Below, in pieces: positions 1-64,000 of a stretch of DNA of 64,000 nucleotides. The notes under the pieces were generated by a model. It did not search any database and had not been told where the DNA came from. It was given only the letters and a program-made list of their open reading frames with translations. Position numbers and translations under genes: made by a program. Source of the stretch: Bacteriovorax sp. BAL6_X (lineage in GTDB: Bacteria > Bdellovibrionota > Bacteriovoracia > Bacteriovoracales > Bacteriovoracaceae); assembly GCF_000443995.1 (NCBI RefSeq), contig NZ_AUMC01000010.1, forward strand, positions 186,001 to 250,000, read 5' to 3'. Numbering within the stretch: position 1 is the stretch's first letter; each line of letters starts with the position of its first letter.

Positions 1-2
1 TA

Positions 3-1547
3 TCCTCTATTAAGATGGCCATCGCGACTCTATCAAGTCGTGTTCTGGGTTTTGCTAGAGAAATTTTAATGGCCAAGCTCTTTGGTGCCTCAGGGCTTAC
101 TGATGCCTACCAAATTGCCTTTCGTATACCAAATATGTTGCGTGATCTATTTGCAGAGGGGTCATTCTCATCTGCATTTGTTCCAATATTTACTTCGGCC
201 AAGAAGGATGGTGATGAGCATGCTCGTAAACTTCTTTGGTCCATGGCCATCGTCTTATTTGCTATCACTTCAATTTTTTGTTTGTTGATTTTTATTTTTG
301 CACCACAAATTATTCAGATTTTAACAAATGAACTTTTTACTTCTGATGTAAATCGGTTGGAAATGTCTGTGCTATTGACAAGAATGATGTCGCCTTTTCT
401 TGCATTTGTTTCAGTCGCCGCCTTGTTTATGGGAGTTCTTAACACTTATAAGATGTTCTTTGCGCCAGCAATGGCCCCGGCCGTATTTAATATTATCATG
501 ATTGCCTCAATGATAACGCTACCTAAGTTCTTAGAGGCACGAAACCTTCACCCAATTGTTTCTCTTGGTGTAGGTGTTCTTGTTGGTGGCTTCTTACAAA
601 TGCTTATTCAAGTGCCAATGCTCCTTTCAAAGGGCCTTGTAAAGCTTGATGGGATTGAGCTTTTTTCAAGTGATGTAAAAGAAATTTTAAAACGCATGAG
701 TATTGGAACAATAGGTGTAGCGGCCACTCAAATTAATCTCTTAGTTTCAACCTTCTTGGCAACGGGAACTGTTGTGGGTGCTGTCTCTTGGCTCCAATAT
801 GCATTTAGACTCTTTCAATTTCCTGTCGGCATTCTTGGTGTTTCAATTGGTAACTCAAATCTAGTTTATTTCTCTGAACTTTGGAGGGGAGGTAAAGAAG
901 AAGAAGCGAAGGGTGCACTTCAAACAAGTTATATAACGAGTCTTTTTGTTCTCATGCCTGCAATGGCACTAATGTTTGCTCTAGCTCAAGACTGCGTCGC
1001 TATTTCTTTTCAACGAGGAGCATTTGGCCTTGATGATACGAAGATGGTAACGGAAGCTCTTTATGCTTACTTATTTGGTCTGCCATTCTATGGGCTCTAT
1101 AAAGTCTTTTCTCCAAGCTTTTACACATTAGATAAGCCGAAAATTCCTGTGATCATTTCTTCGATCGCTGTTGGGATTAACATTATCTTCTGTTTCTCAC
1201 TTGTTGATACTTATGGATTTAAAATTCTTGCGATGGGAACTTCGATTTCGATGATCTTTATCATCCTTGTTCAGTCGATTCTATTGTTCAAACTGTTGGA
1301 CTTGAAGCTGCAATTCTTCTTCCCACTTAGATTTTTTAAAATCGGTTTGAGCTCATTACTGGCTTTTTATGCTACACAGTATGTGCGTGGATACTTCCCA
1401 AATAATATTTTTTCGACTCTCGATAATCTCGCGGCCTTCGTTATTGCAGCATGTGCAGGTGCTATTGCCTACATTATTGCGCTTAGTGTCTTAGGGGATT
1501 ATGTTTTAATTCAGCGCTTCTTAAATAAGATAATACGTCGAAATTAG
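3..1547 (+). CDS. murJ: Lipid II flippase MurJ (5'-truncated by window edge)
   Basis: MurJ (MviN) flips lipid II across the inner membrane during peptidoglycan synthesis. The frame is open to the left edge of the window, so the true start lies outside; the first in-frame Met is at base 15. The visible protein begins in the family's N-terminal signature (TLSSRVLGFAREILMAKLFG, then AYQIAFRIPNMLRDLFAEGS with its conserved Arg and Phe residues) and continues as about 14 hydrophobic segments, as expected of the MOP flippase superfamily. About 510 residues are present, close to the usual length, so only about ten residues are probably missing. A free-standing gene follows on the same strand 80 bp downstream. 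The identification is secure; the start is unknown. Confidence 0.93.
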   Translation, partial: SSIKMAIATLSSRVLGFAREILMAKLFGASGLTDAYQIAFRIPNMLRDLFAEGSFSSAFVPIFTSAKKDGDEHARKLLWSMAIVLFAITSIFCLLIFIFAPQIIQILTNELFTSDVNRLEMSVLLTRMMSPFLAFVSVAALFMGVLNTYKMFFAPAMAPAVFNIIMIASMITLPKFLEARNLHPIVSLGVGVLVGGFLQMLIQVPMLLSKGLVKLDGIELFSSDVKEILKRMSIGTIGVAATQINLLVSTFLATGTVVGAVSWLQYAFRLFQFPVGILGVSIGNSNLVYFSELWRGGKEEEAKGALQTSYITSLFVLMPAMALMFALAQDCVAISFQRGAFGLDDTKMVTEALYAYLFGLPFYGLYKVFSPSFYTLDKPKIPVIISSIAVGINIIFCFSLVDTYGFKILAMGTSISMIFIILVQSILLFKLLDLKLQFFFPLRFFKIGLSSLLAFYATQYVRGYFPNNIFSTLDNLAAFVIAACAGAIAYIIALSVLGDYVLIQRFLNKIIRRN

Positions 1548-1627
1548 AATGGAAGTAATCATAAATTTTCTTGCTTCATGAGTGGCAAGTCGTTAAACTT
1601 AAAGAGATTACACATTTGGAGCAGTAA

Positions 1628-2068
1628 ATGAGAACAAATTTTGAAACACTCGAAAATTTAGCGAGTCATACAATTAATACACTTAAGGAAAAGGGTGTTA
1701 TTGAATTCGATATTGCAAACCGTGAAAAACTTATCGAATCAATGGCGACTGAATTTGGTGTATCACTTGCAACTGATGAAGATATTCGCGATCAAGCAAT
1801 CGAAGAGGTTGAAGAGAAAATGGGTGTAGATAATATGCCTGAGGACGTAACTGAGTCTGAAATGTTCAACCATGCTCGTAAAGAAATTATTAAGTCATTC
1901 AGTGGTGAAAATATTGGTGGTCTATACTTAGTAGAATCACTACACAATATTGCAAATCGTATGACTGCATTCTTAATTGATTGTGAATTCATTGATGATG
2001 TCTTCGGAACAGACGAAGAAATTCACAACTTCCTAGTACAAAATATTAGAACATTTAAGACACGTTAA
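1628..2068 (+). CDS. DUF507-like helical protein, tandem
   Basis: A cytoplasmic 146-residue protein, acidic and predicted mostly helical. The first half (LENLASHTINTLKEKGVIEF) resembles the start of DUF507 proteins, a family of unknown function. The second half (residues about 90-146, with LHNIANRMTAFLIDCEFIDD) repeats the same spacing of hydrophobic residues, so the protein looks like two related helical units. ATG start with GGAG about 6 bases upstream. It ends in a strong rho-independent terminator, so it is probably the last gene of its transcript, perhaps read with murJ. The family call rests on pattern memory and is moderately sure; no function is known. Confidence 0.6.
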   Translation: MRTNFETLENLASHTINTLKEKGVIEFDIANREKLIESMATEFGVSLATDEDIRDQAIEEVEEKMGVDNMPEDVTESEMFNHARKEIIKSFSGENIGGLYLVESLHNIANRMTAFLIDCEFIDDVFGTDEEIHNFLVQNIRTFKTR

Positions 2069-2070
2069 TA

Positions 2071-2096
2071 AAAAAGCTCCGAAAGGAGCTTTTTTT
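2071..2096 (+). terminator. Rho-independent terminator
   Basis: The stem AAAAAGCTCC/GGAGCTTTTT with a GAAA tetraloop, followed by a run of T, lies 3 bases after the stop of the DUF507-like gene. Confidence 0.9.
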
Positions 2097-2102
2097 GTAT
2101 TT

Positions 2103-2322
2103 GGTACGTCGATACTTTTCGACAATTCATGGGTTTATAATTTTTTTCTTTTATAAAAAACTAAAAAAAACGTCACTATTACTCTGTCTAATTAAAGTAT
2201 CACTTTGTTAAAAGCTTTACTTATTTTCATCTTTAAATTTCACTACTTTTAAAGGAATGCTTTGAATATTCTTCTTAATATTGTGTGTAAGTCTAAGAAT
2301 TGTCGAAAAGTATCGACGTACC
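2103..2322. repeat. 26-bp perfect inverted repeat enclosing 168 bp
   Basis: Bases 2103-2128 and 2297-2322 are exact reverse complements over 26 bp. Each arm contains the core GTCGATACTTTTCGAC, which can itself fold as a small hairpin (GTCGA/TCGAC). The 168 bp between the arms is AT-rich and has no convincing gene. The right arm abuts the stop codon of the minus-strand gene at 2324. The layout could be a small non-autonomous mobile element or a pair of inverted REP-like units. No obvious target-site duplication flanks the outer ends. Confidence 0.75.
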
Positions 2323-2323
2323 C

Positions 2324-2878
2324 TTATAGCTTTTTAATATTGTGTAGAGATTGTTCGAAAAACGGTCCTTCAAGCAAACCATTTAAGACAGAACTTTCAC
2401 TTTCTAAAATGACAATTCCATCTTCAGTTTTTAAAAGAGCAGCATCGTAGTAGACACGAAGTTCATGAGCTTTTGTGGCCGTACCTTCAACGCGAAGGGT
2501 TTCGATTCCTTGTTCATATAATTTTTGAAAAGATTTTGGTCCATGAATAATGGACGTATCTTTATCAAAGACAAGTTCATTATTTATGGCCAGCTCTTCA
2601 AAGGCCGCTTGTAAATCAGCATAGTTTTTATCAGTAAAGCTAAAGCGAGACTGCCATTCATAACGTGTGTCAGTTCTTTCAAATACTTTTAATTCACTAC
2701 TGTCGCTAGTGAGGGTCCACCAAGGTGGAATTGGAATTTCAAGTCCATGGAAGGGGAAGCTTACAGCATTCTTTAAGGCGACTTTTTTTTCACCTTTAAT
2801 AACAAATGCCGCATAAGTAGCAAAAATTAAGACACAAATGAGGAGAATCCACCAAAAAATATTACTCATAACTCGCAA
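2324..2878 (-). CDS. Membrane-anchored protein of unknown function, possibly 3'-altered
   Basis: A 184-residue protein with one N-terminal membrane segment (residues about 5-27, rich in Ile, Leu and Trp). A soluble domain follows, beginning with an aromatic stretch (IPIPPWWTL) and probably facing the periplasm. I do not recognise the family. There is no lipobox. The C-terminus ends LHNIKKL directly before the inverted repeat at 2297-2322. Beyond that repeat, a second copy of the sequence coding HNIKK continues in a frame that stays open for 17 more codons to a TAA at 2217-2219. This suggests the gene once had a longer tail. It stands alone, convergent with the DUF507-like gene and divergent from the Gly-rich gene. 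Confidence 0.7.
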   Translation of the reverse strand: MRVMSNIFWWILLICVLIFATYAAFVIKGEKKVALKNAVSFPFHGLEIPIPPWWTLTSDSSELKVFERTDTRYEWQSRFSFTDKNYADLQAAFEELAINNELVFDKDTSIIHGPKSFQKLYEQGIETLRVEGTATKAHELRVYYDAALLKTEDGIVILESESSVLNGLLEGPFFEQSLHNIKKL

Positions 2879-2957
2879 TTTATCGCTAAATTTAAGCTTC
2901 GTAAACGTAATATTAATCAGTTAAATCAATAGTTTATAGAAAAAGTCGATAGTTTAC

Positions 2958-2985
2958 TCAAGTTTCATTCATAAAGTGTCGTTAA
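2958..2985 (+). promoter_or_regulatory. Possible sigma28 (FliA) promoter
   Basis: TCAAGTTT, then 12 bases, then GTCGTTAA. This resembles the flagellar sigma28 consensus TAAAGTTT-N11-GCCGATAA but has one extra spacer base and several mismatches. It lies 37 bases before the chosen ATG of the Gly-rich gene. A FliA gene is present in this window. Weak evidence on its own. Confidence 0.22.
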
Positions 2986-3022
2986 GTAGTTGAGGATTGT
3001 TAAAGTTTTTATGGAGAAAACT

Positions 3023-4822
3023 ATGAAGTTAAGACTTATTGGCACTAAAAGCATCTTATTGGCGATGATGATGCTAAATACATATGCTGAGATCGACATC
3101 AGTGATTGTATCTATTTAAGAGACAATGGCTATGAAGATGACGCTCAAGCATGTGTAACAAGAGCATCTCGTGGAAGCTCTGGAAGTAATGACTTCTGTG
3201 TCGATTGTTTACCTAAACTTCCTGAAAGAAATGAGTGGGCCGAAGTTGCAAAAGTTGCAATTCCTTCACTTGCAGCAATGGGGAGTGTTTTTTTCGCCAC
3301 TAAACACCAAGCCGATTCTGTAGAAGCAAGGGCCAATGCTTATGAAAATGGAATTAAGTCATGTCATGGCCAAATCGATAACTATTTAGATCATAACATT
3401 GAAAGAGGTGCAAATCCTGTTCTTCCAAAAGAGCAAGCATCAATGCTTAATTCTTGTAACGGCTATGGCTACGGTATGTACGCCGGAGGACTTGGTCTTA
3501 CTGCTGGAGCTTTCGGTGGTGTAGGTAATGGTTGGCTGGGCCAAGGTTACACATCTGGATTCCTAGGTGGAATGGGTGGACCTAACTTCGGTGGTAATAT
3601 CTATGGAAATGCCGGATGGGGCATGGGAATGGGTAATGGTATGGGTAACGGAATGGGCAATGGCTTTGGTGGAAATTACCAAGCTAATGTTTATATGAAC
3701 CCACTAGGTTCTCTTGCCGGTTCGGCACTTGCTGGACTCCTAACAGGTGGTAACGCTGGCTTTGGTGTAAATATCAATGGCGGAATGGGTATGGGTGGAC
3801 ACCCAGGAATGTATCCAGGAAATATCTACGGTGGAATGTACCCAGGTTTCGGTATGAACTCAGGCTTTGGAATGGGCATGGGAATGGGTGGATACCCTTA
3901 CGGAACTGGTTTTGGAACTGGCTTTGGTGCTAATTTTGGCATGGGAATGGGCAATGGTTTTGGAATGGGTAATGGTTTCGGAATGGGTAATGGTTTCGGA
4001 ATGAATACTGGTTTAAATTTTGGACTTAATATTGGTAGCACTGGCGCATACCCAGGGATGAACACTGGCGCAGGTTGGGGAATGTACCCTGGATCTGGTT
4101 GGGGAATGTATCCTGGAACAGGTATCAATGCTGGTGTGAACCTAGGTTGGGGAATCAACGGCGGTGCCAACGGTGGCTGGGGTAATAATGGTGGAGTATA
4201 TCCAACATATCCTGGAAACGGTGGTGTTATTTCTGGCGGTTGGGGAATCAACGGCGGTGGAAACGGTAACTGGGGCAACGGCGGTTGGGCCAATGGTGGT
4301 GGAAACCCTGCTTGTATGTGTATTTCAGCACCATGTGCTTGTGGAAATACTTTTCCAGGTGGAAACGGAAATATTAATGGCGGTTGGGGAATCAACGGAG
4401 GTTGGGGATCTAACGGTGGTAACGGCTGGGGCATGAATGGTAATGCAGGTTGGGGTACTAATGGTGGAAACTCTTGGGGCCTAAATGGTAACGCTAACGG
4501 TGGTTGGGGTGCCAATGGAAACTGGGGTGCAAATGGAAACTATAATAATGGTTATCAAGCACAACAATTTCAAAGCTATATCAATGGGCTTCAAGGACAA
4601 GCTGTTGCTCAAGGTAATTACCAGAACCAAGGAAACGTAGCATATGCTAACCAAGCACTGTATCAGAACTTATACAATGCTCAACAAAATATTTATGCTA
4701 ACTCTTATAACGGTTACTATAATTCAGGGACTAACTACGGATCATTGGCCGGTGGTGGTCTTAATGGCCAATTTAGTATTGGTGTAAATGGTGGTGCCGG
4801 ATTTAACTGGGGTGCTAACTAA
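3023..4822 (+). CDS. Secreted Gly/Asn/Trp-rich repeat protein
   Basis: The longer frame opens at a TTG (2990), but the ATG at 3023 is preferred: it has GGAG 7 bases upstream and begins directly with a signal peptide (MKLRLIGTKSILLAMMMLNTYA, cut before EID). The mature protein of about 575 residues has a Cys-containing N-terminal domain of roughly 110 residues (several Cys before residue 70) and then about 330 residues of low-complexity repeats. These are of GMGNGFGMGNGF, YPGSGWGMYPGTG and NGGWG types, interrupted by one cysteine cluster (CMCISAPCACG). A Gln/Asn/Tyr-rich tail follows. The composition suggests a secreted structural, adhesive or surface protein; no family is recognised. A possible sigma28 site precedes it and a strong terminator follows. 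Confidence 0.75.
   Translation: MKLRLIGTKSILLAMMMLNTYAEIDISDCIYLRDNGYEDDAQACVTRASRGSSGSNDFCVDCLPKLPERNEWAEVAKVAIPSLAAMGSVFFATKHQADSVEARANAYENGIKSCHGQIDNYLDHNIERGANPVLPKEQASMLNSCNGYGYGMYAGGLGLTAGAFGGVGNGWLGQGYTSGFLGGMGGPNFGGNIYGNAGWGMGMGNGMGNGMGNGFGGNYQANVYMNPLGSLAGSALAGLLTGGNAGFGVNINGGMGMGGHPGMYPGNIYGGMYPGFGMNSGFGMGMGMGGYPYGTGFGTGFGANFGMGMGNGFGMGNGFGMGNGFGMNTGLNFGLNIGSTGAYPGMNTGAGWGMYPGSGWGMYPGTGINAGVNLGWGINGGANGGWGNNGGVYPTYPGNGGVISGGWGINGGGNGNWGNGGWANGGGNPACMCISAPCACGNTFPGGNGNINGGWGINGGWGSNGGNGWGMNGNAGWGTNGGNSWGLNGNANGGWGANGNWGANGNYNNGYQAQQFQSYINGLQGQAVAQGNYQNQGNVAYANQALYQNLYNAQQNIYANSYNGYYNSGTNYGSLAGGGLNGQFSIGVNGGAGFNWGAN
3944..3997 (+). repeat. 18-bp tandem repeat, three copies
   Basis: Three consecutive 18-bp units (GGAATGGGTAATGGTTTC; the first unit differs at two bases) encode GMGNGF repeats inside the Gly-rich protein. 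The unit length is a multiple of three, so copy-number change would alter protein length without a frameshift. Confidence 0.85.
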
Positions 4823-4852
4823 AAAATAAATAGAGAGATGAGAGATTATAAG

Positions 4853-4880
4853 AAAGCCTCCCGTATGGGAGGCTTTTCTT
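4853..4880 (+). terminator. Rho-independent terminator of the Gly-rich gene
   Basis: The stem AAAGCCTCCC/GGGAGGCTTT with a GTAT loop and a T-rich tail lies 31 bases after the stop codon. Confidence 0.9.
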
Positions 4881-4908
4881 TGTATAATTTTGCGTTTGTT
4901 ACGAACCG

Positions 4909-4926
4909 AAAGACCTAAAGGTCTTT
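4909..4926. other. Short hairpin AAAGACC/GGTCTTT
   Basis: A 7-bp stem with a TAAA loop sits between two stronger terminators. It is followed only by a weak T-rich stretch. It could be a backup terminator or an RNA-processing hairpin; its role is not determined. Confidence 0.4.
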
Positions 4927-4967
4927 CTCTCGTGTATATCTTCATTTCAAACGAAGGACGTATAAAT

Positions 4968-4996
4968 AAAAAAAGAGCTTATCAAGCTCTTTTTAT
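4968..4996. terminator. Terminator for the minus-strand zinc-ribbon gene (bidirectional shape)
   Basis: AAAAAGAGCTT-ATC-AAGCTCTTTTT is a perfect stem with A and T runs on its two sides, so it can act on either strand. It lies immediately beyond the stop of the minus-strand gene at 4999. Confidence 0.85.
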
Positions 4997-4998
4997 AT

Positions 4999-5418
4999 TT
5001 ATTTATTATGCATAAGAATTTTAATTGATCCTCTGAAAAGTACTTCGATCTTATTAGCATCGAGACTTTTTTCGACTAGCCCTGGCCCAAAAGTTGGGTG
5101 AGCTAGCACGTCGCCAACTTCAAATTTGTGGCGAATGCTATATGTAATAGGTTCACCCTCAAGTTTTTCAAGGGCATTTTCCCAAACATTAATGATTTTT
5201 TCTTCTGTTGAAATTCTCTTCTTTGTCGTAGCTTTTCGACGTGTAGCACTTGGAGATACTACTTTTTTTGGCTTGTAAGCATGAGTTGCTTTACAAGTAT
5301 TACACAGAACTTTGTATGGAGTATCTGTATCCTTCATTGCTACAATTAAATGAGCAAGATCTAATTTACATTTGCTACAATATGTTACAATTTCCTTACC
5401 AACACCTAGTTTTGACAT
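4999..5418 (-). CDS. Zinc-ribbon protein with C-terminal CarD/SH3-like domain
   Basis: A 139-residue protein in three parts. Residues 10-50 hold a four-cysteine zinc ribbon (CSKC near residue 14, CNTC near 39). Residues 50-75 form a basic Lys/Arg/Thr-rich linker. Residues 95-139 form a small beta domain with the pattern FEVGDVLAHPTFGPGLVE and IEVLFRGSIKILMH. That C-terminal pattern resembles the RNA-polymerase-interacting domain of CarD/CdnL and similar SH3-like modules at UvrD ends. A role in transcription or DNA metabolism is inferred, not shown. The ATG is preceded by AAGGAAGAGAG. The gene is divergent from uvrC with 89 bp between them. Confidence 0.7.
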   Translation of the reverse strand: MSKLGVGKEIVTYCSKCKLDLAHLIVAMKDTDTPYKVLCNTCKATHAYKPKKVVSPSATRRKATTKKRISTEEKIINVWENALEKLEGEPITYSIRHKFEVGDVLAHPTFGPGLVEKSLDANKIEVLFRGSIKILMHNK

Positions 5419-5507
5419 ATTCTCTCTTCCTTTTGCTTAATTAGATCAATTTAATGGTGAATAGGATTAAAGTAAAGAGAATAAAAGGTTATGTGTAGAT
5501 AATTATA

Positions 5508-7388
5508 ATGAAGAAAAATACTTTAGCACTGCTGGAAAAAGCAAAACATTTACCGACAAAATCTGGATGCTATTTAATGAAGCGTAAGCGTGCCGGCATC
5601 GAAGAGATTCTTTATATCGGAAAGGCAAAAAACCTTCGTAGTCGAGTTTCCAGCTATTTTAATAGTTCAGAAAAGTCACCTAAAACCCAAATCCTTGTTT
5701 CTCATATTCAAGACTTTGACTTTATTATGACTAAGACTGATGCCGAAGCATACATCTTAGAAAATAACTTAATTAAAAAGCACATTCCCAAATATAATAT
5801 TCAATTAAAAGACGATAAAAGTTATCCCTATATCCAGATTGATTTGAATGAAAAATTCCCACGTCTTGTTTACACAAGAAGGCCAAAGAGAAAAAAGAAA
5901 ATTAAGTTATTTGGGCCTTTTACAACGGGAAGTAATATTTTAAAGATATCTCGCATATTAACTAAATCATTCACTTTAAGAGACTGCTCAATAGAGGAGA
6001 TGCGAAAGAGAAAACGCCCATGCCTTATTTATCAAATGAAGCAATGTTCGGCTCCTTGTGTGGATTATATTTCTGAAAAAGATTACTTCAAGGATCTTAA
6101 TTACGTGATAAATTTCTTTGAGGGCCAAAGTAGAAATGTTTTAAAGATTCTAGAAGAAAAAATGTTCGCCGCTGCTGAAAGAGAGTACTTTGAAAGGGCA
6201 GCGGAAATTCGCGATAGCATTGAAGAGCTAAAGTCATTTTCTCAAAGCTATGAAAAACAAAATGTTGAACTCTCAACAGAGAAAGATTTTGATATTGTTG
6301 CTTATCACGTTGGAGAGTTAGAAGTTGATATTTCAATCTATATGATGAGGTCAGGAATTCTTTTAGGTCACAAAAACTATCATTTTGGAAAAGGGGATAG
6401 TGAGAGTGAAAATCATGAACTCTTTCAAACATTCCTATTTCAATATTATTCAAACACTAAAGAAAAACTTCCAAGTCGTATTTATCTCGATGAGAAAAAA
6501 GCTGACCTTTCAATGATTAGTGAAGCTTTTAATGAAGTTCTTGATCAAGAAGTTGAAGTTCAAAAGCCTATTGGTAAGATGAAAACTCTTTATGATTTAA
6601 CACTAGATCACGCAAGAGAGCACCAGCGCTTTAGAGTGAAGAATCTTGATGGCCCTTGGGTTGGTTTAAATAAATTAAAAGAACTTTTAAATTTAAAAGA
6701 GACGCCAAAGATCCTTGAATGCTTTGACGTTGCCATCTGGCAAGGGAAGTCTCCAACAGCTTCGCAAATTGTTTTTCGTGAAGGGAAGCCTGATAAAACA
6801 CAATATCGTTATTATCACTTAGAAGAAAGACCTGAAGGGAATAACGACTTTGCGATGATGAGAGAAGTACTTTCACGCAGACTTAAAAAAGGAAAACTTC
6901 CGGATGTCTTTATCGTTGATGGTGGAAAGGGACAAGTCTCAAGTTTCTTGGCCGTGCTTGAAGACTTTAAACTTGATATTCCTGTTGTGGGAATTGCAAA
7001 GATTAAAACAAGTAAGCAGGAATCATTTAAAGATAAAGAGGTCTCAAGTTCTGATGAAAGGCTTATTATCCCAAATCGAATTAATCCTTATATCTTAAAG
7101 AAGACACCATCTCTTATGAGAATTGTAGTGCAAATGAGAGATGAGGCCCACCGCTTTTCTCGTAAACTTCACCATAAGAAAGAAAGGGATCGCATATTCA
7201 CTTCGTGGTTTGATGATATTGAAGGAATTGGTGAGAAGACGCTAAAAACTATTCACGAGAATATGGACTTAAATCTAAAAGAACTGTCTCAGTTGTCGGT
7301 AATTGAAATTAGTCATAAATTGGATATTAAGGAAGGCATTGCTGAGAGAATTCATACCAAGCTTATGGCCGAATTCCCTCAGAAATAA
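5508..7388 (+). CDS. uvrC: UvrABC excinuclease subunit C
   Basis: UvrC makes both incisions around bulky DNA lesions in nucleotide excision repair. The 626 residues show the N-terminal GIY-YIG nuclease domain (LPTKSGCYLM, ILYIGKAKNLRSR), a UVR motif near residues 210-240, and the RNase H-like nuclease with ECFD, NDFAMM, IVDGGKGQ and RDEAHRF carrying the expected Asp and His residues. Tandem helix-hairpin-helix motifs (IEGIGEKT) end the protein. Four cysteines near residues 160-185 are spaced C-X11-C-X7-C-X3-C, the arrangement reported to bind an iron-sulfur cluster in E. coli UvrC. The segment after ECFD is divergent (VAIWQGKS instead of the usual ISHxxG). The ribosome-binding site is weak. 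Confidence 0.97.
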   Translation: MKKNTLALLEKAKHLPTKSGCYLMKRKRAGIEEILYIGKAKNLRSRVSSYFNSSEKSPKTQILVSHIQDFDFIMTKTDAEAYILENNLIKKHIPKYNIQLKDDKSYPYIQIDLNEKFPRLVYTRRPKRKKKIKLFGPFTTGSNILKISRILTKSFTLRDCSIEEMRKRKRPCLIYQMKQCSAPCVDYISEKDYFKDLNYVINFFEGQSRNVLKILEEKMFAAAEREYFERAAEIRDSIEELKSFSQSYEKQNVELSTEKDFDIVAYHVGELEVDISIYMMRSGILLGHKNYHFGKGDSESENHELFQTFLFQYYSNTKEKLPSRIYLDEKKADLSMISEAFNEVLDQEVEVQKPIGKMKTLYDLTLDHAREHQRFRVKNLDGPWVGLNKLKELLNLKETPKILECFDVAIWQGKSPTASQIVFREGKPDKTQYRYYHLEERPEGNNDFAMMREVLSRRLKKGKLPDVFIVDGGKGQVSSFLAVLEDFKLDIPVVGIAKIKTSKQESFKDKEVSSSDERLIIPNRINPYILKKTPSLMRIVVQMRDEAHRFSRKLHHKKERDRIFTSWFDDIEGIGEKTLKTIHENMDLNLKELSQLSVIEISHKLDIKEGIAERIHTKLMAEFPQK

Positions 7389-7392
7389 TTGT

Positions 7393-7605
7393 CTAGTTTA
7401 GGTGGTGGATTTTTTTACGATTGCCGTGCCCGCAATCAGTACATCTCGAATTCTCGTGTATGTACAAGTTTTTATAATCCGATAGGTGTGTGTGAACCAT
7501 CTTAGAGCCACATACTGGACAATCATTTAAAACCTTATGTACTTGATCGGCATCACCAAATAACTCTTCAAAGTTTTCAAATTGGAAATCTGGATCGAAT
7601 GACAT
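7393..7605 (-). CDS. Small zinc-ribbon protein
   Basis: A 70-residue protein with two cysteine pairs (CPVCG near residue 29 and CTDCG near residue 55) that would bind one zinc. The N-terminus is acidic and rich in Phe, and a basic His/Lys tail follows. No known family is recognised. The ATG is supported by AAGGAG 8 bases upstream. The gene converges on uvrC with only 4 bp between stop codons and no terminator seen. Small proteins of this kind are often nucleic-acid or protein-interaction modules, but nothing here fixes the role. Confidence 0.65.
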   Translation of the reverse strand: MSFDPDFQFENFEELFGDADQVHKVLNDCPVCGSKMVHTHLSDYKNLYIHENSRCTDCGHGNRKKIHHLN

Positions 7606-7768
7606 TGTAGCAACTCCTTTAAATAATAATTACCACTGGGGATTCGAGATTGTGCAGAGTGTCCCAAGCAGTGGATGTAGTTGATTTATCGGAGACTTAT
7701 CAATGTTCTGAAATTTATGCTTTTTTTTTTAATGACTTAGGGATATTTTACCCATAGGAAATAAAGTA

Positions 7769-8632
7769 ATGGCACAATTTTTAACCAAATTAACTAAAGA
7801 TTTTAATAACGTTTTAAAACTCACACGAGATGAGAAGCCGAATTACTATGCCAAGTTATTCGAAAATACACTTTGGTACCCTAAGCTAAAAGAGCGCAAA
7901 CTTACTTCTAGTAAGGCTTCGCAAGAAGTCACGGTGGCTTTTAAACAAGCATCTAAGCCGACTGTTGTTGTCCCTCAGCAAGAAGCTGCATCAGTAGAGC
8001 AAACAGTCTTAGCGCCTAAAATAGAGGTTCCTATTACACCTCCAAAGCGTAAGATTGATATTGCAGCAGCTTCAAGTACCGTTGAATCTTCTCGTACTAT
8101 CAAAGTTAATAACGATATCAATAAATTCCTTTCACAATATAGTACTTCTTGGGACTTAGAATCAATTCCTGGTTTCAAAGACTATCAAGGTGAAGTTGAT
8201 ATTATCTTCTTTGGACTTGATGAGATTGAAGAAGGGGAGCTTCCAGACTTTCTACCTTTATCAATGATTGAATCTGATCAAGATATTATGGGGCGAATGA
8301 TTAAGGCCATGAAAATTTCAAGTGGCCGCTTTATTCGTGTTCCATTTATTAAAAAAGATGCTCGTGAATTCCTTTTCACTTGTTGTGCCCACTTTAAGCC
8401 TAGGCTACTCATTAGTCTTGGTGCAGCTGCTACAAACTTATGCCTAGATAAACGTGTTCGTCTTGCTAACGTTCATGGAGAGTTTCACTCGATTCAAATA
8501 GAAGTTGATGGGAATGCTCAGTTAATCGATGTCATGCCACTATTTCACCCTAAATTACTAGAGGTAAATGAATCCATGAAGAAAACAGCATGGACAGATA
8601 TGCAAAAAGCGATAAAATTTCTCTCAAGTTGA
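7769..8632 (+). CDS. Uracil-DNA glycosylase superfamily protein (divergent)
   Basis: A 287-residue protein. The N-terminal 110 residues are a variable linker rich in Pro, Val and Ala. The C-terminal 170 residues resemble the family 4/SPO1-type uracil-DNA glycosylase fold: a central LLISLGAAATNLCL strand-helix and the family's end motif as VMPLFHPKLLEV followed by a Trp-Asp (compare PTYHPAYLL...W.DL). The usual N-terminal GEAPG catalytic loop is not visible; FFGLDE stands in its place, and the usual spaced iron-sulfur cysteines are absent. It may therefore be a non-canonical or inactive member. Base-excision DNA repair is the family role; activity here is uncertain. Confidence 0.65.
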   Translation: MAQFLTKLTKDFNNVLKLTRDEKPNYYAKLFENTLWYPKLKERKLTSSKASQEVTVAFKQASKPTVVVPQQEAASVEQTVLAPKIEVPITPPKRKIDIAAASSTVESSRTIKVNNDINKFLSQYSTSWDLESIPGFKDYQGEVDIIFFGLDEIEEGELPDFLPLSMIESDQDIMGRMIKAMKISSGRFIRVPFIKKDAREFLFTCCAHFKPRLLISLGAAATNLCLDKRVRLANVHGEFHSIQIEVDGNAQLIDVMPLFHPKLLEVNESMKKTAWTDMQKAIKFLSS

Positions 8633-8682
8633 GTAGCTTAGTAAAATCATATATCATTTACTAGAGAAGTTGCAGGGCAAGG

Positions 8683-9861
8683 ATGCCGCACAAATCAGGA
8701 CGATATTCGTTGAGAAATTTATTTATCTCTATCATTATACTTTCTTCATTGAATTCTCTGGCGAGAATTAGCCCACTACAAAATATACGATCAGGTCACA
8801 CAATAAAGGTGAGAGTTGCCAAAGATCTTGATAATGTTCTTCTTGAAGGCGTTGATCTTACTCGTAAGGTAGTCGCAACCAGAAGTCGCAAAAGTTTTAA
8901 AGGATTTAAGAAGATAAAAGTTAATTGTCAAAATCTACAATCTCTTAAAACTGTAAAACCTCAGTACTTAGCATCTTTAACATCTCAAACAGGACTCATT
9001 AGTTTTGAGCGTAAACAATTTATGGGGCAGATGCATATTGTGACGAGTGCTGACGGTAATTCTTGTGATGTTGTCAACGAAATGGATCTTGATGATTATA
9101 TTGCAACACTACTTGCAAAAGAAATGAATGCTTCTTGGCCAATTGAGGCCCTTAAAGCACAGGCAGTAGCCGCTCGTACTTATGCTCTTCACCATATGAT
9201 GATTTCAGGGCTTAAGAATGACACTCTTTATGATTTAGAAAATTCTGAAAAACATCAAGTTAATGGAACATTTAATGATGTGACGGCAAGTACGCTTGAG
9301 GCCGCAAAAGATACTGCAGGATTAGTTCTTACTAATGGAAAGGGGAATCTTGTTCCAGCATTCTTTCATGCAAGTTGTGGAGGAACGACATTAGTTCCTT
9401 CTGATGTGTGGAGAAATGATGTACATGGATACTCAACGGTAAAGTGTGACTACTGCCAGAAGAAGAAAAACTGGGATTCAAAAATTACAAAACTTCGCTT
9501 TAAGAAATTTCTAAAATGGGCAATGAAAAAAGAGTTTATTGAGAAACAAAGTTTAAAGAAGAAGTTATTCTTATACCCAGATAAGAGAGATCAAACAAAT
9601 CTTTATGTTCAAAATGGCGTAAAGAAAATTAAAATCAAAAAGAGTTTATTTCGTCGCTACTTTGGCCGAGTTGAATTTCCTTCAAACCATTTCTATATGG
9701 TAGATGTTGGTGGAGCTGGTCTTCACTTTGTTGGAAAGGGGAATGGGCATGGTGTTGGTTTATGTCAGGTTGGTTCTTTAGGTCTTGCTCAAAAAGGAAA
9801 GGGCCATCGTGAAATACTGGCCCATTATTTTCCGAAATTAAATGTTTTAAAACTTTATTAG
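8683..9861 (+). CDS. SpoIID/LytB-domain peptidoglycan protein
   Basis: SpoIID proteins cleave denuded glycan strands of peptidoglycan as lytic transglycosylases or enhance amidases. This 392-residue protein has an N-terminal signal segment (residues about 10-27) for export. The domain core includes AKEMNASWPIEALKAQAVAA, with the Glu that corresponds to the catalytic acid of SpoIID, then FHASCGGTT and the C-terminal GHGVGLCQVGSLGLAQKG. Lysine-rich inserts occur near residues 260-320. The ATG is preceded by AGGGCAAGG. A predator that remodels prey and its own wall has plausible use for it; that link is inference. It converges on a lipoprotein gene with 9 bp between stops. Confidence 0.88.
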   Translation: MPHKSGRYSLRNLFISIIILSSLNSLARISPLQNIRSGHTIKVRVAKDLDNVLLEGVDLTRKVVATRSRKSFKGFKKIKVNCQNLQSLKTVKPQYLASLTSQTGLISFERKQFMGQMHIVTSADGNSCDVVNEMDLDDYIATLLAKEMNASWPIEALKAQAVAARTYALHHMMISGLKNDTLYDLENSEKHQVNGTFNDVTASTLEAAKDTAGLVLTNGKGNLVPAFFHASCGGTTLVPSDVWRNDVHGYSTVKCDYCQKKKNWDSKITKLRFKKFLKWAMKKEFIEKQSLKKKLFLYPDKRDQTNLYVQNGVKKIKIKKSLFRRYFGRVEFPSNHFYMVDVGGAGLHFVGKGNGHGVGLCQVGSLGLAQKGKGHREILAHYFPKLNVLKLY

Positions 9862-9870
9862 ACTATTCTC

Positions 9871-10572
9871 TTAAAGACATGGTGTTGAAAAACTTACATT
9901 TATACCTACTGGATCAAGTTGTCCTTGGAATGGTTGTGAATACTGGTAGTAATCAGCTACAACTAGTAAGTGAGCAGCATCAACAGTTCCTGCTGGACAA
10001 TTTGTTGGCGAATCTAGAGTCACAGCGTTTTTTAGCTGAACGCCTTGAAGCCCTCGTTCATCAGCAATGATAGGGAAGTTATAGTTTTGATAACTAAAAT
10101 ATCGTGAACAAAGTGAAAGACGCATATTGTACCCAACAACATTATTTCCACTTAAAACTTTTGTAAAAATAACAAAGTCACCAAAACCGTTAACACCAAC
10201 GAAGTGTTGATTTGATTCATTTGGAAGCATCCCTTCTTGAATATTTCCTGCAACTGTTGAGTTGTTATAACTGTTGCCTCCCTGAACATTAGCAACGATT
10301 GTTCCTCTTCTATTGCCAATTTTTAGGTAGTTATTGTTAAACATATTGTTTGAATCTTGACCGTAGGTACAGTTGAAAACACCGCTATTAATAATACTAT
10401 CAAATAAAGCCTGTCCTTGTGAGTCCATACCTGTTGATCCTGTATTTGAACCACTTCCGCTATTACCCCAACCAGAGTAGTAACCACCACTGCTACTTTT
10501 TGAGTCTTGGCCACAGCTTGTTACAAGCATTGAAGCAATTGTCAAAACCATTAATAATTTAAACTTTTTCAT
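9871..10572 (-). CDS. Lipoprotein of unknown function
   Basis: A 233-residue protein with a clear lipoprotein signal: basic start, hydrophobic core and lipobox LVTSC with the modified Cys near residue 20. A Ser/Gly-rich linker (residues 26-48) leads to a folded domain of about 180 residues with several Cys (FNCTYG, RLSLCSRYF, TNCPAG, STPCL), which suggests disulfides in the periplasm or on the surface. I do not recognise the family. It is transcribed alone, divergent from the four-segment membrane protein at 10692. The position-2 residue after Cys is Gly, not Asp, so outer-membrane sorting is likely by the E. coli rule, if that rule applies here. Confidence 0.75.
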   Translation of the reverse strand: MKKFKLLMVLTIASMLVTSCGQDSKSSSGGYYSGWGNSGSGSNTGSTGMDSQGQALFDSIINSGVFNCTYGQDSNNMFNNNYLKIGNRRGTIVANVQGGNSYNNSTVAGNIQEGMLPNESNQHFVGVNGFGDFVIFTKVLSGNNVVGYNMRLSLCSRYFSYQNYNFPIIADERGLQGVQLKNAVTLDSPTNCPAGTVDAAHLLVVADYYQYSQPFQGQLDPVGINVSFSTPCL

Positions 10573-10653
10573 AATATCCTCAAATATTAGTTTTCACGCT
10601 ATTACTTGTATCGGTGAGGATTAAGGATTTCTTTAGAAATTGATAAAATTAAT

Positions 10654-10680
10654 TAAGAATTTTTTCAAATTAACCGAAAT
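10654..10680 (+). promoter_or_regulatory. Possible sigma28-like site
   Basis: TAAG, 15 bases, ACCGAAAT. This is close to TAAA-N15-GCCGATAA, with the same spacing as the candidate at 25369. The leader to the ATG at 10692 would be only a few bases, which weakens the case. Confidence 0.18.
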
Positions 10681-10691
10681 AGTAAGTAATT

Positions 10692-11663
10692 ATGACAGCT
10701 TATGAACAAGTAAAAGAATCAATGTTTAAGATTATAACTGGATCCTTCAAAGATTTTAAAAAGGATGACCAGGCAAAGTTTCGTTTAAAGATGGGGCTCA
10801 TCTTTGCAATCATTCCATTTATTTCAATTATCGTTGGATTTATACTCAACTGGATACTTTTAAAATCAACGATTATCTATATTACAACCTATCGTAAGGA
10901 TATTGATTATATTATTGATTCATTAATTTATGACTATCTTCAAATTGGTTTATTGGAAGTTCTACCTTGGATGATTATCTCCATTGCTTTCTTATTGGTT
11001 GCGGGAATTGTCCTTGCGCAATTGATGCTTAGACCATTTGATGAGATTGCACAGTATTGTTTGGACTCTCTAGGATCTGAAGAAAAAGTAAATTCTTTTG
11101 ATGGGGAACTTAAATCTGAGTTAAGATTATTATCTAGTTTTAGTGATTGGTTCTTTACAACCACTTCGACTCTGAGGATGAATGGGAAATTAACTCAAAT
11201 TGAAGTTCCGTCTAAATACAGAAGGATACATAAACCAGTCTTTGAGACAATGTTTTTTGTCCACAAGAGTATCTACGTTGCCATCACATGCATTCTAACT
11301 GGTATGATCATTTTAATTATTAATTACGCTCTTTTTGATGCTGTTATTTCTGTGGTTAACGAAGTCTTTACGAATGGTAAAATTACTAAAGACTACTTTA
11401 GTAACATGGCCTTAATTCAGGACGATATTGTAGGTATTACGATTATTATCAATATTATTTCTTATGGCTTTTTCATGGGCTATCTTTATAACAAAGTTGC
11501 GACTCCAGCATTTGGTATTTTTGCGACAATGAGATCTTTTATTAGTGGACGATATACATCAAGAGTTCACCTTATCGGCTACAAATATGTTCGTCATCAG
11601 ACGCGTGCCATCAACAAGTATTTGGACTATATGGAAAAAGAGTACTCAGTAAAAGATGATTGA
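10692..11663 (+). CDS. Four-segment membrane protein with two HAMP-like regions
   Basis: A 323-residue inner-membrane protein. Two hydrophobic segments (residues about 35-55 and 92-115) are followed by a HAMP-like stretch starting RPFDEIAQYCLDSL. Two more segments (about 197-220 and 255-275) are followed by a second stretch starting TPAFGIFATMRSFISG. So it looks like the same two-segment plus HAMP-like unit used twice. No kinase, cyclase or chemoreceptor output domain is present, and the protein stops just after the second HAMP-like part. It may pass a signal to a partner protein; this is inference. It lies upstream of a DsbA-like lipoprotein gene, with 76 bp between them. Confidence 0.65.
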   Translation: MTAYEQVKESMFKIITGSFKDFKKDDQAKFRLKMGLIFAIIPFISIIVGFILNWILLKSTIIYITTYRKDIDYIIDSLIYDYLQIGLLEVLPWMIISIAFLLVAGIVLAQLMLRPFDEIAQYCLDSLGSEEKVNSFDGELKSELRLLSSFSDWFFTTTSTLRMNGKLTQIEVPSKYRRIHKPVFETMFFVHKSIYVAITCILTGMIILIINYALFDAVISVVNEVFTNGKITKDYFSNMALIQDDIVGITIIINIISYGFFMGYLYNKVATPAFGIFATMRSFISGRYTSRVHLIGYKYVRHQTRAINKYLDYMEKEYSVKDD

Positions 11664-11739
11664 GTATTTAACTTTGTTCAAGTAAAATCATAATAATAAT
11701 TTGATGTGAAATTTGTTCATAATAACAAAAGGGATAGTA

Positions 11740-12531
11740 ATGAAAAAAGCATTAGGCATTGTAATGTCATTAGTTTTACTTACGAGTTGTGTAGGTAAAG
11801 ATGAAATCAAAAAAGCATTAAAAGATGATCCAACGATTCTAGCAGAAGCAATTAAAGCTAACCCTGCAGAAGTTATGGAAGCTCTTCAAGTTGCAGCTCA
11901 AAACGCAAAAGAAGCAATGGCGAAGAAAAGAGAAGAAGAGGAAAACAAAAAACTTCACGAGTTTATTGAAAACCCTCTTAAACCACAAATCAGAGAAGAC
12001 GAATCGGTTAGAGGTACTAAAGGTGGAATTATTACTCTAGTTGAGTACTCTGACTTTCAGTGTCCTTACTGTACAAGAGGCTTTGATAATGTTGTTAAAC
12101 CAATGCTTGAAAAGTACAAAGGTAAGGTACAGTTTATTTACAAGCATCTTCCTCTTTCTTTCCACTCAGAAGCGAGAATTGCAGCTGCTTACTACGAAGC
12201 AGTTAGACTTCAATCTGAAGAGAAAGCATTTAAATTTCACGATGTACTTTTCACTCAAGAAGGTCAACAAAAGCTAAGAAACCTAAAAGAAAAATACCTA
12301 AAGAAAACTGCAAAAGATCTTGGTGTTAATATGACGAAACTTGCTAAGGATGTTAAGTCTGAAGCTGTTGAGAAAAGAATTGCACAAGACGAAGCTGAAG
12401 CAAGAAAGTTTGAAATTCAGGGAACACCTGGTTTTGTAATCAATGGAGTTCCAGTTAAAGGTGCTTACCCACTTTCTCACTTTGAGATGATTCTTGGTCT
12501 TCTTAAAGAAAAAGGTAAACTTGATATCTAA
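11740..12531 (+). CDS. DsbA-like thioredoxin-fold lipoprotein
   Basis: A periplasmic thiol-disulfide oxidoreductase of the DsbA/BdbD type. The frame extends to a TTG at 11713, but the ATG at 11740 has a GGGA site and begins a proper lipoprotein signal (lipobox LLTSC, Cys near residue 17). A charged helical region of about 70 residues follows, possibly a spacer or dimer part. The thioredoxin domain then starts at VEYSDFQCPYCTRGF with the CXXC active site CPYC. The cis-proline motif is seen in GTPGFVINGVPVKGAYP. Length is 263 residues. It probably makes or repairs disulfides in exported proteins, several of which nearby are cysteine-bearing. A terminator follows. Confidence 0.9.
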   Translation: MKKALGIVMSLVLLTSCVGKDEIKKALKDDPTILAEAIKANPAEVMEALQVAAQNAKEAMAKKREEEENKKLHEFIENPLKPQIREDESVRGTKGGIITLVEYSDFQCPYCTRGFDNVVKPMLEKYKGKVQFIYKHLPLSFHSEARIAAAYYEAVRLQSEEKAFKFHDVLFTQEGQQKLRNLKEKYLKKTAKDLGVNMTKLAKDVKSEAVEKRIAQDEAEARKFEIQGTPGFVINGVPVKGAYPLSHFEMILGLLKEKGKLDI

Positions 12532-12558
12532 TTACTGATCAAGTTCAGTTGAAATATT

Positions 12559-12590
12559 AAGGCCCGCCACTTGGTGGGCCTTTTTATTTT
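12559..12590 (+). terminator. Rho-independent terminator
   Basis: GGCCCGCCA/TGGTGGGCC stem with one mismatch and a T-rich tail lies 29 bases after the DsbA-like gene. A TATAAT follows at 12598, close to the next gene. Confidence 0.85.
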
Positions 12591-12622
12591 TCCGTGTTAT
12601 AATATGATCATTGGAGGTTAAA

Positions 12623-13060
12623 ATGGTAAACTTCTTTGATCAGAATCAAGTGAAAGTTAACAAAGAATTCTTTCGTGAATCAGCAAGACAAATTGATTAT
12701 ACAATTGAAGATTTTCTTCAAGATGATATTCCACATTCTTTATTAGAACAAAATGTTTTAAATTCTGCTTACATTAATCACCTAACATCTTTATTAAAAA
12801 TCAATTCTATTTTTGATTTAGCACAAGAGATTTTAGAGCTTGAAAAAAGCTTGGATAAGCTTGCTCATCGTCTTCCTGTCGATATTAATATCCCAACAAT
12901 GAAAATTTTTTATCATCAACTAGGTCCTGTTTTTATTCAACTTTTTGTTGAAATTAAAGACCTTGAGGATCATAAAGAACTTGAAGGAGAGTGGCTAAAA
13001 GCCGTGAGAATCGCATTAGAGGAAGAGATAGTAGTTTGGCAAGAAAAAAACTTAAAATAA
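12623..13060 (+). CDS. Hypothetical cytoplasmic protein
   Basis: A 145-residue acidic protein, predicted helical, with no signal peptide, cysteines or recognisable motif. The ATG at 12623 is chosen over the TTG at 12611 because GGAGG sits 5 bases upstream of it. A TATAAT at 12598-12603 lies about 20 bases before the start without a clear -35, so the gene may have its own weak promoter. It stands between a DsbA-like gene and the HU gene and has no visible functional link to either. I do not recognise the family. Confidence 0.6.
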   Translation: MVNFFDQNQVKVNKEFFRESARQIDYTIEDFLQDDIPHSLLEQNVLNSAYINHLTSLLKINSIFDLAQEILELEKSLDKLAHRLPVDINIPTMKIFYHQLGPVFIQLFVEIKDLEDHKELEGEWLKAVRIALEEEIVVWQEKNLK

Positions 13061-13110
13061 GCATTAAAATAAAAAAAACCTTCAAAAGTTAAAAAAAACG
13101 CTAAAAAGCC

Positions 13111-13140
13111 TTGTCAAAGCGTGTTTCAAACTTCATCCTA
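13111..13140 (+). promoter_or_regulatory. Possible promoter of the HU gene
   Basis: TTGTCA at 13111-13116 is a good -35. A clear TATAAT-like box at the right distance is missing (CATCCTAT is present). The 11-mer GCCTTGTCAAA around the -35 recurs upstream of fabF on the minus strand. Confidence 0.3.
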
Positions 13141-13179
13141 TTTCTACAACAACTAAATAACTAACTATTTGGAGTTAAA

Positions 13180-13458
13180 ATGAACAGAAAAGAACTTGTA
13201 GAAGCAATCTTAAAAAACAAAGAACTTAGCCACCTAACAAAGAAAGATGCAGATGCATTCGTTTCAACTACTCTTGAAACAATCAAGAAAGCAGTTAAGA
13301 AAGGTGACGATGTTTCACTAATCGGTTTTGGTACTTTCACTAAAGTAAGAAGAGCAGCTAGAACTGGTATCAACCCAGCAACTGGTGAAAAAATTAAAAT
13401 CAAAGCTAAGACACTTCCAAAATTCAAGCCAGGTAAAGCTTGGAAGGAAATGTTCTAA
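13180..13458 (+). CDS. HU-family DNA-binding protein
   Basis: A nucleoid protein of the HU/IHF family, 92 residues, which bends and compacts DNA as a dimer. The helical N-terminus (MNRKELVEAIL, LTKKDADAFV) is followed by the family's beta core VSLIGFGTFTKVRRAARTGI and the DNA-binding arm GINPATGEKIKIKA with its conserved Pro, which inserts between base pairs. The end PKFKPGKAWKEMF is typical of HU. GGAG lies 6 bases before the ATG. Monocistronic, with its own terminator. HU rather than IHF is preferred on overall sequence, not on proof. Confidence 0.95.
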   Translation: MNRKELVEAILKNKELSHLTKKDADAFVSTTLETIKKAVKKGDDVSLIGFGTFTKVRRAARTGINPATGEKIKIKAKTLPKFKPGKAWKEMF

Positions 13459-13486
13459 TTTTTGTTTGAAATTAGTTTCATAATAA

Positions 13487-13514
13487 GAAGCCTCCATTAT
13501 GGAGGCTTTCTTAT
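13487..13514 (+). terminator. Rho-independent terminator of the HU gene
   Basis: AAGCCTCC-ATTAT-GGAGGCTT stem with a T-rich tail, about 29 bases after the stop. Confidence 0.88.
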
Positions 13515-13657
13515 TTTTAGGGCAAATTTTGCCTATCAATCCTCCTAAGCGTCAAAAAAACGTCGACATTTTGACACCACCACTTTTTTACATTCCTCAT
13601 AAAGTCTTAAAATTTCAAAATTAATGGGCAGAATCTTCCGGAACATACTTTACTATC

Positions 13658-13686
13658 TTGTAGAAAATGGCCGCTAGATGTATAAT
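13658..13686 (+). promoter_or_regulatory. Sigma70-type promoter of the flagellar operon
   Basis: TTGTAG at 13658-13663, a 17-base spacer, then a perfect TATAAT at 13681-13686. The predicted start is near 13693, about 55 bases before fliL. The 290-bp gap between the HU gene and fliL (13459-13748) holds the HU terminator, this promoter and no gene. It is the only clear promoter before the twelve flagellar genes. Confidence 0.65.
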
Positions 13687-13748
13687 TTTTGACGAGGCAC
13701 AGTTTTTAAAGGAATTTTTTTCTGTGTGAAGTAAAGGATTTATAGATT

Positions 13749-14282
13749 ATGGCAGATGGAAGTGCTGACAATTCATACCAAGGAAGTGGAAAGAACCCTC
13801 TACTAACAGTAGCTCTACTACTGAATATCGTATTAATGGGTGTTATCGCTTACTTTCAGTACCAAACACATTTAAAGATCTCACAGCAGTCGTCTGTGGA
13901 AGATATTGTTAAGGCACAAATGGCCGAACAATCTCAAGATAAAGAGGTTGTACAAACTGGTGAAGCACAGGAAGAGGAAGGAAAGCTATTTCCACTTGAT
14001 AGCTTCACGGCCAACCTTGCACAAGGTGACGGGCCACAACGCTACATCCGTTTAAACGCGGTATTAAAACTTTCTCTAGGTGCAAAAGAGGAAGAGTATA
14101 AGGCAAGAAAGCCTCAGATTAGAGATTCAATCATTAGTATTTTGAACTCTAAGAGGCCAAATGATCTTCTTAAAGTTCAAGGTAAGGAATACCTAAAAGA
14201 AGAGATTAAATCAGCTATCAACTCATACTTAGTTGATGGAAAAGTTTTAGATGTTTACTACGTTGGTTTCCAGATCAACTAG
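13749..14282 (+). CDS. fliL: Flagellar basal body-associated protein FliL
   Basis: FliL surrounds the stator units at the flagellar motor and helps keep them active. The 177-residue protein has a short cytoplasmic start, one membrane segment (residues about 19-40, LLTVALLLNIVLMGVIAYF) and a periplasmic domain ending YYVGFQIN, as in the family. The conserved core (FTANLAQGDGPQRYIRLNAV, then the pattern of Lys/Arg and the RDSIISILNSK helix) is visible. A Glu-rich linker lies at residues 60-75. It is the first gene of the operon, 56 bp from the predicted transcript start. Confidence 0.92.
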   Translation: MADGSADNSYQGSGKNPLLTVALLLNIVLMGVIAYFQYQTHLKISQQSSVEDIVKAQMAEQSQDKEVVQTGEAQEEEGKLFPLDSFTANLAQGDGPQRYIRLNAVLKLSLGAKEEEYKARKPQIRDSIISILNSKRPNDLLKVQGKEYLKEEIKSAINSYLVDGKVLDVYYVGFQIN

Positions 14283-14349
14283 TTAATATAAAGTATTAAG
14301 TTTAATTTTTGGCAGGATGCCAAGATCATCAAATCCTAGGAGGGGAACG

Positions 14350-15372
14350 ATGGCACAGGTTTTAAGTCAAGACGAAGTCGACGCTCTATTAAACGCTGTA
14401 AACGATGGTGACGCAGATGATTTTCTAGGTGAAGGTGGGGATTTCGATGATGAAGCTGAAGACGAGAATATTCAGCCCTATGACTTAACAAATCAAGACC
14501 GAGTCATTCGTGGGCGAATGCCTATTCTTGAAATCATCTACGAAAGATTCATTCGTTCATTTCGTGTATCACTTTCAAACTCTCTAAGAAAGATCTCGAC
14601 GATTTCGATGATCTCAACAGACCTTTTAAAATTTGGTGAGTTTGTAAACACACTTCCGATTCCATCGTGTATGTGTATCATGAAGTTTAATGAACTAAGA
14701 GGTCCTGCTTTACTAGTATTTGAATCAAAGCTTGCTTACGCAATTATCGATTCATACTTTGGTGGTACGGATCGTCCTTTCACAAAGATCGAAGGAAAAG
14801 AATTCACAGCGATTGAACTTTCATTCATGAGAAAAGTTATGGATATGGCCATTGCTGACCTTGAAGAGGCGTGGGCGCAGGTTCACCGTATTGATGCTCA
14901 ATACGTAAGAACTGAAATTAATCCACAATTCGTTGGTGTTGTTCCTCCATCAGATGTAATTATCGCAACAACTCTTGAAGTTGAATTTGAATCAGCTTCT
15001 GGAACAATTATGATTGTTGTTCCTTACTCAACGATTGAACCAATTAAGCAAAAGCTTTCATCAAATTACCAAACTGATAATGATATGGCCGATAGTATCT
15101 GGACTAGTGCTATGAATGAGCACATTAAAGATACAAAGGCCGAAATCGTTGTGAAACTTGGTGAAGCTGAAATGACTGTAGGAGACCTTTTAACTCTTCA
15201 AACTGGAGATATTATTCCTCTTAACCAAGAAGCATCAAGCGAGGTAAAGGGAGCAATTCAAGGTGTGGAAAAACTAAAGTGTCTCATTGGAACATACAAA
15301 GGAAACCGAGCGGTGCAGGTAACTCACGTTGATAAAACACCTAAAGTTTCTATGGATATTGAAGTCGAATAA
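14350..15372 (+). CDS. fliM: Flagellar motor switch protein FliM
   Basis: FliM forms the C-ring, binds phosphorylated CheY and sets rotation direction. The frame runs from 14317, but the ATG at 14350 has AGGAGGGG just upstream and begins the family's N-terminal motif (LSQDEVDALLNAV), the CheY-binding segment. The middle CheC-like domain contains the GGTDRPF loop and the C-terminal SpoA domain contains LGEAEMTVGDLLTLQTGDII. Length is 340 residues, normal for FliM. The presence of the CheY-binding segment implies a chemotaxis-controlled motor; no che gene is in this window. Confidence 0.96.
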   Translation: MAQVLSQDEVDALLNAVNDGDADDFLGEGGDFDDEAEDENIQPYDLTNQDRVIRGRMPILEIIYERFIRSFRVSLSNSLRKISTISMISTDLLKFGEFVNTLPIPSCMCIMKFNELRGPALLVFESKLAYAIIDSYFGGTDRPFTKIEGKEFTAIELSFMRKVMDMAIADLEEAWAQVHRIDAQYVRTEINPQFVGVVPPSDVIIATTLEVEFESASGTIMIVVPYSTIEPIKQKLSSNYQTDNDMADSIWTSAMNEHIKDTKAEIVVKLGEAEMTVGDLLTLQTGDIIPLNQEASSEVKGAIQGVEKLKCLIGTYKGNRAVQVTHVDKTPKVSMDIEVE

Positions 15373-15387
15373 TTAAGGGAGATATAA

Positions 15388-15768
15388 ATGAGTGATCAAA
15401 CAGAACTAAATAACCAAACACAAGGTCTAGAGAATTTTAACACTATGGAAGTCGAAAAACTTGCTGATGAAATCAGAGCAGGTGACGATGCCATTAATAA
15501 GTTAAAGGTTCAAAACCTAGACTTTATTCTAGATATTCCACTGAAAGTAACAGTAGAGCTAGGAAGAACAGAAGTAATCATTAAAGATCTTCTACAGCTA
15601 GGGCAAGGCTCGGTATTAGAACTTGATAAACTAGCAGGTGAACCTCTTGAGATCTTAGTTAATGGGAAGTTAGTAGCAAAAGGTGAAGTTGTCGTTGTAA
15701 ACGAAAAATTTGGTATTCGTCTTACTGATATTATTTCGCCGATCGAGAGAATTGAAAATCTAAAGTAG
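15388..15768 (+). CDS. fliN: Flagellar motor switch protein FliN
   Basis: FliN forms the lower C-ring with FliM and helps dock export substrates. The 126-residue protein has an N-terminal acidic extension of about 45 residues and then the SpoA domain: [40 protein letters not shown] and [16 protein letters not shown], all textbook features. It follows fliM by 15 bp, with GGGAG before its ATG, so it is translated from the same message. Confidence 0.96.
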
Positions 15769-15790
15769 TAGAGAAACGTAGGAATTAATC

Positions 15791-16960
15791 ATGGCCAGAC
15801 AACTTAAATTATTATTTTTAGCACTTTCACTTATGACAACGAATGCATTTGCTAGAGTTGAAGTAGGGAAGGTTAAGTTAACTAAAAGTGGTTCAACAGG
15901 TATTGTTACTGTTGGGCTCAAAGGGAAGTTTGATACAACTCCTGAGTTAACAATTAAGGATGATATTATTCAAGTAGCTTTAAAAGATACAATCGTATGG
16001 CCAAAGATTGAAAAGCAAGTATCTGTTAATGAAAAGTTTGATACGAAACTTCTAGCTTATCAATTTACTAAGGATGTTGCTCGCGTTCGCGCTATTCTCC
16101 CGTATGACATTAAAGGTAATGAAGATAAAGTTAGTTTAGAAGTTAGTGATAATGAAATTAAGATGTACTTTCCTATCACTGCAAATAAGAAACAAGTTGC
16201 AGTAACAAAAGCAGCTCCTACTAAGAAGGACCCTGTTAAGCAAAAGAATGCTGAAGCTTATGATGAAGGCTATCTTGCTAAGTTGTTAAAAGATAAAGAA
16301 GAAGTAACAAATAATAAAAACAAGAATAATGTAAAGCTAGAAAAGACTAGTGAGTCTTTACTTGCTCTTGCTAAAGAGAAGAATGAGCAGATTGAAGACA
16401 CTGTAAGCAATCTTTCTTCAGGTGTTGAAAAAGGTGGATTTCAGATGTCGACTTATATTTTTAAATTTATTGGGTTTTTTGCTCTATTTGCAGCAGGTAT
16501 CTTTTTTCTAATGAATTTCTTTAGAAAGGGAATGTTAAAAAAAGGTGGTCTTGGTCTTTTCTCAAATGCAAAAATGGTTGAGGTACTATCGACAACTTAT
16601 CTTGCTCCAAAGAGAAGCCTTCTTGTTGTTAGAGTTCAAAAACAAGTTTTCTTAATGGCCCAATCTGAAAAGGGAATGGATTTTTTAACTGAGATTCAAG
16701 ATACTACAGAATTCTTTAAAGAGGGTGAGAAGGCTCTTACTGGATCTAATTTTGATACAAACTTAGATACGGCAAATTCTGGCTCAAAAGAATTTAAACT
16801 GAAAGAAGTTACTCAAAATATGAAAGAAGCAAGTAACTCGACAGCTTCTTCGCAACAAGACATTTTAAATAGTCTTGCAGGACAAGCTAATCAAGAAGAG
16901 AAAGTTAGCTTAACAGCACAAATTAAGAAAAAAGTTAAGGACATGAAGTCTTTACAATAA
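15791..16960 (+). CDS. fliO: FliO with an N-terminal secreted AMIN-like domain
   Basis: FliO assists assembly of the FliPQR export gate. Normal FliO is about 100-140 residues; this protein has 389. It begins with a signal peptide (cut near residue 22 after NAFA) and a beta-rich domain (residues about 25-125) that resembles AMIN-type domains. A Lys-rich linker leads to the membrane segment (residues about 222-242, FFALFAAGIFFLMNFF) and the FliO cytoplasmic part (VEVLSTTYLAPKRSLLVVRV, with the conserved Lys and Val pattern). A 70-residue polar tail follows. Placement between fliN and fliP supports the name. The AMIN-like domain assignment is by pattern only. Confidence 0.85.
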   Translation: MARQLKLLFLALSLMTTNAFARVEVGKVKLTKSGSTGIVTVGLKGKFDTTPELTIKDDIIQVALKDTIVWPKIEKQVSVNEKFDTKLLAYQFTKDVARVRAILPYDIKGNEDKVSLEVSDNEIKMYFPITANKKQVAVTKAAPTKKDPVKQKNAEAYDEGYLAKLLKDKEEVTNNKNKNNVKLEKTSESLLALAKEKNEQIEDTVSNLSSGVEKGGFQMSTYIFKFIGFFALFAAGIFFLMNFFRKGMLKKGGLGLFSNAKMVEVLSTTYLAPKRSLLVVRVQKQVFLMAQSEKGMDFLTEIQDTTEFFKEGEKALTGSNFDTNLDTANSGSKEFKLKEVTQNMKEASNSTASSQQDILNSLAGQANQEEKVSLTAQIKKKVKDMKSLQ

Positions 16961-16991
16961 TTTTATTAAAATCAATTCAATAGGAAGTTGG

Positions 16992-17741
16992 ATGAATAAT
17001 TTTTTAAGAGCATTATTAATATTTAGTATTGGGGGATGGCTAAGTACGATCTTTGCTCAACAATCAACTAACCTGGGTCTTCCAGGTCTTTCTGTTAATT
17101 TCGGACAGGGCGTTGATCTCGTTGATACAATCGAACTTACAATTCTTTTTACGGTACTAACACTTGCACCGGCGGTTTTAATTCTTTGTACTTGTTTTAC
17201 AAGAATTATCGTTGTTCTGTCTTTCATGAGACAAGCAATTGGTACGCAAAGTATGCCACCAAATCAGCTTCTTATCGGCTTTGCCCTTTTCCTTTCTGTT
17301 TTTGTTATGCAGCCAACAGGCGAAGAGATTTATGCAAATGCAGTTAAACCATATATGGATAAGAAAATTACGACAACTTTAGCAGTTGATCGTATTGAAG
17401 GTTCTCTTAGAAAGTTTATGAATAAGCAGGTTCGTAAGGCCGATATTGGACTTTTCTATGATGTAACAAATCGTCAGGCACCACAATCAATTGATGATGT
17501 ACCTATTCACTTTTTAATTCCAGCATTTATTATTTCAGAACTAAAGACAGCATTTCAAATTGGTTTCTTACTTTATATTCCATTTCTAATTTTAGATATG
17601 GTTGTGGCTTCTGTTCTAATGGCCATGGGGATGATGATGCTTCCTCCAGTCGTTATTTCACTACCATTTAAACTTTTACTATTTGTTCTTGTGGACGGTT
17701 GGCAACTTGTTACTGGATCACTTTTACGTTCGTTTAATTAG
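16992..17741 (+). CDS. fliP: Flagellar export gate protein FliP
   Basis: FliP forms the core of the type III export gate with FliQ and FliR. The 249-residue protein has a cleavable signal (residues about 1-22), then the conserved LTLAPAVLILCTCFTRIIVV segment, the MPPNQLLIGFALFLSVFVM motif, and a C-terminal region (IPAFIISELKTAFQIGFLLY and MMMLPPVVISLPFKLLLF) that is nearly invariant in the family. Translation starts at an ATG 31 bp after fliO with GGAAG upstream. Confidence 0.97.
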   Translation: MNNFLRALLIFSIGGWLSTIFAQQSTNLGLPGLSVNFGQGVDLVDTIELTILFTVLTLAPAVLILCTCFTRIIVVLSFMRQAIGTQSMPPNQLLIGFALFLSVFVMQPTGEEIYANAVKPYMDKKITTTLAVDRIEGSLRKFMNKQVRKADIGLFYDVTNRQAPQSIDDVPIHFLIPAFIISELKTAFQIGFLLYIPFLILDMVVASVLMAMGMMMLPPVVISLPFKLLLFVLVDGWQLVTGSLLRSFN

Positions 17742-17749
17742 GAGTAATC

Positions 17750-18019
17750 ATGGACTTTTTTTCTGACATCGCAAGACAAGCAATTACAATTGGACTGATG
17801 ATATCTGCACCAATGTTGGCAGGTGCACTTATTATGGGTATTTTAGTTTCAATTTTTCAAGCTGTTACTCAAATCAATGAGCAGACACTTTCATTTATTC
17901 CAAAGATCCTAGTGATTGTTGGCGCGCTTGTTCTTACTGCTCCGTGGATGACGGATCAGTTAACAACATTTACAAAAGATCTAATTATTTCTATTCCAAG
18001 TCTTGTTACTGGAAGGTAG
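17750..18019 (+). CDS. fliQ: Flagellar export gate protein FliQ
   Basis: FliQ is a two-helix subunit wrapped around the FliP/FliR export channel. The 89 residues hold two membrane segments (about 15-38 and 52-72) and the family motifs ARQAITIGLMISAPMLAGAL and AVTQINEQTLSFIPKILV. It starts 8 bp after fliP, with GGAG before its ATG. Confidence 0.97.
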   Translation: MDFFSDIARQAITIGLMISAPMLAGALIMGILVSIFQAVTQINEQTLSFIPKILVIVGALVLTAPWMTDQLTTFTKDLIISIPSLVTGR

Positions 18020-18029
18020 GCCAAGTTAG

Positions 18030-18806
18030 ATGACAATTCAAATTACTGACATTGTCCCAATCATTGCATTCTGGTTAATTTTTACCAGACTGCTGGCTAT
18101 TAATTTTCAGCTTCCTATTTACGATAACTTACCAATTCCTATGATTGTTAAGATCTTATCGACACTAGTGATGAGCTTTTGCTTCTATCCGTATATTCAG
18201 GGTGAAGTAATCAAAGATATTATGTTTGTGGGTAAGGACCAGTTCTGGGCCCTAACTATTATTTACACACTTATTGGATTGATAATTGGATATTTGGTAA
18301 AATCAATTATGGGTATCTTCCTGTCTGCAGGTAGTATTATTACCCAGCAAATTGGATTTGCGGCCATTCGCTACTTCGATCCTTCTTCTGGTCAGCAAGT
18401 AGGTCCTTTCGAAAGGCTAATACAATGGACTGTTCTCGTTATGGTTGTTTCATCAGGTGCTTTATTACCAATGTTTAAAGGGATTTTTCAATCTTTTTAC
18501 ACGATTCATATTTATGATTTTGGTGTATTTGCAAAGTCGCATATCTTCTATATCGAAGCATTCAAATCAATTTTTATTGCAGCAATTATGCTGGCGACAC
18601 CATTAATTTTTACAAATATGCTCATCAGTACGGTTCTAGGAATTATTGCTCGTACTGTTCCACAAATGAATATCATTATGGTTAGCTTTGTCGTCAATAT
18701 TGGACTAGGTCTACTAGTATTTACGGCAACAAGCGATGAGTTCTTTCAAGTAGCATTTAGAATGTATACGGAAAGGCTTGGCGAGTGGTTTAACTTTATC
18801 ATTTAA
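18030..18806 (+). CDS. fliR: Flagellar export gate protein FliR
   Basis: FliR completes the FliP5-Q4-R1 export gate. The 258-residue protein has six or so membrane segments, and the family stretch where LSAGSIITQQIGFA is followed by DPSSGQQVGPFERLIQW is clear. The C-terminal part (TVLGIIARTVPQMNIIMVSF) matches the conserved region. The start ATG is 10 bp after fliQ, in the same operon. Confidence 0.95.
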   Translation: MTIQITDIVPIIAFWLIFTRLLAINFQLPIYDNLPIPMIVKILSTLVMSFCFYPYIQGEVIKDIMFVGKDQFWALTIIYTLIGLIIGYLVKSIMGIFLSAGSIITQQIGFAAIRYFDPSSGQQVGPFERLIQWTVLVMVVSSGALLPMFKGIFQSFYTIHIYDFGVFAKSHIFYIEAFKSIFIAAIMLATPLIFTNMLISTVLGIIARTVPQMNIIMVSFVVNIGLGLLVFTATSDEFFQVAFRMYTERLGEWFNFII

Positions 18807-18816
18807 GGGGTAAGTC

Positions 18817-19893
18817 GTGGCCGAAGATACAGATCAAGAAAAAACGGAAGACCCTTCCCAGCATCGAATTGACGAATCGAAAAGAAAGGGGGAGGTTGCA
18901 TCTTCGAAAGAACTAACGAGTGTGTTAGTGCTGGCTGCCTGTATCATGACTCTGGCCCTTTCTCTTCTTTTTATTTATCAAGAAATGGAAGAGTTTATTA
19001 GATGGATTATGCACCTTGATCCTGCAACTGCTTTCACTGAGAAGTCTCTGAAAACAATTGCGAATAAAACGGCTACAACAGCTTTAGTTTGTGCTGCACC
19101 AGTTTGTATTGTCTCTCTTTGTGCTGGTATCATTGCAAATGTTGCTCAAATTGGATTTATCTACGCACCTGAAGTTCTAGAATTTAAACCAGAAAGAATA
19201 GATCCGATTAAAGGGACCAAGAACCTATTTTCGATGAAGGCAGTTGTTGAAGCAATTAAAGGTGTTTTTAAATTTATCATTGTTCTTGGAATTGTTTACT
19301 TATATATGAAGGATGATATTACGCAATTTGTAGGTTTTCTACACGTTGACTTTTTTCAAGCCTTTGTTATTGGAAAAGACATTCTGGTAAAACTTGGTTT
19401 TTCAATCCTTGCAGGTCTTGTCGTAGTTGCCGCTGGAGACTTCGCATATCAAAAGTATGCTCATAAGAAAAAACTTATGATGACAAAAGAAGAAGCAAAG
19501 AGAGAGTCAAAAGAGCAAGATGGTTCTCCTGAAGTGAAGCAAAGAATTCGCCAAATCCAACGAGAGCAAGCACAAAAGAGAATGCTTGCAGATGTACAAT
19601 CTGCGGATGTTATTGTAACTAATCCAACTCACATTTCTATTGTCATAAAATATGACCAAGAGACGATGATCGCTCCTGGTATTGTTGGAAAGGGTGCAGA
19701 TCATCTTGCGCTTAGAATTAGAGAAATTGCTAAAGAACATAATATTCCAATTGTTGAAAACGTTCCTTTAGCACGAGCACTATATAAGTCAGTTAAAGTA
19801 GGGGAAGGAGTCCCACGTACTTTATATAAAGCAGTCGCTGAAGTACTGGCGTTTGTTTATAAGCTTAAGAAAAAGCAAAAAGCTATTAGCTAA
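18817..19893 (+). CDS. flhB: Flagellar export switch protein FlhB
   Basis: FlhB sits beside the export gate and switches substrate class by cutting itself. The 358-residue protein uses a GTG start (GGGG upstream) and begins EKTEDPSQHRIDESKRKGEV, the family signature. Four membrane segments follow (about 30-55, 88-110, 145-165, 190-210). The autocleavage motif NPTH is present in VIVTNPTHISIVIKYD, so the switch should work. The C-terminal domain (APGIVGKGADHLALRIREIA, NVPLARALY) is complete. Confidence 0.97.
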   Translation: MAEDTDQEKTEDPSQHRIDESKRKGEVASSKELTSVLVLAACIMTLALSLLFIYQEMEEFIRWIMHLDPATAFTEKSLKTIANKTATTALVCAAPVCIVSLCAGIIANVAQIGFIYAPEVLEFKPERIDPIKGTKNLFSMKAVVEAIKGVFKFIIVLGIVYLYMKDDITQFVGFLHVDFFQAFVIGKDILVKLGFSILAGLVVVAAGDFAYQKYAHKKKLMMTKEEAKRESKEQDGSPEVKQRIRQIQREQAQKRMLADVQSADVIVTNPTHISIVIKYDQETMIAPGIVGKGADHLALRIREIAKEHNIPIVENVPLARALYKSVKVGEGVPRTLYKAVAEVLAFVYKLKKKQKAIS

Positions 19894-19913
19894 TTAAATT
19901 TTAGGAAAGTATC

Positions 19914-21989
19914 ATGGATGATATCTTTAAGAGATTAAAAGTATTAACAGAAAATTCAGACCTCGCAGTAGCGATCGGTATTCTAGCAGTTCTGGCCGTT
20001 ATGATTATTCCGGTACCACCAGTGGTACTCGATTTACTTTTAGCAATTACACTATCATTCGCAATTATTATTCTATTGGTTTCTGTCTATACTAAGAAAC
20101 CTCTAGATTTCTCAACTTTTCCTGCAGTTCTTCTTGTAACAACATTATTTAGACTCTCTCTTAACGTTGCTTCAACTCGTAACATTCTACTTCGTTCAGG
20201 AAGTGAAGGAACGAGTGCCGCCGGTGAAATCATTCGAAGTTTCGGCGAGTTCGTTGTTGAGGGAAACTTTGTTGTTGGTATCATTGTTTTTATTATTCTG
20301 GTAATTATCAACTTTATGGTAATCACCAAAGGTGCTGGAAGGGTTGCTGAAGTAGGCGCAAGGTTCACACTCGATGCAATGCCTGGTAAGCAGATGGCCA
20401 TTGATGCTGACTTAAATGCTGGTCTGATTAATGATGAAGATGCAAAGAGAAGACGTGCTGAGGTTGCTGAAGAAGCAGATTTTTACGGGTCAATGGATGG
20501 TGCTTCGAAGTTTGTTCGAGGGGATGCTATTGCAGGGATCTTAATTACGGCCATTAATATCATCGGTGGGATAATCGTTGGTGTTGGTCAGTATAAAATG
20601 AGTTTTGGAAGTGCTGCTGAAACATATACTCTTCTAACGGTAGGGGATGGACTTGTTTCACAAATTCCTGCTCTAATTATTTCAACTGCTGCCGGTATTA
20701 TTGCAACAAGAAATACAAGTGAAGATAATCTTGGTGCTCAAATGAGTAAGCAATTTAAGCTTCACCCAAAAGCTGTTCTAATTGCTGGATGTGTACTTCT
20801 AATCTTTGCAATGATTCCAGGTTTGCCTAAACTTCCATTTATCACAGTAGGCCTGGTCCTCGTTTATGTTTCAAATAAAATGGAAAATGAAATTGTTCAA
20901 GAGAAGCTTGCTGCTGAAACAGTTGTTGAAGAGGAAAAGAAATCAACTCCTGAGTCACTAGAAGATCTTCTTAATCTTGAGCTTGTTGAACTTGAGGTAG
21001 GATATGGACTAGTTAATCTAGTGGATTCATCTCAAAATGGTGACCTTCTTGAGCGTATCACTTATATGAGAAAGCAATTTGCACTAGATTGGGGTGTAAT
21101 TATTCCTTCTGTACGAATTAAGGACAATCTTGAGCTTGCTCCTGGTGGATACTCACTAAAGATTAAAGGTGTGGAGGTTGCTCAAGGTGAACTTGTACCA
21201 GATCACTACCTTGCAATGGACCCTGGAAGTGTTATTGAGCCAATTGATGGCATTGAAACAATTGAACCAGTATTTGGCTTACCTGCTGTATGGATTACTG
21301 AAGACCAGAAGGATGATGCCGGATTTAACGGTTATACTGTAGTGGATCTGTCAACTGTTCTAGCAACTCACTTAACTGAGATCTTAAGAACTAATTTACA
21401 TGAGTTATTTGGTCGCCAGGAACTTGTTCGAGTTATGGATAATTTTAAAGAACACTATCCTAAAATTGTTGCTGATCTTGTTCCAGAAATCCTTCCTCTT
21501 GGGGCAGTTTTAAAGGTGTTACAGAACCTTTTAAGGGAAAATGTTTCCATCAGAGACCTACGTACGATCCTAGAGTCTCTTTCTGAACATGGCACAAGAA
21601 TTAAGGATACAGATCTTCTGACTGAAAACGTCAGACAATCGTTATACCGCACTATTACTGAATCTATAAAGTCTGCCAATGGTGATTTGCCGATATTTAC
21701 GTTAGATCGTAAAATAGAAGAACAGGTTGCTGGCAATCTCATACAAACAGAAAATGGTCAACAAGTTTCTTTAGACCCAAGAATTACCCAATCGATTTTG
21801 GCCAGTTTAAATGAGAAAATAGAGGAGGCCACAAACATGGGAGAAAAGATGATTGTTCTTTGCTCACCAGTTATTCGCGGTCACTTTAAGAAATTGACAG
21901 AAAAATTCATACCAAACTTGATTGTAGTAAGTCATAATGAATTAAGTCCGGATGTGAATATTAGGTCACTTGGAACGGTGAGGTTATAG
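19914..21989 (+). CDS. flhA: Flagellar export platform protein FlhA
   Basis: FlhA forms the nonameric ring of the type III export apparatus and uses proton flow for export. The 691 residues match the family length. Seven or eight membrane segments fill the N-terminal 320 residues. The conserved FHIPEP region (SLNVASTRNILLRSG, EIIRSFGEFVVEGN, KGAGRVAEVGARFTLDAMPG and the QMAIDADLNAGLI loop) is intact. The cytoplasmic ring domain follows (GYGLVNLVD, DNLELAPGGYSLKIKG, REVSIRD-type segment). It is 20 bp after flhB and only one base before flhF. Confidence 0.97.
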   Translation: MDDIFKRLKVLTENSDLAVAIGILAVLAVMIIPVPPVVLDLLLAITLSFAIIILLVSVYTKKPLDFSTFPAVLLVTTLFRLSLNVASTRNILLRSGSEGTSAAGEIIRSFGEFVVEGNFVVGIIVFIILVIINFMVITKGAGRVAEVGARFTLDAMPGKQMAIDADLNAGLINDEDAKRRRAEVAEEADFYGSMDGASKFVRGDAIAGILITAINIIGGIIVGVGQYKMSFGSAAETYTLLTVGDGLVSQIPALIISTAAGIIATRNTSEDNLGAQMSKQFKLHPKAVLIAGCVLLIFAMIPGLPKLPFITVGLVLVYVSNKMENEIVQEKLAAETVVEEEKKSTPESLEDLLNLELVELEVGYGLVNLVDSSQNGDLLERITYMRKQFALDWGVIIPSVRIKDNLELAPGGYSLKIKGVEVAQGELVPDHYLAMDPGSVIEPIDGIETIEPVFGLPAVWITEDQKDDAGFNGYTVVDLSTVLATHLTEILRTNLHELFGRQELVRVMDNFKEHYPKIVADLVPEILPLGAVLKVLQNLLRENVSIRDLRTILESLSEHGTRIKDTDLLTENVRQSLYRTITESIKSANGDLPIFTLDRKIEEQVAGNLIQTENGQQVSLDPRITQSILASLNEKIEEATNMGEKMIVLCSPVIRGHFKKLTEKFIPNLIVVSHNELSPDVNIRSLGTVRL

Positions 21990-21990
21990 G

Positions 21991-23460
21991 ATGTACGTGA
22001 GAAAATTTGAAGCAGATTCTTTAGATGAGGCATTAGCGAATATTAAGGCCGAGCTAGGACCTGACGCAATTATTCTTAAGACACAGACTAATAAAGGAAT
22101 TAAAGGCGCTTTTAAAAAGAAGAAAATTGAAATCACTGCTGCAATTTCTGAAAAAAACTACACTAAGAAGGCCAAGGTTGATAACGTTCTTAATCCGGAA
22201 CAAAAAGATTCATTTTATAAAAACAACTCATCTTATATTGCAAATATGATAAATTCACACGATCAAAATACTAATGGACAAGCACAAACTAACTCACTAA
22301 ATGGATATGGAAGTTTAGGCCTTAACCGAAAGGTGAGTGCTGTTGAAGAAAACTCTTCTCAAGCAAACTCTGGACTTGATGATTTTCTAAATTCTATTGA
22401 TCGTGAAGAAGTAAAAAAAGCCGCTGCAAATGCTGAGTCTGAACACTTTAATGATTTTTTAAATGGGGACTTCTCTCTTGAAGAAGAAATTCAGGAAGAA
22501 GTTATTGTTGAAAGACCACAGGTTCAACATGCAAGATCAGTTCAGTCTCAACCTCTTCATGAAACACGTGCAAATAGTGAAGAAGTAAGTGAGTTAATGG
22601 AAACTCAAAGAAATAAAATTGATGAGCTTGAAAAGAAAATATTTGAATTAAGCCAAAGTGTTCAGGTGATGACTAAACCTCAGGCCCTTGGTGTTAAAGA
22701 GATGGTAACAATCTTTAGAAGCTTAGATATCGAAGAAAGATATATTCAAAAGGTTGTACGTAAGGCAAATTTTGAATTATCTGATGAAGAAAAAGAAAAC
22801 CCAGATACAGTTTTCGAATTTGCACTAAAAGAAATGATGGGGGAAGTAAGAACGGCAATGCCACTTTTTTCTTCTGTTGATAATGAAGAGTCTAAAACTG
22901 TAACAGTTCTTATTTCTGATGCTTCATGTGGTCAGAGCTCTATGCTAACAAAGCTTTCTGCTCTTAAGCAGGACTCTGTAATTATTAGAAATAAGGCCAA
23001 CACAGGATTTAAAGATAATACTTCTTTTTCTGAAAAGTTTTTTAATGTTGAATCAAATATCTGTGAATCAATTTCTGAAATCGTTGCTCAAACAAGAAAA
23101 TCAATAGAAACAAAGAAAAATGTTTTTATCGACTACAAGGCAACAAACCAAGAAATCAATGAAATCAAGAAGTTCGTTGATGGATTAAGACGTAGTTTTG
23201 AAAATGTGGAAGTTTTAATCTGTCTATCGGGAATCAATACAGAGTTGTATAATAGAAAAGTACTAAATCGTTATGCAAATATTGCAAATGGTTTAGTGGT
23301 AACACACTTAGATCAATGCTTGAATTATGGGTCACTCTTTAATCTTGCAATTGACTTTAACTCGTTACCTTATAAGTTTTTTGGAACGGGTGAGATTGTT
23401 CCTGATGACCTAGAAGCTGCAACCGCCGAAAGGATTTTGGCCGGTATTTTTAAGCTGTAG
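21991..23460 (+). CDS. flhF: FlhF-type flagellar placement protein with degenerate GTPase motifs
   Basis: FlhF normally is an SRP-type GTPase that sets polar flagellum position. This 489-residue protein has the family N-terminus (YVRKFEADSLDEALANIK, ELGPDAIILKT) and the helical N domain, separated by a long acidic linker (residues about 60-200). The G domain has lost its nucleotide site: where GPTGVGKTTT is expected it reads SDASCGQSSMLTKL, and where the DTAGR loop belongs it reads IDYKATNQ. A THLDQ trace of the TKLD motif and the C-terminal GEIVPDDLEAA remain. Location between flhA and flhG confirms orthology. Binding of GTP is unlikely, so it may act as a scaffold; that is inference. Confidence 0.9.
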   Translation: MYVRKFEADSLDEALANIKAELGPDAIILKTQTNKGIKGAFKKKKIEITAAISEKNYTKKAKVDNVLNPEQKDSFYKNNSSYIANMINSHDQNTNGQAQTNSLNGYGSLGLNRKVSAVEENSSQANSGLDDFLNSIDREEVKKAAANAESEHFNDFLNGDFSLEEEIQEEVIVERPQVQHARSVQSQPLHETRANSEEVSELMETQRNKIDELEKKIFELSQSVQVMTKPQALGVKEMVTIFRSLDIEERYIQKVVRKANFELSDEEKENPDTVFEFALKEMMGEVRTAMPLFSSVDNEESKTVTVLISDASCGQSSMLTKLSALKQDSVIIRNKANTGFKDNTSFSEKFFNVESNICESISEIVAQTRKSIETKKNVFIDYKATNQEINEIKKFVDGLRRSFENVEVLICLSGINTELYNRKVLNRYANIANGLVVTHLDQCLNYGSLFNLAIDFNSLPYKFFGTGEIVPDDLEAATAERILAGIFKL

Positions 23461-23508
23461 CTTTTTTTGTTATTAGATTAAATTTTTAAGTTTTGTTTAG
23501 GAGACAGG

Positions 23509-24405
23509 ATGTCCAGAAACGATCTTTCAACATGGTTGTTGTCACACCGTAGTGATGATAGCTGCGAATTGAATGTTAAAACCCCTCTTAATTACCTTAA
23601 TGAAGAATGTGAAATTATTGCAGTTGGATCAGGTAAAGGCGGTGTAGGGAAGACCACTACTGCTTTAATGATTGCCAACGAACTTAGTACTAAAGGCAAG
23701 AAGGTTCTTTTAATCGATTGCGATTATAACCTTTCAAATACTGCCGTTAAATTAGGACTACCTCTAAACGATAATTTTTACTCCCTTCTTTCACTAGAAA
23801 AATCATTTGATGAATGTCTATACAAACTTGGAAATATACACCTTCTAAGTGGTTGTAATGGTAATAGTGATTTATTCGATACTAGCTTTGAGCACGATAA
23901 ATTTATTATCGATATTATTGCGGCACATAGAAGTGAATATGATCACGTGATTCTAGATTGTCCAGCTGGCGTCAACAAAGAGACGATAAATCTACAGGCG
24001 TACGCTGATTATCGTTTTATGGTTGTTAATCCTGACCGTTCTTCTATCACTGATACATACGCCTTAATTAAAATTCTAAATCAAAAATATCAAATTAAAA
24101 ATAATCACCTCATTGTGAATAGAGTTGATTCAAATCAACAGTATCGAAAAGTAGTGAAATCTCTAGTGGATACTGTTGCTAGCTTTATGCAAGCGAACCT
24201 AAGTGTATTAGGAGGTGTGAAGAATTTAGAAATTCCATCTGACAAATTTGATCACGCTCTTTTGAAAACGGAAAAGAATTCCCTTTCGAAATATTACACT
24301 AATATCATTAATAAATTTACCGACGAGGACAGTACTAGTCGAGTCGCGCCTGCGTTGCTGAAGGGATTCAGTCGTGCTGGTAGTAACCCACAGCAACTAG
24401 CTTAA
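23509..24405 (+). CDS. flhG: FlhG (FleN/YlxH) MinD-like ATPase
   Basis: FlhG is the MinD-type ATPase that limits flagellar number, usually by stimulating FlhF GTPase. The 298 residues carry an intact deviant Walker A (GSGKGGVGKTTTALMIANEL), the LIDCDYNLSN switch and the VILDCPAGVN segment. An N-terminal region of about 35 residues, where the FlhF-activating sequence lies in other species, precedes the Walker A. So the ATPase is kept though its partner FlhF has lost GTPase motifs. It follows flhF by 48 bp with GGAG upstream. Confidence 0.93.
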   Translation: MSRNDLSTWLLSHRSDDSCELNVKTPLNYLNEECEIIAVGSGKGGVGKTTTALMIANELSTKGKKVLLIDCDYNLSNTAVKLGLPLNDNFYSLLSLEKSFDECLYKLGNIHLLSGCNGNSDLFDTSFEHDKFIIDIIAAHRSEYDHVILDCPAGVNKETINLQAYADYRFMVVNPDRSSITDTYALIKILNQKYQIKNNHLIVNRVDSNQQYRKVVKSLVDTVASFMQANLSVLGGVKNLEIPSDKFDHALLKTEKNSLSKYYTNIINKFTDEDSTSRVAPALLKGFSRAGSNPQQLA

Positions 24406-24421
24406 TCAAGGAGTGAGAGAG

Positions 24422-25207
24422 ATGTCATCGTTGGCCAAAAAGTTAAAGAATTTAAAAGATTATAGATCAACTGTAGATCCAAAAGTAAAAGATGAGATCG
24501 TAGTAGAATACGCTCCATTAATTAAGTATATTGCACAAAAAATTGCATCACGCCTACCATCAAATATTGAATTAGATGATCTAATTTCATGTGGTGTTAT
24601 TGGACTAATGGATGCAATTGAAAAATTTGATCCTTCACGTGATAATAAATTTAAAACTTATGCAGAATTTAGAATTAGAGGAGCAATCTTAGATGAACTT
24701 CGTTCTCAAGACTGGGTACCTCGTTCTGTAAGAGAGAAGGCAAAGTTAATTGATCGTGCATATTCAAAGTTGGAATCTGAACTTGGCCGTCCAGCAACTG
24801 ATGATGAAATGTGTAAAGAACTAGAGTGTTCTAAAGAAGAATTTCACACGATGCTAAATAAAGCAAAATCAGTCTCTATCCTTAACATTGATGACTCAGC
24901 GACATTTAATCGCAATGATAAGCGTGCAATGGCCGGACTAAATGAAGACAGTAAAGCAATGAATCCATTTACTGCTGTTTCAAATAAAAACTTCAGAGAC
25001 AAAATTAAAGAGGGAATCGAACAACTTCCAGAAAAGCAGAGACTTGTTCTTTCTCTATACTACTACGAAGACTTAAACCTTAAGGAAATTGGTCAGGTAC
25101 TAGATGTAACGGAGTCACGTGTTTCTCAATTACATACTCAAGCTGTAATGAAGCTTAAAGCTAAGCTGCAAAATATGTTTGAAGGTTATGAAGAACTAGT
25201 TAGTTAA
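24422..25207 (+). CDS. fliA: RNA polymerase sigma28 factor FliA
   Basis: FliA directs transcription of late flagellar and motility genes. The ATG at 24422 is chosen over the GTG at 24413 because AAGGAG (24408-24413) sits 8 bases before it. The 261 residues show region 2 (ELDDLISCGVIGLMDAIEKF, KFKTYAEFRIRGAILDELRS, DWVPRSVREKAK), region 3 and region 4 (LPEKQRLVLSLYYYEDLNLK, then LDVTESRVSQLHTQAVMKL). These are the standard FliA motifs. It is the last gene of the operon, before a terminator. Its targets should carry TAAA-N15-GCCGATAA-like promoters; one candidate lies at 25369. Confidence 0.96.
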   Translation: MSSLAKKLKNLKDYRSTVDPKVKDEIVVEYAPLIKYIAQKIASRLPSNIELDDLISCGVIGLMDAIEKFDPSRDNKFKTYAEFRIRGAILDELRSQDWVPRSVREKAKLIDRAYSKLESELGRPATDDEMCKELECSKEEFHTMLNKAKSVSILNIDDSATFNRNDKRAMAGLNEDSKAMNPFTAVSNKNFRDKIKEGIEQLPEKQRLVLSLYYYEDLNLKEIGQVLDVTESRVSQLHTQAVMKLKAKLQNMFEGYEELVS

Positions 25208-25243
25208 TCAAAATTTAAAACGAAAAAACATACTTTTTTACTC

Positions 25244-25271
25244 AGGCCCTTTAATATAAAGGGCCTTTGTT
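25244..25271 (+). terminator. Terminator of the flagellar operon
   Basis: AGGCCCTTT-AATAT-AAAGGGCCT stem with a T-containing tail, 37 bases after the fliA stop. It separates the operon from the receptor-like gene. Confidence 0.88.
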
Positions 25272-25368
25272 TGCCTATAAAATAAATTAATTAAGTCTTT
25301 AAAATTCAATTAAAAAATTGCATAATAAATGTAGAAATTTCTTACGTTCACAGGATGTGAAGGACCGT

Positions 25369-25395
25369 TAACATATGGAAGTGATTTTCCGATTC
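25369..25395 (+). promoter_or_regulatory. Candidate sigma28 (FliA) promoter
   Basis: TAAC at 25369-25372, 15 bases, TCCGATTC at 25388-25395, close to TAAA-N15-GCCGATAA with correct spacing. It is directly upstream of the receptor-like gene and directly downstream of fliA. The leader would be about 14 bases and would contain AGGAGA. Confidence 0.4.
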
Positions 25396-25415
25396 CGACA
25401 TTTAGGAGACCTATA

Positions 25416-27716
25416 ATGAAGCTTCGTTTCAGTAAGCCGTTGTTTATCTATTTCTCTGTTTCTCTTATTCTAACGACAGCACTTATTTCCTACGGGGTTT
25501 GGTCCTTTTGGAAGAATGGCCCTGCTAATTTTGATCGTATGACAATGGTGTACGAATCAACTTCTAAGTTTGAAGAAGTGAAAAATTCTAATACCCTTGA
25601 AGGTATTAAAGAGTTAGTAAGAGTTGATCGTACAAAAGAGGCAACTTCTGAATTTGAAAAATTTCAAAATTCTATTACAGAACTAAATGAAATCGTAAAT
25701 ATTACTGAATATGAGACTCTTAGTAATAATTTCTCTGATCTTAGAAAAAAGTTAGATGACATAACAACTTCTGCAAATAAATCAACACTTATTAATGTTC
25801 TTAGAACGAAGATGATTGGTTTCCAAAATTTTGTTGTCCATAATCAGTGGAGAACGCTAACAAGAATTTCGAATAAAATTAAAACGAAAATATCTGTTGG
25901 AACAACTAAGAGTTCTAATTTTTATAGTTACGGAAATTTAAAACGTCTACATGCATCGATAGCAGGTGATGTGGACTATATGGAAAAGGTAACAATGAGA
26001 TCAGTTCTTTCGGATGAAGATAAGAACCTTATTGTTGTTCGTCTTGGAACTTTAAGAACAGAATTAAATCTTTTAGAAAAGTCTCTTAATACACTTCGTG
26101 ATTTTGATAGCATTTGGAAAACTACAAATAAGAGCTATCTTGCGTGGAGTGAGAAATTTGGTCCAAAACTGACTTATCAAAAGATTGAATTAAATCAAAC
26201 TTCACAAACAACTCTTTATGGACTTGTCGCAATTATTGGAATTCTAGTGACAATCTTTGCTGGTGGACTTTTTATGTTTGCTTACTCTGAAAAAAGAGCA
26301 AAGAAAATGCTTGAAGCAACTTCGCTAGATCTTATAAAGGATGGAGTAATACCAGTGAAAGCTTCACTCAAAGGGGAGTGGTCACATCCATTTAAAGAAG
26401 AGATTGAAAAATATCGTGGTTATATCCACAAGAGAATGAGTTTTGGTTCAATTTTTCAAGATGCAATGCCTTTCTCATCACTACTTCTAGATTCAAATCT
26501 AAATGCTGTTTGGGCCAACTCTTTATTTTATGAACACTGGAGTATCGATAGCGCTAAAAAAGATATGAGCATAACTTGGGATTATTTAAGTACATTTACA
26601 AATCTCGGTGAAAACGATCCGGTTATAAGTGCTGTGAGAGATGGTGTAGCAGGCATCTATCAGATTCAAGTTAAAACAGAAAATGACAAAGAAGCTGCTC
26701 CTTTCGAAATGTATGTTTCGCCAGTTGAGTACGCAGATCAAAAACGTATTATGGTTATCTTTTATCCATTAAGAAGTTTAGAGGAAACATTATCTAATCA
26801 GATGAAGTCGGTAGTTTCTCCTGTTTGGAAATCTCTCGATGCGCTTATTGATGATAAATTTAATGGTGATTTTAGAGAGAAGCTACAGCAAGACTTTTCT
26901 GCAGCAGGAATTGATAATGTATATGAGAAATTCACAAAGGTTAATGACCATTTCTTAATGCAGAAAGCTTCATTCTTAAAAGAAATTGAGCTTCTAGAAA
27001 ATAATTTATTTGAACAATACAAGATTATTGATGACGTTAGAATTATTTTTGAAGGTCAAAAAGATTTACAAAAAGATGCGATTAATAAATTTAAAATTGC
27101 AAAAGATAAAATTGTATCAGTTGTCGAAATGAGAGCTAAGTTTGAAGAAATGAATCGATATATGATCGAAATGACAAACCGCTTATTTGATGAAGAAATT
27201 GAATTAGCAACACGATCAGGTGAGATTGTTGAAATTATTAATGAGAATAAAGCAGCTTATGCAGGGCTTGTAAGATCACGTGATCAATTTAAATCATTAA
27301 AGTCACAGGTTGAGCTATTTAGAGCAAGAAGTTCTCAAATTATTGATCAAATCCAACGTGGAGTAGCTAGTGATGTAACAGTAGGGAAGTTCGCTGGTGA
27401 GCTTAAAGAATTTAATTCAACACTAGGAAGTTTTTCAAAAGTTTCAACACAGCTAGATGTTGGCCTATCTAAGGTTCAAATTATTATGGATAGTAAAGAA
27501 GTACCAGATGTTGGTACTATTAAAGATACTTTCAAAGCAATTAGAAGTGAAATTAATGATGTGGCCACTCAAACTCAACATCTTTCACGATTTGCTCAAG
27601 AGGAAGATGAAGAACTTATCTCTTCTCTTCGAGGGCTGTATGGCAGTTTCCAAAATCTTCGTAGCCAAAATGGCGAGATAGAGCATACTGTTGCAGATAG
27701 TAATCCAATATTGTAA
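25416..27716 (+). CDS. Receptor-like membrane protein with PAS-like domain and long coiled coil
   Basis: A 766-residue protein built like a chemoreceptor but without its signalling tip. A membrane segment lies at residues about 8-30, a helical periplasmic domain at 31-262 and a second segment at about 266-290. A PAS-like region (residues about 340-450, with SSLLLDSNLNAVWANSLFYE) comes next, and coiled coil fills most of 460-755. The conserved hairpin motif of methyl-accepting proteins (EIxxIAxQTNLLALNAAIEAA type) is absent, so direct CheA coupling is unlikely. It follows fliA and has a sigma28-like promoter, which hints at a motility role. It begins at an ATG with AGGAGA upstream. Confidence 0.7.
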   Translation: MKLRFSKPLFIYFSVSLILTTALISYGVWSFWKNGPANFDRMTMVYESTSKFEEVKNSNTLEGIKELVRVDRTKEATSEFEKFQNSITELNEIVNITEYETLSNNFSDLRKKLDDITTSANKSTLINVLRTKMIGFQNFVVHNQWRTLTRISNKIKTKISVGTTKSSNFYSYGNLKRLHASIAGDVDYMEKVTMRSVLSDEDKNLIVVRLGTLRTELNLLEKSLNTLRDFDSIWKTTNKSYLAWSEKFGPKLTYQKIELNQTSQTTLYGLVAIIGILVTIFAGGLFMFAYSEKRAKKMLEATSLDLIKDGVIPVKASLKGEWSHPFKEEIEKYRGYIHKRMSFGSIFQDAMPFSSLLLDSNLNAVWANSLFYEHWSIDSAKKDMSITWDYLSTFTNLGENDPVISAVRDGVAGIYQIQVKTENDKEAAPFEMYVSPVEYADQKRIMVIFYPLRSLEETLSNQMKSVVSPVWKSLDALIDDKFNGDFREKLQQDFSAAGIDNVYEKFTKVNDHFLMQKASFLKEIELLENNLFEQYKIIDDVRIIFEGQKDLQKDAINKFKIAKDKIVSVVEMRAKFEEMNRYMIEMTNRLFDEEIELATRSGEIVEIINENKAAYAGLVRSRDQFKSLKSQVELFRARSSQIIDQIQRGVASDVTVGKFAGELKEFNSTLGSFSKVSTQLDVGLSKVQIIMDSKEVPDVGTIKDTFKAIRSEINDVATQTQHLSRFAQEEDEELISSLRGLYGSFQNLRSQNGEIEHTVADSNPIL

Positions 27717-27746
27717 AAAAAGGCTCCTTATTGGAGCCTTTTTTAT
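27715..27746. terminator. Bidirectional terminator
   Basis: AAAAAAAGGCTCC-TTATT-GGAGCCTTTTTT lies between the convergent receptor-like gene and coaE, with A and T runs on both sides, so it can serve either strand. Confidence 0.9.
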
Positions 27747-27748
27747 TT

Positions 27749-28399
27749 CTATAAATCAAAGTGATCTAAAAACATATTTAAATTCAAATCTTCAGGCTGA
27801 CCTGAGTTATCGATGACAGTATCAGCAAGCTTTGCTTTTTCCTCGATATCTATTTGTTTTGCTAGAATTTTACAGGCCAAGTCTTTTTCAATACCATCAC
27901 GGGCCATTAGGCGCTCAACTTGCTTTGCACGTGAGCAATAAACTACGACCTTGTGATCAATGAAAGAATCGAGATTCTTTTCAAATAAAAGAGGAACGTC
28001 GTAGATCACAACTTTTGGAGAGCCGAGATCTTTAAAAGCTTTTAAGAAAGCTTCGGGAAGCTGACGATAGATTAGGCTTTCGATATCATTTTGGATTTGT
28101 ATGTCTTGAAAAAAATATTCCCGTAGTAGCTTAAAGTTAATTGTGCTATCTACTTCGATAACACGTGGGTAGTAACTCTGTAGGTGCTCAAGAGACTCTT
28201 GTGTTTTATATACTTCTTTGACAAGTAAATCTGCATCAATAATAGGGAAGCCTTTTTCATGTAATATCTTTGATACAGTTGACTTTCCTGTAGCGATTCC
28301 ACCAGTTAGTCCAACAACAGGACAAGGCATTTGATAAAGACGCTTATCTTTTTTTAGAGTGATAAATTCTTTTTTTAGCTTAATAGATGATGCTTTCAT
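27749..28399 (-). CDS. coaE: Dephospho-CoA kinase CoaE
   Basis: CoaE performs the last step of coenzyme A synthesis, phosphorylating dephospho-CoA. The P-loop VGLTGGIATGKSTVSKIL, the DADLLVKEVY segment, VVIYDVPLLFEKNLD and the RDGIEKDLACKIL lid match the family. The frame begins 2 bp after the mazG stop at an ATG, giving 216 residues with a 23-residue basic extension. An internal ATG at 28330 would give 193 residues and the usual short N-terminus. Neither has a clear ribosome-binding site, so the start is open. Other CoA genes lie 22 kb away (panB, coaX, coaBC, panC). Confidence 0.93.
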   Translation of the reverse strand: MKASSIKLKKEFITLKKDKRLYQMPCPVVGLTGGIATGKSTVSKILHEKGFPIIDADLLVKEVYKTQESLEHLQSYYPRVIEVDSTINFKLLREYFFQDIQIQNDIESLIYRQLPEAFLKAFKDLGSPKVVIYDVPLLFEKNLDSFIDHKVVVYCSRAKQVERLMARDGIEKDLACKILAKQIDIEEKAKLADTVIDNSGQPEDLNLNMFLDHFDL

Positions 28400-28401
28400 A
28401 A

Positions 28402-29208
28402 CTAGTTGCTTTTTTCGATTTCTTTAACGCGAGACCAGAGAGTTTCAAGTTCGTCCTGAGAGCTTTCACGAATGATAATGCCTTCTTCTCTGGCAATGTC
28501 TTCAAGCTGATTAAATCGCCTTTTAAATTTTAAGTTTGCTTCTCGCAATGTAACTTCAGGATCAAGATCAAGATGTCTTGCAAGTTGTGCAACTGAAAAT
28601 AAAAGGTCTCCCATTTCTTCTTGGACTCTTTCTTTATTGAGCTCGCGCCCTGGAGTGAGTTCTTCTTTTAGCTCCTGCCACTCCTCTTCAACTTTATACA
28701 TTACTTGCGTGTAATCTTCCCAGTCAAAGTTTATTTTATTCGTTTTCTTTCCAATTTTTGCAGCACTTGTAAGGGCCGGAAAAGAGAGGAGTTCATTACA
28801 GATTTCATATTTCTTAAGGCTTTCTTCGTTTGCTTTTTCGGCCTTTTTTATTTCTTCCCAACGTTGCTTAATTTCTGCAACATCTTTGGCCTTGTTATTA
28901 GTAAACACATGGGGATGGCGTCTTACCATTTTATCAGCGATGGTTTTGGCAACAGAGTTAAGATCAAACTTAGATACTTCACTTGCTAATTGAGAGTGAA
29001 GAACAACTTGTAGAAGAACGTCACCTAATTCGTCTTCCATTTTCTTGTAGTTACCGTCTTCCACTGCATGCATGAACTCATAAGATTCTTCCATTAAATA
29101 CTTTAAAAGGGATTTGTGAGTTTGCTCTAGATCCCATGGACAACCATCTTTAGGATCTCTTAACTTTGCAACAACTTCTCTTAATCTTTCCATTTCGCTT
29201 AGTGACAT
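28402..29208 (-). CDS. mazG: Nucleoside triphosphate pyrophosphohydrolase MazG
   Basis: MazG hydrolyses nucleoside triphosphates to monophosphate and pyrophosphate and lowers (p)ppGpp or damaged nucleotide pools. The ATG at 29208 is preferred over the longer frame, which would overlap the divergent ybeY gene; AAGG lies about 9 bases before it. The 268 residues have two MazG domains. The first has LRDPKDGCPWDLEQTHKSL, EESYEF and EDELGDVLLQ, which include the Mg-binding EExxE and ExxD residues; the second has EEWQELKEEL and EEMGDLLFSV. It is followed directly by coaE, in one transcript. Confidence 0.94.
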   Translation of the reverse strand: MSLSEMERLREVVAKLRDPKDGCPWDLEQTHKSLLKYLMEESYEFMHAVEDGNYKKMEDELGDVLLQVVLHSQLASEVSKFDLNSVAKTIADKMVRRHPHVFTNNKAKDVAEIKQRWEEIKKAEKANEESLKKYEICNELLSFPALTSAAKIGKKTNKINFDWEDYTQVMYKVEEEWQELKEELTPGRELNKERVQEEMGDLLFSVAQLARHLDLDPEVTLREANLKFKRRFNQLEDIAREEGIIIRESSQDELETLWSRVKEIEKSN

Positions 29209-29280
29209 AACTTTGCCTTGATAATATAATCTATGTAACCTAAGACAGAATAATACACCCTTAAAAAGAGATTGGAAATA

Positions 29281-29829
29281 ATGGCCCATAGCGCAACTAT
29301 TCAAGTGAACAAATCAAGACTTATTGTTAACTTAGCTGACAATTCTAGAAGTGATTGGGGACTTAAAGCCTGTGAAAATATGCTAAAAGACTCACTTGTT
29401 GTCATAAGTAATTTTCTTTACTCAAAGAACACTTGTTTAGATAAAAAAGTTCATGAAGAGATTGAAGTGGATCTTCATTTTTGTGGGGATTCTCGCATGA
29501 AGCAAATTAATCGCGATCATCGAGGTAAGAATAAAACAACAGATGTTCTATCTTTTCCTATGTATGAGAGCTTACGTCCAGACAGTACGGATTTCGTTCT
29601 TCCTGGGCCAGTAATGCTTGGTGATATAATCATTAGTCGAAATGTAGCAGCAAAACAAGCTAGAGAGTTTGATCTAGAACTTGAGCAAGAAGTTATTCAC
29701 TTATTTTGTCACGGACTTCTTCATTTGTTAGGATATGATCACGAAATCTCGCAAGAGGAAGAAGAAATTATGGAAGCTCTTGAAAAAGAGATTCTAACTA
29801 AAATTAAAAAATCTAGGCAAAAGAAATAG
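29281..29829 (+). CDS. ybeY: Endoribonuclease YbeY
   Basis: YbeY is a zinc-dependent RNase involved in 16S rRNA 3'-end maturation and 70S quality control. The signature H-X3-H-X5-H is present in FCHGLLHLLGYDHE, with RGKNKTTDVLSFP and GDIIIS nearby, as in all family members. The length of 182 residues includes an N-terminal stretch of about 30 residues beyond E. coli YbeY. The ATG at 29281 is preferred to the TTG at 29272. It is the first gene of a long forward run; prfB follows after 10 bp. Confidence 0.95.
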   Translation: MAHSATIQVNKSRLIVNLADNSRSDWGLKACENMLKDSLVVISNFLYSKNTCLDKKVHEEIEVDLHFCGDSRMKQINRDHRGKNKTTDVLSFPMYESLRPDSTDFVLPGPVMLGDIIISRNVAAKQAREFDLELEQEVIHLFCHGLLHLLGYDHEISQEEEEIMEALEKEILTKIKKSRQKK

Positions 29830-29839
29830 GAAAGTAGAA

Positions 29840-30971
29840 ATGGAAGAAAGTACTCGCATAGCCCTTGGTGAGAAAAAGTCACTGATGGTAAGTTACGATG
29901 ATAAGCTTGCTAGTTTAAGGAGGTCACTTTGATGTTGACCAAAAGTCAGCACGCATAAGTGAAATTCAAGATATGGAGGCCATGCCTGGCTTCTGGGACG
30001 ACAATCAGAACGCTGCCAAAGTTCAAAAAGAAAAAAACCTTTTAGAAGATGTCGTTAATACTTATACAAAATTAAAAGACTTATATGATGAATTCGAAAT
30101 TTTAATAGAGTACGCAGCTGAAGGGGATGAAGACTCTACAACTGGGGCGATTGAGATTGCTGATGAATTTGTCGATGAATTTAATAAAGCAGAACTGAAG
30201 GTTCTTCTTTCCGATGATGCCGATTCAAATAATGCTATTGTTAGTATCAATGCTGGTGCCGGTGGAACAGAATCATGTGACTGGGCCAGTATGCTCTTTA
30301 GGATGGTTAATCGTTGGGCCGAACACAAGAACTTTAAAGTTCAAGTTCTTGATGTACAAGATGGTGATAGTGCTGGAATTAAATCTGCTACGATGCTAAT
30401 TGAAGGTAATTACGCCTACGGAAATTTAAAGTCTGAAACAGGTGTTCATCGCCTTGTTCGTATTTCTCCATTCGATTCGGCCAATCGTCGCCATACTTCG
30501 TTTGCTTCAATATTTGTCTCTCCAGAAGTGGATGATGATATTGAAATTGAAGTTGCTGATAAAGATATTCGAATTGATGTTTATCGCTCAGGTGGAGCTG
30601 GAGGACAGTCGGTTAACACTACTGATTCTGCCGTTAGAATTACACACTTTCCTACAGGTCTAGTTGTTACCTGTCAGAATGAAAGATCACAGTTACAAAA
30701 TAAAATTCAAGCAATGAAAGTTCTTAAGTCTCGTTTATACGAGTTAGAACTAGAGAAGCAAAGAGCAGCAGCTGCTGAAGAAGAAGCTAATAAGAAAGAA
30801 ATTGGATGGGGAGCACAGATTCGCTCTTATGTTCTACACCCTTATAAAATGGTTAAGGACCACAGAACTAATTTCGAATCATCACAAGCTGAAAAAGTTT
30901 TGGATGGTGATATTGATGGCTTTATGGATGCTTACTTAAGATGGTCAGTTGATGGGATGAAGGAAGAGTAA
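29840..30971 (+). CDS. prfB: Peptide chain release factor 2, programmed +1 frameshift
   Basis: RF2 ends translation at UGA and UAA. The gene is split into two frames: an ATG at 29840 opens a 30-codon frame that ends in CTT TGA (29927-29932). The ribosome must slip +1 at CTT, reading GAT next (29931), to continue to the stop at 30971. AGGAGG lies exactly 3 bases before CTT, the spacing that drives frameshifting in E. coli. The join LRRSL-DVDQKSARISE matches other RF2 proteins, and GFWDD follows. The total is about 376 residues. The SPF recognition tripeptide (RISPFDSA) and the catalytic GGQ (SGGAGGQSVN) are present. The first in-frame ATG of the second frame (29973) is not the start. Confidence 0.96.
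29917..29933 (+). promoter_or_regulatory. RF2 programmed frameshift site
   Basis: AAGGAGGTCACTTTGAT: an internal Shine-Dalgarno element, 3 bases, the slippery CTT and an in-frame TGA. Low RF2 slows termination at TGA and favours the +1 shift, so the site gives feedback control of RF2 level. This mechanism is established for the family. Confidence 0.93.
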
Positions 30972-30972
30972 A

Positions 30973-32166
30973 TTGAGTTTTTTCTATCTGTTTAAAGATT
31001 TTCAATTACTTTTTTTTCGAGATCGATCGTCACGCTACTTTATAGCTGCCACAATATTAGGCTTAATGTTTTCATTAGCAGTCATTCTTTGTAGTTTAGC
31101 ACTAATGGATGGCTTTGGAGTTACCCTTAAAAAATCGCTAAATGCAGGAAGTGGTGAAATTATTCTTACTGCCACAAATGGATTTTTTGAATTAAACGAA
31201 AACGAACAAAAAGACCTTAATAATTTTCCAATAGAAACAAAGATACCAATGCTTCGTACCCAATCGTTTGTTAATAAAGACGAGAAGGGAAAGGCTGTCT
31301 TTGTCGTTGGTGTTAATAAACAAATTAATCAACTAGATAATGGACTTGTTGAACCGAAAGAAAATGAAGTTATTATCGGTGATCTTCTTGCTCAGGATTT
31401 AAAAGTTAAAATTGGTGATACTCTTAAGTTTAGTTTCTCTGCGGGGAAATTAGGTGAACGTTATTTACCAACAAATGCAGTCTTAAAAATCAAAGATATA
31501 AAAACCTTTAAGATTCATGAGTACCGCAGTCGTTTTGTTTATGTGAATTTAAAAAAAATTCAAACTCTTCTTGGGGTTAAGGATCGAATCAATTTAATGA
31601 GTCTAAGGCTAAGGCCTGAATATCGTAGCTTAGCTAAGATTAATGAAGTCGTAGCCGATATGAAGAGTGTCTTCTATTATGAATACAGCATCGCTCCGTA
31701 TTGGAGTGACTTTGCAACTTTTCTTAAGGCCGTCGAATTTGAAAAGTACATGATCTCAATTGTCTTTTCAATTGTGGTTGTTTTGGCCATTTTCAATTGT
31801 CTTGCTTTTATTATTTTCTCTAAGGAAAGACGCTCTCAAGAAATATTCTTACTCTATGCAATTGGACTATCTCCAAAAAAGTTTAGAACACTATGGCTAG
31901 TTCAAAATATTGGGATCTGGCTTCTTGCTTTTATAGGCTCGCTTATTTGTGTTGAAATATTTGACTATCTTTTAGGGACGCTTGATATTTTCTCTCTTCC
32001 AACAGATGTCTACCACTTAAACCGTATTGAGCTATTCTTATCATTAAGAGATATTTTTATTGTTGGATTTATTTCATTTATCTTTATTATATTTTTAACT
32101 TTTATAGTTCTTAAAAGACTAGATTCAAAATCAATGGCCCAAGGTTTAAGAGAGGAGTTTTCGTAA
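30973..32166 (+). CDS. Lipoprotein-releasing ABC permease (LolC/LolE type)
   Basis: Part of the LolCDE transporter that releases lipoproteins from the inner membrane. The 397 residues have an N-terminal membrane segment (about 23-46), a large periplasmic domain and three C-terminal segments of the FtsX/MacB type (about 260-285, 312-335, 355-378). It starts at a TTG one base after the prfB stop, so translation is likely coupled. LolD follows immediately. Only one permease gene lies here, so it may form a homodimer as in LolF-type systems; the second subunit could be elsewhere. The choice between lolC and lolE is open. Confidence 0.85.
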   Translation: MSFFYLFKDFQLLFFRDRSSRYFIAATILGLMFSLAVILCSLALMDGFGVTLKKSLNAGSGEIILTATNGFFELNENEQKDLNNFPIETKIPMLRTQSFVNKDEKGKAVFVVGVNKQINQLDNGLVEPKENEVIIGDLLAQDLKVKIGDTLKFSFSAGKLGERYLPTNAVLKIKDIKTFKIHEYRSRFVYVNLKKIQTLLGVKDRINLMSLRLRPEYRSLAKINEVVADMKSVFYYEYSIAPYWSDFATFLKAVEFEKYMISIVFSIVVVLAIFNCLAFIIFSKERRSQEIFLLYAIGLSPKKFRTLWLVQNIGIWLLAFIGSLICVEIFDYLLGTLDIFSLPTDVYHLNRIELFLSLRDIFIVGFISFIFIIFLTFIVLKRLDSKSMAQGLREEFS

Positions 32167-32823
32167 ATGGCAGTTTTAAGTGTATCGAATGTTTACAAAG
32201 ACTTTGGAAACTCACATATCCTAAAGGGTGTTGATCTCGAATTATCTCAGGGTGAACAATGTGTTATTAAAGGTTCATCTGGTTGTGGTAAGTCGACTCT
32301 TTTGTATTTGATAGGTGGCCTAGAAAATATTACTTCCGGTCAAATTACTGTCGATAACTTAAATATTGGCCAAATGAATGATGCGAAGCTAGCAAATTAT
32401 CGCAACTCCAAAATAGGATTTGTTTTCCAATTTCACTTTTTACTCTCATCTCTTACTTGCCTGGAAAATATTTTACTTCCAGCACGTCTTGGAGGACATG
32501 ATGTGTCAAATGTGAAGAAGTATATTCATTCGCTGGCCAAGACTCTAGGCGTAGCTGAATGTCTTAAGCGCTATCCTTATGAAATCTCAGGCGGTCAACA
32601 GCAGCGTATTAACCTAATTCGTGCGCTATCATTGCGTCCTAAGCTACTACTGTGCGACGAGCCAACAGGTAATCTTGACTCAAAGAACTCAAAAATTGTG
32701 GCCGACTTGATTTTTGAGCTATCTCGAGAGCTTGGTACAACTCTTCTTGTAGTTACTCATGATGAGGAGATGTCTCGAAAGTTTAGTCGTATTCATACGA
32801 TGATTGATGGGGTTCTGCATTAA
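32167..32823 (+). CDS. lolD: Lipoprotein-releasing ABC ATPase LolD
   Basis: The ATPase of the Lol system, 218 residues. Walker A is KGSSGCGKSTLLYLIGG, the Q-loop lies in FVFQFHFLLSSLTCLENI, the signature is ISGGQQQRINLIRAL, Walker B is LLLCDEPTGNLDSKNS and the switch His is in VVTHDEEMS. The sequence suits the LolD/MacB/FtsE subfamily and placement next to the permease fixes LolD. It begins directly after the permease stop with no gap. Confidence 0.93.
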   Translation: MAVLSVSNVYKDFGNSHILKGVDLELSQGEQCVIKGSSGCGKSTLLYLIGGLENITSGQITVDNLNIGQMNDAKLANYRNSKIGFVFQFHFLLSSLTCLENILLPARLGGHDVSNVKKYIHSLAKTLGVAECLKRYPYEISGGQQQRINLIRALSLRPKLLLCDEPTGNLDSKNSKIVADLIFELSRELGTTLLVVTHDEEMSRKFSRIHTMIDGVLH

Positions 32824-32860
32824 ATTATCATTTTTTTGTGCAGGATGTTCGTTTTTCTTT

Positions 32861-32889
32861 TTGTAACTTTGTAAGATTATTGATATTTT
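32861..32889 (+). promoter_or_regulatory. Possible promoter before bamA
   Basis: TTGTAA at 32861-32866, a 17-base spacer, TATTTT at 32884-32889. It lies 62 bases before bamA in the 128-bp gap after lolD. The match to sigma70 boxes is fair, not strong. Confidence 0.35.
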
Positions 32890-32951
32890 TTTACTCAAGT
32901 ATTTTTTGTCTGCACACACACATGACAAGATCGCTGGATCACGGAGACTAG

Positions 32952-35246
32952 ATGATTAACTCTTTGAAGAGTTTTATATATATAATTGTTTTTTCAATTA
33001 CCTTAAATATTCATGCAAGTGAAATTGGACCACGTGTACGTTTATTTAAAATCTCAAGTGTTGAAGTTCAAGGTTTGAAGAAAGTAGAGAAGGAAGCTGT
33101 ACTCGATAAGTTACGTTCTCGTGCGGGCCTTACTCTAACGAATGAAACACTCTTTGATGATATCAAAACAATATATAACCTAAAATATTTCGAATCAGTA
33201 GAAGCACATCAAGATGGCAACAAGCTAATTTTTAAAGTTATTGAAAAGCCTATTATCGCTAAGATTGTATTTAGAGGTAATGATGAAGTTGATAAAGACG
33301 ATTTGAGCGAAGGCCTTAAAACAAGAGAGTATTCAATTCTTGATGTTAACTCGATTCAAGCCGATGTTCGCCAAATGGAGAAAACTTATGAAGAGAAAGG
33401 CTTCTACCTAGCAAATGTTTCGTATGAAATTAGACAAGTTGATAAAGAGAATGTTCATCTTGTTTACAATATTAGTGAATACGATAAGGTTCGAGTTAAA
33501 AAGGTTACGTTTCTAGGGTTAACTGCTTTTGCTGAAGAAGAAGTTAAGTCGATTATGGAAACAAGAGAGGAGAGTCTTTTCTCATTCCTTTCAGGTTCAG
33601 GAAATTTCAAAGAACTTAATTTCAAGACAGATATCGAAAGAATTAAATACTTCTATTCAACGAAGGGTTACCTACAAGTTAATGTAGCAGTTCCTGAGGT
33701 TACAGTTTCTGAAGATAAGAAATGGGTTTTCATTACTGTTAAAATTAAGGAAGGTCCAAAATTTGATGTACGTGATGTGTACTTTCAAGGTGAACTTCTT
33801 TTTACAGAAGATGAGTTAAGAGAGAAGACTAAGCTTAAGGCCGGAGAAGTTTACTCCGAAGAATTACTTAGAAAAGATATCCAAACTTTAACTGAGTCAT
33901 ATCAAGACTTAGGTTATGCATTTGCCAACGTCATTAGAAATATCCAATTAGTTCCAGGTGAGAATAGAGTTGATATCCAATACTCATTTGAAAAAGGGAA
34001 GCTCGCTAAATTTGGTCGTATCTCGGTAACAGGAAATACAAAAACTCGAGACAAGGTCATCCGTCGTGAACTTAAGATTCATGAAGGTGGAAAGTATTCT
34101 GGTTCAGGGCTACGTGAGTCGAAAGAAAACGTAAATCGCCTAGGTTTCTTTGAGCCAGGAAGTGTTATTTTCAATACGGTCTCTTCTCCTGGGCAAGATG
34201 ATGTTCTTGATGTTGAAATTAGTGTTAAAGAGAAGAGTACAGGACAAATCTCATTAGGTGCTGGTTATTCAACTGCCACAGGTGGTTTCTTCCAAGCTTC
34301 GATTTCTCAAAATAACTTTAGAGGTTTAGGACAGCAACTATCGTTTTCAACTAATATCGCAAAAGAACAGCAAAATTTCTCTCTTTCATTTACTGAACCA
34401 TATTTTATGGATTCGAAATGGACTCTCGGAGGTGAGGTCTTTAGAACTGTTGATACTCAGCTAGACTCATATGACTATAAGAAGCATGGTTTTGCTGCTC
34501 GTATTGGTTACCCAATCTTCGATTATACAAGACTTTATACAACTTATAAACTTGAAGAAACTGAGTTAACAGATATTAAAGATCCAACAGTTGATGAAAA
34601 TGAAGATGGTGTAACATCTTCAGTGCGCCTTGCTGTTGTAAAAGATAAGAGAAATAACCGTTTTGAACCTACAGATGGATACTACTGGAACCTTGCAACT
34701 GAGTACGCTGGTTTAGGTGGTGATAAAAAGTGGTGGAAAAATGAAATTGATTTACGCTACTTTTATCCTGTATGGAAAGAGCTAGTGTTTAGAAGTCGTT
34801 TCTACACGGGGAAAATTGAAGAAAAGCAAGGAATTCCAGTTCCTAGAAATGAAAAATTCTCTCTTGGTGGTGCTAGAAACTTACGTGGTTACGATATCGA
34901 AGATATTGGGCCAAAAGAGTCTGTGACATATGATCACGATAATGACCCAGGGACTCCTGATAAAACAGAGTCATTTAATATTGGTGCTCCATTTACAGCT
35001 TTTACAACTTTTGAGCTTGAGCACCCTCTTGCAAAAGAAGCGGGTCTTAAATTTGTAACATTCTTCGATGCTGGTACAGCAAAGAGAATAGAAGATATCG
35101 ATAAGATATATATGGATTATGGTTTTGGTTTCCGTTGGTTCTCACCAATTGGTGTTTTAAGATTTGAGTGGGGGGTTCCTATTAACCCAGACCCAGATAT
35201 GAATGACGGTACGAAATTCCACTTTGATATTGGACAATTATTCTAA
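32952..35246 (+). CDS. bamA: Outer-membrane protein assembly factor BamA
   Basis: BamA inserts beta-barrel proteins into the outer membrane. The 764 residues carry a signal peptide (cut near residue 22, IHASE), five POTRA domains (about residues 27-420) and the 16-strand barrel. Typical elements include the POTRA start KISSVEVQGLKKVEKEAV, the barrel-lid motif as NLRGY (usual VRGF/Y) and the last strand ending in Phe (FHFDIGQLF). AGTGTTGATTCC-type motifs are not used to name it. It leads skp and the lpx genes, as in many Gram-negatives; the ATG has GGAGA upstream. Confidence 0.96.
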   Translation: MINSLKSFIYIIVFSITLNIHASEIGPRVRLFKISSVEVQGLKKVEKEAVLDKLRSRAGLTLTNETLFDDIKTIYNLKYFESVEAHQDGNKLIFKVIEKPIIAKIVFRGNDEVDKDDLSEGLKTREYSILDVNSIQADVRQMEKTYEEKGFYLANVSYEIRQVDKENVHLVYNISEYDKVRVKKVTFLGLTAFAEEEVKSIMETREESLFSFLSGSGNFKELNFKTDIERIKYFYSTKGYLQVNVAVPEVTVSEDKKWVFITVKIKEGPKFDVRDVYFQGELLFTEDELREKTKLKAGEVYSEELLRKDIQTLTESYQDLGYAFANVIRNIQLVPGENRVDIQYSFEKGKLAKFGRISVTGNTKTRDKVIRRELKIHEGGKYSGSGLRESKENVNRLGFFEPGSVIFNTVSSPGQDDVLDVEISVKEKSTGQISLGAGYSTATGGFFQASISQNNFRGLGQQLSFSTNIAKEQQNFSLSFTEPYFMDSKWTLGGEVFRTVDTQLDSYDYKKHGFAARIGYPIFDYTRLYTTYKLEETELTDIKDPTVDENEDGVTSSVRLAVVKDKRNNRFEPTDGYYWNLATEYAGLGGDKKWWKNEIDLRYFYPVWKELVFRSRFYTGKIEEKQGIPVPRNEKFSLGGARNLRGYDIEDIGPKESVTYDHDNDPGTPDKTESFNIGAPFTAFTTFELEHPLAKEAGLKFVTFFDAGTAKRIEDIDKIYMDYGFGFRWFSPIGVLRFEWGVPINPDPDMNDGTKFHFDIGQLF

Positions 35247-35262
35247 TTCGTAAGGAGACGAT

Positions 35263-35763
35263 ATGAAAAATTTATTAGTGATTGGATTACTTTTCTCTTC
35301 ATTAGCTGCATCGGCAATGAATATTGGTCGTGTTGATGTTCAAAAAGTTCTATTAACAGTGAAAGAATCTAAAAAAATCAAAGATAAGCTGCAAAAAGAA
35401 ATTGATAAGAAGCAGGCTGAGCTTAAGAAAGAAGAAGAAACTCTAGTAAAAGAAAAAGAGAAGTTTGAAAAACAAGCTCTTGTTATGAATGAAAAAACTA
35501 AGCAACAAAAAGGTCAAGAACTACAAAAGAAGTTCTTTGGTTTCCAGCAGAAGATGCAACAGTACCAAGGTGAGCTTGCTAAGATGGAACAAACTGCAAA
35601 GGGACCAATTTTAAATAAAATTAAAGGTGTTGTAGAAGAAGTATCAAAAAGCAAAGGTCTAGATTGGACTTATGAAACTTCAACAACTCCAATTCTTTAC
35701 ATCAAAAAAGTAACTGACATTACTGAAGATGTAATTAAAGCTTACGATAAAAAACATAAGTAA
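35263..35763 (+). CDS. skp: OmpH/Skp-family periplasmic chaperone
   Basis: Skp holds unfolded outer-membrane proteins in the periplasm for BamA. The 166 residues start with a signal peptide (about 18 residues, cut after ASA), then NIGRVDVQKVL, followed by a long charged coiled-coil segment (residues about 40-110, rich in Lys, Glu, Gln) and the short C-terminal beta part (DWTYETSTTPILYIKKVTDI). Placement 16 bp after bamA agrees. It ends in a terminator. Confidence 0.93.
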   Translation: MKNLLVIGLLFSSLAASAMNIGRVDVQKVLLTVKESKKIKDKLQKEIDKKQAELKKEEETLVKEKEKFEKQALVMNEKTKQQKGQELQKKFFGFQQKMQQYQGELAKMEQTAKGPILNKIKGVVEEVSKSKGLDWTYETSTTPILYIKKVTDITEDVIKAYDKKHK

Positions 35764-35787
35764 TTTGCTAATAAAAAAAGACTCATG

Positions 35788-35815
35788 AAGGGAATACATA
35801 GGTATTCCCTTTTGT
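35788..35815 (+). terminator. Terminator between skp and lpxD
   Basis: AGGGAATAC-ATAG-GTATTCCCT with a short TTTTG tail, 25 bases after skp. The short U tract may allow read-through into the lpx genes. Confidence 0.75.
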
Positions 35816-35836
35816 CGTTTTAAAGGAGGGGATAAA

Positions 35837-36853
35837 ATGTCCATTCTGATTAAAAATATTATCGAAAACGATAGCGATATGAGTTTTCTATCTGGAAATT
35901 CTGATTACGAAGTGACGGGAATTTCTTCGATGGAAGAGATTATTGAAGGAAGAATACTCTTTATTGGTGCTAAGAAGTTCTTGAGGAAGTATCAAGAGGC
36001 CAAAGCTAGCGATAACCTTGCATTAATTGTCGATGCAAAACTCTTTGACTCTCTAGAAGATTCATTGAAAAAGGAACTTGAAGAGAATTCAAAGGTATTA
36101 GTCTCTTCAACGAATATTCCTATCTCAATTACAAAAGCATCAAAAATATTTTTCGACGATAAACTTGGTTCACTTAGCTATGATCTAGATGGCCGAAAAA
36201 GTGGCATGGCCACAATCCATCCTTCTGTAAAAATAGCTGAGAATACTTTTATTGGGGAAGGTGTCGAAATTGCTGCTGATTGCACTATCATGCCAGGTTG
36301 TGTGATTTTACCAAATGTTCAAATTGCCGAAAATTGTACAATTTATCCTAACGTGACAATTTATCCTCAAACTGTCATTGGAAAGAATTGTCGAATCCAC
36401 TCTGGTACGACTATAGGTAGTGATGGATTCGGTTATAACTTTTATCAAGGTGTTCATCATAAGATTTGGCACTTCGGTGGAGTTGTAATTGGTGATGATG
36501 TTGAAATTGGTTCAAATTCTAGTATTGACCAGGGAACATTTTCACCAACACGTATTGGAAGTGGCGCTAAAATTGATAATCAAGTGCAGGTCGCACATAA
36601 CGTTCAAATTGGTAATGGAGTTATTCTCTGTGGGCAAGTCGGACTTGGTGGCAGCACAAAGATTGGAGACTACGCTGTTCTTGGTGGAAAGGCCGCTGTC
36701 GCTGACAACTTAGAAGTCGGGATGGCCGCTCAACTTGCAGGAGGCAGTATCGCTATTGGAAACGTGAAGCCGAAGGAAGTCGTTGGTGGATATCCGGCAA
36801 GACCTATGCGTGAATTTTTACGAGGAATTGCTTTTTTACGAAAGAATATTTAA
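35837..36853 (+). CDS. lpxD: UDP-3-O-acylglucosamine N-acyltransferase LpxD
   Basis: LpxD adds the N-linked hydroxyacyl chain in the third step of lipid A synthesis. The 338 residues have the uridine-binding N domain (about 1-100) and a left-handed beta-helix of hexapeptide repeats ([20 protein letters not shown] onward). The family motifs [20 protein letters not shown] and [12 protein letters not shown], with the catalytic His, are present. It starts a tight run lpxD-fabZ-lpxA-oxidoreductase-lpxB-lpxK. Confidence 0.96.
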
Positions 36854-36866
36854 CGGAAGGTAACGT

Positions 36867-37346
36867 ATGCAATTAAACAAAGAACAAGTAATGCAAATTC
36901 TCCCTCATCGCGAACCATTTTTATTCGTGGATGAGATTACAAGTGTAGAAGCAGTAGGGGAAGTTAATGAGTTAAAAGATCTCGTTGGCGCAGTTGTAAA
37001 AGGAAATTATACAACTCGTGAAGATCACCCAATCTTTGCAGGACACTTTCCTGGAAACCCGATTCTTCCTGGTGTTGTTCAGGTCGAAATGATGGCACAA
37101 TTTACTTCATTTCAATTAAAGCTTTATTACAAAAATTTAGAAGAAGGTGAATTCGAAGTTGCGCTATTATCAATTGAGGGCGCAAAGTTTAGAAAACCAG
37201 TTCACCCTGGTATGAAATTAGATATTGAAACTGTATGTACAAAAATGCGTACTGGTTTCTTACAAAACGATTGCAAAATCTTTCACGAAGGTGACCTAGT
37301 AAGCCAGTGTCAGGTTCTTGCATCTTTTAAAGTAAAAGAAAATTAA
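36867..37346 (+). CDS. fabZ: 3-hydroxyacyl-ACP dehydratase FabZ
   Basis: FabZ dehydrates 3-hydroxyacyl-ACP in fatty-acid elongation and competes with LpxA/LpxD for hydroxyacyl-ACP. The 159-residue hotdog-fold protein has the family start IMQILPHREPFLFVD (here VMQILPHREPFLFVD) and the active-site motif FAGHFPGNPILPGVVQVE with His and Glu. It lies 13 bp after lpxD, the standard place. Confidence 0.96.
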   Translation: MQLNKEQVMQILPHREPFLFVDEITSVEAVGEVNELKDLVGAVVKGNYTTREDHPIFAGHFPGNPILPGVVQVEMMAQFTSFQLKLYYKNLEEGEFEVALLSIEGAKFRKPVHPGMKLDIETVCTKMRTGFLQNDCKIFHEGDLVSQCQVLASFKVKEN

Positions 37347-37358
37347 GAAGGAGCCTCC

Positions 37359-38153
37359 ATGAGCGAGAGATTTCACCCAACTGCAATTATTCACGAGTCT
37401 GCTGAAATTGGAGAAGGAACAACTGTTGGTGCATACTGTATCATCGGCCCAAAAGTTAAAATTGGAAAAAATTGTGACATTCGCAATCACGTAATAATTA
37501 ATGGTATTACAAGAATTGGTGATAATAATAAAATCTATCAATTCTGTTCAATTGGTGAAGAACCACAAGACTTAACTTATAGTGAAGATCCAACAGAAGT
37601 TGAGATCGGTGATAATAATGTTCTTCGTGAGTATGTATCAATTCACAGAGGGACAATGAAGGATCGTCAAAAAACGACTCTTGGTAATAACTGTCTTCTG
37701 ATGGCAAAAGTTCACTTAGGTCATGATGTTGTTGTTGGTGATCGTGTTATCATGGCAAACTCAACAAATCTTGCAGGTCACGTAAAAGTTGGTAATAAAG
37801 TTATCATCGGTGGTGGAACTAATATTTCTCAATTTGTAAAAGTTGCAGAAGGTGCTTATATCGGTGGTGCTTCAGCTATTGATAAAGATATTCCTCTTTA
37901 TTGTACGGCCTATGGTAACCGCGCAAAGCTTCGTGGAATCAATATCATCGGTCTTCGTCGTGCTGGGGTTGAAAGAAATGCAATTTCTGAAATTGTTGAT
38001 TTCTTCCGTGATATGGAAGCTTCAACATACTCGCCACGTACATTCGTTGAAACTGAAGAGCTAATGAAGCCATATGCAAATAATGAAATTATCGCGCGCA
38101 TTAAAGAGCATATTGTAACGACTAAAATGGGTATTGCGCCATTTTTAAGCTAA
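37359..38153 (+). CDS. lpxA: UDP-N-acetylglucosamine acyltransferase LpxA
   Basis: LpxA acylates the 3-position of the UDP-sugar, the first step of lipid A synthesis. The 264 residues are a hexapeptide beta-helix with a helical C-terminus. The catalytic region CLLMAKVHLGHDVVVG aligns with E. coli residues around His122 and His125, and both His are kept. HRGTMKD and the Gly-rich turn YIGGASAI are also typical. If the adjacent oxidoreductase makes a 3-amino sugar, this LpxA would make an amide rather than an ester; the sequence alone cannot show it. Confidence 0.95.
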   Translation: MSERFHPTAIIHESAEIGEGTTVGAYCIIGPKVKIGKNCDIRNHVIINGITRIGDNNKIYQFCSIGEEPQDLTYSEDPTEVEIGDNNVLREYVSIHRGTMKDRQKTTLGNNCLLMAKVHLGHDVVVGDRVIMANSTNLAGHVKVGNKVIIGGGTNISQFVKVAEGAYIGGASAIDKDIPLYCTAYGNRAKLRGINIIGLRRAGVERNAISEIVDFFRDMEASTYSPRTFVETEELMKPYANNEIIARIKEHIVTTKMGIAPFLS

Positions 38154-38165
38154 TAGGAATTAATT

Positions 38166-39113
38166 ATGTCTAAAGTAAAAGTTGCTTCAATTGGTTATGG
38201 ACACTTAGGTCAATGGCATGCTCAAAAAGCATATAACTTAGATAATTGTGAGTTAATTGCAATTGTTGAACCATTTGCCGCTAACCAAGAGAAAGCAAAA
38301 GAAAAATACCCTGACATCAAGATTGTCTCTGATATTAAAGAAGTCATTGAAGATATTGATGCCGCTGTAATTGCAACGCCAACAAGTTTTCACTTCGAAA
38401 TTGCAAAGTTCTTACTTGAAGAAGGTAAGCATGTTTTTTGTGAGAAACCAGTTACAGTTACAGTAGAAGAGGCAAGAGATCTAAAATCAATTGCTACAAA
38501 TAAGGGTGTTAAGTTACAAGTTGGACATAGTGAGAGATGCCACCAAGTGTGGGAGCGTCTGGAAGAGTTTAAAGATATTACTGCAAGCTCTAGTGTTGCT
38601 ACTATTGTTAGAAATTCTCCTTTTAAGGGAAGGGCCGCAGATGTTGGTGTTGTGGAAGACCTTATGATTCACGACCTGGATCTGGCCCTTATGCTTTTTG
38701 GAAAACCTAAGAGCATCAGAGCTTATGGGATGAAAGTTCTTACTGATAAGTTTGATCATGTTAAGGCGCTGTTAAGTTATGGCGATCGTCTCGTGACAAT
38801 TGAGAACTCAAGAAACGATGTAAAGACTGAGAGAAGTGTACAAATAAATTCTGCGAAGGGAATTCTTAGAGTTGACCTATTAAATAATAAAGCTTCTTAC
38901 TCAACAGATATTAAAGCTGGTGAGGAGCAAATTATTAATGAATTTGATTACGAAAAACGTGATCACTTACTAATCGAACAAGAGCGTTTCTATAACGCCA
39001 TCTTAAATGACACAAAAGAGTTTGTAACAATTGATGATGGAATTGCTGCAATGGAATTAATTGCTGCCGTTAATGAATCGCTTGAAAAAAATATTGAGGT
39101 AGAACTTAATTGA
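38166..39113 (+). CDS. Gfo/Idh/MocA-family oxidoreductase, GnnA-like
   Basis: An NAD(P)-dependent sugar oxidoreductase, 315 residues, with the Rossmann start VASIGYGHLGQWHAQKA and the family motif HVFCEKPVT with its Lys. The segment SPFKGRAADVGVVEDLMIHD is typical of GnnA-type members. GnnA oxidises the 3-OH of UDP-GlcNAc so that GnnB can aminate it, giving a 2,3-diamino sugar for lipid A. The position between lpxA and lpxB is where gnnA lies in Acidithiobacillus, where gnnB is adjacent; here no aminotransferase is adjacent. The family is sure, the GnnA role is inferred from context. It overlaps lpxB by four bases. Confidence 0.8.
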   Translation: MSKVKVASIGYGHLGQWHAQKAYNLDNCELIAIVEPFAANQEKAKEKYPDIKIVSDIKEVIEDIDAAVIATPTSFHFEIAKFLLEEGKHVFCEKPVTVTVEEARDLKSIATNKGVKLQVGHSERCHQVWERLEEFKDITASSSVATIVRNSPFKGRAADVGVVEDLMIHDLDLALMLFGKPKSIRAYGMKVLTDKFDHVKALLSYGDRLVTIENSRNDVKTERSVQINSAKGILRVDLLNNKASYSTDIKAGEEQIINEFDYEKRDHLLIEQERFYNAILNDTKEFVTIDDGIAAMELIAAVNESLEKNIEVELN

Positions 39114-40240
39114 AAAGCTGCTTAATTATTGCTGGTGAAAAATCTGGTGAAGAACATGCAATGACATTCCTTGAGACTCTTTCAAAGGGAGCTCCTGATA
39201 CTCAATTCTACGGAGTAGGGGGTGAGCTTATGAAAGAGCAAGGAGTTGAGTTACTTTATGATCTTAAAGATTTTTCTACTTGGGGAGTTACAGAGGCAGT
39301 TAAGAAAGTTCCTTTTTATTATGGGGCCTATAATCGCATTGTTGATGAAGTAAAGAAGCGCGGAACTAAGGTTGCCATCTTAATTGATTTTCAAACATTC
39401 AATCTTAAATTGGCCATGAAGCTTGAAAAGCTTGGGGTCAAGGTTCTTTACTATGTGGCACCTCAAGCCTGGGTTTGGAAAGAGTGGCGTACAAAATACC
39501 TTCAGGCTTCTGTTGATACACTCTTTTGCATCCTTCCGTTTGAAAAAAAATGGTTTATGGATCGTGGTGTAAGTAAGGCCATTACAATTGAACACCCGCT
39601 ACTCAAGAAAACAAAGCCTCTTCTTGAGGGATTTCAAAGACGTGAAGTTGATTTTAAGAATGGAGATTTTAATATACTTCTTCTGCCTGGAAGCCGACGC
39701 TTTGAAATTGAATTCATGTTACCTCAGTTTATTAGGGCCTGCCGAAAATTGAAAGAAAATTATAATTTTAGGCTTTCCATTGTTAAGGCCAGCTCGGTTG
39801 ATGATAAACTATTTTCTCGCTTTGAAGGTGAGTTTGATAGGATTTATGAGGATCGTGAATTAGATACAGCTCTTAAGGAAGCGGACTTTTCATTTGCAAC
39901 CAGTGGAACTGTAAACCTTTCATTGGCCTTATATCGCATTCCTAGTGTGATTGCGTATGACCTGAATTTGTTCAATATGTTTATTGCGGAAAATATCGTT
40001 AAGTATAAGGGCTTTGTTTCAATTCCAAATTTAATTCTTGGTCATGCAGTATATCCGGAATTATTAGGTGAAGGATTTAGTGAATATAATCTTGTTCGTA
40101 AGGCCAAGGACTTGTTTGATGACAAAGAACGCTATGGTTTTGTTCTTAGTGAACTTCAGAAACTAAGAGACTTAACAGAAGGTGAGGATATCGAAGTTTC
40201 TCAATATCTTCTCGAAAAAATTAAAAGTGCTTATTTATAA
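39110..40240 (+). CDS. lpxB: Lipid-A-disaccharide synthase LpxB
   Basis: LpxB joins UDP-diacylglucosamine and lipid X to form the lipid A disaccharide. The 376-residue GT-B protein shows the N-terminal signature as IIAGEKSGEEHAM (usual GEpSGDxxg), FYGVGGELMKEQGVELL, YYVAPQAWVWKEWR, LFCILPFE and the C-terminal LLPGSRRFEIEFMLP and ATSGTVNLSLAL. It starts at a TTG overlapping the oxidoreductase stop (TTGA), with GAGGT upstream, so translation is probably coupled. Confidence 0.93.
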   Translation: MKSCLIIAGEKSGEEHAMTFLETLSKGAPDTQFYGVGGELMKEQGVELLYDLKDFSTWGVTEAVKKVPFYYGAYNRIVDEVKKRGTKVAILIDFQTFNLKLAMKLEKLGVKVLYYVAPQAWVWKEWRTKYLQASVDTLFCILPFEKKWFMDRGVSKAITIEHPLLKKTKPLLEGFQRREVDFKNGDFNILLLPGSRRFEIEFMLPQFIRACRKLKENYNFRLSIVKASSVDDKLFSRFEGEFDRIYEDRELDTALKEADFSFATSGTVNLSLALYRIPSVIAYDLNLFNMFIAENIVKYKGFVSIPNLILGHAVYPELLGEGFSEYNLVRKAKDLFDDKERYGFVLSELQKLRDLTEGEDIEVSQYLLEKIKSAYL

Positions 40241-40249
40241 TGAGGAATC

Positions 40250-41323
40250 ATGAATAATATTAATATAAAACTCATTAACTTTTTTTCTGTGGCCTTAACT
40301 CCAATTAGTTTTTTGTGGGAGTGGATTTATCGCTTAAGAAGATTTGCTTTTAAGATGGGTATTTTAAAATCATCATCATTTGAAGTTCCTATCATTAGTA
40401 TTGGAAACCTCTCTCTTGGTGGAACTGGTAAGACTCCTTTTACTCTTTGGATCGGAAATTATTTAAATGACATTCTAAATAAAAAAACGATGGTCTTAAC
40501 AAGAGGTTACAAAGGTGAACTTGAGAAATCGAGTGGAATAATTAAAACAGGTAAGAAAATCAGCGAGAATCCTTTTGTCTTTGGTGATGAGGCCCTAGTT
40601 TTGAGCCGTAACTTGAAAAATGCAAGTGTTGTTGTAGGTGCAGACCGAAGTGACAATCTAAGAAGATATTATGAGGAAGAAAAGGCCGATGTTGTCCTCC
40701 TAGACGATGGCTTTCAACACTTAAAGATCAATCGCAATTTGAATATTGTTCTTTTCGACTCACTACTTCCAATGTCAAAATATCATTGTCCACCAAGAGG
40801 ATACCTGAGAGAAGGTGTAAGTGCATTAAAAGAAGCTGATATCGTTTTATTCGGTAGGGCCGATCTCGTTAGCGAAGAAAAACTAGAATCTCTAGAGTCA
40901 TATATTTTAGATAATTGTAAAGCAAATACACCAAGTGGCTTTTTTAAATATGCACCAAGTGCAATTAAGAATCTTCTTCACGAAGAAGATTATGCTTTAA
41001 CTGACCTAAAGGGCAAAAGTGTAATCTGTGTTTCCGGACTTGCTTCTCCTGAAGCATTCTTAAAATTAGTTAAGCAACTCGATGCAAATATAGTTGACGA
41101 TTTTAATTTTCCTGACCATCACCTCTATAAAGTTAGTGAGTTAGATGGACTTGTCGAATTAGCACAAGAAAAGGATGCCATCATTCTTACAACTGAGAAA
41201 GATATTGTTAAAATGAAGAGGTGCTCAAGTAGTGATAAAATTCACTACCTACAAATTGGTATCGAATTTATAAAAGGCGAACAATTTGTAAAAGATAGAA
41301 TCAATTCGGTTGTTAGAGGTTAG
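40250..41323 (+). CDS. lpxK: Tetraacyldisaccharide 4'-kinase LpxK
   Basis: LpxK phosphorylates the 4' position of the lipid A precursor. The 357 residues carry an N-terminal membrane-binding helix, the P-loop LSLGGTGKTPFTLWIG, the RGYKG segment, VGADRSDNLRR and the DDGFQHLKINRNL motif, all standard for LpxK. Its presence means a 4'-phosphate is at least added during synthesis. The next gene starts at a GTG one base beyond the lpxK stop. Confidence 0.96.
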   Translation: MNNINIKLINFFSVALTPISFLWEWIYRLRRFAFKMGILKSSSFEVPIISIGNLSLGGTGKTPFTLWIGNYLNDILNKKTMVLTRGYKGELEKSSGIIKTGKKISENPFVFGDEALVLSRNLKNASVVVGADRSDNLRRYYEEEKADVVLLDDGFQHLKINRNLNIVLFDSLLPMSKYHCPPRGYLREGVSALKEADIVLFGRADLVSEEKLESLESYILDNCKANTPSGFFKYAPSAIKNLLHEEDYALTDLKGKSVICVSGLASPEAFLKLVKQLDANIVDDFNFPDHHLYKVSELDGLVELAQEKDAIILTTEKDIVKMKRCSSSDKIHYLQIGIEFIKGEQFVKDRINSVVRG

Positions 41324-41324
41324 A

Positions 41325-42404
41325 GTGAAAAATATTTTTTCTTTAAGTCTTATTGCTTTACTTCTTTTCGGTTGTGCTGGTGCGCTTATGAAAAGTGATA
41401 GTGATGATGTGGACCTTGTGGAGATCTTCTCTTCTGAAGAAAGTGAGACCCTTGATAAATTTAAAACTACCGATTCTGAATTGGAAAAACCCACAGCTCC
41501 TCCAATTTCTTCTTCTATTGAAGAGAAAAGAATAGGTAGAGTTGAGAAGGCAAAAGAAAAAGTCGTTAAAGCTAAGCCTGTAGTTAAAGAGACTCCAAAG
41601 GTAAAAGTAAACCCTCAAGAAAGTGAAGACTATCCGAAAGTTTTTTTAAATTTTGATAAAGAATCACAAAAATATTGGGACTCTTACAGACCTATATTTT
41701 TTGAAGGTGAAGAATTTAAGTATGAAATTAGTTGGTCGATCTTTAAGGCGGGGATCGCAACAATCAGTACTCAACCAATGGCAAAAATTGGAGAAAAAGA
41801 AGTTCTTCATGTTAATGCGCTCTTAGAATCTGCTGAATATTTTGAAGGAATTTATAAACTTAAAGATACTTTAGACGTGTATGTTGACGCTGATAAGGGG
41901 AAGTTTTCTTCTTTAAAATATGAGATGAAGCAACGGGAGTCTGGCCAAATCGTCGATGATCTTCAGCTATTTGATCACGATGAATTAAAGACGTACTTTT
42001 TCTATAATCGATTAAAGAAAGGGAAGACTAAGAAAGTAAAAAAGGTTGAATATCTACCGCGTTACTTTACTGATTCTTTTTCGGCCCTTTATTTTATTCG
42101 AGGTATTCCTATGAAGATTGGAACAAGTTTTGATTTTCCAATCATTACAAGAGGTAAGGCTTGGCTTCTTAAGGCCACTGTTGATGATATCGAAAATATT
42201 ACAGTCATGGAGAAGTCGTATAAGGCCTATAAGATTACGGCTCAAACAGAATTCCCTGGTGTATTAAAGAAGTCGGGCGATATTAATTTTTGGATATCAA
42301 CCGATGAAAGTAGAACTGTACTTAAGTTCTCTGCAAAGGTTAAAATTGGAACAGTTAAAGGGGAGTTAATTTCTCACAAAGCGGGAAAGGATACTGGTAA
42401 GTAA
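41325..42404 (+). CDS. DUF3108-containing lipoprotein
   Basis: A 359-residue lipoprotein of unknown function. The GTG at 41325, with AGAGG just upstream inside lpxK, is preferred over the longer frame because it opens directly into a signal (lipobox LLLFGC, Cys near residue 17). A Lys/Glu/Pro-rich linker (about 25-110) precedes the DUF3108 domain (about 125-355), recognisable from GEEFKYEISWSIFKAGIA, the YEMKQRESG segment and the ending FSAKVKIGTVKGEL. DUF3108 proteins are periplasmic or outer-membrane beta proteins. Location after lpxK suggests an envelope or lipopolysaccharide role. Confidence 0.8.
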   Translation: MKNIFSLSLIALLLFGCAGALMKSDSDDVDLVEIFSSEESETLDKFKTTDSELEKPTAPPISSSIEEKRIGRVEKAKEKVVKAKPVVKETPKVKVNPQESEDYPKVFLNFDKESQKYWDSYRPIFFEGEEFKYEISWSIFKAGIATISTQPMAKIGEKEVLHVNALLESAEYFEGIYKLKDTLDVYVDADKGKFSSLKYEMKQRESGQIVDDLQLFDHDELKTYFFYNRLKKGKTKKVKKVEYLPRYFTDSFSALYFIRGIPMKIGTSFDFPIITRGKAWLLKATVDDIENITVMEKSYKAYKITAQTEFPGVLKKSGDINFWISTDESRTVLKFSAKVKIGTVKGELISHKAGKDTGK

Positions 42405-42409
42405 AATTA

Positions 42410-43555
42410 ATGGTCAATATTTTTAGAAAACAACAAAATATTCTCTACGTTTCTCCAACCTATAGTTCAGGTTCGAAGGAGCGTATGCTTTTAAGAGATA
42501 GTATTTTGTTAAAAGAAATAGGCCATAATATCTTTATCTACTGCCTAAAAGATTCATTTCTTCATCGTGAATGTAAAAAGGCCGGAATCGATTGTATCTT
42601 TCACACAGGGACAACGAAGCTTCGTGTATGGAATTGGTACAAGCTCTCAAGACTTAGAGGTATAATTAAACGCTACGATATCAATATCGTTCACTGCTAC
42701 CAACTTAATTTCTTATGGCCGCTGGCCTCGTTTTTAAGAAAGAGAAATTTAACCGCACTCTTTTTCACTATAAACTTTGAAGTTAGTAAATTCTACAAGC
42801 AATTTTGGTATCGCCGTCTGATTGGAAGGATTGATCTTATCTTCATTCCTTTTAGAGAAATGATTGATTCAATTAATACTCATATGGACGTGCCAATTCG
42901 CAAAATTTACTCTTCAGGCCTTGGTGTTGATAAGATTAACTTTGAAAAAAAGTACACTTTTGACGAAGAAAACCTCATTCACCTCTCTTGTTGGGTAAAT
43001 GACCATGAAGTTGAATTAAACGACCTTTCTGTATGCTTAGAATCTTTGTGGGCACTAAATTTAGATAATGAATTACCAAAGAGATTTAAGCTGCATATTT
43101 TCTCTAATCGAAAGTGGGAGAGAAATATCCTCTTTAATCCCATCAAGGATAGGATTGCTGAATTCAAACTTGAAAATTATGTTGAATTTCATGAGCATGA
43201 CAATATTTATGAAATTCGCTCGGATATTTGGATTTCATATACATCAAAGTCGCCTATTGAAGATTATGCACTTCTTGCAATTTTAAAGGGAATTCCTACA
43301 GCTGTGCCACGAAATGCTACAACTGAAGAGTTGCATCGTATCTATCATGGCTCACTTGCAACCTATCGTCAGGGTGATGCCAGAGAGCTAAGGGCCAAGG
43401 TTAAGGATATTGTCCAAAATAATACTAAGTATAAGGAATCTTGTTTAAATTCTCGCGATGAGCTTTGGAATGAGCACGGTATTGATGGCTATAAATATAA
43501 CCTATTTAAACTGTACGAGAAACACCTGAATAAACGCCTAAGGTTTTATAATTAA
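42410..43555 (+). CDS. Glycosyltransferase, GT-B fold (group 1/GT4-like)
   Basis: A 381-residue cytoplasmic glycosyltransferase. The N-terminal half has ILYVSPTYSSGSKERMLLRD, like the start of GT4 enzymes, and INIVHCYQLNFLWPLA. The C-terminal half has IYSSGLGVDKINF and then WISYTSKSPIEDYALLAILK in the place of the usual EGFPLVLLEAMA (donor site with one Glu). The donor and acceptor cannot be read from the sequence. It is the last gene of the lpx run, 5 bp after the DUF3108 gene, so the lipid A/core region is the likely target. The divergence lowers confidence in catalytic details. Confidence 0.78.
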   Translation: MVNIFRKQQNILYVSPTYSSGSKERMLLRDSILLKEIGHNIFIYCLKDSFLHRECKKAGIDCIFHTGTTKLRVWNWYKLSRLRGIIKRYDINIVHCYQLNFLWPLASFLRKRNLTALFFTINFEVSKFYKQFWYRRLIGRIDLIFIPFREMIDSINTHMDVPIRKIYSSGLGVDKINFEKKYTFDEENLIHLSCWVNDHEVELNDLSVCLESLWALNLDNELPKRFKLHIFSNRKWERNILFNPIKDRIAEFKLENYVEFHEHDNIYEIRSDIWISYTSKSPIEDYALLAILKGIPTAVPRNATTEELHRIYHGSLATYRQGDARELRAKVKDIVQNNTKYKESCLNSRDELWNEHGIDGYKYNLFKLYEKHLNKRLRFYN

Positions 43556-43568
43556 TAAGTTTTTATTG

Positions 43569-43597
43569 TTGACGTAGGGCCCCGTAAATAATAAGAT
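43569..43597 (+). promoter_or_regulatory. Promoter of rpsA
   Basis: TTGACG at 43569-43574, a 17-base spacer, TAAGAT at 43592-43597. Good sigma70 boxes with ideal spacing. The predicted start is near 43604, giving a leader of about 118 bases. Confidence 0.65.
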
Positions 43598-43645
43598 GCG
43601 CAAAATCATTTTAAAGTAAATTGTCTTCAGTAGAAGAGATTTACA

Positions 43646-43664
43646 CTAAAGGCCTTGCCTTTAG
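43646..43664 (+). promoter_or_regulatory. Leader hairpin of rpsA mRNA
   Basis: CTAAAGGC-CTT-GCCTTTAG, a perfect 8-bp stem with a 3-base loop, 57 bases before the rpsA ATG. In E. coli, S1 binds hairpins in its own leader to repress translation. The structure is seen here; a regulatory role is inferred. Confidence 0.45.
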
Positions 43665-43721
43665 ATATCAAAAATTAAGGCACTGATTGGACACTTTCAG
43701 TTGTCTGCCGTGAGGTAAATT

Positions 43722-45452
43722 ATGACAGATTTAAACAATCTAAAACAATCTTGGATGCAAGGTTACGAAGTTGTTCTTGGCGAAGACGTTGAGACAAGAG
43801 ATGAAACAGAGTTTTCGAAGCTATTAGATTCGACAGAAACTCCAACATTTACAGAAGGTGAAGTTTTCAAAGGTAAAATTGTAAACATCTCACCTGATTA
43901 TGTACTTGTTGACATTGGATACAAGCAAGAAGGTCTTGTTCCAAAAAGAGAATTCACTAACTACGATGGTTCTCTAAAAGTTGCACTTGGTGACGAAATT
44001 GAAGTTTATCTTGATAAACTAGAGTCTCACCTAGGTAACCTAGTTCTTTCAATGGACAAAGCACAAATCCTTAAAGCTTGGGATAAAATTTCTGAAGCAT
44101 GTGAAGACGGTACTCCAGTTACTGGTACAGTTGTAGCAAAAGTTAAGGGTGGTCTTTCTGTTGATATCGGTGTTAAGGCTTTCTTACCTGGTTCACAAAT
44201 TGATGTTAGACCAACTAGAAACCTTGATAAATTCATCGGTAAAAAGATGGAATTCAAAGTTATCAAATTCAACAAGAAACGTGGGAACATCGTTCTTTCT
44301 AGAAGAGCTATTCTTCAAGAAGAAAGAGGTAAACTACGTGGTGAAGTTCTTTCTCAAATTGAAGAAGGAATGGTTGTTAAAGGTATCGTTAAAAACATCA
44401 CTGATTACGGTGCATTCATCGATCTAGGTGGAATTGACGGTCTTCTACACATCACTGATATGTCATGGGGACGTGTTAAGCACCCATCAAATATCCTTAC
44501 TCTTGGTGACGAAATCGAAGTTAAGATTCTTAAGTTTGATAAAGAAAAAGAAAGAGTATCTCTTGGTCTTAAGCAAGTTCAAGAAAATCCTTGGGAAGCT
44601 GCACACGAGAAGTATGTTGCTGGTACAAAAGTTAAAGGTGAAATCGTATCTGTTAAAGATTACGGTATCTTCATTGAACTTGATGACGGAATCGAAGGTC
44701 TAATCCACGTTTCTGAAATGTCTTGGACAAACTCTATCAAGAACCCAACTAAGCACTTCACTGTAGGTGAGATCGTTGAAGCTCAAGTACTAGAAGTTGA
44801 CGTAGAAAACAAGAGAATCTCTCTTGGGATCAAGCAACTTCAAGAAAACCCATGGGATGCTCTAGAAGCTAAGTTCCCTGTAGGTTCAAAAGTTACTGGT
44901 AAAGTTAAATCAATCGTTGAATTTGGTATCTTCGTTGACCTTGGTGAAGAAGTTGATGCTCTAATTCACGTATCTGATTTCTCTTGGACTAAGAAAAATA
45001 TCAACCTAAACGACGAATACAAAGTTGGTGACGAGATTGAAGCTGCTGTAGTTTCAGTTGATAAAGAAAACCAAAAATTCTGTCTAGGTGTTAAACAACT
45101 TAAAGAAGATCCTTGGAAGAAAATTGAAACAAGACTTCCAGTTGGTACAATCGTTGAAGCTCAGATCGTTAGAGTAACTGATTTTGGTGCTTTCGTTGAA
45201 CTTGAAACTGGTATTGAAGGTCTAGTTCACATTTCTGAACTATCTGAAGATAGAGTTGAGAAGCCAGAAGACGTAGTTAAGAAAGGTGACGTAGTTAAAG
45301 CTATGGTTATCTCTCTAGATAAAGACGCGAAGAAAATCGCTCTTTCTATGAAGTCTGCTCTAAACTCTGATACTCAGGGAATGCAACAAGAAGTAGTTAA
45401 GTCTGCAACTCTTGGTGATGTTCTTAAGGGCTTCAACCTAGGTAAAGAATAG
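43722..45452 (+). CDS. rpsA: Ribosomal protein S1
   Basis: S1 brings mRNA to the 30S subunit and unfolds it. The 576 residues contain six S1 RNA-binding domains: residues about 47-115, 130-200, 217-288, 303-375, 388-460 and 474-546. The last four carry the repeated pattern GAFIDLGGIDGLLHITDMSW or GIFIELDDGIEGLIHVSEMSW and end in ERVSLGLKQ or KRISLGIKQ. Length and domain count match E. coli S1 (557 residues). The region has optimised codons (many CTT/GTT/GGT). It has its own promoter and leader hairpin; the ATG is preceded by GAGG. Confidence 0.97.
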   Translation: MTDLNNLKQSWMQGYEVVLGEDVETRDETEFSKLLDSTETPTFTEGEVFKGKIVNISPDYVLVDIGYKQEGLVPKREFTNYDGSLKVALGDEIEVYLDKLESHLGNLVLSMDKAQILKAWDKISEACEDGTPVTGTVVAKVKGGLSVDIGVKAFLPGSQIDVRPTRNLDKFIGKKMEFKVIKFNKKRGNIVLSRRAILQEERGKLRGEVLSQIEEGMVVKGIVKNITDYGAFIDLGGIDGLLHITDMSWGRVKHPSNILTLGDEIEVKILKFDKEKERVSLGLKQVQENPWEAAHEKYVAGTKVKGEIVSVKDYGIFIELDDGIEGLIHVSEMSWTNSIKNPTKHFTVGEIVEAQVLEVDVENKRISLGIKQLQENPWDALEAKFPVGSKVTGKVKSIVEFGIFVDLGEEVDALIHVSDFSWTKKNINLNDEYKVGDEIEAAVVSVDKENQKFCLGVKQLKEDPWKKIETRLPVGTIVEAQIVRVTDFGAFVELETGIEGLVHISELSEDRVEKPEDVVKKGDVVKAMVISLDKDAKKIALSMKSALNSDTQGMQQEVVKSATLGDVLKGFNLGKE

Positions 45453-45488
45453 CGTCATTGTTTGCCCAAAGGCAAACTATTGGACGCT
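45451..45488 (+). other. Extended hairpin at the rpsA stop
   Basis: AGCGTC (45451-45456) pairs with GACGCT (45483-45488) and inside it GTTTGCC (45460-45466) pairs with GGCAAAC (45471-45477) around a CAAA loop. The structure starts at the rpsA stop codon. No T run follows, so it looks like an mRNA 3'-end or processing structure rather than a simple terminator. Confidence 0.6.
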
Positions 45489-45502
45489 ATGCTAGCTCCC
45501 CA

Positions 45503-45520
45503 TCTCTTTAGCTAGAGATT
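45503..45520 (+). other. Small hairpin ATCTCT/AGAGAT
   Basis: ATCTCT-TTAGCT-AGAGAT, a 6-bp stem in the post-rpsA region, followed by a GC-richer stretch (45527-45567) without clear partner sequence. Confidence 0.35.
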
Positions 45521-45568
45521 GGTGTCGAGAGCGAGGGTCCAAGCCCGAGCGGTTCGCAGCAGGAGCAA

Positions 45569-45587
45569 GTAATCACGAAGTGATTAC
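45569..45587 (+). other. Hairpin GTAATCAC/GTGATTAC
   Basis: A perfect 8-bp stem with a GAA loop between the rpsA stop structure and the terminator. The string AATCACGAAGT recurs once at 45770-45780 without the second arm. Confidence 0.6.
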
Positions 45588-45618
45588 AAATAAAATATCT
45601 TATATAAAAAGATATATG

Positions 45619-45648
45619 AGGCCACTCGAAAGAGTGGCCTTTTTTATT
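45619..45648 (+). terminator. Terminator of the rpsA transcript
   Basis: AGGCCACTC-GAAA-GAGTGGCCT followed by TTTTTATT. A strong rho-independent terminator about 165 bases beyond the rpsA stop, so the transcript would carry a long structured 3' region. Confidence 0.92.
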
Positions 45649-45650
45649 AC

Positions 45651-45728
45651 CCCCCGCGTAGGCGCAGCCGATCGCGGAAAGGACTTCGCAAAACACCTCC
45701 CCCGCGTAGGCGCAGCCGATCGCGGAAA
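45651..45728. repeat. Two 30-bp GC-rich direct repeats, hairpin-forming
   Basis: Identical 30-bp units at 45651-45680 and 45699-45728 are separated by 18 bases. Each holds CCGCG-TA-GGC-GCA-GCC-GAT-CGCGG, which can fold as an outer CCGCG/CGCGG stem and an inner GGC/GCC stem. They are far richer in GC than the neighbouring DNA. REP-like interspersed repeats are a reasonable reading. The whole gap 45453-45869 holds these repeats, the hairpins above, the terminator and no supported gene. Confidence 0.8.
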
Positions 45729-45869
45729 ACCTACCCGTGAAAAGCTCAAAAACAGGGCCCAACTCAAACAATCACGAAGTAACTTTCATCCAACCCCCCG
45801 AAACCACTGCCATAATACGAACAAAAATTCATTCTTTCTTTAAATCCCAAATTCCCCTAAAATATATTT

Positions 45870-46730
45870 ATGCATAGATTAACAAAAAATAACTCTGGTT
45901 TTACCCTGCTTGAAATTGTTATGGCCGCAGGACTCTTGGCCGTAATTGCACTTGGGTTCGCACGTTTCATGAAGACTCAGATGAAGTCGACAAAAACAGC
46001 AATTAATCAAACAGAGTTAAATAATTATGCCAGTGCTATTAAGGCCTATATGGGAAAGCCAGGAACCTGTAAGAGGTCTTTAGCTAAGCTAGGAAAGTTA
46101 GAGAATGATCTTATTTTGGATGAGATTGTAAGGGCTGATGGTAAGGCCAAGTACACAATAGGGGATAAGATCAACTCAACGAACTTCATTCTTTCTTCAA
46201 TGTACATTACAAACTTCTATGTGAATAAAGTTGAGGGCCAGGATTTCCATCGTGCGGAGCTTAAGTTAAATCTTGAACTAAGTCGTATGAACGATAATGC
46301 ATATGGTGGTAAGACTATTATTAAGCGCTTTGAGGTTGACCTCTTTGTTAATGATTCAAATCGTGTTGAAGACTGTGGAGTTCTTGGAGGTTTATATCTT
46401 CCTAAGATTCCTTTTATGAATACTTCTTCAAGCTCTTCTGAAACAGCTAGCTCAAATTCCACTTCTGGATCTAATAGTGATAGTTCTAAAGAGACCAGCT
46501 CAGCTGAGCAAGAGTCCGTAAAAAATGAATTGTCGACGAAGAGTGATTACAATAAAGCTTTTGAAGCCTCAGTTAATGAGGCCGCTCAAAAAACAGGGCA
46601 GTCTATAACACAAGAAGATATTAACAAGGCCGTGGATAATAATCCTGAGCTAAAAAAGGCAATGGAATCTCTTAAGTCTCTACAAGAGAGTACTAAGAAG
46701 ATGGAAGAACTTCTAAATGAAGAATTTTAA
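45870..46730 (+). CDS. Type IV prepilin-like protein with Ser-rich C-terminus
   Basis: A 286-residue protein with a class III (prepilin) signal: NNSGFTLLEIVMAAGLLAV, cut after Gly by prepilin peptidase, with the conserved Glu at position 5 of the mature chain. The globular region follows (residues about 35-175) with two Cys (GTCKRSL and EDCGVLGG), likely a disulfide as in minor pilins. Residues about 190-220 are a Ser/Thr-rich linker, and the end is a charged helical tail. No other pilin or secretin gene is nearby. It could be a minor pilin or a type II-like pseudopilin. No ribosome-binding site is obvious before the ATG. Confidence 0.78.
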   Translation: MHRLTKNNSGFTLLEIVMAAGLLAVIALGFARFMKTQMKSTKTAINQTELNNYASAIKAYMGKPGTCKRSLAKLGKLENDLILDEIVRADGKAKYTIGDKINSTNFILSSMYITNFYVNKVEGQDFHRAELKLNLELSRMNDNAYGGKTIIKRFEVDLFVNDSNRVEDCGVLGGLYLPKIPFMNTSSSSSETASSNSTSGSNSDSSKETSSAEQESVKNELSTKSDYNKAFEASVNEAAQKTGQSITQEDINKAVDNNPELKKAMESLKSLQESTKKMEELLNEEF

Positions 46731-46737
46731 GTAGTCT

Positions 46738-47028
46738 TTATTGTTGGATCTTTCCGTCGGGAAGACAAATTGAACAACCGCCATCTTCTTCATTGATATG
46801 AGAGGCAATTTCTTCATCCATCATTTCTTTTAACTTCTCAATCGTTTCACCTGAGGCGCCAAGGGATTCGATAAGAGTCTGTGATACAGAAGGGATAACT
46901 AGCTTAATATCAAGCCCCATTTCTTCTAGCTCTTCCGATTTTTGATATGCACGATCTGCGTCTTCCATTGAAAACTCATATAAGGTAGAATTGGATAGGT
47001 TATCAATAATTTTAATGCGGCTAGACAT
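46738..47028 (-). CDS. Hypothetical protein with CxxC motif
   Basis: A 96-residue acidic protein. The ATG at 47028 has GGGAG 5 bases upstream, better than the ATG at 47040. The N-terminal half (residues 1-45) is a mixed alpha/beta pattern (IKIIDNLSNSTLYEFSMEDA) and the C-terminal half is helical (SQTLIESLGASGETIEKLKE). A short GGCSICLP element near the end gives a CxxC pair. I do not recognise the family. It is divergent from the pseudo-receiver gene, with 51 bp between start codons, which suggests shared control. Confidence 0.6.
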   Translation of the reverse strand: MSSRIKIIDNLSNSTLYEFSMEDADRAYQKSEELEEMGLDIKLVIPSVSQTLIESLGASGETIEKLKEMMDEEIASHINEEDGGCSICLPDGKIQQ

Positions 47029-47079
47029 GTGAACTCCCATTACTCTTATTGTTTAAATGTAACATATGAAGGCTTAATC

Positions 47080-47427
47080 GTGAAAATTAAAAAACTATTC
47101 TTTTTGTCTAATAACCAAATGATGATTACTGCTATTGAGGCGTTAGGTAGGGAAGTTGGCGGAGATTTCTTCACTCTATCTAACGAAGAAGAAGCTTTTC
47201 ATTTTATTAGAGATATTGTGCCAGAAGTCATTCTCTTAGACCTTTCAACGATCACTTCAGATACAATAGGGAAAATCGAATCGGAGTTCTGTCAGAATAT
47301 TCCTGTGGTTCAGCTTGTGACAAAGGGAGAAGAGGGTGCTCAACGTGTTATTGAAGCACCATTGGACATTGCAAATCTTCTTTCAAATCTTGATCGAATT
47401 TGTGGAGACTTTAATGGAGAGGGATGA
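47080..47427 (+). CDS. Receiver-like (pseudo-receiver) protein
   Basis: A 115-residue single-domain protein with the size and beta-alpha order of a response-regulator receiver. The GTG at 47080 has GAAGG 7 bases upstream and is preferred to the longer frame that overlaps the divergent gene. The phosphorylation-site strand is visible (EVILLDLST), but the acidic pair at the end of strand 1 is missing (FFLSNNQ), and the conserved Lys near strand 5 is replaced (IEAPLDIANLL instead of KPFD). So phosphorylation is doubtful. The family call is by pattern. Confidence 0.55.
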   Translation: MKIKKLFFLSNNQMMITAIEALGREVGGDFFTLSNEEEAFHFIRDIVPEVILLDLSTITSDTIGKIESEFCQNIPVVQLVTKGEEGAQRVIEAPLDIANLLSNLDRICGDFNGEG

Positions 47428-47503
47428 GTTATACATGTATCTTGGCCTGGCCATCATACTTCTCGTAATCATAGGAACATACTATTGGCGATTTCATTCT
47501 TAA
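47414..47503 (+). CDS. Small membrane protein, 29 residues
   Basis: A short frame overlaps the end of the pseudo-receiver gene by 14 bases. The ATG at 47414 has GGAG 7 bases upstream. The 29-residue product has a charged start (MERDELYMY), a single hydrophobic segment (LGLAIILLVIIGTYYW) and an RFHS end, so it should be a single-pass inner-membrane peptide. A later in-frame ATG at 47435 would give 22 residues. It could also be chance; support is the ribosome-binding site and the clean membrane segment in a 100-bp gap before the parvulin gene. Confidence 0.45.
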   Translation: MERDELYMYLGLAIILLVIIGTYYWRFHS

Positions 47504-47526
47504 AAAATATATTCAAAGGAAATACT

Positions 47527-47799
47527 ATGTCTAAAATTCGTTGTGCTCATATACTTGTTGATCAAGAGTATGAAGCGAAAGATTTATTAAAGAAAATAGA
47601 AGAAGGGAAAACTTTTGAAGAGCTTGCAAAAGACTTTTCAAATTGTCCTTCTGGTCAGCAAGGTGGAGATCTTGGTGAATTTGGTAAGGGGATGATGGTG
47701 GCACCATTTGAAAAAGCTGCTTTCGCTCTTGAGGTTGGAGAGCTTTCGCCAATTGTTCGTACACAATTTGGTTACCATCTAATTAAGAGAATCTCTTAA
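47527..47799 (+). CDS. ppiC: Parvulin-type peptidyl-prolyl isomerase (PpiC-like)
   Basis: A stand-alone parvulin of 90 residues that speeds cis-trans change at X-Pro bonds. The ATG at 47527, with AAAGGA upstream, is used rather than the longer frame. It contains the family pattern from IRCAHILV through EGKTFEELAKDFSNCPSG, GGDLGEFGKGMMV, and PIVRTQFGYHLIK. There is no signal peptide, so it is cytoplasmic, like E. coli PpiC (93 residues). Confidence 0.93.
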   Translation: MSKIRCAHILVDQEYEAKDLLKKIEEGKTFEELAKDFSNCPSGQQGGDLGEFGKGMMVAPFEKAAFALEVGELSPIVRTQFGYHLIKRIS

Positions 47800-47806
47800 G
47801 TATCTT

Positions 47807-48160
47807 TTACTTTTGTTCTGGGCACTTGTTGTCCAGAACAACAATTTGCCCTTCCTTATCATTTAATACCAAGCAAGACTTTTTCTCATTTTTGATATTC
47901 TTAATAATTTCATTATGAATGGCCATGCAGTGCCCATAACCTGGAAGTGTAAAAATATCATGTCCGCGAGAGCTATAAAGATTTAAACCATTGATAAATC
48001 CCTGGCAGTCGAGAATGACTTTATCGTATCTCTTATTTTTGATGGAAAACATGAAGTCCATATCTGTTTTAAAATAAGCTTCAACTTCGATTGTTTTTAC
48101 GCCCGCAAGAGCAGACCAAGATAATATAGTAAGAATTAGTGCGAGTATGATTTTGTTCAT
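47807..48160 (-). CDS. Secreted protein of unknown function
   Basis: A 117-residue protein with a signal peptide (residues about 1-19, cut after ALA). The mature part has four Cys (LDCQGF, GHCMAI, SCLVLN, NKCPEQ), which could form two disulfides in the periplasm. No known family is recognised. It lies between the convergent ppiC gene and hflX on the same strand. The start of hflX's region is 42 bp upstream of it, so it may be read with hflX. Confidence 0.6.
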   Translation of the reverse strand: MNKIILALILTILSWSALAGVKTIEVEAYFKTDMDFMFSIKNKRYDKVILDCQGFINGLNLYSSRGHDIFTLPGYGHCMAIHNEIIKNIKNEKKSCLVLNDKEGQIVVLDNKCPEQK

Positions 48161-48202
48161 ACTCGCTCTTCGGAATAGTAAAATTTATATTTAGTTTTTT
48201 AC

Positions 48203-49522
48203 TTAGACTTCGTCTAGAAGGGGATCATGAGGTCCTAACTCGAATTTTTGTAACCCTAATGGGTTATAAATAAAGTCAGGTACTCTTACCTGATAGTAGA
48301 TCCCTTTTTCGTGATTACTAGTTCTAATAACGTTAGTTTTTGAAACGACGATTGAATGGGCCGCTCCTGCATCATATGGAATAAAGAGATCATAATTATT
48401 TTGCTTTTCAAGGAAGAAGTTAACGATATATTCACGTAACTCATCGATCTCCTCAGTATTAAAGCTTGAGATCACAAAACAATTTGGATGCTTTCTCTTA
48501 ATAATCGTTTCAGTGATTTTATCATTTAATTTATCTTTCTTATTAAAAACGATGAAACGCTCTTTATCACTTAAGCCAAGTTCATCAAGTACGTTATTCG
48601 TAACTTCAAGGTGCTTTTCGTAATTAGGGTCACTGATATCACAAGCAATGATTAGAAGGTCTGCTTCAAGGGCCGACTCAAGAGTTGTCTTGAAACCATC
48701 AATTAGAGTGTTTGGAAGGTTAGATAAGAAACCTACTGTATCAATGAGAATCATTGGCGGTTTTGTGTCTGGGTTTAGCATCCTAAACGTTGAATCAAGA
48801 GTTGCAAATAACTTATCTTCTTCAAGTACATTGACTCGGCAAAGACGATTCATAAGAGAGGACTTTCCAGCATTTGTATAGCCAACAAGTGCCGTTGTAA
48901 TTGCCTTCTTTGAACGTTTCTTCTTTTGTTCAATACGAGACTTTTCAACTTCTTTAAGTTCTTTCTTATAGAACTCAATACGTTCGCGAATGATACGACG
49001 GTCAAGCTCAATTTGTTGCTCTCCCTCACCACCGCGAACACCAATACCACCTTTTTGACGGCCAAGGTGAGACCAGAAACCAGCAAGACGTGGAAGAATA
49101 TATTGCAGACGCGAGATTTCAATTTGAATACGTGCTTCTTTTGTTCGTGCATGTTCAGAGAAGATCTCAAGAATAATATGGCAACGATCAACTACAGACA
49201 TTCCAGTTAGCTTCTTAATATTTCTAATTTGAGACGAGGTTAATTCACAGTCAAAAACCAGTAGGGTTGAGCCTTCTGCCTTTGCATCCATTGCGATTTC
49301 TTCAAGTTTACCTGTACCAAGGATTGTTCCCGGATCAACAGTCTTCTTATTTTGAATATACTGCTCACCAGTTTCAATATCGAGTGTACGCATTAGTTCT
49401 CTTAGTTCACCAAGTGAGCGGAGAGTGTCTTTTTCTGTCGCGTGTTCTTTGAACTTTGGACAAACTAATGAGACGAGAGAGGCCTTTGCCTCACGTGAAA
49501 TAAAAAATTCATTATCAAGCAT
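48203..49522 (-). CDS. hflX: GTPase HflX
   Basis: HflX splits stalled or hibernating ribosomes after stress. The 439 residues have the N-terminal HflX domain (VDPGTILGTGKLEEIA, LPRLAGFWSHLGRQKGGIGV, RGGEGEQQIELDRR), a coiled linker, then the G domain: P-loop ALVGYTNAGKSSLMN, switch FATLDSTFRM, LIDTVGFLSNLP and NKKD. A C-terminal extension of about 80 residues is present. It overlaps panC by 8 bases and is probably co-transcribed with coaBC and panC. Confidence 0.96.
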   Translation of the reverse strand: MLDNEFFISREAKASLVSLVCPKFKEHATEKDTLRSLGELRELMRTLDIETGEQYIQNKKTVDPGTILGTGKLEEIAMDAKAEGSTLLVFDCELTSSQIRNIKKLTGMSVVDRCHIILEIFSEHARTKEARIQIEISRLQYILPRLAGFWSHLGRQKGGIGVRGGEGEQQIELDRRIIRERIEFYKKELKEVEKSRIEQKKKRSKKAITTALVGYTNAGKSSLMNRLCRVNVLEEDKLFATLDSTFRMLNPDTKPPMILIDTVGFLSNLPNTLIDGFKTTLESALEADLLIIACDISDPNYEKHLEVTNNVLDELGLSDKERFIVFNKKDKLNDKITETIIKRKHPNCFVISSFNTEEIDELREYIVNFFLEKQNNYDLFIPYDAGAAHSIVVSKTNVIRTSNHEKGIYYQVRVPDFIYNPLGLQKFELGPHDPLLDEV

Positions 49523-50384
49523 AAGTAATTTCCACTAATCTGTTATCGATAAGACGTGTTGGTTTACTTCCGACAAAGTAAGCACCTGCGATAACAACTT
49601 CTTTTGTATTTGATTCAACATCTTCTAGATTGGCGCTATCGAGAACTTCAAGATAGTCCCATTTAGTATCCTTTAGTGTCTCTTCAAGGATTTCATTTAA
49701 CTGAGCTTGAGCATCGACCCAAGTTGTTCTTATTAGAAGATTTTCTAATTCATCAAGTTTATTAGGAAGAAGAAGAGCATATTCTTTTTCTTCTTTTGTT
49801 AAGTAACCATTACGAGATGAAAGGGCGAGGCCACTTTCTTCACGTTTAATTGGTACGGTTTTAATATCAATTTCAAGATTTAAGTCATGGGCCATTTTTC
49901 TAATGACACAAACTTGTTGGTAGTCTTTTTGTCCAAAGAAGGCCTGACTTGGCTTAATGAGTGTAAAGAGTTGATAGACAACTGTTGTTACACCACTGAA
50001 GTGAGTAGGGCGGCTTTGTCCACATAGCTTTTTTGTAATGCCTTCAACTGAGACTGTCGTATTAAATCCTGCTGGATAAACCTCTCTATTATCTTTTGGA
50101 AGAAAAACTACGATATCATTAGCACGTTCACCGGCAGTTTCTTTGATAAGAATTAAGTCTTGTTCTGGTGTACGAGGATAGCTATCAAGGTCTTCATTTT
50201 CTCCAAATTGTTTGGGATTTACAAAGATTGTCACAACAACTTTTTCGCAAGTTTCAAGAGCACTTGTCAGAAGGCTCATGTGACCCGCATGTAAGTTACC
50301 CATTGTAGCAACAAGGCCAAGTGAATCGTGAGACACTTCCTTCATTGTTGCCATTAAATCTGATCGCGTTTGAATTAACTTCAA
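49515..50384 (-). CDS. panC: Pantothenate synthetase PanC
   Basis: PanC joins pantoate and beta-alanine with ATP to give pantothenate. The 289 residues carry MGNLHAGHMSLL (the HxGH ATP motif), IFVNPKQFGENEDLDSYPRT, FFGQKDYQQ and the KMSKS-like ESGLALSSRNGYL. The ATG overlaps the coaBC stop by four bases, so translation is coupled. The enzyme is in the same transcript as coaBC. Confidence 0.96.
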   Translation of the reverse strand: MKLIQTRSDLMATMKEVSHDSLGLVATMGNLHAGHMSLLTSALETCEKVVVTIFVNPKQFGENEDLDSYPRTPEQDLILIKETAGERANDIVVFLPKDNREVYPAGFNTTVSVEGITKKLCGQSRPTHFSGVTTVVYQLFTLIKPSQAFFGQKDYQQVCVIRKMAHDLNLEIDIKTVPIKREESGLALSSRNGYLTKEEKEYALLLPNKLDELENLLIRTTWVDAQAQLNEILEETLKDTKWDYLEVLDSANLEDVESNTKEVVIAGAYFVGSKPTRLIDNRLVEITYA

Positions 50385-51607
50385 GCTTTAATCCTTTTAA
50401 ATATTTCTTTTGCTAACTCGATTTTTGATAGCTCGCCAGTAAAGGCAATTTCACCATCGTTAAGGATTGTGTAGTTAGCTTCATTATTTCCGAAGCCTTT
50501 TCGCTCAGTTTTACATAGGCCACTATTTACATGTGTACCCACTAAGAGCTTTGTTGGCTTGCGATTATACTTTGATTCTAAAATATCTTTTGAAAGGTCT
50601 GTTTCCGCCGCAAATCCAATGATCGTTTGGTGAGCGGATTTATTGGCAACAACATGTGCAAGAATATCTTGTGCCTTTTCAAACTCAAGGCTTGAAGAAA
50701 GGGCCTCTTTCTTAAGCTTAGATTCAGCTGTTTTAAACTTAAGATCACTAATGGCCGCCGTTGAGATATAAGTATCAAATTGATTTTCAAGACCAAGAAC
50801 TGCTTCATACATTTCATCTGTCGTTCGAACAGAGATAATCTTAGTTCCTGGAAGACTTCTTAGGTACTTAAACTCTGGACATGAGTTTTGCCCCAGTAAA
50901 ATGGTGGTTTTATAACCTAGGCGAAGGGACTCTTTCGCAATCTCATATCCTGTTTTTCCAGAGGAGGGATTTGTCACAAAACGAACTGGATCAATTGGTG
51001 CAACTGTTGCTCCAGCTGTAATGACCACGTGTTTTGAAGATTCATTAATTGAAGGATTTATAGCATCAAAATTTGCTAAGACCTCTTCAACTGCTGGAAT
51101 CTTTCCTGCACCGACATCGCCACATGCAAGCTCACCTGAAGCTGGTGGATAAATAAAGATATTGCTTTGTTTATTTAGTCTTTCTAATAGATCGATATTT
51201 TCTTGCGTGATTGGATTAGTCCACATCGACGTATTCATTGCCGGATAAATTACCGTTTGAAATTTATCCCAGCCGGCCAGGAAAATTGAAGATAGTAGAT
51301 CGTCTGCTTTGCCCATGGCAAGGTTTGCAATAGTATTGGCACTGGCAGGGTAGATATGAAGTAAGTCCGCCCACTTTGCCAATTCTATATGAAGTACTGA
51401 TTTCGTTTCCACGCTGGCGCTAAAATCAGACTGAGCGCTGTAAACTTCGGCCGCACCAAGGTAAGTGTAGAGGTCTGCCTGAACAAATTTAATTGCTCCG
51501 CCTGTTAAGATAACTTTTACCTCGTGACCTTTTTTAACCAGTCCTCTTACAAACTCAATTGACTTGTAAGCAGAAACTGAGCCACATACACCTACTAATA
51601 TTTTCAT
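50381..51607 (-). CDS. coaBC: Bifunctional phosphopantothenoylcysteine synthetase/decarboxylase CoaBC (Dfp)
   Basis: CoaBC turns 4'-phosphopantothenate into 4'-phosphopantetheine in two steps. In the N-terminal flavin decarboxylase (CoaC) the catalytic His (VLHIELAKWAD), PAMNTSMW and the Cys of ELACGDVGAGKIP are present. The C-terminal ligase (CoaB) has NPSSGKTGYEIAKE and the dimer motif AAISDLK in place of the more usual AVADF. The 408 residues match the family. It starts the coaBC-panC-hflX run. Confidence 0.95.
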   Translation of the reverse strand: MKILVGVCGSVSAYKSIEFVRGLVKKGHEVKVILTGGAIKFVQADLYTYLGAAEVYSAQSDFSASVETKSVLHIELAKWADLLHIYPASANTIANLAMGKADDLLSSIFLAGWDKFQTVIYPAMNTSMWTNPITQENIDLLERLNKQSNIFIYPPASGELACGDVGAGKIPAVEEVLANFDAINPSINESSKHVVITAGATVAPIDPVRFVTNPSSGKTGYEIAKESLRLGYKTTILLGQNSCPEFKYLRSLPGTKIISVRTTDEMYEAVLGLENQFDTYISTAAISDLKFKTAESKLKKEALSSSLEFEKAQDILAHVVANKSAHQTIIGFAAETDLSKDILESKYNRKPTKLLVGTHVNSGLCKTERKGFGNNEANYTILNDGEIAFTGELSKIELAKEIFKRIKA

Positions 51608-51735
51608 ATATTTAACTTTCTGGTTGTTAATACTATGTGTCTATCTTATATATGTTTTTAAGGATTTAGGCCATTGAATTTGAAATATCTGAAGGTATTC
51701 GGAAGGCCTGTGTAATAAGTAACAAAGGTAAGTTT

Positions 51736-51960
51736 ATGAAATTTGGTAAGTTCTCAATCATCTCACAACGTGACGTACAAGCGCTGGGTGATACGCTAGA
51801 ACTAATCTACATAAATTACGATCATATCGTGTCAATGAAGCCTATTAATATCGTTATGGATGGTGATGTTAAGGAAGGTTACTGGCTACGTCTATCTAAT
51901 GGCAAGAAGTATCGTGCCATTGAAATACCAGCAAATTTTAAAAAGAATTTTGTAGGCTAA
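51736..51960 (+). CDS. Small protein of unknown function, weakly FlbD-like
   Basis: A 74-residue cytoplasmic protein. Residues about 20-70 (LELIYINYDHIVSMKPINIV, then GYWLRLSNGKKYRAIEIP) have the look of FlbD, a short flagellar-associated protein whose core reads as an Asn/Glu-Leu strand, loop and LTNGKK strand. It is longer at the start than FlbD. There is GGTAAG before the ATG. The gene is alone on the plus strand and overlaps the end of coaX by 23 bases. The family call is weak. Confidence 0.5.
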   Translation: MKFGKFSIISQRDVQALGDTLELIYINYDHIVSMKPINIVMDGDVKEGYWLRLSNGKKYRAIEIPANFKKNFVG

Positions 51961-52585
51961 ATAGAGCTTGGTGAATGAGGTTGTTCTGAATTTCACCGCA
52001 ATCTTTTAGCTTCTGTGAGTCTCCACCTGTGAGAATAATTCGATGTTGATTATATTTTTTCAATTGAGAAGTAATCATATCGACATAGGCAGCATAAGCG
52101 TGAGAGATGGCCTGCTGTGTATTTGTCATTTCAGTTAAGTCAATTTCTCTAAGTAGGGGAAGATTGGCCGAAAATTCTGGATATGACCTTAGGTAATTTC
52201 CTAAGCCTAAAAAAATTGGCCCACCAAGGTGTTTTCCATGATCAATTTCATCAAGTGTAATAAAGCTTCCTGTATCAACTAGCAGAAGCTTTTCATTTGG
52301 AAATTTCTTTTGCAGGTAATATGAAATGACTTTACGATCGATTCCTAATTTATTTTGATCATAAAATGTTTGGAAATCAGTAATAAGATCATTTGCATTC
52401 TTTGCATTTCTAGGAAGAAGTGATGTTATTTCTTTTGAAACATTTGAGTATATGACAGAAGAGTTCTCTTTAAAGATGAAGTCAAAGTTTTGAATACTTA
52501 ACTTTTTAACATCAGTAAGAACGTTATTTTGAAAAACACCAATTTTTAGAAAAGTGTTACCACTATCAATGGTGTAGGTTTGCAT
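51938..52585 (-). CDS. coaX: Type III pantothenate kinase CoaX
   Basis: CoaX phosphorylates pantothenate, the committed step of CoA synthesis. The start at 52585 (inside the panB end) is used: the residues MQTYTIDSGNTFLKIGVF open the family's first phosphate motif. The motifs LGIDRKV, LLLVDTGSFITLDEID, HLGGPIFLGLGNYL and MTNTQQAISHAYAA follow. The protein is divergent from well-known CoaX. The 215 residues are near the usual 240-260. It overlaps panB upstream and is coupled to it. Confidence 0.85.
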   Translation of the reverse strand: MQTYTIDSGNTFLKIGVFQNNVLTDVKKLSIQNFDFIFKENSSVIYSNVSKEITSLLPRNAKNANDLITDFQTFYDQNKLGIDRKVISYYLQKKFPNEKLLLVDTGSFITLDEIDHGKHLGGPIFLGLGNYLRSYPEFSANLPLLREIDLTEMTNTQQAISHAYAAYVDMITSQLKKYNQHRIILTGGDSQKLKDCGEIQNNLIHQALFSLQNSF

Positions 52586-53372
52586 CTTCTGTAATATCCA
52601 TGTTCTTATTCTTTTGAATATATTCACTAATGAGCTTAAGTTTTTGATCAAAGAAGTTAGCAATAGGAGTACAGAAATTTGGATATTTTCCTGGTCCCAT
52701 TTTCAGTAGGTCATTAATAACTAGAACTTGTCCATCAGTGTTCTTTCCTGCACCAATTCCAATCGTTGGAATTGAAAGCTCTCTTGTTATGATTGTGGCA
52801 ATCTCATCAGTAACGCATTCTAAAACAATAGAAAAACACCCGGCCTCTTCTAAAAGCTTTGCTTCTGCTAATAGTCTTGCCTTATCTGAGTCATCTTTGC
52901 CATGAGTGTAGTAACCACCTTGTTCATGAACACTTTGAGGAGTCAGGCCAATATGTCCCATAACGGGAATACCAGATTGAGTTAATCTTTTGATAATATC
53001 GAGTTGGTGAGGATAGGCTCCTTCAAGCTTAAGTGCTTCAGCTTGAGTGTCTTGAAAGAGTTTCGTCGCATTCTCAAGGGCCATGTCAAAATTTGTATAA
53101 GTTCCAAAAGGCATATCAACAATAACAAATTTATTTGGAGCACCTCTTCTTACTGCCGCTCCAAAAATGGCCATCTCTGTCAGGCTAACTTGAACTGTCG
53201 TATCGTAGCCAAGAACAACATTACCGAGGCTGTCACCAACAAGGATCATGTCAAGCTCTGTCTCGTTTAACATTTGAGCTGTTTGATAATCATAGCAAGT
53301 AAGAACTTGAAGAGACTTTCTTGTTTCAGAAAGTTTTGATTTTCTAATTTTTCGAGTTGTTAGCTTCTTCAT
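52566..53372 (-). CDS. panB: Ketopantoate hydroxymethyltransferase PanB
   Basis: PanB makes ketopantoate from 2-oxoisovalerate and methylenetetrahydrofolate. The motifs VLTCYDYQTAQML, DMILVGDSLGNVVLGYDTTV, MPFGTY, KLEGAYPHQLDIIKRL and GHIGLTPQSVHEQGG are all standard, and Mg-binding Asp and catalytic Glu are within them. An in-frame TTG at 53396 and ATG at 53378 give alternatives; the ATG at 53372 gives the usual N-terminus. It overlaps the upstream reductoisomerase-like gene and the downstream coaX, so all three are coupled. Confidence 0.95.
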   Translation of the reverse strand: MKKLTTRKIRKSKLSETRKSLQVLTCYDYQTAQMLNETELDMILVGDSLGNVVLGYDTTVQVSLTEMAIFGAAVRRGAPNKFVIVDMPFGTYTNFDMALENATKLFQDTQAEALKLEGAYPHQLDIIKRLTQSGIPVMGHIGLTPQSVHEQGGYYTHGKDDSDKARLLAEAKLLEEAGCFSIVLECVTDEIATIITRELSIPTIGIGAGKNTDGQVLVINDLLKMGPGKYPNFCTPIANFFDQKLKLISEYIQKNKNMDITEDANLHH

Positions 53373-54312
53373 TCCCATGAACCAATTTTTTTCCAAAGCT
53401 ATTGTAAACTTTGGTGATATCTAAGTTATTCCACTCACTTATAACCTGAGAGAGCTGCTTTTGGAAATCAGTATGAAGAATTTCACGTGCGAATGAGCCA
53501 TTTTTAATATTTTGATAGATTTTATTGAGCTTGTTCTGGTACTCGTTATCAAATATCAAGGACTTGGCCATTTCTCCTCCCATGAAGGCATTAGGTGAGA
53601 TAAGTTTCATGAACTCTGTTGGGCCAAACTTAATCATGGCATCAGCAATGAGTTTAACTTCATGCCAACACTCAATATAGGCAATTTCTGGGGAGTGACC
53701 TTTATTGATAAGAGTCTCAAAAGAGAGCCTTGCGGCCTGTGGAATAACTGAGCAGAGAATTGATTGCTCAGAGAAGAGATCACAGATTGTTTCTTCTTCA
53801 AAGCTACTTACGATTGGGCCAACTGTAATCCCTAGATCTTTTGCAAGACTTAAGAGGCCTTCATCATCACAATTTACAACTGCTGTTAGAGGGGCCTTCG
53901 TTTCGTAACCAAATCTTAACTCACTGGCAATGGCCTTTGGCGCTAAAAGAAAGTGTATATGTGTTGGAAGCTTTGATCGTAGGTCTTGGTACATAACACT
54001 ATAACCGTGTCCGTAAACCAATCTTTGTTTAAAATTCGTATCAGAGAATTGAAGAGAAGTTAAGATTTCTTCATGGGTATCATCTGGTGTTAGGATGATG
54101 ATAAATTCAAAATTAGCAATTTTACTATTTGTTATATCAATTGTTGGCAGGCCCATTTTATTTGCTAAAGAAATTGAGCTACTATTTTGGCGTAGGCCGA
54201 TAGTAACTTCTCTACCAGAGTCTCTAAGGTTTAATGACCAAGACTTTGCTTGAGAGCCAAAACCAATAATTAAAATATCATTAGAATTATTATCGCTACT
54301 ATTTTTCATCAT
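53344..54312 (-). CDS. Ketol-acid reductoisomerase-like protein, possible ketopantoate reductase
   Basis: A 322-residue NAD(P)-binding protein that resembles IlvC. IGFGSQAKSWSLNLRDSG is close to the IlvC NADPH motif, and DLFSEQSILC and IAYIECWHEVKLIADAM keep the metal-binding Asp and Glu positions. Two expected elements differ: the KGPG loop is KAIA (LLAPKAIASE) and the Ser of SNTAEYG is replaced (KLISPNAFMGG). It overlaps panB. E. coli and Corynebacterium IlvC can reduce ketopantoate, so a PanE-like role in this cluster is a good guess. No other ilv gene is in the window. Confidence 0.8.
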   Translation of the reverse strand: MMKNSSDNNSNDILIIGFGSQAKSWSLNLRDSGREVTIGLRQNSSSISLANKMGLPTIDITNSKIANFEFIIILTPDDTHEEILTSLQFSDTNFKQRLVYGHGYSVMYQDLRSKLPTHIHFLLAPKAIASELRFGYETKAPLTAVVNCDDEGLLSLAKDLGITVGPIVSSFEEETICDLFSEQSILCSVIPQAARLSFETLINKGHSPEIAYIECWHEVKLIADAMIKFGPTEFMKLISPNAFMGGEMAKSLIFDNEYQNKLNKIYQNIKNGSFAREILHTDFQKQLSQVISEWNNLDITKVYNSFGKKLVHGNEEANNSKN

Positions 54313-54351
54313 AAAAATTAGATATCATGGATTGAAACAATAAGGGAAGTT

Positions 54352-55152
54352 ATGGCACAGGAAGTAATCTATTTTTCTAAGAAAGGTTTAACTGCACGTG
54401 ATGCATTAATTAATGAGGGAAATCTTTGGGGGAATTCTTTCTTTACGACAGTTCTTGTAAAAGGTGGCAAGGCGATCTTTTGGGACCAGCATCGTCAAAG
54501 ATTGGAAAAGTCATTTCAATATTGTTGGCCAAAAGAATTTGACAGTTCAATTATCGATGAAGCTCAGCTGGCCACGGCAAAAATACTTGGAGATTTTAGT
54601 TCAATCCCTCATGCCTACCTAAGGATTACTTTCTATCGTGAGCTCTCTGGTGCAATTCAATATTGGATTTGGGCAGTTGAAAAAGATCAGCTTAAGAGTT
54701 CACTAAAGTTAAACTCTCATTGTTATTACCCTGATCGCAATTTTCCCGACTTTTTAAAACGAAGTAATTATCAATATCAATTTCAACTTAGGAAAGAAAG
54801 TCTGGCCCAAGGCTATGATGATGTTCTCTTGCTTGATCATGAGTCTTATATATTGGAACTTCCGACGGCAAATATTATTCTCAAGAAAGGGGATGATTAT
54901 ATAACTCCAATTGCAGAATTTGGTGTACTTGATGGAATCTCTCTCGAGAGGGTAAAATTCATGTTAGAAAAGCTAGGACGCCCCTTGAGAGAAATGCGTG
55001 TTCATGCGGCCGAATTACATGAATTTGATAGTTGTTTCACAACAAGTTCATTTAATGGCATTAGGCATATTTCAACTATCAACGAAGTAGCATATACTGA
55101 AGATATAGAAATTAAAAAATTAGTTAATGAGTTTTACGGAGAAATTTGGTGA
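54352..55152 (+). CDS. Class IV aminotransferase-fold PLP enzyme
   Basis: A 266-residue fold-type IV PLP enzyme, of the group of aminodeoxychorismate lyase (PabC), branched-chain and D-amino acid transaminases. The catalytic Lys fits LKRSNYQYQFQLRKES, and YDDVLLLDHESYILELPTAN followed by the GVLDGISLERV phosphate-binding turn match the family. Most family members have Thr/Ser after E..; here ELPTAN is a variant. Which substrate it uses cannot be read. PabC is the best guess because the length and NSFFTTVLV start resemble it. The ATG has GGGAAG upstream. Confidence 0.75.
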   Translation: MAQEVIYFSKKGLTARDALINEGNLWGNSFFTTVLVKGGKAIFWDQHRQRLEKSFQYCWPKEFDSSIIDEAQLATAKILGDFSSIPHAYLRITFYRELSGAIQYWIWAVEKDQLKSSLKLNSHCYYPDRNFPDFLKRSNYQYQFQLRKESLAQGYDDVLLLDHESYILELPTANIILKKGDDYITPIAEFGVLDGISLERVKFMLEKLGRPLREMRVHAAELHEFDSCFTTSSFNGIRHISTINEVAYTEDIEIKKLVNEFYGEIW

Positions 55153-55361
55153 CAAAAATTTTAAAGGTTAAATGTCCTGAATGCTCAAAAGAGTTTAATT
55201 ATTATTCAAGTGAATTCCGTCCATTTTGCAGTGAGAAATGTAAGATGGTTGACTTAGGAATGTGGCTTACAGAAAATTATACAGTTGCTAGTCAGGAGCC
55301 TCTTTCTGAGTCTGACTTAGAGGCCGTCATTAAAAAGAGACAGGATGAAGAAGATTACTAA
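55149..55361 (+). CDS. yacG: DNA gyrase inhibitor YacG
   Basis: YacG is a small zinc protein that binds DNA gyrase in E. coli. This 70-residue protein has the four cysteines in KVKCPECSKEF and RPFCSEKCKMVDLGMWL, with the helical tail, as in the family. The GTG at 55149, with GGAG upstream, overlaps the aminotransferase stop (GTGA). The next gene starts inside this one (17-base overlap). Confidence 0.92.
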   Translation: MTKILKVKCPECSKEFNYYSSEFRPFCSEKCKMVDLGMWLTENYTVASQEPLSESDLEAVIKKRQDEEDY

Positions 55362-56187
55362 GAGTGAACTTATTGCCATTGAAGGCGAATTAATAAAGAT
55401 AGCACGTGGTGCCGGAAGAATTTTAAAACCTTTTCAAAAAGATCTTTCAAATCTTTCAATTAGTTACAAAGACGCTCAAGGAGCAGTCTCAGCTGCTGAC
55501 CATGCGTCTGAAGGCTATATTATCAATCAACTCTATAAACTTCGTGCTGATATTCCTGTGCTGGCGGAAGAAGACTTCTACCATAAGTATCAAGGTGATT
55601 ATAAGCACCTTAAAGAATACCAAGATAGTGACTATCTATGGGTTATTGATCCGCTGGATGGAACAAATAATTTCGTCCACGGATTAGAGCACTACTGTGT
55701 ATGTCTCTCTCTTACGTACAAACTACAGCCTATAGTTGGTGTCATTTATATTCCTGAAAAAGGGGAGTTCTATTGTGCGACAAAGGGGAATGGAGCTTTT
55801 CTGATTAAAGGGAAGGACAAAACTCGACTTAAGAAAACACGTTCAAGAGAGCGTGGCTTTCTCTTAGCGACTGGATTTGCTACGGAAAAGGGAAAGCCAT
55901 TCAATGATGAATTTAAAAAATTTAAAAAAGTCATGGTTAATATCTCTGCTGTTCGTCGACTTGGTTCAGCGGCCATTGATCTATGCTATGTAGCTCGCGG
56001 GATTTTTGATGGGTTCTGGGAAAAGGGGCTTGCTCCTTGGGATGTTGCTGCAGGAAAGATTATTTGCTCAGAAGCAGGTGCTAAAGTAACTGAGTATAAT
56101 GGTCATGATCATAATATCTTTTCAAAGACAATAATTGTGGGCAGAAATCCACTTTTTGAGAAGTTAAATGAAATGGTTTCCGACTAA
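55345..56187 (+). CDS. Inositol monophosphatase-family phosphatase
   Basis: A Mg-dependent sugar or nucleotide phosphatase of the IMPase/CysQ/FBPase group, 280 residues. The metal motifs EED (LAEEDFYH), WVIDPLDGTNNFVHGL and GFWEKGLAPWDVAAG are intact, so it is likely active. SuhB and CysQ are the best-known bacterial relatives; the substrate cannot be told. AGACAGG precedes the ATG. It overlaps yacG and may be read with it and the aminotransferase. Confidence 0.9.
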   Translation: MKKITKSELIAIEGELIKIARGAGRILKPFQKDLSNLSISYKDAQGAVSAADHASEGYIINQLYKLRADIPVLAEEDFYHKYQGDYKHLKEYQDSDYLWVIDPLDGTNNFVHGLEHYCVCLSLTYKLQPIVGVIYIPEKGEFYCATKGNGAFLIKGKDKTRLKKTRSRERGFLLATGFATEKGKPFNDEFKKFKKVMVNISAVRRLGSAAIDLCYVARGIFDGFWEKGLAPWDVAAGKIICSEAGAKVTEYNGHDHNIFSKTIIVGRNPLFEKLNEMVSD

Positions 56188-56302
56188 AAGACTCTATTTA
56201 TGTCCTACATTATAGGTTCATTTTTGCTATTTTTTCATATCTTTTAAATGGCGCTGATTATGTTAAAATAATCAGAGGTTTATATATTAAAAGGATTAAA
56301 AA

Positions 56303-57337
56303 GTGACGAATTCTATCACGAGATTATCAAGAGAAATGATGTACGTTAGTGACAACGTTTTTTATATTTTATTCTCTATTCTTATACTTTTAATTTGTGT
56401 CATCGTCGTTTATTGGTTTTATACAAGAAAACGTATGCAGGAGTTACAACATCAAATTCCAGCGAATGTTTTAAAAAGCTATCTCGACTCAGTTATTCAA
56501 AACTCAAATGCTTTAAAGTCTTCTCTGTTTAGAGGTGGCGGACTAGAGGCTGGAGAAGGGATTCCTTCTGTTGTTCCTGGTGGTAGCCTTCCAACTGGAA
56601 ATGTTGATGGAGCTCAGTTAGCAAGTAAGAATGCAGAAATTGCTGCATTAAACGGACAGATCGCAAATAAAGACTCACTTATTAGAGACCTTGAAGCACA
56701 GCTTGGTGCAGTTGAGCAATCAGGAGATAATTCTGACTCTGCTCAGATCATAACAAACCTAAATTCTGAAATTGCGGAACTTAAGTCACAGGTTGAAGTC
56801 TTAAAATCTTCAAGTGCCTCAGTTGGTGATAACAGTGCTGAATTATCTGCTCTTTCATCTGAAAGAGATGAGCTTCAGGCAAGACTTAAAGAATATGAAA
56901 TGATTGAAGGGGACCTTGCTGATCTTAGAAAATTTAAGCAAGAAAATGAACAACTAAAGGCGCAACTAGCAGAAGGTGGAGGAACTCCATCTACGCCAGC
57001 TCCTGAAGTTGATTTAACTCCTGATCCTGAGCCTGAAGTCGATCTTTCTCCTGAGCCTGAAGAAGTGATTGCTCCAGATGAAGAACCTGTCGAAGCACCT
57101 GAGCCAGTTGAAGTGCCAGAGCCAGAGAGTTTATCGGATAATACGACTGAGTTTTTTGAAGAACCAATTGAAGAAGCGACAACGCAAGCAGCTCCTGAGC
57201 CAATTGAAGAAGCTGAGGCTCCTGCTCCAACTGCGGCTGCAGCTGAAGTTACAGGGGAGAAAGCTCCTGAGAATGAAGCAACAGAGCAGAAGTCGGCAGA
57301 AGAGCTTTTAAGTGAATTTGAGAAAATGCTCGGTTAA
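56303..57337 (+). CDS. Single-pass membrane coiled-coil protein with Pro/Glu-rich tail
   Basis: A 344-residue protein with a GTG start and AAAGGA upstream. One membrane segment lies near residues 20-42 (FYILFSILILLICVIVVYWF). A Gly-rich stretch (75-100), a coiled coil (about 107-225) and an acidic Pro/Glu repeat region (about 230-325, PEPEVDLSPEPE type) follow, then a helical end. It looks like an inner-membrane anchor with an elongated cytoplasmic or periplasmic arm. No family is recognised. The HEAT-repeat gene follows after 45 bp, perhaps in the same transcript. Confidence 0.7.
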   Translation: MTNSITRLSREMMYVSDNVFYILFSILILLICVIVVYWFYTRKRMQELQHQIPANVLKSYLDSVIQNSNALKSSLFRGGGLEAGEGIPSVVPGGSLPTGNVDGAQLASKNAEIAALNGQIANKDSLIRDLEAQLGAVEQSGDNSDSAQIITNLNSEIAELKSQVEVLKSSSASVGDNSAELSALSSERDELQARLKEYEMIEGDLADLRKFKQENEQLKAQLAEGGGTPSTPAPEVDLTPDPEPEVDLSPEPEEVIAPDEEPVEAPEPVEVPEPESLSDNTTEFFEEPIEEATTQAAPEPIEEAEAPAPTAAAAEVTGEKAPENEATEQKSAEELLSEFEKMLG

Positions 57338-57382
57338 AATAAACCTTTAAAAAAAATAGAATAATTTAGACAAGGATGTCTT

Positions 57383-58147
57383 TTGAAAAAACTACTTCTT
57401 ATTGCAACATTAATTGTTAGTTTTAACTCGTTCTCAGCTGTAAACCATAAGGCCCATCAAGCGGTGTTAACACAGAAGCTCGAAAGACAATTCAAGTACA
57501 ATTTAAAATCAGCTGATATGGAAAAGCTTAAAAAGCAAGTTCTAAAGCTTAAAGGTAAGTCGGTTGCTGCTCTAATTAATGTAATGAAGGATGAAAAGTA
57601 TCCTGAGAAAAACCGTTGGATGGCAACTTTCTTACTTGGTAGAGTTATGGGAAAGAAGTCAGCACCTTTTATTTCTAAGTTTGCAAAGCATCCTAATTGG
57701 GTCATGAGAATGGCCGCTCTAAAGTCACTACTGGCACTAAATCAAACAGATTATAAAGATGTATACAAGCAGTCTTTAAAAGACAATTCTCTAATTGTTC
57801 GCTATCAAGCACTTGAAAATGTAAAGAGAATGAACCTAACTGATCTTGCTCCAAATATTTGGGCTATGTTATATGATAAGAGAAATTATCATATTAATGA
57901 AAAGCTTAAATCGACTAAGAGGGCCCATATTGTAAAAGAGATTATTACGACAATAGGGGATTTAAAATTTGAAAAAGCTAAGAAGCCTCTTTTATCAATG
58001 ATTCAAAAAGAAAAGTATTCTGATATTCATAGAGAAATTTCTGAAACTCTAGAGAAGATTACTGGCCGAAAAGCACCAAATGGTAACCTTAAAGAGAAGA
58101 AGCGTTTCTGGTCTAAGATCTCTCAAGCGACAGTTGTGATTCGCTAG
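57383..58147 (+). CDS. Secreted HEAT-repeat protein
   Basis: A 254-residue protein with a TTG start (AAGG 8 bases upstream) and a signal peptide (cut near residue 19, FSA). The mature part is a run of alpha-helical HEAT/PBS-lyase-type repeats (residues about 55-230): units such as NRWMATFLLGRVMGKKSAPF and NWVMRMAALKSLLAL are typical. It is Lys-rich. Such proteins usually hold partners. In the periplasm a scaffold role is plausible. Convergent with the gene at 58144, with stop codons overlapping by 4 bases. Confidence 0.72.
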   Translation: MKKLLLIATLIVSFNSFSAVNHKAHQAVLTQKLERQFKYNLKSADMEKLKKQVLKLKGKSVAALINVMKDEKYPEKNRWMATFLLGRVMGKKSAPFISKFAKHPNWVMRMAALKSLLALNQTDYKDVYKQSLKDNSLIVRYQALENVKRMNLTDLAPNIWAMLYDKRNYHINEKLKSTKRAHIVKEIITTIGDLKFEKAKKPLLSMIQKEKYSDIHREISETLEKITGRKAPNGNLKEKKRFWSKISQATVVIR

Positions 58148-58548
58148 TATTCAAAATGATTTATTTGAAATGATGGGTGATGAAACTTAAAGGCATGTCC
58201 TTTTGGTTTTATCACGACAATCTCTTTTTCTTCAATATGAGTTTTCTTCTGAGCGTCTAATACAGTGATAAATTGCTTTAACTCGTTTTGTGACGGAGTG
58301 TTTGGGATTGAGCTAAAGATGATATTGAGCTGCTCTCCATAGTTCTTCGAAAAGAAGAAGTGACTTGCCCCATCTTTAATTAGGTCTTTATTCTTTGATT
58401 TTAAAATTCTTTCTTCCAGTGTGCCATCAACTAGGTGATTGATGGCCTCAAGTACTTGGGACGAACTCTCTTGTTGTTGATCATAAAGGCAAATGACTGC
58501 GCCAATACTTTCATTTATCAATGTGAAGAGTTCGTGTTTTAGTGCCAT
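58144..58548 (-). CDS. Hypothetical cytoplasmic protein
   Basis: A 134-residue protein with a mixed alpha/beta pattern, no signal peptide and one Cys. The hydrophobic helix near residues 5-25 (LFTLINESIGAVICLYD) and the acidic stretch after it are the only clear features. I do not recognise the family. It lies 2 bases after nusB on the same strand, so it is probably the last gene of the nrdR-nusB transcript. Confidence 0.55.
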   Translation of the reverse strand: MALKHELFTLINESIGAVICLYDQQQESSSQVLEAINHLVDGTLEERILKSKNKDLIKDGASHFFFSKNYGEQLNIIFSSIPNTPSQNELKQFITVLDAQKKTHIEEKEIVVIKPKGHAFKFHHPSFQINHFEY

Positions 58549-58550
58549 TG

Positions 58551-59030
58551 TTATTGTGCTTTACTGACCTTATCTAAGATACCGTTAACAAAGCTCTTTG
58601 ATTCATCTTTACCATAACTTTTTACAAGATTGATATACTCGTTAATTGCTACGTTGTTTGGAGTTTCTTCAAATTTGATTTCGTATGTACCAAGACAAAG
58701 AATAGCTCTTTCAATAGCATCGACAGAGTCAAAGCTTCTTTTTAAAATATAAGTTGAAGCAGTTTCTTTGATCTCTGGGAAGTTTTTAATAACACCAGTA
58801 ATTAGCTTGTTTCCAAAGTTCTGAACACTTGGATTGATATCATTGTCATGGTGTTCTTCATCTTCTTTCATATAAGATTCTTCAAACATTTCAATATCGG
58901 CCTTTAACTTTCCAATATCATTTTTGTATTCTTCAAGCTCTGCTTTAAAGTCCTTTAAAAATAATTTGTAAATAAATTTAAAAGCAAAACGACGTGCCGC
59001 TGATTTATTGTTGAATGCTTGGTTTTTCAC
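58551..59030 (-). CDS. nusB: Transcription antitermination factor NusB
   Basis: NusB, with NusE (S10), binds boxA in rRNA leaders and prevents early termination. The 159 residues are helical with the family start AARRFAFKFIYKLF and the C-terminal AILCLGTYEIKFEETPNNV with VAINEYINLVKSYG and FVNGILDKV. A basic N-terminal stretch precedes it. It overlaps the nrdR stop by 26 bases, so the genes are coupled; nrdR-nusB is a common gene order. Confidence 0.93.
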   Translation of the reverse strand: MKNQAFNNKSAARRFAFKFIYKLFLKDFKAELEEYKNDIGKLKADIEMFEESYMKEDEEHHDNDINPSVQNFGNKLITGVIKNFPEIKETASTYILKRSFDSVDAIERAILCLGTYEIKFEETPNNVAINEYINLVKSYGKDESKSFVNGILDKVSKAQ

Positions 59031-59526
59031 TAGTTGAATCCTTATTTAATAAAAACTTTTCTTTCAAATTTCCAAATTGTCCAATGCTCTTTTGTAAACT
59101 CTCAATGAACCCATCAATATCTTTGAAGTTCCAATAAAAAGAAGCATATCTAACGTAGGCAACAGGATCTAACTCATAGAGCTTTTCCATAACAACTTCA
59201 CCAACGATCTTTGCAGGAACTTCAATGTTGTTCATTTGCGAAAGAGTCATTTCGACATCGTCAATTAATCGGTTGATTTGCGCCGTTGTTAAAGGTCTTT
59301 TTTGACAGGCCTTATTTATCCCTTTCGAAATTTTTTCGCGATTATAAGGCTCACGTCTTTTATCGTTCTTAACAAGTGCCGGTACTTGAAGTTGGAGCTT
59401 CTCATATGTCGTATAACGAAAGTCACAGTTAAGGCACGCTCTTCTTCGACGAACAGCTAGTCCATCGGAAAGGTGTCTCGAGTCAATAACTTTTGTGTTT
59501 GGTGTTTGGCAACTTGGGCAATACAT
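59005..59526 (-). CDS. nrdR: Ribonucleotide reductase repressor NrdR
   Basis: NrdR is a zinc-ribbon and ATP-cone repressor of nrd genes, sensing dATP/ATP. The start at 59526 gives the normal MYCPSC beginning and 173 residues; two further upstream Met codons in frame are less likely. The zinc ribbon has CPSC at 3-6 and CLNC near 31-34. The ATP-cone has RREPYNREKISKGINKACQK and VVMEKLYELDPVAYVRYASFYWNF, as in all NrdR. No nrd gene or matching box was recognised in the window. Confidence 0.95.
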   Translation of the reverse strand: MYCPSCQTPNTKVIDSRHLSDGLAVRRRRACLNCDFRYTTYEKLQLQVPALVKNDKRREPYNREKISKGINKACQKRPLTTAQINRLIDDVEMTLSQMNNIEVPAKIVGEVVMEKLYELDPVAYVRYASFYWNFKDIDGFIESLQKSIGQFGNLKEKFLLNKDSTSEKPSIQQ

Positions 59527-59584
59527 ATCTATTTTTAGCATATTGTGAATGCATTGCATATTCTCATTTTAAGGGTATGAATAA

Positions 59585-61168
59585 TTATTGTAGGGAAGAA
59601 ATCTGCCTAAAGTTATCTTCAAGATCTTCGAGTACCTCGATACCATCGCGATACAGCATGACAGTAAAGAACTCTTTATCTTCTCCTGTGCGCTGTGTAA
59701 CTTTATAAGGAGAAACAGCTTCTTGCTTATAGGCATAAGACTTATCCCATTTTATTTGTGGAAAAGACTCAAAGACGAGTTGCGCAAAAGAGATACGACT
59801 TATATCTGAAGGGTCCATCTTATAATCATATGGCCTGCCAATATAGCTAAGGGCCAAGACAATTCCTTGCGTTGTTTCTTGATATGAGAGTTTTCTCTTT
59901 CTGATAACTGCAAGATCATCTTGGTTATACATCGAATCGATACTTTTAATTTTAATACCTTCTCGTGTTGTCGTAATAAAATTAAGCTTCTTAGATTGAA
60001 TCTCTTTTCGATATTTAATGACGAGAGGATGCTTAGATAGGCCAAGCTTTACAATTTCATCCCAAGAGCCGATCCAAATACCAACATTATCCCAAAAGCG
60101 ATCGACAACGGCGTTATTAAAGCTATTTTTGTTATGGGTAAAGACAATATCCATTGGTTTTAATTGATAGGCTAAGTGTGCCTTCTCCGTTTTCCCAATA
60201 TAGGTAACTTGGCCACCTTTTAGATTCTCAAACTTTATGGCCTTATTAAAATATCCTACATAATAGCTCTTATCTTTTAGTGCCATTGAAGAAATAGTGT
60301 TTTGAATTGAAGGTTGAATTTCATTCCATCTCTTCTTTTTATTATAGGCTTTGATTAATTCGTTATAGACCAGTGTTTCTTCAATAAGTGGATTGATGTA
60401 ATAAGAAATTCTTGTTTTATTTTTTACCTCTTCAAAAATTTTAATATCTCGATAAATTATTGCAAGTCTAGCTAGTTTTTTGTGAGAAGGTGATTTCACA
60501 AGTTTTTGTACGAGGTGCTTATAATAATCACCTAGCTCTTTGTGTAGTGTTATATCTTTTTCATTTTTTAAGGTTTCACGAATTTTATTCTTCAAAAGTA
60601 GATGGTTTTCATAGATTGCAATATTGGCGATATACCCAACTTTTAAGGCCTTAATAATTTCACTCCCTTTATGGTCGTAAGGGTTAATAATGGCATAGTC
60701 CACATCTCGTTCATGTCTTTTAAGTTTACGATTTCCTGTGAAGTAAATTTCACGACGTTGCTCAACTTGAGTCATTTGATTAGTACGGATCTCAAAACGA
60801 GTTGTTGGATCAGTTACCCATGAAATATTTTTTAAAAATGTATTAAGTTCAGTAGTAATCTTTTGATTTGAATCAAAGTATGGAGAGATAAACTTTAAGG
60901 AGTTCTGACTTTTCTTCTTCTTGGCCTTAGCAAATTCCATACGCCATACAAGGTTTTTTTCAACAGATTCTTGTAGCTTGTATAAGTTGTCTTTGTTGAT
61001 TTCAAATTTAGACGGATTGTAATCTGTTGCCGTAGAAGCGATATAGCGAGAAACAGCGGAAGAGTATTGATCGTACGTCATTTCAATTTGATCGAGCGTT
61101 GAAGCACAAGACGACAAAAGAGTTGAAACTAAAATGGCCGAAATAAATCTTGAATGAAACTTTCTCAC
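59585..61168 (-). CDS. Large lipoprotein with degenerate permuted papain-like (YiiX/C92-type) domain
   Basis: A 527-residue lipoprotein (lipobox LLSSC, Cys near 21) with a Lys-rich helical region of about 300 residues. A C-terminal domain (about residues 340-500) resembles the NlpC/P60-related YiiX/YaeF group: LKPMDIVFTHN, DNVGIWIG and the end part YIGRPYDYKMDPS, ISFAQLVFESF. In active members the second has His (HVGIYIG) and the last has a catalytic Cys (CSELV). Here these are Asn and Phe, and the mature protein has no Cys at all except the lipid-bearing one. So it should be enzymatically inactive. The family match is by pattern. Confidence 0.65.
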   Translation of the reverse strand: MRKFHSRFISAILVSTLLSSCASTLDQIEMTYDQYSSAVSRYIASTATDYNPSKFEINKDNLYKLQESVEKNLVWRMEFAKAKKKKSQNSLKFISPYFDSNQKITTELNTFLKNISWVTDPTTRFEIRTNQMTQVEQRREIYFTGNRKLKRHERDVDYAIINPYDHKGSEIIKALKVGYIANIAIYENHLLLKNKIRETLKNEKDITLHKELGDYYKHLVQKLVKSPSHKKLARLAIIYRDIKIFEEVKNKTRISYYINPLIEETLVYNELIKAYNKKKRWNEIQPSIQNTISSMALKDKSYYVGYFNKAIKFENLKGGQVTYIGKTEKAHLAYQLKPMDIVFTHNKNSFNNAVVDRFWDNVGIWIGSWDEIVKLGLSKHPLVIKYRKEIQSKKLNFITTTREGIKIKSIDSMYNQDDLAVIRKRKLSYQETTQGIVLALSYIGRPYDYKMDPSDISRISFAQLVFESFPQIKWDKSYAYKQEAVSPYKVTQRTGEDKEFFTVMLYRDGIEVLEDLEDNFRQISSLQ

Positions 61169-61230
61169 AATATCCCCGTAAACTAAATCTCATTTAGTTA
61201 TCGGAAGATTAGTAAGATTTTATTAATATT

Positions 61231-61255
61231 GGAGGATAGCAGGAGACTATCCTCC
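61231..61255 (-). terminator. Terminator-like hairpin after glyA
   Basis: GGAGGATAG and CTATCCTCC form a perfect 9-bp stem around 7 bases, 14 bases after the glyA stop. The strand after it is AT-rich but has no clean T run, so termination may be partial. Confidence 0.5.
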
Positions 61256-61269
61256 GTAAAGTATTGAAA

Positions 61270-62520
61270 TTAATAAACAGGAAACTCTTTACAAAGTTTT
61301 TCAACTTGGCCTTTGATGTCTTTTAGCGCGGCTTGATTTTCAGCATTTTTAAGTGCCTCAACAATCCAAGTTCCAATTTGTATCATTTGTTCTACGGCCA
61401 TCCCACGAGTTGTAAGAGCTGGTGTTCCAAGACGAATACCACTTGTTACAAATGGAGACCTCTTGTCACCTGGAATCATATTCTTATTACAAGTAATCCC
61501 AGCTTCCTCTAGGGCCTTTTCAGCAACCTTTCCAGTAACACCGGCAGGATCTGTCTTCATTAGGATTAAGTGGTTGTCAGTTCCCCCTGAAACAATTTCC
61601 ATTCCAAGGTCAGTAAGCTGCTTTGCTAGTGCTTGAGCATTAGTAATAACTTGTTTTTGGTAATCCTTATATTGTGGATCAAGTGCTTCTTTGAATGAAA
61701 CTGCTTTTGCTGCAATAACATGCTCAAGAGGGCCACCTTGAATCCCTGGGAATACATTAAAGTTGATTTTTTTTGCAAGTTCTTCATCATTTGTCATGAT
61801 AATTCCACCACGTGGTCCACGTAATGTTTTGTGAGTTGTTGATGTCACAATATGGGCATGTGGAAATGGTGAAGGATGTAGGCCTGCAGCAACAAGTCCT
61901 GCAATGTGTGCCATATCTACCATTAGGTAAGCTCCAACTTCATCTGCAATTTCTCTAAACTTTGCGAAGTTGATTGTTCTTGGGTAAGCTGATGCACCAG
62001 CAACAATTACTTTTGGTTGATGCTCTTTAGCAGCTCTTCTTACATCATCGTAGTCGATCATTTCTGTTTCTGGATTTAATCCATAAAACTTCACGTCAAA
62101 ATACTTTCCTGAGAAGTTAACAGGAGAGCCATGAGTTAAGTGGCCACCTTCAGAAAGATTCATTCCAAGAATTTTATCTCCCGGAGCAATAATTGAAAAA
62201 TATGCTGCCATATTCGCACTAGAACCAGAGTGTGGTTGTACGTTGGCAAATTTACAGCCAAAAAGCTCACAAAGGCGATTGATTGCAAGTTGCTCAACTG
62301 AGTCAACAACTTCACAACCACCGTAGTAGCGCTTATTTGGCAAACCTTCTGCATACTTATTTGTCAGTACTGAACCTTGTGCTTCCATGACAGCTTTTGA
62401 TGTATAGTTCTCTGAAGCGATAAGTTCTAGGCCTTCCTCTTGTCTTGCTAATTCTTTATTTGTTAATGAGAAAATTTCCTCATCCATTTTTTCTAAACTA
62501 TTGGCGTTTTTATGAAACAT
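61270..62520 (-). CDS. glyA: Serine hydroxymethyltransferase GlyA
   Basis: GlyA converts serine and tetrahydrofolate to glycine and methylenetetrahydrofolate, which panB also uses. The ATG at 62520 (GAGG 10 bases upstream) is preferred to the TTG at 62535. The 416 residues contain [44 protein letters not shown] and the PLP-binding Lys in [17 protein letters not shown]. It follows fabF by 4 bp, in the same operon. Confidence 0.97.
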
Positions 62521-62524
62521 TCTT

Positions 62525-63784
62525 TTAGTCCTCAATTTTCTTCAATACAAGTGAAGAGTTAGTTGACCCAAAACCGAATGAGTTATTTAGGGCGTATTTA
62601 ATATCTTTCTTAACTGCAGTATTTGCAGTGTAGTTAAGATCACATTTTGGGTCTTGATTGTCTAAGTTAATTGTTGGCGGGATGATTCCGTGGTGAAGAG
62701 CAAGAGCTGTAAAAACAGTTTCAACACCACCTGCTGCACCAAGAAGGTGGCCAGTCATTGACTTTGTTGAAGATACGTTAATTTTCTTAGCGTGCTCTTC
62801 TCCAAGAACTCTTTTTATAGCACCTGTTTCAGCAACATCCCCAAGTGGAGTAGAAGTTCCATGTGCATTTACGTAATCAATATCTTCTGGCCTTATCCCA
62901 GCATCCTCGATTGCTTTCTTCATACAACCATAAGCACCGTCTCCTTCTGGATGTGGAGCAGTAATATGGTGAGCATCAGAAGTAGCTCCATGACCTACGA
63001 TCTCAGCATAGATCTTAGCACCTCTTTTTACAGCGCTGTCATAGTCTTCAAGAATTAGAACACCAGCACCTTCACCCATAACAAAACCATCACGATCTAC
63101 ATCAAATGGACGAGAAGCTTTTGTTGGCTCATCTGTACGTTTTGAGAAAGCTTTCATATTAATGAAGCCACCCATACCGAGGTTACAGATAACAGCTTCA
63201 GTACCACCTGTAATCATAAGGTCGTGACGTCCTGAGCGAATCTCCTCAACTGCATTTGAAATTGCATGACATGAAGATGCGCATGCTGAAGAAACTGTAT
63301 AGTTAACCCCCATAAAGCCGTGTCTAATGCTTAGAACACCAGAGGCCATATTTGGAATAATTGCTGGAATGAAAAAAGGTGAGATACGACGAGGCCCACG
63401 CTCAACGAATGTCTTTGCTGTGTCTTCAGTGATCGGGAAACCACCAATACCAACACCTAGGATTGCACCAACTTTGTACTTGTCAAAATCTTCTAGGTTC
63501 GCACCAGAGTCTTTTAGTGCTTCTTCTGTGGCGTGAAGTGCGAAGTGAATGAAGCGGTCATATTTCTTTGCTTCACGAGCTTCCATGATACCTTCATCAA
63601 GTTGGAAATTCTTAACTTCACCAGCAATCTTAATTGCAAGATCTGGAATAGGGAAGCTTTCAGCTTCTGAGATTCCTGATTTTCCTTCAATTAATCCATT
63701 CCAAACTTCTTGAGTGTTGTGACCTAGTCCACAAATTGTTCCAAGGCCTGTGATAACAACGCGCTTACTACTTTTGCTACTCAT
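62525..63784 (-). CDS. fabF: 3-oxoacyl-ACP synthase II FabF
   Basis: FabF elongates acyl-ACP with malonyl-ACP. The frame is open to 63892, but the ATG at 63784, with AAGGAA 7 bases upstream, gives the usual N-terminus ([15 protein letters not shown]). The 419 residues have the active-site Cys ([19 protein letters not shown]), and two His in [12 protein letters not shown] and [15 protein letters not shown]. No acyl carrier protein gene is seen within the window edge. It is the first gene of the fabF-glyA transcript. Confidence 0.96.
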
Positions 63785-63830
63785 GTATATTCCTTTATTT
63801 TCTTTAATACTTCTTAGTTTTTTTCCTAGT

Positions 63831-63859
63831 ATTTGATAATTTTGCAGGCATTTTGACAA
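63831..63859 (-). promoter_or_regulatory. Possible promoter of fabF-glyA
   Basis: On the minus strand TTGTCA (63854-63859), a 17-base spacer and TCAAAT (63831-63836), 47 bases before the fabF start. The -35 lies in GCCTTGTCAAA, the same 11-mer as upstream of the HU gene. No gene was seen in 63785-64000; the rest is AT-rich. Confidence 0.3.
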
Positions 63860-64000
63860 GGCGTAGAGGGTCTTAATTTTTACGCTTTTCAAGGATTACT
63901 GTTTAATACTTAACGCAATTTCAGTAAGTTGAACATATTATTCATTTTAAGCATTAATAACTTAATATTTTTAGAGACTTATACGATAAGACTGCCATGA

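Follow-up and report, generated by a model that had tools for sequence, protein, structure and literature searches.

FlhF proteins of Bacteriovoracaceae are probably pseudo-GTPase orthologues that act as polar flagellar tethers without FlhG-stimulated hydrolysis. They have a predicted GTPase fold, lack catalytic residues of the G motifs and are under selection, the combination by which a pseudo-GTPase is recognised. FlhF and FlhG are described as a GTPase switch and its activator, and the share of the GTP cycle that is needed for polar placement is still argued. Bacteriovoracaceae appear to be a natural experiment, in which the activator motif was removed along with the catalytic site while the tether was kept, and they are a system to separate the scaffold role of FlhF from its switch role. 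A switch that is regarded as GTP-driven seems to have been remodelled so that GTP is no longer needed. A literature search found no description of FlhF in Bacteriovoracaceae and no SRP-family pseudo-GTPase.

The stimulation of FlhF by FlhG is exerted by the Gln of an N-terminal DQAxxLR motif (PMC12826062). In Shewanella, the FliG-interaction domain (FID) of FlhF binds FliG, the NG domain binds the landmark HubP whatever the nucleotide state, and it is proposed that FlhG-stimulated hydrolysis frees FlhF, after which FliM/FliN join (PMC11236974). GTP binding is important to the FlhF-FliG complex in P. aeruginosa (PMC12713375). In Vibrio alginolyticus, FlhF R334A has no GTPase activity and flagella are normal, T306A and D439A abolish flagella, and G299A, K305A, D377A and K437A give fewer flagella that are still made, some of them still polar in K305A, which is partly functional (PMC6092412). 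Cultured strains such as Halobacteriovorax are reported to have a single polar flagellum (PMC5760749, PMC12724312).

The window is a stretch of 64,000 nucleotides from Bacteriovorax sp. BAL6_X that has the gene order flhA-flhF-flhG-fliA (Table 1), with FliL, FliM, FliN, FliO and FliP encoded upstream of flhF; FliG and FliM/FliN are present in the genome. Open reading frame coordinates and profile matches agree with the place of flhF between flhA and flhG that was given by an earlier, sequence-only reading, and the TIGR03499 match, which begins at profile position 1, supports the N-terminal FlhF domain that it had recognised. This match is weak, with 56.9 bits, and does not reach the curated cut-off of 174.15; no genome of Bacteriovoracaceae reached a score like that of canonical FlhF, and the Pfam SRP54 model (PF00448) gave no match to the window FlhF even at E=1. 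An SRP54 search of the genome recovered Ffh, FtsY and one weak match over 38 profile positions, and no second FlhF. The fliA-type frame is listed from a GTG at 24413, and the ATG at 24422, which is located 3' of an AAGGAG site, fits the relatives better; AAGGAG..ATGTC is conserved at the fliA start among them.

Table 1. Features of the flhF-flhG locus, in window coordinates.
Feature	Position	Strand	Evidence or remark
flhA (context)	19914..21989	+	PF00771 E=8.7e-273
flhF orthologue, 489 aa, P-loop Lys replaced by Gln	21991..23460	+	open throughout
FID homologue, residues 1-55	21991..22155	+	TIGR03499 from position 1
Linker short motif LDDFLN, residues 129-134, family-specific	22375..22392	+	
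SRP-type NG domain, residues 232-489	22684..23457	+	structure match of model
G1/P-loop position, S309-DASCGQSS-317 replacing GPTGVGKTT	22915..22941	+	
G2 position, DTYR lost, variable-length loop	22990..23043	+	
G3 position, DYKAT replacing DTAGR; Asp kept, new basic residue 383	23131..23145	+	
Closing-loop position, S-x-I-x-x-E-x-Y-N-R/K-K, residues 413-424, family-specific	23227..23262	+	
G4 position, THLDQC replacing TKLDE; Asp kept, Lys/Glu lost, new Cys443	23302..23319	+	
G5 position, GTGEIVPDDLE, kept	23383..23415	+	
flhG, MinD/ParA-type ATPase, 298 aa	23509..24405	+	AAA_31 3.6e-23
FlhG N-terminal helix, residues 3-12, RNDLSTWLLS, replacing DQAxxLR enhancer helix	23515..23544	+	
FlhG deviant Walker A SGKGGVGKTTT	23629..23661	+	
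fliA-type sigma factor (context)	24422..25207	+	Sigma70 regions 2-4

The gene order, the FID and the NG fold identify the window gene as an FlhF orthologue, and FlhF from Vibrio, Shewanella, Bacillus and Campylobacter has the same gene order, N-terminal FID, linker and NG fold. The FID is modelled as beta-alpha-beta-beta with pLDDT above 80, gives a weak phmmer match to the FlhF FID structure 9en1 (E 0.87) and is the best-conserved part of FlhF in the family, with a mean top-residue frequency of 0.81. The structure model of FlhF, which was built from 59 sequences, has a mean pLDDT of 82.9; the value exceeds 90 in most blocks of the NG domain and drops to the 70s in loop blocks. It matches the FlhF-GDP structure 8r9r (Z 24.2, rmsd 2.8, 242 residues aligned) and the FlhF-GTP structure 2px3 (Z 23.9), and FtsY is also matched. 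Modelling of the G domain, which had been proposed as a check, thus recovers an SRP-type NG fold at Z 24, and this fold is predicted to be intact. The otherwise variable linker of the family FlhF has a (S/G)LDDFLS motif, and an element of the type [DENSQ]F[LIMV] is found in 48/53 family members, sometimes twice; this element is possibly a binding peptide.

Residues 309-322 of the window FlhF read SDASCGQSSMLTKL, and an intact GxxxxGK[ST], which was looked for both in alignment with the P-loop and anywhere else in the translation, is absent. A P-loop without GxxxxGK, as first read from the letters, is therefore borne out. Chance does not explain it, since the family has S309 and Q315 fixed or almost fixed and both are absent elsewhere. 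Residues 380-387 read IDYKATNQ at the DTAGR position, as had been noted; Gly and Arg are gone there, but the Asp is not lost (D381). In the window FlhF the G4 Lys is replaced by His, and D381 (G3), D441 (G4), S316, G467, D473 and G5 are retained. With residues numbered as in FlhF of V. alginolyticus, the family has lost G299, G302, K305, D331/R334 (G2), G380, R381, K437 and E440, and keeps G304, T306 (as Ser/Thr), K311, D377, D439, G464, P468 and D470. The nucleotide site is gutted rather than absent, since the G3 and G4 Asp, S316 and G5 remain.

In comparison to canonical FlhF, the family FlhF has Gln for the P-loop Lys, has lost G2, Gly/Arg of G3 and Lys/Glu of G4, and has new invariant residues. 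The near-invariant residues that are specific to the family are T305, S309, an acidic residue at 310, Q315, a basic residue at 383, E418, Y420, N421, K423 and C443; by alignment they cluster around the old pocket, and residues 413-424 correspond in the alignment to DAxTGQ, the closing loop of Ffh and FtsY. The pocket is rebuilt and not rotting. A passive landmark, which the sequence-only reading had offered as one outcome, is not implied by these residues, which speak for a role that is active and was rebuilt.

FlhF homologues were gathered from the genus of the window and from its family, of which Halobacteriovorax is presumably a member. The first alignment had 34 FlhF from the family and 61 from other phyla: all 34 family sequences carry Gln at position 315 and Ser at position 309, where all 61 others carry Lys and Gly, respectively. 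Twenty further family genomes, with the most divergent included (24-37% identity), were added to give 54 sequences, one being a duplicate. The P-loop Gln is present in all 53 distinct family FlhF, which represent about 45 genera, while the P-loop Lys is kept in 49/49 sampled FlhF from other families of the same phylum, Bdellovibrionota. The proposed check by alignment thus finds the loss of the P-loop Lys conserved within Bacteriovoracaceae (53/53), which rules out an accident in the lineage of a single genome. A sequencing, assembly or alignment artefact has practically no chance of explaining a Gln found in 53/53 sequences from independent genomes; the P-loop alignment is held in register by the strand and helix beside the P-loop and by K321, which is invariant.

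When the motif columns are left out, the FlhF tree resolves the family as a single clade with support of 100 and the P-loop state changes once, so the replacement is one derived event in the family ancestor. With 1.41 changes per column, the branch leading to the family is long, and the identity of its neighbour is uncertain. Gln315 is encoded by CAA in 39 and by CAG in 15 sequences, and Ser309 by both TCN and AGY codons. One close pair has, in the G domain of FlhF, a dN of 0.046 and a dS of 0.86 (dN/dS about 0.05); in other pairs dS is saturated or nearly so and dN is low too. The P-loop change is under purifying selection, as indicated by the variety of synonymous codons and the low dN. The statement that the gene is not in simple decay holds, given Gln in 53/53 and this dN/dS.

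FlhG of the family, like FlhG/FleN/YlxH and MinD, has a deviant Walker A and a MinD-type fold, and the model of the window FlhG has pLDDT 86 and pTM 0.86. The switch aspartates are kept along with the Walker A. The earlier statement of a retained FlhG ATPase site holds for this core, but FlhG is altered too: DQAxxLR is missing from 34/34 family FlhG and from 45/45 in a partly overlapping set. The family FlhG, as judged from the sequences, has a conserved WLxS helix instead, which is new here; an x5-W-L-x-S element occupies the place of DQAxxLR in 42/45 and is predicted to be helical in the window FlhG. The Leu of WLxS aligns onto the Leu of DQAxxLR, whereas Gln and Arg are gone, and the helix may still dock on FlhF. 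A basic amphipathic membrane helix at the C-terminus is not recognisable in family FlhG, either by eye or by a helical-moment score. The family proteins differ from FlhG/FleN/YlxH and MinD in having neither DQAxxLR nor a recognisable C-terminal membrane helix, and in having WLxS and often E[QH][ED]V. An E[QH][ED]V[QHR]-like motif is located a few residues from the stop in 27/45 (for example L005, L008, L021, L022, L034 and L182), and the window FlhG ends in NPQQLA. The possibility that the EQ[ED]V motif reflects an overlapping Shine-Dalgarno sequence is rejected, as the AAGGAG of fliA falls 3' of the stop codon.

FlhG-stimulated hydrolysis is very unlikely, since the P-loop Lys, Asp/Arg of G2, Gly/Arg of G3 and the DQAxxLR of FlhG are all gone, and there is a strong case that family FlhF does not hydrolyse GTP at all. 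The R334A and K305A mutants of V. alginolyticus are altered at the same positions as the family FlhF, in which these changes arose in nature, occur together and are fixed throughout the family. The loss of hydrolysis alone is no paradox, because R334A is GTPase-dead and has normal flagella (PMC6092412). The earlier claim that the polar pathway must work without hydrolysis is then sound with respect to FlhG-stimulated hydrolysis, and is too strong when presented as a paradox. Similarly, the GTPase site is lost for catalysis, with residues of G1 to G4 gone, but loss of binding is not implied, as the equivalents of T306 and D439 are kept. The family keeps these two positions, which are null when mutated in Vibrio, and drops several tolerated ones, a pattern that favours a loss of hydrolysis and would still allow binding; a Gln at the Lys position need not abolish binding either, given the partial function of K305A (PMC6092412). 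A moderate case can be made for no or weak nucleotide binding. Against it, G5, both Asp residues (G3 and G4) and the Ser/Thr of the P-loop are nearly invariant, as would be expected if guanine nucleotide were still bound, and the role of GTP binding in P. aeruginosa (PMC12713375) is a further contrary point.

In the pseudo-GTPase explanation, the half of the pocket that is responsible for phosphate binding and catalysis would have been swapped once, in the family ancestor, for a new fixed arrangement, formed by a P-loop S-[D/E]-x-x-x-G-Q-[S/T], a G3 D-x-[K/R], a closing loop E-x-Y-N-[R/K]-K and a G4 xHLDxC. FlhF would hold the nascent C-ring at the pole in a conformation that is not set by GTP hydrolysis. 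FlhG would exert control through its own ATP cycle and through the re-purposed N-terminal WLxS helix, which would dock on FlhF and be unable to catalyse, and timing could come from the FlhG ATP cycle, from the new FlhG helix or from C-ring proteins. The tether role and the helix docking are proposed by analogy to the Shewanella and Vibrio models. Searches of the genome for HubP/FimV (TIGR03505) and FipA-type (PF10975) proteins gave no match, and their controls were silent too. A FleQ receiver domain was not found in a search whose control worked.

It is quite possible, with a likelihood somewhat short of even, that the nucleotide has been replaced by protein, with D/E310 pairing with K/R383 and Gln315 and FlhF being permanently nucleotide-free and ready. 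Stability in the absence of nucleotide is an unusual property of SRP GTPases, so an empty-pocket FlhF would be an easy step. An acidic 310 covaries with a basic 383 as the best of 62 positions (raw p 4e-4), with only 2 independent pairs and no significance on the tree.

Less likely, although a sharper form of the pseudo-GTPase explanation and not its opposite, is a shift of labour, in which FlhF would be the passive partner, the switch would lie wholly in FlhG, driven by ATP, and the WLxS helix would lock FlhF. This agrees with the retained Walker A, switch aspartates and fold of FlhG and with the exchange of DQAxxLR for WLxS (42/45), but the unrecognisable C-terminal membrane helix implies that the FlhG cycle may itself have changed.

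A tight binding of guanine nucleotide that is never hydrolysed, as in class II/III pseudo-GTPases such as several septins, would be less probable still. The nucleotide would then be a structural cofactor of a constitutive dimer, and Gln and K/R383 would replace the Walker Lys. Ser/Thr316, D381, D441, G467 and D473 are retained, residue 383 is basic in 45/53 family FlhF and 0/61 others, and the family keeps the positions of T306 and D439 and loses those of G299, K305 and K437, which are tolerated in Vibrio (PMC6092412). These same residues could persist for reasons of fold or dimer, however, and K/R383 is not universal, being N, D or E in 8/53. The acidic D/E310 of the P-loop (46/53) and the mostly larger residues at the Gly302 position are both unfavourable to phosphate. 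Septin pseudo-GTPases also assemble over nucleotide, having lost hydrolysis by substitutions in the pocket (PMC10731463), but they are eukaryotic, polymer-forming and of an unrelated subfamily, and the family FlhF could fall into any of the three classes, no binding, GTP-locked or GDP-locked.

It is very improbable that FlhF is a nearly functionless relic, kept for the FID only, with an NG domain that is a spacer drifting to loss: shortened FlhF (348-376 aa) without an adjoining downstream flhG in some members and the few family genomes without any FlhF match would fit, but the G domain is strongly constrained (dN 0.046, dS 0.86), the family-specific invariants are concentrated at the old pocket and most of the NG domain is predicted with a pLDDT above 90.

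Outside the family, the Bdellovibrio-type pair, found in other families of the same phylum, has an FlhG without DQAxxLR and an FlhF in which the G3 Arg and, in many cases, the G4 Lys are missing; its intact P-loop, GxxGxGKT, distinguishes this FlhF from that of Bacteriovoracaceae. These states are found in L136, L139, L141-L143, L152, L153 and other Bdellovibrionota that are not Bacteriovoracaceae, and the loss of FlhG-stimulated hydrolysis may extend further across the phylum. It is suggestive of an order of events in which the activator eroded first and the P-loop later. The losses of FlhF G3/G4 residues are associated with that of DQAxxLR at a raw Fisher p of about 1e-8, which comes down to only 4-5 independent pairs on supported branches and a non-significant sign test when paired on the tree, so a coupled loss is only suggestive.

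Another simplified FlhF/FlhG pair is found in L144-L147 and L163 (family code f3), which have an FlhF of about 370 aa with a P-loop and a diverged G5, and an FlhG without the N-terminal extension. Two Bacteriovoracaceae genomes (G030 and G032; 99% and 91% complete; 2.3 and 1.6 Mb) have zero FlhF matches and are possibly non-flagellate lineages. In L167-L169 (genus code g54), FlhF is short, with 348-376 aa, no flhG is located immediately 3' of it and the P-loop Gln is still there.
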